From a virus, in IMG/VR virus record IMGVR_UViG_3300030380_000984, positions 1 to 26,092 of that record: a stretch of DNA of 26,092 bases; one strand, written 5' to 3'. The position numbers and the translations under genes were made by a program. Positions 1-26,092 of the stretch are shown piece by piece (within the stretch, counting starts at the first letter, position 1; each line of letters starts with the position of its first letter). Below the pieces are notes generated by a model. That model did no database searches, had not been told where the DNA came from, and worked only from the letters and a program-made list of their open reading frames with translations.

Positions 1-1
1 T

Positions 2-40
2 CCAGAAGGTATTGTAACAGCTAAGTACAACGCAGCGTAA
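2..40 (+). CDS. C-terminal end of upstream gene, probably the major capsid protein (partial)
   Basis: The second frame is open from the window edge to a TAA at 38-40 and encodes only the last twelve residues, PEGIVTAKYNAA. A strong ribosome binding site (GGGAG) and the next gene follow within 16 bases, so this is a real gene end in the late operon. The identity is inferred from position: in podovirus-type phages the major capsid gene lies just before the head-decoration and tail-tube genes. Too little sequence is present to confirm this by homology; a scaffold or other head protein is possible. Confidence 0.5.
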   Translation, partial: PEGIVTAKYNAA

Positions 41-56
41 GAAGGGAGATTGAACA

Positions 57-593
57 ATGGCTACTATTTCAATGAGCACGAACTCAGCCTCTACTTCCAA
101 CAATGGCGGTACTGGCAACAAGCAGCTTCGTGGTAACTTAGTTACTCTGCAGAACGATATTGATCTCGCAGATGCTATATTACAAAACGGTGGTACTGCG
201 TTAGCAGCAAATGATATTATTGAAGCTATCGCTGTTCCTGCTAACACTTTGATCCTACATGCAGGTTTTGAAGTTGTAACTGCAATGGCAGGTACTACTA
301 CAGACTCTTCAATTCATGTCGGTATCACAGGAACAGACGTAGACATTTTTGCTACGGCATTTGACCTAGACGGTGCATCAGTAGGAGATCACACTCCTGC
401 TATTACATCTTCAGGTGTATGTTCTAACCTACCATCGTTTACTGCAGCAGCAGACACTATTGACGTAGAGATTCATGCGTCAGGTGGAACTATCACTGGT
501 GGTATCATACGTGTGTACGCTGTTTGTGTAATGATGGATGACATATCACAGTCAACATCTGCTAATGAAGTAGATCGTGATCTACTAGCATAA
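57..593 (+). CDS. Putative capsid-associated (decoration-like) structural protein
   Basis: A 178-residue protein starting at ATG 57, with GGGAG about 8 bases upstream. The first 25 residues are Ser/Thr/Asn/Gly-rich and look flexible. The rest alternates short hydrophobic strands with Thr/Gly/Asp turns, as in an all-beta virion protein; IIEAIAVPANTLILHAGFEV (residues about 54-73) is the most ordered-looking part. There is no signal peptide or membrane segment. It lies between the probable capsid gene and the tail-tube genes and is followed by a terminator-like hairpin, which fits an abundant head component. The family was not recognised beyond resemblance to proteins that follow the capsid gene in marine phages. 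A head-tail joining protein is an alternative. Confidence 0.55.
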   Translation: MATISMSTNSASTSNNGGTGNKQLRGNLVTLQNDIDLADAILQNGGTALAANDIIEAIAVPANTLILHAGFEVVTAMAGTTTDSSIHVGITGTDVDIFATAFDLDGASVGDHTPAITSSGVCSNLPSFTAAADTIDVEIHASGGTITGGIIRVYAVCVMMDDISQSTSANEVDRDLLA

Positions 594-599
594 TACTTT

Positions 600-621
600 G
601 GGGGCTGGGCGACTGGCCCCC
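600..621 (+). terminator. GC-rich hairpin after the capsid-associated gene, possible partial terminator
   Basis: GGGGGC (600-605) pairs perfectly with GCCCCC (616-621) around a 10-base loop, and two G-T pairs could extend the stem inward. It begins 6 bases after the stop codon of the upstream gene and is followed by TTAT, a weak T tract. Phage T7 has a partial terminator just after capsid gene 10 and before tail gene 11, and the position here is the same. Weak read-through termination, or protection of the capsid mRNA 3' end, are both plausible. Confidence 0.55.
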
Positions 622-644
622 TTATCACATATTAGGAAGTACTT

Positions 645-1586
645 ATGGCAGAAACATTTCTTACACTGACAAACAAAACACTAGTTAGGATGAACGAGGT
701 AGAACTCACATCTTCTAACTTTGCAAGTCCAAGAGGCGTACAAACACAGTGTCAAAATGCTGTCAATGAATCCATAAGATATATTAATCAAAGAGAGTTT
801 GCTTATCCTTTTAACCACGCATCAAACTCTTCTACACTTACACCTGGTGTTGCTAAGTACACTATACCAACAAGTACAAAGTACATAGATTACAACACAG
901 CAAGAATAAAAAAAGATGAAGATCTAACTTCAGCAGGTAATAGTCTGACTAAATTAAACTATAATGAGTACATATCAAGAGACTATGCTATACAAGAAGA
1001 CGATGTTACATCTACAACTGTCAATGCAACAGATGGATTGTCAGCAGCAGTTACTACAATAACAGTTGCATCTACCACAGGCTTTGATTCTACAGGCACT
1101 TTATTTATAGGTGGCGAACAAATAACATACACAGGTATATCAGGTAACGATTTTACAGGATGTACTAGAGGTGCAAACAGCACCACAGCAGCAGCTATAT
1201 CAAATAGCACAACGGTAACACAGTTTACAAAAGGTGGTGTGCCTAGATTTATAGTGCGTACTCCTGATAACAACTATATACTATACCCTTTTCCAGATAA
1301 ACAATATACATTAATATTTGATTACTTTACATTTCCTTCAGACTTATCTGCAGCAACAGACACAACTACAATACCTGACAGATTTGCGAGTGTTGTAATA
1401 GACGGTGCAGTAGCTTATGTGTATCAGTATCGTGGAGAGATACAACAGTATCAAGTAAACTTTGATAGATTTCAACAGGGTATAAAAAATATGCAAACCC
1501 TTGTAATAAACAAGTATGACTATGTAAGATCAACATTAATGGGTGGTGCTACCACAACTTACAATCCAGTACTAAGAGTATCTTAA
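645..1586 (+). CDS. Tail tubular protein A-like / head-tail adaptor protein with inserted module
   Basis: A 313-residue protein with AGGAAG about 5 bases before ATG 645. The N-terminus (TLVRMNEVELTSS near residues 12-24, then VNESIRYINQREFAYPFN near 40-57) matches the pattern I know from marine podovirus gp11-like tail-tube/adaptor proteins: an RxNEV motif, then a VN-x-I-x-I-x-x-E-x-x-x-PFN stretch. The C-terminus (about residues 198-313) resumes this fold with FIVRTPDNNYILYPFP and VVIDGAVAYVYQYRGE. In between, at about residues 123-197, sits a Thr/Gly-rich module containing STTGFDSTGTLFIGGEQITY, also present in the next gene. T7 gp11 has only 196 residues, so the extra length is largely this insert. 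It probably forms part of the tube connecting portal to nozzle. Confidence 0.7.
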   Translation: MAETFLTLTNKTLVRMNEVELTSSNFASPRGVQTQCQNAVNESIRYINQREFAYPFNHASNSSTLTPGVAKYTIPTSTKYIDYNTARIKKDEDLTSAGNSLTKLNYNEYISRDYAIQEDDVTSTTVNATDGLSAAVTTITVASTTGFDSTGTLFIGGEQITYTGISGNDFTGCTRGANSTTAAAISNSTTVTQFTKGGVPRFIVRTPDNNYILYPFPDKQYTLIFDYFTFPSDLSAATDTTTIPDRFASVVIDGAVAYVYQYRGEIQQYQVNFDRFQQGIKNMQTLVINKYDYVRSTLMGGATTTYNPVLRVS

Positions 1587-1587
1587 T

Positions 1588-3327
1588 ATGCCAGATACAT
1601 CAACACTACAGCCAGCAGCTTTTAATTGCGAAGGTGGGCTAGTTTTAAACAGGTCTGCTTTTCTTATGCAACCAGGAGAAGCATTAGTTTTACAAAACTT
1701 TGAGCCTGACGTTGAAGGGGGATACAGACGTATAAACGGTTTTCGCAAGTACGTTAATCACATAGTACCTCAAACCAACAACTCTAGTGAAAAGATTTTA
1801 ATGTCTGCTATATTTGCGGATAGGGTAGTTGCAGCTAGGGGAGAAAGAATATATAGTGCAGGTTCAACAGAACTTTCACTAAAGATAGTATCTACTACTG
1901 CAATGACAGGTTCTGGAACTATTTCGGTAGAATCAACATCTGGTTTTTCATCTAGCGGTACGCTTCAAATAAATAGTGAAATATTTACATACACAGGAAT
2001 AACATCTGGTACTTTTACAGGTGTAACTAGAGCAGCCTCAAGCACAACTGCAGCAAACCACGCAACAACAGATACAGTGTCTGAAAGCTGGACTCAAAGA
2101 GACACAGACAGAACCAACGCAGACAAGTACGCTTTTGAAAGATTTAATTTTGATGGTAACGAAAAACTAATTTGTGTTGACAGAGCTAATGCCCCTGTAG
2201 TTTTTAATTCATCGATGGGCGCTACAGACGTTAGTGAAAGCGCAGTATCAGGTTCTAAATTTGTTGCTGCTTTTAGAAATCACATGTTTTACTCAGGTAA
2301 ATCTTCTACACCACAAACATTAGTGTTTAGCGAACCTTTTGATGAAGATGCTTTTGATTCAGGTAATGGCGCTGGCTCTATTAAAGTAGACGATACCATA
2401 GTTGGTTTAAAAGTATTTCGTGATAACTTATTTATATTTTGCGAGAATAGAATATTTAAACTTACTGGTAGTGGCCTAAGTTCTTTTGCGATTGAACCTG
2501 TAACCAGAAACATTGGATGTGTTAATGGCGGCACTATTCAAGAATTTGCAGGTGACTTAATCTTTCTTGGTCCTGATGGTTTAAGGACTGTTGCTGGTAC
2601 TGCTAGGATTGGTGACGTTGAGCTAGGAACAATATCTAAAAAAGTACAGTCTTTGTTTGATGATCAAATATCAGATGCATCTCTTTTTGAAAGTGTTGTT
2701 TTACCAGACAAAACACAGTATAGATTATTTTTTAGTAAAGATGCACGTGTACAAAAAAGAACAAAAGGTGTAATATGTGTTATGAAGGGTGATGGCTTTG
2801 AGTTTGCTGAAACTCTAGGTATAAAACCGTCTAGCACAGATACGTTTGTAGAAGAGGGTGATGTACAAGTTATTCACGGCACTTTTGATGGTTTTGTTAT
2901 GAGACAAGAAAAAGGAGATAACTTTGATGGTGCGGCAATACAAGGAAGATACAGAAGTCCTGATTTAAACTTTGGAGATGTTGGTATTAGAAAGTTGATG
3001 CACAGGGTTATATTGAACTATGCACCAGAGGGGGCTTTAAGTGCTGACTTACTTTTACGTTATGACAATGAGTCAACAGGTGCGGCAAGACCTGCACCTT
3101 ACAGTTTAAGCACAGCTTCAGTAGGATCACAATATGGCGTATCTACGTATACTACCCCAGCATCTACAACACAGTTTGTTTACGGAGGAGGATCGCAGCC
3201 TCTAGTAAGACAGCCTGTAGAAGGTTCAGGTTTTACTGTTGCATTAAGAGTGGATGACAATGGAGAGTCTCCTCCATATTCACTAAAGGGATTTCAATTA
3301 GAATATCAGTTAGGAGCTAGACGTTAA
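1588..3327 (+). CDS. Tail tubular protein B-like (nozzle) protein with inserted module
   Basis: A 579-residue protein whose ATG lies one base after the upstream stop, so it is translationally coupled to the preceding tail-tube gene. The N-terminus contains GGLVLNRSAFLMQPGEALVL and NFEPDVEGGYRRINGF, a pattern typical of marine podovirus nozzle proteins. The body is beta-rich. At about residues 101-165 it carries a Thr/Ser/Gly module (STSGFSSSGTL, FTYTGI, FTGVTRAASSTTAA) closely similar to that in the previous gene. The C-terminus ends with short beta segments and GFQLEYQLGARR. By analogy with T7 gp12 it would form the tail nozzle, but T7 gp12 is longer (about 790 residues) and the identity rests on order and motifs. 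Confidence 0.65.
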   Translation: MPDTSTLQPAAFNCEGGLVLNRSAFLMQPGEALVLQNFEPDVEGGYRRINGFRKYVNHIVPQTNNSSEKILMSAIFADRVVAARGERIYSAGSTELSLKIVSTTAMTGSGTISVESTSGFSSSGTLQINSEIFTYTGITSGTFTGVTRAASSTTAANHATTDTVSESWTQRDTDRTNADKYAFERFNFDGNEKLICVDRANAPVVFNSSMGATDVSESAVSGSKFVAAFRNHMFYSGKSSTPQTLVFSEPFDEDAFDSGNGAGSIKVDDTIVGLKVFRDNLFIFCENRIFKLTGSGLSSFAIEPVTRNIGCVNGGTIQEFAGDLIFLGPDGLRTVAGTARIGDVELGTISKKVQSLFDDQISDASLFESVVLPDKTQYRLFFSKDARVQKRTKGVICVMKGDGFEFAETLGIKPSSTDTFVEEGDVQVIHGTFDGFVMRQEKGDNFDGAAIQGRYRSPDLNFGDVGIRKLMHRVILNYAPEGALSADLLLRYDNESTGAARPAPYSLSTASVGSQYGVSTYTTPASTTQFVYGGGSQPLVRQPVEGSGFTVALRVDDNGESPPYSLKGFQLEYQLGARR

Positions 3328-6300
3328 TGGGCGCTACATATACAAGACAGTCTACATACTCAGAGGGTGACGTAATACAAGCATCAGACACTAATGATGA
3401 GTTTGATCAACTTCTCGCAGCCTTTGCAGCTAGTACAGGACACACACACGATGGTACAACAGGAGAAGGCGGCCCTATTAGTACGATGGCAGGGCATAGT
3501 TTAACCTTTGGTGCTGGTACTACAGGTACAGACATTGTACTTACCTTTGACGGTGAATCTAATGACGGTGTATTAAAATGGATGGAAGACGAGGATTACT
3601 TTGAGTTTTCTGATGATATACTTGTTGCTTCGACAGAAAAGTTACAGTTTCGTGATACTGCTATTTATATTAATTCTAGTGCTGATGGTCAGCTTGATCT
3701 TGTTGCTGACACTGAAATACAAATTGCAGCTACCACTATTGACATCAATGGTGCTGCAGATATATCAGGTAACTTAGCAGTAGGCGGCAATCTTACTGTA
3801 GCAGGTAATGCTACGGTCACAGGCACTACTACATTTAATGGTGGTACACTAACACTAGGTGACTCAGCTTCTGATAATGTTGTATTTGGTGCTGATGTTG
3901 ATTCAAGTATTATACCTGATGACGATGATACGTATGACTTAGGGTCTTCTAGCCAACAGTGGCGTAATATATTTATTGATGGCACAGCAGAAATAGATAC
4001 CCTTTCTCTTGATGGTACTGCTGTTACATCTACTGCAGCAGAACTAAACATACTGGATGGTGTTACATCTACTGCAGCAGAGCTTAATATTGTGGATGGT
4101 AATACTTCAGCTACCTCTACTACTGTAGCTGATGCTGATCGTGTCGTACTAAATGACAATGGCACAATGGTACAAGTTGCTGTCACAGACCTTGCTGCAT
4201 ATTTTGACGATGAAATAACTGCAATGCCTAACCTAGTTACTACTGCAGCTACAACAGTAGGAGCACTTAACTCAGGAAGTATTACATCAGGTTTTGGCAC
4301 TATTGATACTGGCTCTAGTACTATTACAACTACAGGATTAATTACAGGTGGCTCTCTTGATATAGATGATGTAGTAATAAATGGTTCTACTATAGGGCAT
4401 ACAGATGATACTGATCTTATAACTGTCGCTAATGGTATTGCCACAGTTGCAGGTGAGCTATCCGTAACTACGCTTGATATAGGTGGTACTAATGTAACAG
4501 CAACTGCTACGGAACTAAACTTACTAGATGGTGTAACTTCTACCACTGCTGAACTCAATATTCTTGATGGAGTGACTTCAACTACAGCAGAGTTAAATAC
4601 ATTAGATGGCATAACAGCAGTTGTTGGAGAACTCAACGCTCTTGATTTAGGTAGTACTGCTGTAGGTACAGCCATTGCATCTAAAGCAGTCGTGCTAGAT
4701 TCTAACAAAGACTACACTGGCATAAGAAACCTTACACTTACAGGTGATCTTACCGTTGGCGGTGATGATCTCACTATGTCTACTAACACTGCAGGTCACT
4801 TGTTGATTGCAGACGGTACAAATTTTAATCCTACAGGTGTAGGTGATCTATCAGAGATTAGCACAGTAGCTAACGATGATGTATTTTTAGCTGTAGATAC
4901 TTCTGGTGGTGGGCTTAAAAAAATTACACGTAGTACTATAGTTTCTGGGCTTGCCACATCTAGCGGTCTATCTAACGTAGTAGAAGACACCACACCACAG
5001 CTAGGTGGTTCTCTTGATGTTAATGGAGAAGATATTGTATCTGTATCAAACGGTAACATTACACTAACACCCAATGGTTCAGGTGTTGTTAGGATAGATG
5101 GCTCTAACGGTATTGATATGCAGTCAGGTGGTATCTCTATTAAAAACTCTGGAGCACAATCATATGTTAGATTTTATTGTGAGGTTTCTAATGCACACTA
5201 TGCTCAACTACAAGCTCCTGCTCACTCAGCATTTAGTGGAAACATAACACTAACACTACCTGCTGCCACAGATACATTAGTCGGTAAAGCTACAACAGAC
5301 ACACTAACTAATAAAACTTTTGGTGACAATGTAAGCTTCGGTGATAACAACATTACTAACGTAGGTGACATTGCACTAGACTCTATTAGTGCTGATGCCA
5401 CAGATATAAACGTAGCTGTTACGGACAACTCAGCCACTGCCTTTACAATTAAACAAGGATCAGATGCTTACTTTGTAGTTGACACAGGTAACAGCAGTGA
5501 GTCTGTATCTATTGGTACAGGTGTGTCAGGCACAGCCATTACATTAGGGCACAGCACCTCAGAGGTTACAGTCGCAGACAACCTTACAGTTACAGGTGAC
5601 TTGACTGTATCAGGCACAACCACAACAGTAAACTCTACGACTGTAAATCTTAATGATCACAACATTGTTCTTGATAGTGGTAACAGTACATCTGCAGTAA
5701 TAAATGGCGCAGGTATTACAATAGAGGGCGGTAGTGGTGACGATGCTACATTTACTTATAATACTACAGGTCCAAAGTTTGAATTAAAACTAGGGTCTAG
5801 CCATGAAGACTTACAAGTTGCCCAGCTTATTGCAACTTCTTTAGATATTTCTGGTGATGTGGATGTGGACGGTACTTTAGAAACAGATGCATTATCTATA
5901 AATGGCACAGCAGTTACTGCTAGTGCTGCAGATATTAATCTAATAGATGGTATTACAAACGGAACTGTAATAGCTAGTAAGGCTATTATAACTGATTCTA
6001 ACAAAGATATATCAGGCGGTAGAAACATTACAATCTCAGGTGAGCTTGACGCAGCTACATTAGATATATCAGGTAATGCAGACATTGACGGTACACTAGA
6101 AGCAGACGCTATCACAGTAAATGGAACTGCTCTTAATACAGTTATAGCAGGTGTTACTGTAGCTAATGCAACAACTGCAGCAGTAGCAACAACAGTTACA
6201 ATTACAGATAACGAAAGCACTAATGAAGACAATGCAGTTATATTTACTGCAGGTGGTGATGTAGACGGTGGAAACATAGGTTTGGAGAGCGATGGCAATT

Positions 6301-7553
6301 TAACCTACAATCCAAGTACAGGAAGGTTAACAGCAACTCAATTAGCTGGTACACTACAAACTGCTGCACAAACTAACATCACATCTTTAGGTACACTGAC
6401 AACTCTTACTGTAGATGACATTACAATTAATGGCTCAACCATTAGTGATGGTGGTGATCTTACTATAGATGTTGGTGGTGATATTATTTTAGACGCAGAT
6501 GGTGCGGACGTTACATTAAAAGATGCTGGCACACAGTACGCTGCATTTACAAATAGTTCTGGCAATCTACTTATTTATTCAGGCACAACATTTGCTCAAT
6601 CCTTTAGTGGTGCTAATGCTGCGTTTCAAGGAACAGTTACAGCTAACTCAGGAGTAATTGTAGATAATATTACTATTGATGGCCAAGAGATAGACGTATC
6701 TTCTGGTGATCTTACTGTAGATGTTGCAGGTAATATTGTTTTAGATGCTGATGGTGGGGGAATTTATTTTAAAGATGCAGGAACAACTGTAGGTTTCTTT
6801 CAAAATGACGGTGGGGATTTCAGGATGATATCCTCTGTGTCTGATAAAGATATTAATTTTTTAGGAAACGATGGTGGATCAACTATAACTGCCCTTACCT
6901 TAGACATGTCAGAAGCAGGGGCTGCTACGTTTAATTCTACTGTACGAGCTACAGGTTTTAATATTGGTGGTACAGCAATTACATCAAGTGCTGCTGAGTT
7001 AAATAAACTAGATGGTGTTGGTACACTTAAACAAGCAGGTAAAGAAAGTATTTGGATTCCTGCTGCTGCTATGTATCCTAGCACTACTAATCCTTGCTCT
7101 GACTTAACTCAAGTAGAAACAACAGCAGGTAGACCAGATTTAAAAGTTCTAGATTTCGCTACTGGTGCAGATGATTTTGCACAGTTTACTATAGCATTTC
7201 CTAAAAGCTGGAACGAAGGTACAATAACATTTCAGCCTTTTTGGACTGTGACAGGAACTAACACAGGTACAGTTGCATGGGGATTAGCAGGTGTGTGTGC
7301 ATCAAATGATGATTCAATTAATACTGCTTTTGGAACTGTTGTAGTAACTACAGCACTAGCCCATAGCGGAACTTCTAATGATTTAATGGTTTCTGCTGAA
7401 AGCGGTAATGTTACAATAGCAGGTACTCCTGCTGCTAATGATTTATGTTTCTTTCAAGTTAGTAGAGATGTGTCAGCAGATGATCAATCTGGTGATGCAA
7501 GACTTTTAGGTATAAAATTGTTCTTTACTACAGATGCAGCAAATGACGCGTAA
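3327..7553 (+). CDS. Large repetitive tail fibre protein
   Basis: A 1408-residue protein; its ATG overlaps the previous stop by one base (TAATG). The N-terminus (residues 1-50, YTRQSTYSEGDVIQASDTND and THDGTTGEG) is typical of marine phage fibres and probably attaches the fibre to the tail. The shaft is built of Thr/Gly/Asp-rich strands with repeats of the form T-x-A-E-L-N-x-L-D-G near residues 236-260 and 391-440, a variant near 865 and one near 1220. Residues about 755-785 hold DLTVSGTTTTVNSTTVNLND, another shared fibre segment. The last 165 residues, from about 1240 (WIPAAAMYPSTTNPC ... FPKSWNEGTI ... VSRDVSADD), form a distinct globular-looking beta domain seen on other marine phage fibres. 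No enzymatic motif was seen. It probably forms a trimeric fibre for receptor contact. Confidence 0.85.
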   Translation: MGATYTRQSTYSEGDVIQASDTNDEFDQLLAAFAASTGHTHDGTTGEGGPISTMAGHSLTFGAGTTGTDIVLTFDGESNDGVLKWMEDEDYFEFSDDILVASTEKLQFRDTAIYINSSADGQLDLVADTEIQIAATTIDINGAADISGNLAVGGNLTVAGNATVTGTTTFNGGTLTLGDSASDNVVFGADVDSSIIPDDDDTYDLGSSSQQWRNIFIDGTAEIDTLSLDGTAVTSTAAELNILDGVTSTAAELNIVDGNTSATSTTVADADRVVLNDNGTMVQVAVTDLAAYFDDEITAMPNLVTTAATTVGALNSGSITSGFGTIDTGSSTITTTGLITGGSLDIDDVVINGSTIGHTDDTDLITVANGIATVAGELSVTTLDIGGTNVTATATELNLLDGVTSTTAELNILDGVTSTTAELNTLDGITAVVGELNALDLGSTAVGTAIASKAVVLDSNKDYTGIRNLTLTGDLTVGGDDLTMSTNTAGHLLIADGTNFNPTGVGDLSEISTVANDDVFLAVDTSGGGLKKITRSTIVSGLATSSGLSNVVEDTTPQLGGSLDVNGEDIVSVSNGNITLTPNGSGVVRIDGSNGIDMQSGGISIKNSGAQSYVRFYCEVSNAHYAQLQAPAHSAFSGNITLTLPAATDTLVGKATTDTLTNKTFGDNVSFGDNNITNVGDIALDSISADATDINVAVTDNSATAFTIKQGSDAYFVVDTGNSSESVSIGTGVSGTAITLGHSTSEVTVADNLTVTGDLTVSGTTTTVNSTTVNLNDHNIVLDSGNSTSAVINGAGITIEGGSGDDATFTYNTTGPKFELKLGSSHEDLQVAQLIATSLDISGDVDVDGTLETDALSINGTAVTASAADINLIDGITNGTVIASKAIITDSNKDISGGRNITISGELDAATLDISGNADIDGTLEADAITVNGTALNTVIAGVTVANATTAAVATTVTITDNESTNEDNAVIFTAGGDVDGGNIGLESDGNLTYNPSTGRLTATQLAGTLQTAAQTNITSLGTLTTLTVDDITINGSTISDGGDLTIDVGGDIILDADGADVTLKDAGTQYAAFTNSSGNLLIYSGTTFAQSFSGANAAFQGTVTANSGVIVDNITIDGQEIDVSSGDLTVDVAGNIVLDADGGGIYFKDAGTTVGFFQNDGGDFRMISSVSDKDINFLGNDGGSTITALTLDMSEAGAATFNSTVRATGFNIGGTAITSSAAELNKLDGVGTLKQAGKESIWIPAAAMYPSTTNPCSDLTQVETTAGRPDLKVLDFATGADDFAQFTIAFPKSWNEGTITFQPFWTVTGTNTGTVAWGLAGVCASNDDSINTAFGTVVVTTALAHSGTSNDLMVSAESGNVTIAGTPAANDLCFFQVSRDVSADDQSGDARLLGIKLFFTTDAANDA

Positions 7554-7562
7554 GAGGTAACA

Positions 7563-8414
7563 ATGACTAGTTTTGGTTATAATGTTTTAGGTTTTGGTTC
7601 TTTTCCTGCAAGAGGCGCACCCCCAGGTCAACAAGCATATACATCTGCTGGTGCATATTGTTGGGAAGCTCCTGCAGGTGTTACATCTGTCTCTGTAGTT
7701 GCTGTTGGCGCAGGTGGCGCAGGTTCTATTTCGTACTCTCGTGGATCAGGTGGCGGCGGTGGTGGACTTGGCTATAAAAATAATTATACAGTAAGCCCTG
7801 GAAGTACCTATACTGTTACTGTTGGTGCTAAAGGAGTACACTCATATACTGCATCAGATCGTGCTGGTGGAGATAGTTCTTTTGTAAACACATCTACTGT
7901 TAAAGGTGGCGGCGGTGGGGCTGGAAGTCCTAATAATGTTGGCTCTGGCGAAAATTCTTTTGGTGGTGATTTTACAGGAGATGGTGGTGGAAATGGTGGC
8001 GGTAGTACTTATGACTCTGGAAATCACTCTTCAGCAGGAGGCGGTGGTGCTGGTGGCTATTCAGGAGATGGTGGGCAAGGTCGGGCTTCTTTTGCTGCAG
8101 GTGAAAATGGATCAGGCGGTGGAGGTGGCGGCGGCGGTGGCATTGCTAATGATAATCAACCCAGTGGATATGGTGGAGGAGTTGGTATTTTAGGAGAAGG
8201 TAGCAGTGGAACTGGAGGTTCCGCAGGAGGCTACTATGGAGCTAATCGTCATGGTTATGCTGGTTCAGGTGGTTCTGGTCAAACATATGGCGGTGGTGGC
8301 AAAGCTTATAAATCGTCTGTTTCTTCTGTTTCTGATGGTGGACCAGCAGCAGTTCGTATTATATGGCCTGGATGTGCTAGAAGTTTTCCAAGTACGTGTA
8401 CTGGCGATAAATAA
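7563..8414 (+). CDS. Glycine-rich tail adhesin
   Basis: A 283-residue protein with GAGGT 4 bases before the ATG. Residues 24-50 (QAYTSAGAYCWEAPAGVTSV, then VVAVGAGGAG) match the glycine-rich-domain entry motif common in phage tail-tip proteins. Residues about 50-255 contain many runs of three to nine Gly broken by Ser, Asn, Tyr and Asp, suggesting stacked polyglycine-II helices like those in T4-type gp38 adhesins, although this is not a demonstrated homologue. The C-terminus GGPAAVRIIWPG and FPST is a recurring ending of marine phage glycine-rich proteins. It follows the fibre gene directly and probably sits at the fibre tip as the receptor-binding part. Gly codons dominate, making local DNA GGT/GGC-rich and prone to length change. 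Confidence 0.75.
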   Translation: MTSFGYNVLGFGSFPARGAPPGQQAYTSAGAYCWEAPAGVTSVSVVAVGAGGAGSISYSRGSGGGGGGLGYKNNYTVSPGSTYTVTVGAKGVHSYTASDRAGGDSSFVNTSTVKGGGGGAGSPNNVGSGENSFGGDFTGDGGGNGGGSTYDSGNHSSAGGGGAGGYSGDGGQGRASFAAGENGSGGGGGGGGGIANDNQPSGYGGGVGILGEGSSGTGGSAGGYYGANRHGYAGSGGSGQTYGGGGKAYKSSVSSVSDGGPAAVRIIWPGCARSFPSTCTGDK

Positions 8415-8884
8415 TGGCAAATCGTTTATACATAAAAATTGATGACAATGGTGATCACATTGGACACCCTCGTTTTGAAAGCAATTTAAAACAAATTTTT
8501 ATTGACCACGATTTTGATAGCGGCCCACCATCAGGCTACATGTTATTTATTCGTAGTGAACCGCCTTTATTAACTCCATATCAAAAATTTAATGAGGCTA
8601 TTGGTGGTAATATTGCAATAGCATTTAAACATAATGGCCTTTCTTATGATATAGTTGATGGTGTTTATAAAGATGTATGGCATGTTTTAGACATGACTGC
8701 AGAAGAAATTGCAGCCAAACAAAAATTTACAAAAGATGAGTGGGTTGCAAATGGGGGTTACGCATCTTGGGTCTTTAATGAAACAAATTGCGCTTTTGAT
8801 GCTCCTGTCGCATATCCTGAAGATGGACAAGTATATACATGGGATGAAGATACTGTATCTTGGGTAGTAGTAACTCCAGAGTAA
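8414..8884 (+). CDS. Putative tail-fibre assembly or tip-associated protein
   Basis: A 156-residue protein whose ATG overlaps the adhesin stop by one base. Residues about 10-50 (DNGDHIGHPRFESNLKQIF, PPSGYMLFIRSEPP) and 83-100 (VYKDVWHVLDMTAEEIAA) resemble the small proteins found next to fibre and adhesin genes in cyanophages and other marine phages. The C-terminal 40 residues have spaced aromatic and Pro motifs, ASWVFNE, APVAYPEDG and YTWDEDTVSW, also recurrent in that group. This pattern is known from phage tail proteins, but I cannot assign a formal family. Its position suggests a chaperone or a small tip subunit for the adhesin. Composition here is intermediate between the fibre genes and the AT-rich cassette that follows. 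Confidence 0.6.
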   Translation: MANRLYIKIDDNGDHIGHPRFESNLKQIFIDHDFDSGPPSGYMLFIRSEPPLLTPYQKFNEAIGGNIAIAFKHNGLSYDIVDGVYKDVWHVLDMTAEEIAAKQKFTKDEWVANGGYASWVFNETNCAFDAPVAYPEDGQVYTWDEDTVSWVVVTPE

Positions 8885-9478
8885 ATGTATATACGTAAAA
8901 TTAATACTGCTATTGTTTGTCCAACAAAAACTGGAACACACACTTTTGAAAAAATAATTACAGAAAATTATTTAGAAGATGATCAAACATTATTTATAAA
9001 ACAATTTACCCACCCCACAGCAAGCAGAATAAAAAAAATTGTGCATAGTAAATATGGAAAAAGTATTTCAAACAAATGCAAGTTTGTTGCACATATAAGA
9101 GAACCAATAGATAGATATGTTTCTGCTCTTAATCATAGGTTTGGTGAAGATAATATAAGTTTAGATAAAGCCATAGATAAATCATTTATTACCATAGCTG
9201 ATATTGTTTTTATTCCTCAAATATATTGGTTAGATTGCATGTACCTAAAACAAGAATTATTTTTATCACAAATTAATTTATTGAGGCATATAGGTTTTAA
9301 AGGAGAAGTTCCCCATTTAAATAAAAGTGTACCAAAATTTTCAATAGGTCAAATTAAAAATCATAAATACTATCCATTAATAAAAGAAAAATATAAATTA
9401 GATTATAGATTATATAAACGTGCTACTTTACAAATAAATAATAATATGATATGCTCACAAAAGAAAGTGAGTGTATAA
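8885..9478 (+). CDS. Sulfotransferase-like protein
   Basis: A 197-residue protein starting at the base after the previous stop. Residues 9-20 (AIVCPTKTGTHT) resemble the 5'-phosphosulfate-binding loop of PAPS-dependent sulfotransferases, which has the form PKTGTT/S, here with an inserted Thr in P-T-K-T-G-T. Residues 67-81 (FVAHIREPIDRYVSA) match the 3'-phosphate-binding segment, with R72 and S80 as expected ligands. Near the C-terminus, PHLNKS (143-148) and EKYKLDYRLYKRA (168-180) resemble the end of the sulfotransferase family 2 fold. The length is short but workable for this fold. It would move a sulfate group from PAPS to an unknown acceptor, perhaps a sugar on the host surface or the virion. 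Codons are strongly AT-biased. A degenerate, non-catalytic member is possible because the loop is not canonical. Confidence 0.65.
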   Translation: MYIRKINTAIVCPTKTGTHTFEKIITENYLEDDQTLFIKQFTHPTASRIKKIVHSKYGKSISNKCKFVAHIREPIDRYVSALNHRFGEDNISLDKAIDKSFITIADIVFIPQIYWLDCMYLKQELFLSQINLLRHIGFKGEVPHLNKSVPKFSIGQIKNHKYYPLIKEKYKLDYRLYKRATLQINNNMICSQKKVSV

Positions 9479-10233
9479 TGTTTAAAAGAAAACACAATAA
9501 TATAAAGTATGAATTTTTTCCTCGTAATAAGGAAGTACTTTATGATAGTTTAGTAACGCCAATATCTGAAACTATAATACCTTGGCGTAAAGGAGCAGTA
9601 GACTCAGATAAAGAAAGTAAAAATCTTGATCGAAGAAGTGGTCGAACAGATATTTGTTCAGGAATTAGTTTACAAAATAAAATAGGATGGTTAGTTAGAT
9701 CATGGACTGATATGGAAGTACAACTTGATCATAATACAGGTTTTATTAATGTACATTTTCCTAGCAAAGATATTGGAGAAATGGGTTTCAATCCTGTAGG
9801 ATTTTTTCAATCTCATCTTTTTACGGATTTTGTAAAAGTACCAGACGGAACTTTTCCAACACTATTAAAAATAAATACGCCTTGGAGATTTAAATGCCCT
9901 AAAGGGTGGGGAATAATGCACTCTCCTTTACATTATCATAATCAAACAGATTATTATTCTTCAACAGGTATATTAGACCCAACGCACATAAATGAATTAA
10001 ATCCAGTTATGTTTATAAACACAAAAAAAGATAAATTCTTAATACGTCACGGTGATCCTTTATTTCAAATAACTCCTATATGTTTAGCCCAACCAGATTA
10101 TGTTTGTAGACCTATGACAGAAAAAGAAAGTGGTTGGGAGTATATGATAAACCATGTATTTAGAACAAGATTTAGGCCAGCAAAAAAAGCATTTACAGAT
10201 TTAAATAGTTTATATTTCTCTAGTAAAAAATGA
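9478..10233 (+). CDS. Uncharacterised protein, DUF6065-like
   Basis: Start chosen at ATG 9478, which overlaps the upstream stop (TAATG), giving 251 residues; an in-frame ATG at 9451 would add nine residues but lies inside the upstream gene. The middle region (LLKINTPWRFKCPKGWGIMH, then TGILDPTHINELNP) and the later RHGDPLFQITPI resemble the pattern I remember for DUF6065: a beta-rich core with a G-[DE]-P-[LI]-x-Q-I-x-P-I motif. I could not verify this by search. The function of that family is unknown. There is no signal peptide, membrane segment or obvious metal site beyond several scattered His. It is coupled to the sulfotransferase-like gene upstream and overlaps the oxygenase-like gene downstream by four bases, so the three are probably co-translated. 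Confidence 0.5.
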   Translation: MFKRKHNNIKYEFFPRNKEVLYDSLVTPISETIIPWRKGAVDSDKESKNLDRRSGRTDICSGISLQNKIGWLVRSWTDMEVQLDHNTGFINVHFPSKDIGEMGFNPVGFFQSHLFTDFVKVPDGTFPTLLKINTPWRFKCPKGWGIMHSPLHYHNQTDYYSSTGILDPTHINELNPVMFINTKKDKFLIRHGDPLFQITPICLAQPDYVCRPMTEKESGWEYMINHVFRTRFRPAKKAFTDLNSLYFSSKK

Positions 10234-11378
10234 GTAATAAGTTAGTTAAAGATTGGATTAAATATTTAAGTCAATCAACAGAATATAACAATGGCATTGC
10301 AAAGTGTCCTTTTGCAGAACAAGCACTAAATTCAGGCGAGGTAAAAACAACAGTAAGTAAAAACTTGTGGGAAGATGTTTTTAAAGAGTGTTTTAATTTT
10401 AAAAATACAAAACTTAAAGTTTCTATGTTTATAGATTATAATTATAGTGAAGATTACCCACTGTTAGATATGCAGTGCAAAACACTAAATAAATTTTTTG
10501 CTCAAACAAATATGGACATATGGTTGCTTGCATACTACAGACCTAAAGAAAAAGAATATATAGGAGTAAAACCAGAGGGAGCAATTATTTTTGTACAAAA
10601 GTGGAGTGATTTAGAAAATGCGTCACAAAAACTTGAGAAACTAGGATACTACAAAAACTATAATTTAGATGAATATAATTATCACGTTATGTCAAGGAGA
10701 AATATAAAAGTAATGGAGGAAGAAAAAAGTTCTGATATTGATAATAAAGAAACAATAAATGTGGAAAATCATTTTTGCACTCAAATATACAGCATACACA
10801 AACCTGAATTTTTATCTTCTGTTAAAAAAGTATCTAAAAAATACATAAAAGAAATTAAACAAAAACAAAACTTAAACTCTGTTTATCCTGTTATTATGAG
10901 TGGTAGTTATTATCACGAACCTAGCATACAAGAGTTTTGTAATTTTGTAGGTAATACAGCTTGGGATATTTTAAACAATCAAGGTTATAATCTAAATAAT
11001 TTACTTTTAAATTTTACAGAAATGTGGACACAAGAACATTATAAATATTCTAATATGGAACAACATGTACATACAAACGGCTCTCAAATAGTCGGGTTTT
11101 ATTTTTTAAAAGTTCCTGAAGAGTCTCCTAGTCTTATATTCTACGATCCTCGTGCTGGAAAAATACAAAGTAGTTTGTCTGAAAATAATACAGAAGATCT
11201 TACTTTAGCTAGTAATATTATTAATTTTAAACCAAAAGAAGGAACTTTAATTTTCACAAACTCTTGGTTAGCCCATGCCTTTACTAGAAACATAAGTAAG
11301 AAACCTTTTAAGTTTGTACATTTTAATTTAAAAACAATTGATAATATTAATAATAATACAGAAGTTGAAATAGTATGA
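10230..11378 (+). CDS. Two-domain protein with C-terminal 2-oxoglutarate/Fe(II) oxygenase-like domain
   Basis: A 382-residue protein with a 4-base ATGA overlap with the upstream gene. The C-terminal domain (about residues 190-375) shows MEQHVHTNGSQIVGFYFLKV (276-295), then LIFYDP (302-307), then GTLIFTNSWLAHAFTRN (338-354) and KPFKFVHFN (358-366). This is the layout of the phage/bacterial 2OG-Fe(II) oxygenase-like family: an HxH start, a Y-x-L-x-V-P strand, a distal His (H349) and a basic residue before the last strand (K361 where Arg is usual). H279, H281, D306 and H349 are candidate metal ligands. The N-terminal domain (1-180) contains NGIAKCPFA (21-29), which I know from uncharacterised phage proteins, and is of unknown role. 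The likely activity is hydroxylation of an unknown substrate. Confidence 0.6.
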   Translation: MSNKLVKDWIKYLSQSTEYNNGIAKCPFAEQALNSGEVKTTVSKNLWEDVFKECFNFKNTKLKVSMFIDYNYSEDYPLLDMQCKTLNKFFAQTNMDIWLLAYYRPKEKEYIGVKPEGAIIFVQKWSDLENASQKLEKLGYYKNYNLDEYNYHVMSRRNIKVMEEEKSSDIDNKETINVENHFCTQIYSIHKPEFLSSVKKVSKKYIKEIKQKQNLNSVYPVIMSGSYYHEPSIQEFCNFVGNTAWDILNNQGYNLNNLLLNFTEMWTQEHYKYSNMEQHVHTNGSQIVGFYFLKVPEESPSLIFYDPRAGKIQSSLSENNTEDLTLASNIINFKPKEGTLIFTNSWLAHAFTRNISKKPFKFVHFNLKTIDNINNNTEVEIV

Positions 11379-11614
11379 ATAAATATAGAATTAGATACAA
11401 CAAACAAAAAGGTAAATTAAATAAAGGTACAATAGATCATGCATGGAGAGTGTTTGAAGGAAATAAAAAAGAATATATTTTTAAAAATGTAGAAATAAAT
11501 GGGCTAGTAAAAACTGAAAAAGATGAAAACAATATGGATTATAATATATATTGTTACGGACATATGAAAATAAATAGAGAAACTTCTACTGCTATTATAA
11601 CAGGAAAAAAATAA
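11375..11614 (+). CDS. Small hypothetical protein
   Basis: A 79-residue protein with a 4-base ATGA overlap with the oxygenase-like gene. It is basic at the N-terminus (MNKYRIRYNKQKGKLNKG) and consists of short predicted beta strands (KEYIFKNVEING, YNIYCYGHMKIN), with no membrane segment and no known motif. I do not recognise the family. Its composition is as AT-rich as the three genes before it, and it is the last gene of that cassette: 13 bases later the GTG-started gene at 11628 returns to the codon use of the structural region. It may be a small binding protein or an accessory factor for the upstream enzymes. Confidence 0.5.
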   Translation: MNKYRIRYNKQKGKLNKGTIDHAWRVFEGNKKEYIFKNVEINGLVKTEKDENNMDYNIYCYGHMKINRETSTAIITGKK

Positions 11615-11616
11615 AC

Positions 11617-11621
11617 GGAGG
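11617..11621 (+). promoter_or_regulatory. Ribosome binding site deciding a GTG start
   Basis: GGAGG at 11617-11621 lies six bases before GTG 11628. No ATG is available nearby upstream in that frame, so this strong site supports the GTG as the start of the small membrane protein. Confidence 0.7.
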
Positions 11622-11627
11622 TTAAGC

Positions 11628-11873
11628 GTGGTTGACATTACACCAGAGCAACTAGAAGAAATGCTAGATCGTGCCGCTAAGAAAGGCGCAAGTGAAGCTT
11701 TGCGTGAGTTAGGCTTGCAAGATCAAGATGCAGCCAATGACATTAGAGACATGCGTGGTTTATTAGAAGCATGGAGATACACTAAGAAAAGTATATGGGC
11801 TACAACAGTAAAGATGGGAACTGTAGCCGTACTAACATTTTTAGCAACTGCAGTTTGGATGACGCTTAAATAA
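11628..11873 (+). CDS. Small membrane protein, DUF6127-like
   Basis: An 81-residue protein beginning at GTG with a strong GGAGG six bases upstream. Residues 7-50 (EQLEEMLDRAAKKGASEAL, LGLQDQDAANDIRDMRGLLE, AWR) match the pattern I recall for DUF6127: an amphipathic helix, then GL-x-D-x-x-A-x-D-I-x-x-[LM]-R-x-L-L-x-A-W-R, then one membrane segment (about 57-79). This family occurs in phages and gene-transfer-agent-like clusters, often near lysis genes. A role in lysis or membrane docking is plausible but unproven. It is followed 27 bases later by a second small membrane protein, also started by GTG. Confidence 0.65.
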   Translation: MVDITPEQLEEMLDRAAKKGASEALRELGLQDQDAANDIRDMRGLLEAWRYTKKSIWATTVKMGTVAVLTFLATAVWMTLK

Positions 11874-11887
11874 TACATACCAAAAGT

Positions 11888-11893
11888 AGGGAG
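11888..11893 (+). promoter_or_regulatory. Ribosome binding site deciding a GTG start
   Basis: AGGGAG seven bases before GTG 11901. The next in-frame Met lies about 29 codons downstream, inside a continuous helical stretch, so the GTG start is favoured. Confidence 0.65.
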
Positions 11894-11900
11894 AGTACTT

Positions 11901-12359
11901 GTGGACCCAGTTACCATCATAGGTGGTGCAACTGTAGCATTTAATGCGCTCAAGAAAGGCTTTCAAGTAGGCAAAGACCTGCAAGATATGTCAGGACAGT
12001 TGACCCAGTGGGCAGGTGCTATGAGTGATCTGTCCTACGCTGAACAGAAAAATAAGAACCCTCCTTGGTGGAAAGCACTTAATGGAGGGTCTGTTGAGGC
12101 AGAAGCTCTAGAGATATTTACAGCTAAAAGAAAAGCTGAATCTATGCGAAAAGAGTTAAAGGATTGGATCAGTTTCAGCATGGGGCCATCTGCATGGGAT
12201 GAGCTTGTTGCTACTGAAGGTAAGATACGCAAGAAGAAGAAAGACCAAGAGTACCGTAAAGCTGAAATACAAGAGGCAATAGTTACTTGGACTCTTTCAA
12301 TACTAATCATAATAACTGGAGCAGCAATGCTAGGTTTAATAATATACATGGTGACATAA
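11901..12359 (+). CDS. Tail-anchored membrane protein of unknown function
   Basis: A 152-residue protein with a GTG start. The N-terminus (residues 1-48) is a hydrophobic, Gly/Ala-containing helix followed by polar helix. The middle contains PPWWKAL and a highly charged section (KIRKKKKDQEYRKAEIQ, about 107-123). Residues about 125-151 form a strong C-terminal membrane segment. The gene touches the following large internal-protein gene directly (stop then ATG), so the two are probably expressed together. A role in the virion's membrane-crossing channel, or in lysis (a spanin or holin partner), would fit the position, but nothing in the sequence decides this. Confidence 0.55.
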   Translation: MDPVTIIGGATVAFNALKKGFQVGKDLQDMSGQLTQWAGAMSDLSYAEQKNKNPPWWKALNGGSVEAEALEIFTAKRKAESMRKELKDWISFSMGPSAWDELVATEGKIRKKKKDQEYRKAEIQEAIVTWTLSILIIITGAAMLGLIIYMVT

Positions 12360-15300
12360 ATGGCTAAGTTTAAAGGTTTTAATACTCAACAAACATATCA
12401 GTTACTAACTGAACTAGGGTACGATGGTCCTGCAAGACAGGAGCAAATGGATGCATTTGTTGCAGCCACACCTTCTGCTGGTTCTATGCTAGGACGCTAT
12501 ACTGAAATAGCCAAGCAACGTGTAGAGGGTGAACCCCTGTCAGGTATTGGTATGAGTGACGGTGGACCTGTAAATCCAAAGGATGCAGCTAAAGAATCAG
12601 GTGTACCTGTGATGAAAGACTTTGGTGCTGATGATCAAGACGATATGGCGCTGATTTATTTTCCTGATGGCAGCATGGTTAACGTTCAAAAAGGTTATGC
12701 AGAGGCATATCTAAACCATGCTAAAAATACAGGTGCAACTATAAACAGCCGTGACGATTACAATAATTTTACATTAGATGTATCAAAAAAATCTGCTGAT
12801 CCATATAGTGTAGAGGCGGCTGTTCAAAAACAAGGTAATGATTTAACTCTAGGCTACAGGGATAGTAAACAAGGTAAAACAATAGATCAACTAAATGAAG
12901 AGGCAAACAAATATAACGCAGAAAATAAGTTATTAAAAAATGTTGGAACAGTAAGTGCTGCACCTTTACCTGAAGACTTTGATGCACAGATAGCCGCTAT
13001 TAAAGCAGCGCAAGAAGAAGGAAACACAGAAGGAGCACAGAAATTAGTAGATGATTTAAGAGGACAAGCTGATATACCTGCACCTGTAATTGTTGAAGCA
13101 GAGAAAATATTAGAGGGTACTGAAGCAGAAGCAGAAGTAGAGTCAACAAAATATCTAGATAACATAGAAGATGCGTTCTCAAAGGGTACTGAAGCAGACG
13201 ATACAGCAGCAGATGCTATTGTTGCTGATGTCGAAACTAAAATTGAAGGGCTCCTTGGACAAGAGGCCACTGATGGCGTAGGTAAAATACTAATAGAAAA
13301 GCATAACTACAAAAAAGGCTCAGATGGTTTGTACTATGCTCCAGATAGAGATTTTCCTGAAGGTGTTACAGATGCAACCACAGACACTACAGTTATAGAT
13401 GATGAAAAAGTAGACGATACAGTTCTAGATGACACAGTTGTAGATGATGATACAACTACTTCTACAACTTTAGATGAAGCACAGAAAGCTTATGCAGATG
13501 CACAAAAAGTTTTAACAGATGCACAGAAAGCTTTTAACGAAATAGAAAAACCTGAAGCACCAGATTTATCTAAAATAGAATATCCTGATGTAAATCCAAA
13601 TGTACAAGGCTTTGATGATTTAGTCAGCAGCGGTGATTTACCTGAAGATATGTCTGATTATGAAATAACTGGAAAATCAAAAAACTGGATTTTTACTTTT
13701 CCTAACGGACAAAGCCTTACTGTAACAGACTTTAAAAATAAAGATACTGCTGCTGAAATAATAAGCTTAAGTGTTGCAGGAGCTATAAATGCTATAAAAA
13801 CAGATCCTGTATATGTTAAATATCAAAAAGACTTAGTTCCTTATAAACAAGCAGAACAAAAAGTAAAAGATGCAGAATCGTTAGTAGAAAGCACCTACGG
13901 AGATTTACTTGCTGCAGAAGAACGTACAAAAGTTACAGATATCCCTAGTGTATCTGAGTCGTTAGCTAAAACTATTTCATCTCCTGAAGATCTAGTAACA
14001 AATCAAGAAGTGTACAAAATAAAAGCGGAGGATGGACAGCTTATAGACTCTGAAACAGGGCAGGTTTTAGATGCTAAAGATGTAATTGTAAAGTTAGCTA
14101 CCCAAGCTGGAGCAATAGATACACCTGCAGTTAAAACAGCAATAGCGTACCTTGCAGGGTTAGATCCTATGGAGCGTATGAAAAAATACCCTCCTGCAGT
14201 CGTGCCAATGGTCACACCTTTACCTGAAGCAACAAAAAAATCAATAGCTGAGTATTACAAAAATCAACAAGCACAGATAGAACAAGATGCAATAAAAAGT
14301 CGTGCAGAAACTTACGAGGCAGTTACATCTCAAGAAAATGTAAAAACTGCACTAGAGGATTTTGCTGCTGCAACAGGAACACCATCTGACGAAGCTTTGA
14401 TGAAAGCTGAAACAATGAGTCCAGAAGATTTAGCACAGCTTGATTTGTCACCTGCGACTATTGATACAATAAGACAGATACCAGAAGTAAAACGTAGTTT
14501 AGACAGCGGTGAGCTACCTACTGCAGAGATATTTGACAGTTACACTAAAGCTACTACTGAACAGATTGAACAGCAAGGCGATATAGATGCTGCTAAGTTT
14601 GCAGATGATACACCCAAAGCAGAGGCAGAAGTAGACTACACGCTAGACCCTACTAGTGCAGCAAAGGCTTCAATTACAAAGGTATCAGACGCTGCTAAGT
14701 TTTCTGAAGAGGCTAGTGCAGAAGAAAAGAAATCAGAGTTTGAGCCTGATCTAACTGCAGAAGAGACAAATGTTTCTGATTCTGAGTTAGTGGACGTAAA
14801 CAAAATAATAAATGTAGAAGAGATTGTTGTCACTGGTGCAACTCTTACAGCACTAAATGAAGACTCCAAAGGTAAGGCCCAAACAGCTACTTTTTCTCAA
14901 CAACTAGAAGCAAAGTTTGTTTTAGGTGAAGTTAGCCCACAGTCAACAGTAGAGGGTCAGCTAGAAAAACTTATGGCTTCATTTGACGATGGCACACCTG
15001 CATGGGCTGCAGGAGCTTTACGTAGAGTTAATGAAGTTATGAACGCCAGAGGTTTAGGTGGTAGCTCTATGGTAGGAGCCGCCATGATACAAGCTGCTAT
15101 GGAGAGTGCTATACCTATAGCTCAAGCTGATGCAGCTACATTTGCAGCTATGGATTTAGAAAATGTCCGTAACAAACAAACTGTGGCATTAGCTAATGCT
15201 GCAGCCGCACAGAAGTTTGAGTTACAGAATTTAACCAACAGACAAGCTATGGCAGTGCAAAACAGCATGAACAATACTAACTTACAGTTGACTAACCTAA

Positions 15301-16763
15301 GTAACACTCAAGAGGCTGTACTAGCACAGGCACAACTTAGAGCAGGTTTACAAAATATAACACTGGGTATCAGTGAGAACGTGGCACTAGCTAACGCTTC
15401 TAGATACGCAGAAGTAAATAACTTGAACCTGACAAATAGACAGCAGATGTCTATACTAGAATCCACACAAAATCTAGAAGTAGAGATGACTAACCTATCT
15501 AACTCACAACAAACTGCGTTGTCTAATCTACAAGTAAAAGCATCCATGATGGGGCAAGTTCTTTCTAACGAGCAACAGATGGCTGTAATAGAAAGTACTC
15601 AAGCATTTGAAACAGAGATGCAAAACGCTACAAATAAACAACAGGCGTTTATACAGGATGCTGTTGCCAAAGCAGCTATGGAAGGTAGAGTGTTAGATAA
15701 CAGACAACAAACATCTTTGTTTAATGTGTCTAATCAGTTAGCAGAAAGAGAGATAGAGTTAAACAACGAGCAACAAACTAGGATGTTTAACATGACTAAT
15801 AAGTTAAACATCGAAGTAGAAAACTTATCTGCACGTCAACAAACTGCTCTTGCAAATGCACAGATAGAAGCAGCTATGAAAGGTCAAGAGCTTACTAATA
15901 AACAACAAGTAAATATCATAAGATCAGAACGTATTGCAGAGATAGCTAATCTAAACTTCACAGCAGAGCAAACTCGTGCTATTAGAAACTCTGAGTTAGC
16001 ACAGACAGTTGACTTAGCTAACTTAGATAGCAGATCAGCTAAACTTTTAGCTGACTGTGCTGCCCTAACTCAGATAGATACTACTAACTTGAGTAACAGA
16101 CAACAAGCTGCTACACAACAAGCACAAGCATTTTTACAGATGGATATGGCTAACTTAGATAATCAACAGCAAGCTACCATGTTTGAGGCGCAGTCACTTG
16201 TACAAAGTATATTCTCTGATCAAGCTGCAGAAAATGTAGCCTTACAATTTAATGCTGAAAGCGTAAATCAAGTCAATCAATTTTTTGATACTATAACTGC
16301 ACAAGTAGAACAGTTTAATACAGCACAAAATAATGCTATGGAACAGTTTAATGCAGGTGAAGAAAATACTATAGCTAAGTTTCAAGCAGAACTTGATAAT
16401 CAGCGTGATATATTTAACGCACAGAATCAATTAGTTATAGCACAAGCTAACGCAGTCTGGAGACAGAGTATAGCTACAATAAATAATGCATCTATGAACG
16501 AAGCTACTATGAGAGAAGCTATGACAGCAAATAATTTGACTGCACAAGGTATAGCTGAACTGTGGCAACAAGAACGTGACTTGATGAACTATGCATGGAC
16601 TACTTCAGAGAAACAATTAGATAGAGACTTTGAACTTCTTAAAGCAAAAATAAATAATGACTCTGGCGAGGACGCTGCATTTTCATCAGCAGCAGGTATG
16701 TTCTTATCATCTGTAATAGGTGCTGTAGGTGAAGCAGGTGGCATTGGTAGTTTCTTTTCATAA
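12360..16763 (+). CDS. Giant repeat-containing internal virion protein (putative DNA-ejection protein)
   Basis: A 1467-residue protein that starts at the base after the previous stop. Residues 1-65 (FKGFNTQQTYQLLTELGYDG, MDAFVAATPSAGSMLGRYTE) form a small helical domain I associate with marine phage virion proteins. Residues about 85-880 are acidic and low-complexity, with an Asp/Thr/Val run near 337-370 and heptad-like AQKAYADAQKVLTDAQ near 376-391. Residues about 880-925 hold VMNARGLGGSSMVGAAMIQA and SAIPIAQADA, a conserved motif. From about 934 to 1280 there are roughly a dozen imperfect repeats of 20-24 residues with an N-L-[ST]-N-x-Q-Q core, predicted as a long Gln/Asn-rich helix. The C-terminus (about 1440-1467) is Gly/Ala-rich and hydrophobic. 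It probably forms part of the ejectosome, analogous to T7 gp15/gp16 but not evidently homologous. Confidence 0.7.
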   Translation: MAKFKGFNTQQTYQLLTELGYDGPARQEQMDAFVAATPSAGSMLGRYTEIAKQRVEGEPLSGIGMSDGGPVNPKDAAKESGVPVMKDFGADDQDDMALIYFPDGSMVNVQKGYAEAYLNHAKNTGATINSRDDYNNFTLDVSKKSADPYSVEAAVQKQGNDLTLGYRDSKQGKTIDQLNEEANKYNAENKLLKNVGTVSAAPLPEDFDAQIAAIKAAQEEGNTEGAQKLVDDLRGQADIPAPVIVEAEKILEGTEAEAEVESTKYLDNIEDAFSKGTEADDTAADAIVADVETKIEGLLGQEATDGVGKILIEKHNYKKGSDGLYYAPDRDFPEGVTDATTDTTVIDDEKVDDTVLDDTVVDDDTTTSTTLDEAQKAYADAQKVLTDAQKAFNEIEKPEAPDLSKIEYPDVNPNVQGFDDLVSSGDLPEDMSDYEITGKSKNWIFTFPNGQSLTVTDFKNKDTAAEIISLSVAGAINAIKTDPVYVKYQKDLVPYKQAEQKVKDAESLVESTYGDLLAAEERTKVTDIPSVSESLAKTISSPEDLVTNQEVYKIKAEDGQLIDSETGQVLDAKDVIVKLATQAGAIDTPAVKTAIAYLAGLDPMERMKKYPPAVVPMVTPLPEATKKSIAEYYKNQQAQIEQDAIKSRAETYEAVTSQENVKTALEDFAAATGTPSDEALMKAETMSPEDLAQLDLSPATIDTIRQIPEVKRSLDSGELPTAEIFDSYTKATTEQIEQQGDIDAAKFADDTPKAEAEVDYTLDPTSAAKASITKVSDAAKFSEEASAEEKKSEFEPDLTAEETNVSDSELVDVNKIINVEEIVVTGATLTALNEDSKGKAQTATFSQQLEAKFVLGEVSPQSTVEGQLEKLMASFDDGTPAWAAGALRRVNEVMNARGLGGSSMVGAAMIQAAMESAIPIAQADAATFAAMDLENVRNKQTVALANAAAAQKFELQNLTNRQAMAVQNSMNNTNLQLTNLSNTQEAVLAQAQLRAGLQNITLGISENVALANASRYAEVNNLNLTNRQQMSILESTQNLEVEMTNLSNSQQTALSNLQVKASMMGQVLSNEQQMAVIESTQAFETEMQNATNKQQAFIQDAVAKAAMEGRVLDNRQQTSLFNVSNQLAEREIELNNEQQTRMFNMTNKLNIEVENLSARQQTALANAQIEAAMKGQELTNKQQVNIIRSERIAEIANLNFTAEQTRAIRNSELAQTVDLANLDSRSAKLLADCAALTQIDTTNLSNRQQAATQQAQAFLQMDMANLDNQQQATMFEAQSLVQSIFSDQAAENVALQFNAESVNQVNQFFDTITAQVEQFNTAQNNAMEQFNAGEENTIAKFQAELDNQRDIFNAQNQLVIAQANAVWRQSIATINNASMNEATMREAMTANNLTAQGIAELWQQERDLMNYAWTTSEKQLDRDFELLKAKINNDSGEDAAFSSAAGMFLSSVIGAVGEAGGIGSFFS
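15160..16210 (+). repeat. Tandem degenerate NLSNxQQ protein repeats
   Basis: About twelve imperfect units of 60-72 bases, each encoding a core like N-L-[ST]-N-[RSE]-Q-Q followed by Ala- and Met-rich helix (for example NLTNRQQMSILE, NLSNSQQTALSNLQ, NLSARQQTALANAQ, NLSNRQQAATQQAQ, NLDNQQQATMFEAQ). Units diverge at the DNA level, so this is an old protein repeat, not a recent duplication. The spacing suits a continuous helical rod. Confidence 0.7.
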
Positions 16764-16774
16764 GGTAAAATAAA

Positions 16775-18172
16775 ATGGCTGAACAATTAGGATTAGGTGA
16801 AATAATAAAAAACTTTTTAGGTATTGGAGATGACGATAAAAAACCGTCAGGTGCTCCAACCTCAAGTATACGCCCTAAAGCTAGACCTGAAGGATTGATG
16901 GCAAGTCCACGTCCTAAAGCTAGACCTGAAGATGATGACGATGATGATGACAAATCAACAACTAATCCAGTAGCTGCTACTACAAATGCAATTACTATGA
17001 TGAACGACTATGACGATTCTGAAGATGAAGATGTAGGCGTTGAACTAGACAGTGCTGGCTTACAGGAGTTACTCATAAATCCAAACTCTTTGTATGATAG
17101 ACATAGCACTACTATAAGAAGACTTTCTAAGTTTGGTAACGAAGTTCCTAAAGTTATGAAACAAAGACTGACATCCCCAGTAGTAAATGATTTGTTGACA
17201 GATGTAACAGCTATGATAGCTAAAGAAGAGCTAATGACACAGCCAGCGGAGCCTGAAACATTTGTTGATCCTATACCTGAAGAACCTGTAAAGTTAAACA
17301 ATAGAGAAATACAAGAGAAGTTAGTTGATGCAGGGTACAACATAACTGTAGATGGCATAGTAGGTCCACAGACAAAGAAAGCTATAAAAGCATTTCAAAA
17401 AGAAAAAGGTTTAAAAGTTGATGGCATTGTAGGTAAGAACACAACAGCAGCACTAGCAGGTGTACCACAGATTACATCAGAGGATTTGGGTAAAGCAATA
17501 ATACCAGAACAAAAAACACAGATGGAGCTACTTATGGAGGGTCAAGGCTTAATGTCTAAGCCAGTTGAAGGTACATCTGAGGGAGATGAAGAGGGTATTA
17601 ATGATGGTGCTACAGTAGTTAAAGCAGGCGTATTTGAGGGGCTAGGTAACTTTTTAGAAAACTTTGGAACTACAGAATTTAGATTTTTTGCAAATAATAT
17701 TTTAAATGCAGGAGGGTCTTTTACTGAAGAAAGCATTACAGATTCAGATATAAAAGCTTTACGTAATGCTGTAAACAACGCTATGAAAGATGGCAGAAAA
17801 TATACTAAGTATGAAGACTTAGGACAGAAAGAGCTAGATGTAAACAAAAAAGGACCGCTAGCAGGGATACTAAATCCTGAACTAAGGATGGCTAGAAGTT
17901 TTGGTGTCTTTAGATTTGACACAAATGAAAATGGTGATGTTGTGATAAATGACACATTTGATTACAATGATGGTCCTAGACGTAAAGAATATTATAAAGC
18001 ACTAGATAGTGGCGATAAAAAACTAGCGAGGCAACTACTGTTAGATGCTTCTCCTGTTCAAGCTGCTTCTATGGTTGGTTACGCTAAACAAGAAGATTTA
18101 AAAAAAGAGGGTAAGCCGTTCCAAACATTTATAACTGTAAATCTTGGCAACCCTGAAACATGGAGTAACTAA
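16775..18172 (+). CDS. Virion-associated peptidoglycan-binding protein
   Basis: A 465-residue protein with AAGGT about 8 bases before the ATG. After a short helix come two copies of RPKARPE (33-39, 46-52) separated by GLMASP, then seven Asp in a row. Residues 177-230 form a peptidoglycan-binding type 1 domain: IQEKLVDAGY, VDGIVGPQTKKAIKAFQ and KVDGIVGKNTTAAL give the usual D-G-x-x-G-x-x-T...[AI]-x-x-F-Q pattern twice. The remaining C-terminal 230 residues are mixed helix and beta (FGVFRFDTNENGDVVINDTF near 375-395) with no recognised catalytic residues. It probably anchors the ejection apparatus to peptidoglycan, or is a lysin lacking an obvious enzyme domain. It overlaps the holin-like gene by one base. 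Confidence 0.7.
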   Translation: MAEQLGLGEIIKNFLGIGDDDKKPSGAPTSSIRPKARPEGLMASPRPKARPEDDDDDDDKSTTNPVAATTNAITMMNDYDDSEDEDVGVELDSAGLQELLINPNSLYDRHSTTIRRLSKFGNEVPKVMKQRLTSPVVNDLLTDVTAMIAKEELMTQPAEPETFVDPIPEEPVKLNNREIQEKLVDAGYNITVDGIVGPQTKKAIKAFQKEKGLKVDGIVGKNTTAALAGVPQITSEDLGKAIIPEQKTQMELLMEGQGLMSKPVEGTSEGDEEGINDGATVVKAGVFEGLGNFLENFGTTEFRFFANNILNAGGSFTEESITDSDIKALRNAVNNAMKDGRKYTKYEDLGQKELDVNKKGPLAGILNPELRMARSFGVFRFDTNENGDVVINDTFDYNDGPRRKEYYKALDSGDKKLARQLLLDASPVQAASMVGYAKQEDLKKEGKPFQTFITVNLGNPETWSN

Positions 18173-18615
18173 TGTTTGGTCTACCCCTAGAACTAATTAC
18201 CATGCTGTTCTCCACTATACTAGGTGGAGTGATGTCTATATGGGGTCAGTCCATAAAGGCTAAAGAAGCTAACAACAAAATGCTTATGGAACGTGCCAAC
18301 TTCAGAAAGCAAGCTGTAGATGAAGCACGTAACGCTGGCAAGGATGACAAGCACTTTGCTTGGACACGCAGACTTATAGCTTTATCTGCAGTGTTTAGCA
18401 TTATTGTCTTGCCAAAGCTAGTCGCAGTGTGGTATCCTGAAGTAAGTGTATACGTAGGATATACAGAAGCAACTGGTGGTTTTTGGAACTGGATGTTTGG
18501 ACCTGATGACGCTATCCAATGGAAGATGGCTAAAGGATTTGTAATCACACCCCTTGACACACATATTGTATCAGCCATAGTAGGATTATACTTTGGCGCT
18601 GGGTTTACTAAATAG
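18172..18615 (+). CDS. Holin-like three-TM membrane protein
   Basis: A 147-residue protein overlapping the upstream stop by one base. Three hydrophobic segments are visible: residues about 7-24, 67-88 and 129-144. A charged cytoplasmic helix (KAKEANNKMLMERANFRKQA, 29-48) lies between the first two, and a Gly/Trp/Pro-rich loop (GGFWNWMFGPDD) between the last two. The arrangement and WTRRLIALSAVF resemble the three-TM holin family linked to gene-transfer-agent release. It sits beside a peptidoglycan-binding protein and upstream of a transglycosylase-like gene, which supports a lysis role: a pore that releases a muralytic enzyme at the end of infection. A virion membrane-channel role is the alternative. 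Confidence 0.65.
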   Translation: MFGLPLELITMLFSTILGGVMSIWGQSIKAKEANNKMLMERANFRKQAVDEARNAGKDDKHFAWTRRLIALSAVFSIIVLPKLVAVWYPEVSVYVGYTEATGGFWNWMFGPDDAIQWKMAKGFVITPLDTHIVSAIVGLYFGAGFTK

Positions 18616-18624
18616 GAAAATAAA

Positions 18625-19230
18625 ATGGCAGTATTAGATTTTGGAGCACCAATAGCAGGTAACTCTTTATTTACCCATAAAATAGGAGAGCGTCCTTGGG
18701 AGCGTCCTGTAAATATAGATAGGGTAGAAGATGCTATAAGTTTTTACATGACAAGTTTATCTAAAGAAGATACTCTAGATGATTTAATGATTGCTATAGA
18801 ATCTGGCATAGCTATCAATCCTTTGTCAGAAGCGTTGACCTTATCTCAAGTTATGAAAGGTACGCACAGTTTAGATGTTGCTCTACTTGTAAAACCTGTA
18901 GTCATGGAGTTTCTAGCTGCTGTAGCTGAGAGCAATGACATAGACTATAAGTTTAGTAACAAAGACCCACAAGCAGAATTAGATAAGAAAGAAAGAACTA
19001 GAGTTCAGATGATTCTACAGGGAGCTTTAATAAAAGCAAAAAAAGAAGGGGGTGAAGATTCAGGCACAGAACTACTAGGTCAAATGTCAGAGTTTCTAGA
19101 TAAAGATGTAAACCGTGATGAAGTAACTGAAGCGCAAGACATGCCACCACCAGAGCCAGAAGAAATGCAACAAGTAAATGAGCCACCTGAAGAGGCTCCA
19201 CAAGAGATGGGCCTAATGGCTAGAAGGTAG
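18625..19230 (+). CDS. Conserved hypothetical phage protein, probably virion-associated
   Basis: A 201-residue protein with AGGAA about 6 bases before the ATG. The N-terminus has PIAGNSLFTHKIGERPWERP (residues 9-28), then helices (IDRVEDAISFYMTSLSKED, LSQVMKGTHSLDVALLVKP, VVMEFLAAVAES). I recognise the PWExP plus 'G-x-H-S-x-D-V-x-x-L-V-x-P-V' pattern from uncharacterised proteins in marine phages, but know no function. The last 50 residues are acidic and Pro-rich and end in GLMARR, a GLM motif also seen in flanking virion proteins. There are no membrane segments. Its position between the holin-like gene and the next large virion gene suggests an assembly or chaperone protein for the internal core. 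Confidence 0.55.
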   Translation: MAVLDFGAPIAGNSLFTHKIGERPWERPVNIDRVEDAISFYMTSLSKEDTLDDLMIAIESGIAINPLSEALTLSQVMKGTHSLDVALLVKPVVMEFLAAVAESNDIDYKFSNKDPQAELDKKERTRVQMILQGALIKAKKEGGEDSGTELLGQMSEFLDKDVNRDEVTEAQDMPPPEPEEMQQVNEPPEEAPQEMGLMARR

Positions 19231-19236
19231 GATATT

Positions 19237-20814
19237 ATGGGATTTAACGCAAAAGCATTTGCTGCAGGATTTTTGTCAGACTCTGCAATGCGGATTAACG
19301 AAAGAGTTAAAGAAGCAAGAGAATATAAAAGAGAACTAAAAGAAAATGCAGAAGAAGGTAAGACTAAGATAACTCAGCTTAGACAGCTAGGTAACTTAGC
19401 TAAGTCTGAGATATCAAGACTAAGATCGTTAGGCTTTGAAGATAAACACATTAATGCAGCTATTGCGTCTGGTCCTAAAGGTTTGTTTGACTTGTCTGTG
19501 TCTGCTCAAGAAGAAGCAGCAAGGCGCAACTTTACATCTGGGCAAAAGTTTGATGAGTACGAGATAGAATCTTTGATAGACTTCTCAGAGAACTTTTCAT
19601 ATGGGGATGTTAAGTCAGAGGAGTTTTACAAGATGAACACTGCTCTTACTGACCCATCACTAGGTAGCACTCAAGACCCACAAAGAGGTCTAATGAAGAC
19701 TATCTTTGGTATTGACTTAGATGATGCAGTAAGATCAAAGCTAGATAAAGATGCTTACTATGACGGCTATTCTGTTATGGATATAAACGAAATATCTAAA
19801 CAGGAGACTTATGATAGTGTTGCACCTGGTACATACTTTTCGTTTACACCTACACGAGACTTTGACCCAACAAGCGCAGCATCCTCTTTTAATAGGATGG
19901 TAAGTTTAATTGATAGTACGATTGACTCTAACATACGTGATGATGTTTATATTAAAAGAGCAATGGCAGAGGGATTAGAAACAGATGCAGCTAATGCTAG
20001 AGCAATGGAGTTAGCAAAGCTTGATAAAAGACAAAAGCTACTCAATCAAGTAGGTCTTGTAGCTAAAGATGATCCTGAATATATAAATAGATTTCGTACT
20101 TTGTTAACGGATAATGGATTAACTGAGGAGGACATAGCAGGGTTAGAGTACAGCAATCTAGAAGATGATGATCTAGAACGAAAAGTAGTTAGAGATATAT
20201 TAAAAGCTAAACCTTCAATAAATAAAGATGTAGAAAATAAATTCAGCGTAGTGCACAATGGTGTTAGGCATGAAATAATTATAGGTGCAGATAAGAAAGT
20301 GAAGGGTTTAATAATAGGGGGTCAAACTGCTCCTGAAGAGCAAGTAGATGATTTACTAAAAGATATGGCTACAAAAGGTTTAATACCAAGCGTACAACTA
20401 GCAGGGGAGGAGCCTGTTATATCTACTCCAGAAGTTCCTGAAACTACTAGCTTAGACCTAGAAATAAAAGTACCACCTAGACCAAATGCTTTTACTAGTA
20501 GATTCACAGGTGTTTCACTAGACTACGAAACAAGACAGCAAATATTAAATGGTGAAATAGATGTTCCTGACAACCTAAGAGTAGATGAGTGGGATGAGTT
20601 GTTTGGCGATACGCATAATCCTGAGACAGGTAAAAAATTAGGAGAAGAACCTGAGATAATAGAGCAAGAGGATACAGAGGCGGCAACAAGAAATAATCCG
20701 TATACATTTTCAGAAAGTATGAGTAATGCAGATAAAAATAAAGCATATGATAATCTTCCTAGCGGTGCTTTCTATATTCATCCTGTTACAAACAAACTTA
20801 GTCAGAAAAAATAA
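19237..20814 (+). CDS. Putative internal virion protein
   Basis: A 525-residue protein with AGGTAGGA just upstream of the ATG. Residues 1-85 are strongly helical and charged (RINERVKEAREYKRELKENA, LGNLAKSEISRLRSLGFEDK), giving a coiled-coil-like N-terminus, and AFAAGFLSDSA is typical of phage internal-core proteins. The middle contains RGLMKTIFGIDLDDAVRSKL. The C-terminal third is Pro/Glu-rich and loosely structured (ETTSLDLEIKVPPRPNAF) and ends in a compact segment, NLPSGAFYIHPVTNKLSQKK. No enzyme motif was found. Position and composition suggest an ejection-apparatus component. It is followed within 20 bases by the transglycosylase-like gene. Confidence 0.6.
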   Translation: MGFNAKAFAAGFLSDSAMRINERVKEAREYKRELKENAEEGKTKITQLRQLGNLAKSEISRLRSLGFEDKHINAAIASGPKGLFDLSVSAQEEAARRNFTSGQKFDEYEIESLIDFSENFSYGDVKSEEFYKMNTALTDPSLGSTQDPQRGLMKTIFGIDLDDAVRSKLDKDAYYDGYSVMDINEISKQETYDSVAPGTYFSFTPTRDFDPTSAASSFNRMVSLIDSTIDSNIRDDVYIKRAMAEGLETDAANARAMELAKLDKRQKLLNQVGLVAKDDPEYINRFRTLLTDNGLTEEDIAGLEYSNLEDDDLERKVVRDILKAKPSINKDVENKFSVVHNGVRHEIIIGADKKVKGLIIGGQTAPEEQVDDLLKDMATKGLIPSVQLAGEEPVISTPEVPETTSLDLEIKVPPRPNAFTSRFTGVSLDYETRQQILNGEIDVPDNLRVDEWDELFGDTHNPETGKKLGEEPEIIEQEDTEAATRNNPYTFSESMSNADKNKAYDNLPSGAFYIHPVTNKLSQKK

Positions 20815-20819
20815 TATAC

Positions 20820-20824
20820 AAGGA
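20820..20824 (+). promoter_or_regulatory. Ribosome binding site deciding the transglycosylase start
   Basis: AAGGA at 20820-20824 is nine bases before ATG 20834 and lies after the stop of the upstream gene. The alternative upstream ATG at 20726 has no comparable site and lies deep inside the previous coding region. Confidence 0.6.
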
Positions 20825-20833
20825 CTTATAGAT

Positions 20834-21442
20834 ATGGTAGCAATACTTATACCAAAGGATGAGGTTGTATTTGATGATGTAGAAATAACCATCCCTGATT
20901 CTGAATCCATAGAAAAAGAACCCCAAGGTTTAATGACCCCTAAGAAAAAACCTACATGGGAAAACACTGTGTACGATCTTGTATCAGAGAGACTAGGTGT
21001 AGATAAAAACATGTGGGATATATACAGAGAAGAAATAGCTAGTATAGAATCTGCAGGGTCAGGAGGATACAATGCTATGGGAGGTGCTAATGATCACTAC
21101 GATGGTAGATATCAGTTAGGTAAAGACGCCAAGATAGATGCAGCTAAGTTATTAGGGTTAACATTAGACCATAATAAAAAAGCTAGAGAGTCATTTAGAG
21201 GAGATGTAGACTTGCAGGAGAAAGCCTTTGCTGCTTACACTGCTCAAAACCATAGGTACATGATGACATCACCTGAGTATAAAAAACTTTCTGACAAAGA
21301 AAAACTGGCAGCATTAGCATACGCACACAATCAAGGACACGGTAAAGCTAAAGCATGGTTAAAGACAGGCAAAGTTAGTAAAGATTCTTTTGGAACTTCT
21401 GGCACTAAATTTTCTGACGCATTAAAGGCAGCACTACAATGA
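20834..21442 (+). CDS. Lytic transglycosylase-like virion protein
   Basis: Start chosen at ATG 20834 because of AAGGA nine bases before it; 202 residues. An in-frame ATG at 20726 would add 36 residues including a hydrophobic stretch, but would overlap the previous gene by 89 bases. Residues 65-97 (REEIASIESAGSGGYNAMGG, then ANDHYDGRYQLG) match the catalytic segment of soluble-lytic-transglycosylase-type enzymes, with E72 as probable acid/base. Later ALAYAHNQGHGKAKAWLKTG (161-180) and DSFGTSG (184-190) match the second half of the fold. The N-terminal 40 residues contain GLMTPKKKP, echoing neighbouring virion proteins. It probably opens peptidoglycan during DNA entry. The stop overlaps the next ATG (ATGA). 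Confidence 0.65.
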   Translation: MVAILIPKDEVVFDDVEITIPDSESIEKEPQGLMTPKKKPTWENTVYDLVSERLGVDKNMWDIYREEIASIESAGSGGYNAMGGANDHYDGRYQLGKDAKIDAAKLLGLTLDHNKKARESFRGDVDLQEKAFAAYTAQNHRYMMTSPEYKKLSDKEKLAALAYAHNQGHGKAKAWLKTGKVSKDSFGTSGTKFSDALKAALQ

Positions 21443-24400
21443 CAACACTTAATGATTTTTATAAAGAGTATGGTATAGAGACAGATACATCTAAAGACAT
21501 TGATACAACTACGCCTGTGTACAGAGATAACACACAGTTTGATGACATGTTTGAGTCTGATACTCGTGAGGGAGAAAAGTTAAAGAAGCAAGACTTGTAT
21601 CGAAGAGACAGGCTAAACAAGATACGCAATTACATGATAGGTAAGAAGGGGGCTACCTACAGAACAGCAGAAGCTGAGACTGTAGTGGAAGACTTTGTAG
21701 ATACTATGCGTAGGTTTAACACTAACATAGTTGCAACTGCAGGTGAAGCTAGATTCATAAGTAAAGCAGATGATAAAACTAAAAATATAGCTAAAGAAGC
21801 ATATGACTTATACGACAGTCTAGGTAATGTCTTTGTAAATGATGGTGTATTTGGCGCTATGGACGGTGTAAAGGATTACATCTTAGCAGTAGCAACTGAC
21901 CCTACAAACTACTTAGGATTAGTGACAGGCTTTGCAGGTAAAGCTGGTGCTCTAGGTGTAAGTGAAGCCAGTAAAGCAGCAATAAAAAATTCAGTAGCAG
22001 CAGCGGCTAGGAGAGCAGCACAGTCTGGTGCAACTAAAGAAGCAGCTAAAAAAGCAGGGGATGATGCAGCAGAGGCTATGATTAAGAAGCTCACTGGTAG
22101 TGGCTACACAAAAGCATCCATGACTAGGGCTGCTGATAGTGCAGCAAAAGCAGCCAGAGCAAAAGTAAGATTTGAGGCTGGGCGCAGGGCAGCTAGGAAA
22201 GCAACAGTTGAAGGTGGTGAGGTAACTCTTACAAAGGGTAGACTAAAGCCACGCACTATAAAGTTTGGTATGCAACAAGCTGGTAAGAAAGCGGTGCTAC
22301 AAACTACAGCCATTGACTCACTACTTGCTGGCTATCAAGACATGGCTATACAAGATTTATACTTAGATGTAGGCTCTCAAGAAAAGTACAGTGCAGCACA
22401 AACTGCCATGTCTTTAGCTCTAGGCGGTGTGGGTGGTGGGCTACACTACACATTTGGTAAAGCAGATGGTATATCTGGATTTGCAGAAGCAGCAGACATG
22501 GCTAGAGCAGGAACAAGAGGCGAAGAGTTTCCTCTTAAAAAATTTAAAGCTGCAAGAGAAGAATTAAAGAAGTTAAAACAAAGTGGTGCAGATAAGGATA
22601 CAATAAAGAAACAACAAAGACTAGTAAGCAAGCTTCAAAGCCAAGCAATAGGAAAGCCATTACTAGCTAAGAAATCCATAGACAAAGCTGCTAAAGAAAT
22701 GAAAGATGCAATTAAGTCTTGGGGAGAAAAAGTAAGATCAGGTAAAGAAGAGTTAGCGAAAGGAGAAGGTAATCAAATAATGCCTGAGAGTTTGCTTAGT
22801 CAAATAATGTTAGGCTACACAACTGCAGACAAAGCTACTGCAGAAGGTAAGCTTCCTGTCGGGGGGCTAGCAAAGATATTTAATGAGAACGGTATTAAGT
22901 TTTCAAAGAAAACAAAAGTCTCTGATGTTATGACAAACTTGCTACAATATATGCCAGAGGAAGAGCTTAAAGAAATATCAAAGTTATTTAAAAAAGAAAC
23001 AAGCATAGACTTAGGAACTACTGCTACACTTGCTGTGGATTTAGGAGATGTAATAGCCGCTACTACAAGTGGAGCAGGTAGCACTCTTAGTGTTATGGCT
23101 GCTGTCAGAAGAGCAACAGATGCAGGTGTCGTATCAGGAAACGAGATACTTTCAACGGCACTTGAACAAAAAGAAGTAAGAGATACTCTAGAAAAAGAAG
23201 GTTTGTTTGGTACGGCTAAAAGAGCTAAGAGATTAGGATACGCACAAAACGTATGGAAAAGATTGCTTGTGTCATCTCCTGCTACAACTGCAGCTAACGT
23301 AGCTGGCTTTGCACAGTTCTATGGTGGACAGGGTGTAGCTGATATATTTGCATCAGGGCAGCTATACGTAGCTGCTTTAGGTGCAGCTAGTGTAGGTAAA
23401 AAAGAATTAAGTCAGGATTTATTTAGAAAATCTCGTGTGTATAGAGACATACAATCTCAGAAGATGAAAAACTTTCTTGATCCTCTAGCCACCTACGAAA
23501 CTTTTGTAAACCTAATGGATGACATAGGTGATAACAAAGAGTTTAAAGGATTATTGTTTGAGACTATTGGCGGTGGGGTAGAGAGAACTGCTAAAAGATA
23601 TAACGTTGATGTAAACAATCCTGTGATTAAAAACGCAGAGATATTTGCAGATGCTTCTATGACAATAACTGGTGTTCGCGTACAAGATACATTTACTAAA
23701 TCTCAAATGTTTATGTCTGAACTAGATAAGTATGTCAGACTAAAGCACGATAAAAATTTAATTGATGTGCTGAAGTCGGGTGACATGAAAATGTTAGATG
23801 ATGATGTTATAGGTGGCGCAGTAGATACTACACTACGATCTGTGTTCTCAAAAGATTATACAACAGATGATCAGTATTTAGGTGCTGTGGCTAGGGCTGT
23901 GGAGCAAGCCTCTAATACACCTGTGTTGGGTACAGTCATCCCTTTTGGTAGATTTATGAACAACGTTGTAGCAACAGGCTATCAATGGAGTCCACTAAGT
24001 CTTGCAGGGGTTGCCTCTCGTATAGTTAAGAAAGAACCTGGCATAAAAACAAACGAAGCATTTGCTCGTTCCTTAGTGGGTACAACTGGTTTGTTACTAG
24101 CTATGGGATTGGATAATGAGAGACAGAAAAAAGGTTTAGGTGTAAACGAAATAGAGATGAGTGGAACTGTTATGGATGTTAGAAACGTCTTTCCGTTCTC
24201 GCTGTTTTTAGTTGCTGGAAGAGTTGGCAATCTTGCTGTAAAACAAGAAACTATTCCCCCTGAACTAATAGAAGAACTAGGTAATCAGTTAGCTATAGGA
24301 CAAGTTGCAAGAGACTTACAATTTGGTAATGACGTGTTTAATGCAATAGACTTCTTTTCTAGTGGGGGAAGGGGAGCAGATCTAGACGCATTGTATAAGT

Positions 24401-25125
24401 CTATGGGTAACATAGCTGCTGGCGCAACACGTCCTCTTGATGCTATTAACAGATCGATAGGTTTTTTAGCAGACAATGACAATGCAAAGGATGTTAGGCA
24501 AGCTGACGGTTTTTTACCAGTGTTTACACAGTCATCTACTAAATACTTTGATAATATATTAGAGGCTTTGGTAGGGGAGTCAGAAACTCTTACAGGTGAG
24601 AACCTACGTGTAAGTAGCAGAGAGGGTGAGATATATGATGCCAATCCTCTAGCTCGTATATTTGGTTTAAACATTAAGAGAGGTAAGACAGCCACAGAGC
24701 AAGCATATACTTTAACAAACTTACAGTCATGGAAACAAGATCAGAGATCTAATATTCCTACCTATGACAGATTGTTTAACGAAGGTCTAGCACCCATGTT
24801 AGAGAAACGTATGCAGATATTATTGTCTAGTAAAAGATTCCAAGAGGGTGACTTGGAGTACAAACGTGGCAGAGTAAAGTACGAACTTAAAAAAGCTAGA
24901 GATCAACTACGAGACTACTTTGATATTCCTGGTAGTTCAGCTTATTTAGATCAGCAAAGATACAGAGCATCTACTAAAGGTAACAACTTTCAAAAAGATA
25001 AAGCTATGAAGCACATGAAGAGTTTAGGTGTAGATGCTGAACTAAAAGACTTTAACTTTAGAGAGTTAAAAACATACGAGTCTTACATAGATCATCTAAA
25101 CATTAAAATCAAAACTGGGATGTAG
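21439..25125 (+). CDS. Giant internal virion protein, T7 gp16-like by position
   Basis: A 1228-residue protein with a 4-base ATGA overlap with the transglycosylase-like gene. The N-terminus is helical (DTREGEKLKKQDLYRRDRLN). Near residues 151-170 is ATDPTNYLGLVTGFAGKAGA, and near 606-626 KRLLVSSPATTAANVAGFAQ, motifs I associate with the large ejection proteins of marine podoviruses. Residues about 175-260 are Ala/Lys/Arg-rich helix. Near 833-855 is PFGRFMNNVVATGYQWSP, followed by hydrophobic segments (LVGTTGLLLAMGL, FPFSLFLVAGRVGNL) that could insert in a membrane. T7 gp16 (1318 residues) joins a transglycosylase to such a body; here the enzyme is a separate preceding gene. No other catalytic motif was seen. 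A hairpin terminator follows. Confidence 0.7.
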   Translation: MTTLNDFYKEYGIETDTSKDIDTTTPVYRDNTQFDDMFESDTREGEKLKKQDLYRRDRLNKIRNYMIGKKGATYRTAEAETVVEDFVDTMRRFNTNIVATAGEARFISKADDKTKNIAKEAYDLYDSLGNVFVNDGVFGAMDGVKDYILAVATDPTNYLGLVTGFAGKAGALGVSEASKAAIKNSVAAAARRAAQSGATKEAAKKAGDDAAEAMIKKLTGSGYTKASMTRAADSAAKAARAKVRFEAGRRAARKATVEGGEVTLTKGRLKPRTIKFGMQQAGKKAVLQTTAIDSLLAGYQDMAIQDLYLDVGSQEKYSAAQTAMSLALGGVGGGLHYTFGKADGISGFAEAADMARAGTRGEEFPLKKFKAAREELKKLKQSGADKDTIKKQQRLVSKLQSQAIGKPLLAKKSIDKAAKEMKDAIKSWGEKVRSGKEELAKGEGNQIMPESLLSQIMLGYTTADKATAEGKLPVGGLAKIFNENGIKFSKKTKVSDVMTNLLQYMPEEELKEISKLFKKETSIDLGTTATLAVDLGDVIAATTSGAGSTLSVMAAVRRATDAGVVSGNEILSTALEQKEVRDTLEKEGLFGTAKRAKRLGYAQNVWKRLLVSSPATTAANVAGFAQFYGGQGVADIFASGQLYVAALGAASVGKKELSQDLFRKSRVYRDIQSQKMKNFLDPLATYETFVNLMDDIGDNKEFKGLLFETIGGGVERTAKRYNVDVNNPVIKNAEIFADASMTITGVRVQDTFTKSQMFMSELDKYVRLKHDKNLIDVLKSGDMKMLDDDVIGGAVDTTLRSVFSKDYTTDDQYLGAVARAVEQASNTPVLGTVIPFGRFMNNVVATGYQWSPLSLAGVASRIVKKEPGIKTNEAFARSLVGTTGLLLAMGLDNERQKKGLGVNEIEMSGTVMDVRNVFPFSLFLVAGRVGNLAVKQETIPPELIEELGNQLAIGQVARDLQFGNDVFNAIDFFSSGGRGADLDALYKSMGNIAAGATRPLDAINRSIGFLADNDNAKDVRQADGFLPVFTQSSTKYFDNILEALVGESETLTGENLRVSSREGEIYDANPLARIFGLNIKRGKTATEQAYTLTNLQSWKQDQRSNIPTYDRLFNEGLAPMLEKRMQILLSSKRFQEGDLEYKRGRVKYELKKARDQLRDYFDIPGSSAYLDQQRYRASTKGNNFQKDKAMKHMKSLGVDAELKDFNFRELKTYESYIDHLNIKIKTGM

Positions 25126-25127
25126 AA

Positions 25128-25166
25128 TAGCCGCCAACAATTAAGTCAACGGCTACCCTTTTATTT
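25128..25166 (+). terminator. Hairpin terminator at the convergent gene junction
   Basis: TAGCCG (25128-25133) pairs with CGGCTA (25150-25155) around a 16-base loop, followed by CCCTTTTATTTT. It begins two bases after the stop of the 1228-residue gene, and the T-rich run enters the end of the opposing gene. It fits a terminator for the plus-strand late operon. The same stem might weakly stop the minus-strand operon, but no clean T run follows on that side. Confidence 0.6.
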
Positions 25167-25364
25167 TAGACCATACTTTTCTGCAGCGTATTTAGCTATC
25201 ATAAGTATGTCATCTATGTCCTGTAAAGCTCTGACTTTGTATATATCCTCACGCAGATTTTCTTCTATGTGTTTTCTTACAGGACGTAACTTCACTTCTA
25301 GCTCCTCAAAGAAAAGCTTTAGCTTTCTTTCCATGTGTATCTTTGCTTCACGCTCTATGTTCAT
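25161..25364 (-). CDS. Small charged hypothetical protein
   Basis: A 67-residue protein on the minus strand; its ATG overlaps the stop of the upstream gene by one base (TAATG). It is almost entirely helical and charged (EREAKIHMERKLKLFFEELE, VRKHIEENLREDIYKV) and could be a coiled coil or a small nucleic-acid or protein binder. There is no Cys, signal peptide or membrane segment. I do not recognise the family. It is the last gene of the nrdJ operon, so it was retained despite its size; the tight coupling and lack of in-frame stops support it. Confidence 0.6.
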   Translation of the reverse strand: MNIEREAKIHMERKLKLFFEELEVKLRPVRKHIEENLREDIYKVRALQDIDDILMIAKYAAEKYGLK

Positions 25365-25555
25365 TATACCTCTGTTGGTATTTCCGTACAGTAAGCTGAT
25401 ACAGTGGACTCTGGTGTAGGCTTTTCACTTATAAGTTCACTGCGTATGTATGATGCGCTAGTCTTGCACATCTCCATAGTAGGGTATACATGATTAATTG
25501 CTTGGACTTGGATATACCCTGGTGCAACAGACATTATGAGTACTAAGACATACAC
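25364..25555 (-). CDS. Small secreted or membrane-anchored protein with a Cys pair
   Basis: A 63-residue protein. The start is taken as GTG 25555, which overlaps the previous stop by one base (TAGTG); an ATG at 25534 would give 56 residues. Residues 2-19 (YVLVLIMSVAPGYIQVQA) look like a short signal peptide ending in VQA. The mature part contains two Cys (in MEMCKTS and AYCTE) that could form a disulfide outside the cytoplasm. The family is unknown to me; similar short Cys-containing phage proteins occur in marine phages. A periplasmic role, perhaps in lysis or exclusion of other phages, is possible but unsupported. Confidence 0.5.
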   Translation of the reverse strand: MYVLVLIMSVAPGYIQVQAINHVYPTMEMCKTSASYIRSELISEKPTPESTVSAYCTEIPTEV

Positions 25556-25722
25556 TACTCTGGATCTTCTGTAGTGATATCTTTAATAATGTCTACACTC
25601 TTTTCGTAAACGACAACGCCTGTTTCGTAAGTTGCTTTTGCTACAGGTTTAGCTACATTATTGTAACCACCGTAAAGTGTTAAAGCGTAGACCACAGGTA
25701 CAAGTAAATTAAATACTAACAT
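25555..25722 (-). CDS. Short hypothetical protein with N-terminal hydrophobic segment
   Basis: A 55-residue gene starting at ATG 25722 with AGGAGA (25731-25736) eight bases upstream; this site begins at the stop codon of nrdJ. The protein begins with hydrophobic residues (MLVFNLLVPVVYALTLYGGY), a probable membrane anchor, followed by an Ala/Val/Lys/Glu helix (AKPVAKATYETGVVVYEKSV). The stop overlaps the next GTG by one base. Strong spacing and coupling make it a likely real gene despite its length. Function unknown. Confidence 0.65.
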   Translation of the reverse strand: MLVFNLLVPVVYALTLYGGYNNVAKPVAKATYETGVVVYEKSVDIIKDITTEDPE

Positions 25723-25730
25723 AATAATTA

Positions 25731-25736
25731 TCTCCT
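25731..25736 (-). promoter_or_regulatory. Ribosome binding site of the 55-residue gene
   Basis: AGGAGA on the minus strand, eight bases before ATG 25722 and touching the stop codon of nrdJ (TAAAGGAGA). It suggests coupled re-initiation after nrdJ and supports the short gene downstream. Confidence 0.7.
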
Positions 25737-26092
25737 TTATGTTAAGTCAACTATCTCACACGTATCGCCAGTACAGGCTAGTGTTTGCATAGCTGCAGTG
25801 TTATCTTCCTTTTCATAATCACACAAAGCTGACCACTCTATGCTACGAGGCATAGCTTTAAGGAGTTTGTTGTACTCCTCTTTGCTACACTCTTGATAGG
25901 GTGCTTGTTGGTATGTGTGATCTGAGTGGGGTAGGAAGGATATACCACTCATTTCGTCAAAGTGTCTATACACAAACGCACCTACGTCTAGCCACTCATC
26001 ATCACGGACAGTGCAGGTGACGCTAGGTTTATGCTCACACCAATGTCTTTGATACTCTAGCCATGTCTCTAGCTGTTCAATAGCTGTTAGGT
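25737..26092 (-). CDS. nrdJ: Adenosylcobalamin-dependent ribonucleotide reductase, class II (partial, C-terminal)
   Basis: The frame runs from the window edge (first whole codon at 26090) to TAA at 25737 and encodes about 117 residues; the catalytic part lies outside the window. TAIEQLETWLEYQRHWCEHK, then PSVTCTVRDDEWLDVGAFVY, then GISFLPHSDHTYQQAPYQEC, then WSALCDYEKED and LACTGDTCEIVDL match the C-terminus of class II (B12-dependent) ribonucleotide reductases. The final CTGDTC carries the Cys pair that re-reduces the active site. The enzyme converts ribonucleotides to deoxyribonucleotides for phage replication and needs cobalamin. It heads a minus-strand operon with three small coupled genes. 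No NrdR box or promoter could be checked because the start lies outside the window. Confidence 0.9.
   Translation of the reverse strand, partial: LTAIEQLETWLEYQRHWCEHKPSVTCTVRDDEWLDVGAFVYRHFDEMSGISFLPHSDHTYQQAPYQECSKEEYNKLLKAMPRSIEWSALCDYEKEDNTAAMQTLACTGDTCEIVDLT

Follow-up and report, generated by a model that had tools for sequence, protein, structure and literature searches.

We identified a conserved phage module in which a glycine-rich tail-tip adhesin is followed by the accessory protein g156 (family c3), a 2-oxoglutarate (2OG)-Fe(II) oxygenase (family c0) and a 79-residue partner protein (family c1). All four members are present in the window, the 26,092-nt stretch of marine phage DNA analysed here, in one order and on one strand (+): the adhesin at 7563–8414, g156 at 8414–8884, the oxygenase domain at 10740–11378 and the partner at 11375–11614. 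Two genes and one fused domain sit between g156 and the oxygenase. These are a sulfotransferase-like gene, ORF2 and the N-terminal half of ORF3, which are secondary insertions in the module known from a single lineage; the sulfotransferase, ORF2 and the oxygenase fusion were found together in one other contig only. The four-gene module is widespread and apparently undescribed.

A conserved and exchanged gene string

The first-pass annotation had singled out a tightly packed block of four genes at 8885–11614, and the ORF coordinates bear this out, with neighbours overlapping by 1–4 nt or abutting. The sulfotransferase-like gene (8885–9478, 197 residues) overlaps ORF2 (9478–10233, phrog_7084, with an alternative ATG start at 9451) by 1 nt within TAATG; ORF3 (10230–11378) overlaps ORF2, and the partner gene overlaps ORF3, each by 4 nt (ATGA). 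Tight packing goes on upstream, where g156 (phrog_7759) ends at 8884 and abuts the start of the sulfotransferase gene, and where the g156 and adhesin genes overlap by 1 nt at 8414. The gene string is therefore 7563–11614. It is flanked by a long tail fibre gene (3327–7553, 1408 residues) and a DUF6127 gene (11628–11873), all on the + strand.

We examined the best 80 of 528 confirmed IMG/VR relatives of the 79-residue protein, which, like all module loci counted here, are related sequences and not independent events. The oxygenase lies directly upstream in 80/80, with the same 4-nt overlap in most of them, and g156 is found upstream in 64 of the 71 loci with room. Conversely, the oxygenase and its partner follow g156 relatives in 72 of 75 loci with room (68 scored automatically and four assigned by manual reading of that output), and a motif-bearing glycine-rich adhesin is directly upstream of g156 relatives in 64/77. 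This adhesin is absent nearby in 14 of 65 oxygenase–partner loci. The module occurs on several unrelated downstream gene backbones, and its oxygenases fall into 18 clusters at 65% identity. The oxygenase clade is nearly absent from isolate records, where MW202545.1 is the only example, and is all but restricted to phages, with two matches in 84,980 cellular genomes, both MAG contigs.

Only one other contig was found to carry all four block genes, and the two have about 97% identity across the stretch they share. Joint conservation of the block genes is confined to this sister contig, while the pair of 2OG oxygenase and 79-residue partner is kept together in hundreds of relatives. Among near relatives, the exchange covers everything from within the long fibre gene to a point 4 nt beyond the 79-residue gene. 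Homology to them breaks up at about 5894–6174, within the distal part of the fibre gene, and resumes at 11618, before the DUF6127 gene. The exchanged stretch takes in the adhesin and g156, and is larger than the four-gene block. Among 68 DUF6127 loci with upstream sequence, a glycine-rich ORF is nearby in 35, but the motif adhesin is present in only one, the sister contig, which is also the sole oxygenase carrier. Acquisition of the block as a unit, as had been suggested, holds in that the stretch has been exchanged horizontally; the unit, however, is not the four genes, since it starts within the fibre gene and spans the adhesin and g156 as well. Arrival of the oxygenase and 79-residue gene together with the sulfotransferase is ruled out, since both belong to the wider-spread module.

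Folds of the core and inserted proteins

The adhesin (283 residues) passes the PF21722 (Gly_rich_2) cut-off, at 31.4 bits versus 24.3. Its C-terminus is AAVRIIWPGCARSFPSTCTGDK, and module adhesins end in VRIIWPG-x-x-R-x-FPST. The motif is also present in S-CAM22, P-SSM2 and Erwinia jumbo phages, with no oxygenase annotated close by, and is thus not diagnostic of modification; this weakens its use as an oxygenase-specific substrate signature. As a glycine-rich, receptor-binding protein of the tail tip whose gene closes the run of fibre genes, the adhesin probably resembles the gp38 type, and we know of no modifying enzymes described with gp38-type polyglycine adhesins. The VRIIWPG..R.FPST C-terminus distinguishes module adhesins from the gp38-type proteins, the tail-tip adhesins with polyglycine regions of T4-like phages (PMC12892980).

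ORF3 had been described as a two-domain 2OG-Fe(II) oxygenase-like protein, and both parts of this description hold. The C-terminal domain passes the PF13759 cut-off (40.9 bits versus 27) and misses that of the NCBIfam TIGR02466 (53.2 versus 62.5), and Pfam profiles of DNA-repair-type oxygenase families gave no match to ORF3. Structure prediction returned the oxygenase fold that had been anticipated, a double-stranded β-helix with pLDDT mostly above 85 over residues 181–310, closest to uncharacterised roseobacter 2OG proteins. The matches to 2rg4 and 3bvc (Z of 19.4, RMSD of 2.8–2.9 Å over 184–188 residues) stand well above the next best (Z of 15.3–16.4), which are mainly peptidyl-prolyl hydroxylases: P. 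putida P4H, algal P4H with a Ser-Pro peptide, PHD2, collagen P3H1 and viral vCPH. Several of the listed fold neighbours, such as SnoN and HygX, act on small molecules, and the prolyl-hydroxylase-like fold therefore leaves the substrate unfixed. In an alignment of 27 oxygenases, H279, H281 and H349 are invariant and a DPR loop is nearly so; the predicted iron ligands, HxH and a distal His, line up with those of 3bvc and 2rg4 in the model. By profile and predicted fold, the domain belongs to the same family as other phage 2OG-Fe(II) oxygenases (PHROG 81; PF13759/TIGR02466). The module clade differs from these in its fixed neighbourhood of motif adhesin, c3, 2OG and c1 and in its constant 79-residue partner, of which we found no description. 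Against the PDB, the partner gave weak matches only (best E of 0.026), and the likeness to diamine acetyltransferase 1 at this value was taken as chance.

The N-terminal domain of ORF3 (10230–10739, phrog_28122) contains a CP[FY]A motif and is weakly DUF1415-like, and its model has pLDDT mostly below 60. It has stand-alone homologues in HMO-2011 gp66 and CRP-345 gp78 and is fused to an oxygenase only in this lineage.

The sulfotransferase-like identity of the first block gene is weak, with matches below cut-off to PF03567 (20.8 bits versus 22, E of 4.7e-4) and PF00685 (14.1 versus 22, E of 0.03). By eye, we noted PTKTGTHTFE and HIREPIDRYVSA as PAPS-site-like segments, candidates for the 5'-PSB and 3'-PB, and the Pfam sulfotransferase match spans the candidate 3'-PB region. 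A search of 50,697 phage records at E of 0.1 found no relatives, nor did the fetched loci contain any; IMG/VR gave the sister contig only, and a PDB sequence search gave no match.

ORF2 had been proposed to be DUF6065-like. It has no direct match to any Pfam family, and none to DUF6065 (PF19541) at E ≤ 1, or at E ≤ 10 within the window, which rules out direct membership. A remote link is retained through a relative, L014:9108-9863, which belongs to the ORF2 profile family and passes the DUF6065 cut-off (27.5 versus 26.6). The ORF2 model has a dUTPase-like β-clip fold, matching the dUTPase 2y8c with a VIA Z of 10.9 (RMSD of 2.5 Å over 124 residues) and 6ky8 with a Foldseek E of 2.6e-4; among the matches listed, all 50 are dUTPases. 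It contains a motif-3-like GILDP and a motif-4-like GDPLxQ, and D167, at the position of the dUTPase catalytic Asp, is invariant in 32/32 sequences. Relative to dUTPases, with which it shares about 9–19% identity, ORF2 has extra N- and C-terminal parts, and motif 5, the P-loop tail, was not seen in ORF2, with helices appearing in its place.

In 65 of 66 cyanophage-type loci, members of the ORF2 family follow glycine-rich tail genes and adjoin tryptophan halogenases and 2OG oxygenases; in T4-like cyanophages they sit between these two enzyme types. The tail clusters of Syn10, S-RIM44, P-TIM40 and S-CREM1 share phrog_7084, PF13759 oxygenases and upstream glycine-rich tail proteins with the phage described here. 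They differ in carrying tryptophan halogenases and many 2OG oxygenases, with a halogenase where this phage has the sulfotransferase, and their ORF2 relatives are only about 20% identical to ORF2. No family-c1 partner was found in these cyanophage loci.

Possible roles of the enzymes

The block had been suggested to form a chemical-modification module acting on the tail or on host surface sugars. The tail-tip link best fits the neighbourhood data, whereas we found no support for host-sugar change or exclusion of other phages. From the location and linkage of the genes we infer a chemistry and a substrate, and put at somewhat short of an even chance the proposal that the block supplies the enzymes of a tail-adhesin maturation module, which hydroxylates, and here perhaps sulfates, a tail-tip protein. 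The oxygenase would hydroxylate freshly made adhesin, in its glycine-rich region or its conserved VRIIWPG..R.FPST tail, and the 79-residue protein and g156 could help or target the oxygenase. With PAPS as the donor, the inserted sulfotransferase might sulfate the same tail protein or a hydroxyl made by the oxygenase, with ORF2 as a possible binding or adaptor protein. Such modification may adjust how the tail tip folds, how stable it is or how it binds its receptor. The prolyl-hydroxylase-like fold, the parallel arrangement in cyanophages and the purifying selection on oxygenase and sulfotransferase also speak for this reading; the motif-bearing adhesins without an annotated oxygenase close by, the oxygenase–partner loci that lack the motif adhesin, the sub-threshold sulfotransferase scores and the confinement of the insertions to one lineage speak against it.

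Other readings of the same genes have to be weighed against adhesin maturation. Sulfotransferases are commonly sugar-active, and these genes adjoin the receptor-binding tip, so the enzymes could instead alter the surface polysaccharide of the host and block binding of progeny or rival phages; joint exchange with the adhesin would fit a matching of receptor and modification. We consider this improbable, as the conserved core is without a known glycan-active enzyme, only one lineage adds the sulfotransferase to the oxygenase, 79-residue protein and g156, and overlapping starts in a structural gene string fit late tail co-expression better than early exclusion. The double-stranded β-helix and the β-clip are common among virion proteins, and it is conceivable, if distinctly unlikely, that neither the oxygenase-like nor the dUTPase-like domain is catalytic, both folds serving as tail-tip or chaperone components. 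All block genes do lie among structural genes and motif 5 of ORF2 appears replaced, but a scaffold would not need the invariant histidines of the oxygenases, aligned with solved relatives, or the invariant D167.

In aquatic phages, 2OG-Fe(II) oxygenase genes belong to the more frequent auxiliary metabolic genes, for which DNA repair or 2-oxoglutarate metabolism is the customary explanation, and the usual literature view extends to the sulfotransferases. The oxygenases are read as serving 2OG drawdown or DNA repair (PMC3037559), DNA repair (PMC11288001) or within this general frame (PMC9964418), while the function of phage sulfotransferases is called unclear (PMC10580990). PHROG 81 is itself filed under 'moron, auxiliary metabolic gene and host takeover'. 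The block could accordingly consume 2OG, repair or modify DNA or sulfate host metabolites, with the tail site as a tolerated, late-expressed insertion. This seems unlikely to us: for a free gene, an almost constant neighbour on either side, joint exchange with the adhesin and near-restriction to phages would all be unexpected, and no DNA-repair-type family matched ORF3.

For adhesin maturation, the linkage gives one large oxygenase clade a concrete candidate substrate, the adhesin encoded upstream, and a dedicated partner protein. It points to chemical modification of the phage's own tail tip in many uncultured phages, which, if confirmed, would add a new layer to phage host recognition. In the open-access literature we found no paper that linked the modification of tail proteins to phage 2OG oxygenases, halogenases or sulfotransferases. 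A wider proposal, possible but in our view doubtful, is that uncultured aquatic phages widely encode dedicated post-translational modification systems for glycine-rich tail adhesins, with a common core and interchangeable hydroxylation by the 2OG oxygenase and its 79-residue partner, halogenation by cyanophage halogenases and sulfation as in this phage, the last two sharing the dUTPase-fold ORF2 family. If so, marine viral halogenases and many phage 2OG oxygenases would have the phage's own tail as their native substrate. The long-open question of the substrates of phage 2OG oxygenases, sulfotransferases and cyanophage halogenases is now testable by mass spectrometry.

Base composition and selection in the block

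The block is more AT-rich than its flanks, as had been noted from 60-nt segments (9 G/C at 9361–9420 versus 24 at 18361–18420). Its G+C content of 27.1% is the minimum among all 2730-nt windows, and outside the block no such window falls below 37.0%. The bias resides chiefly in the first two codon positions, where GC12 of the block genes is 0.28–0.38 compared to 0.41–0.51 in other structural genes, and reflects amino-acid composition; GC3 is 0.125–0.183 (background mean of 0.225, s.d. of 0.042). Codon usage is native-like (log-likelihood z of +1.7 to +2.8), and composition by itself is no proof of acquisition; foreign codon usage as such proof is ruled out.

All four block genes are stop-free in both contigs that carry the block. 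Between these contigs, non-synonymous changes per site are far fewer than synonymous changes, ORF2 excepted. The oxygenase (pN of 0.006, pS of 0.101) and the sulfotransferase-like protein, with zero amino-acid changes, are under purifying selection.

Layout and composition of the block

The window, which spans an entire virus record (26,092 bases), is itself a fragment of a phage, and its 1228-aa protein (21439-25125) shares 45% identity with the counterpart in Roseobacter phages CRP-603 and CRP-207, which are of the HMO-2011 type (PMC9038755). The four genes of the block (8885-11614) encode a sulfotransferase-like protein, ORF2, ORF3 and a 79-aa protein; they lie exactly where the first-pass annotation placed them, with successive overlaps of 1, 4 and 4 nt. 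The tight packing extends upstream through g156 (8414-8884) to the gene for a glycine-rich adhesin (7563-8414).

The AT-richness that had been read as a mark of acquisition is real. The G+C content of the block, 27.1%, is the minimum among all windows of equal length in the record, and the lowest such window clear of the block has 37.0%. The deficit is located at codon positions 1 and 2 (GC12 0.28-0.38), while GC3 is moderately low (0.125-0.183, against a background mean of 0.225, sd 0.042), as in the adhesin gene (0.155). Set against the loci in which they lie, relatives of the oxygenase gene are slightly AT-rich too (mean -3.6 points, n = 137). Comparison of codon usage within the window showed that synonymous choice in the block genes is native-like, and AT-richness alone is thus no evidence for recent acquisition.

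A conserved adhesin and oxygenase module

We scanned with ORF3, obtaining 58 loci, and clustered their genes into families. A homologue of the 79-aa protein comes after the 2OG-Fe(II) oxygenase domain, and homologues of g156 and the adhesin come before it, an arrangement found on several unrelated downstream backbones. The 79-aa protein is well conserved (62% mean column identity, 24-sequence alignment). An independent scan of IMG/VR with this protein confirmed 528 relatives; among the best 80 of these, the oxygenase domain lies directly upstream in all 80, mostly with the identical 4-nt overlap, and g156 is present in 64 of the 71 loci with room. In the reciprocal g156 scan both the oxygenase and the 79-aa protein are downstream in 72 of 75 loci with room (68 by script and four read from its output, the ORF start having been set too early in these). 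The module loci are mutually related, their oxygenase sequences forming 18 clusters at 65% identity. Beyond viral metagenomes, the 79-aa protein was found in two MAG contigs among 84,980 cellular genomes and, among phage records, in MW202545.1 only.

An adhesin with a VRIIWPG..R.FPST C-terminus is adjacent upstream of g156 in 64 of 77 loci (consensus VRIIWPG-[TNC]-[TSA]-R-[SQ]-[FY]-P-S-T-[NC]-[TV]-G; VRIIWPGCARSFPSTCTGDK in the window). The same C-terminus is also carried by large phages, jumbo phages among them, that infect enterobacteria and Pseudomonas. Examples are Erwinia phage pEa_SNUABM_49, Pseudomonas phage pPa_SNUABM_DT01 and Proteus phage 10; no oxygenase is annotated within 4 kb of the motif in these three.

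The proposed oxygenase fold was confirmed by a confident structure model, which best matches two uncharacterised roseobacter proteins (Z 19.4); the matches ranking next are mostly peptidyl-prolyl hydroxylases (Z 15.3-16.4). Neither the HxH nor the distal H varies, and both line up with those of solved relatives. Beside these features, a purely structural role for the enzyme-like proteins appears unlikely. AMG-type metabolism is only marginally less so, and modification of the host surface is the least probable of the three. We infer instead that the oxygenase acts as a hydroxylase on a protein, with the adhesin as the likeliest substrate. The 79-aa protein and g156 would serve as partners of the substrate or of the enzyme, and the sulfotransferase-like protein would add a second modification.

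Additions in this phage and a cyanophage parallel

Three elements separate g156 from the oxygenase domain in the window: the sulfotransferase-like gene, ORF2 and a stretch that extends the oxygenase gene at its 5' end. Motifs and sub-threshold scores make the first protein a putative PAPS sulfotransferase. The extension has homologues in HMO-2011 gp66 and CRP-345 gp78, which HMO-2011-type phages encode as separate proteins (~170 aa, conserved CP[FY]A motif). ORF3 thus fuses a domain found in this phage's own group to the travelling oxygenase. The gp66/gp78 family is weakly DUF1415-like.

ORF2 matches phrog_7084 (E 2e-20) and no Pfam family. Its profile picks up two tandem proteins in contig L014, one of which (L014:9108-9863) is above the DUF6065 cut-off, so the earlier DUF6065 suggestion was right at one remove, not as a direct match. 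There the pair comes after a further 2OG oxygenase (PF13640), a few genes beyond g156, oxygenase and 79-aa homologues. The ORF2 model (pLDDT 80.8, 32 sequences) resembles dUTPase structures both by Foldseek (E 2.6e-4) and by VIA (Z 10.9 over 124 residues); 50 of 50 structural matches listed are dUTPases, and D167, in a motif-3-like GILDP, is invariant (32/32). Since the L014 protein is homologous to ORF2, with its modelled dUTPase-like beta-clip, the entire DUF6065 family (PF19541) may have this fold.

In T4-like cyanophages the ORF2 family directly follows one or two tryptophan halogenases and is itself followed by PF13759 and other 2OG/JmjC-type oxygenases. In 65 of the 66 loci whose upstream sequence is long enough, glycine-rich ORFs lie within the preceding 5 kb (164 ORFs, versus 19 elsewhere in the 66 loci). 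This layout suggests that the halogenases act on a tail protein. VirX1, a viral halogenase that has been characterised, presumably comes from one of these cyanophages, Syn10. The VirX1 paper is cited in PMC10452541. The stereotyped cluster (L161-L240 from IMG/VR, L009 and L158-L160) runs from glycine-rich tail proteins (~285 aa, often two or three) through a ~165-aa protein, halogenase(s) and the ORF2 family to several 2OG/JmjC-type oxygenases; in S-RIM44 it extends up to neck gp13.

Each of the parts, except the 79-aa protein, is of a known family or related to one, and we rate the whole as akin to known enzymes of phages that act on virion proteins or close to them. In the open-access literature we found no account of the four genes' fixed linkage, of the 79-aa partner or of the logic shared with cyanophage halogenase clusters.

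Exchange at the tail tip

Scanning with the DUF6127 gene (start 11628) gave 80 loci. In those most like the window, the interval from the long fibre gene to DUF6127 has a very different gene content, either repeat proteins and a 288-aa protein or one 887-aa protein. Against L071, L074 and L076, which are among the closest relatives, homology at the DNA level breaks up in the fibre gene at ~5894-6174 and is back at 11618, 4 nt beyond the stop of the 79-aa gene. Thus, horizontal exchange did occur, as first supposed, with a unit not of four genes but of ~5.4 kb including the fibre tip, adhesin and g156. Nor are the four genes conserved jointly: they occur together in only one other contig, IMGVR_UViG_3300032086_000359, while the pair of oxygenase and 79-aa protein is conserved widely. 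The two contigs share about 97% DNA identity over the common stretch. Between them the oxygenase domain has pN 0.006 and pS 0.101, the sulfotransferase-like protein has zero amino-acid changes, and ORF2 is under the weakest constraint of the block (pN 0.026 vs pS 0.047).

The DUF6127 gene (11628-11873) forms the conserved right flank of a tail-tip exchange slot in many phages. In near relatives (L071:3979-7129, L074:2599-5006, L089:2686-4829) the slot holds two or more tandem repeat-protein genes with the motif ITIASTGNATDFGDL, a different adhesin type from that of the window. At window positions 6385-6979, in the repeat region of the long fibre gene, the sister contig L002 is without ~480 nt between two aligned blocks, a stretch that may have been truly deleted or have collapsed in assembly.
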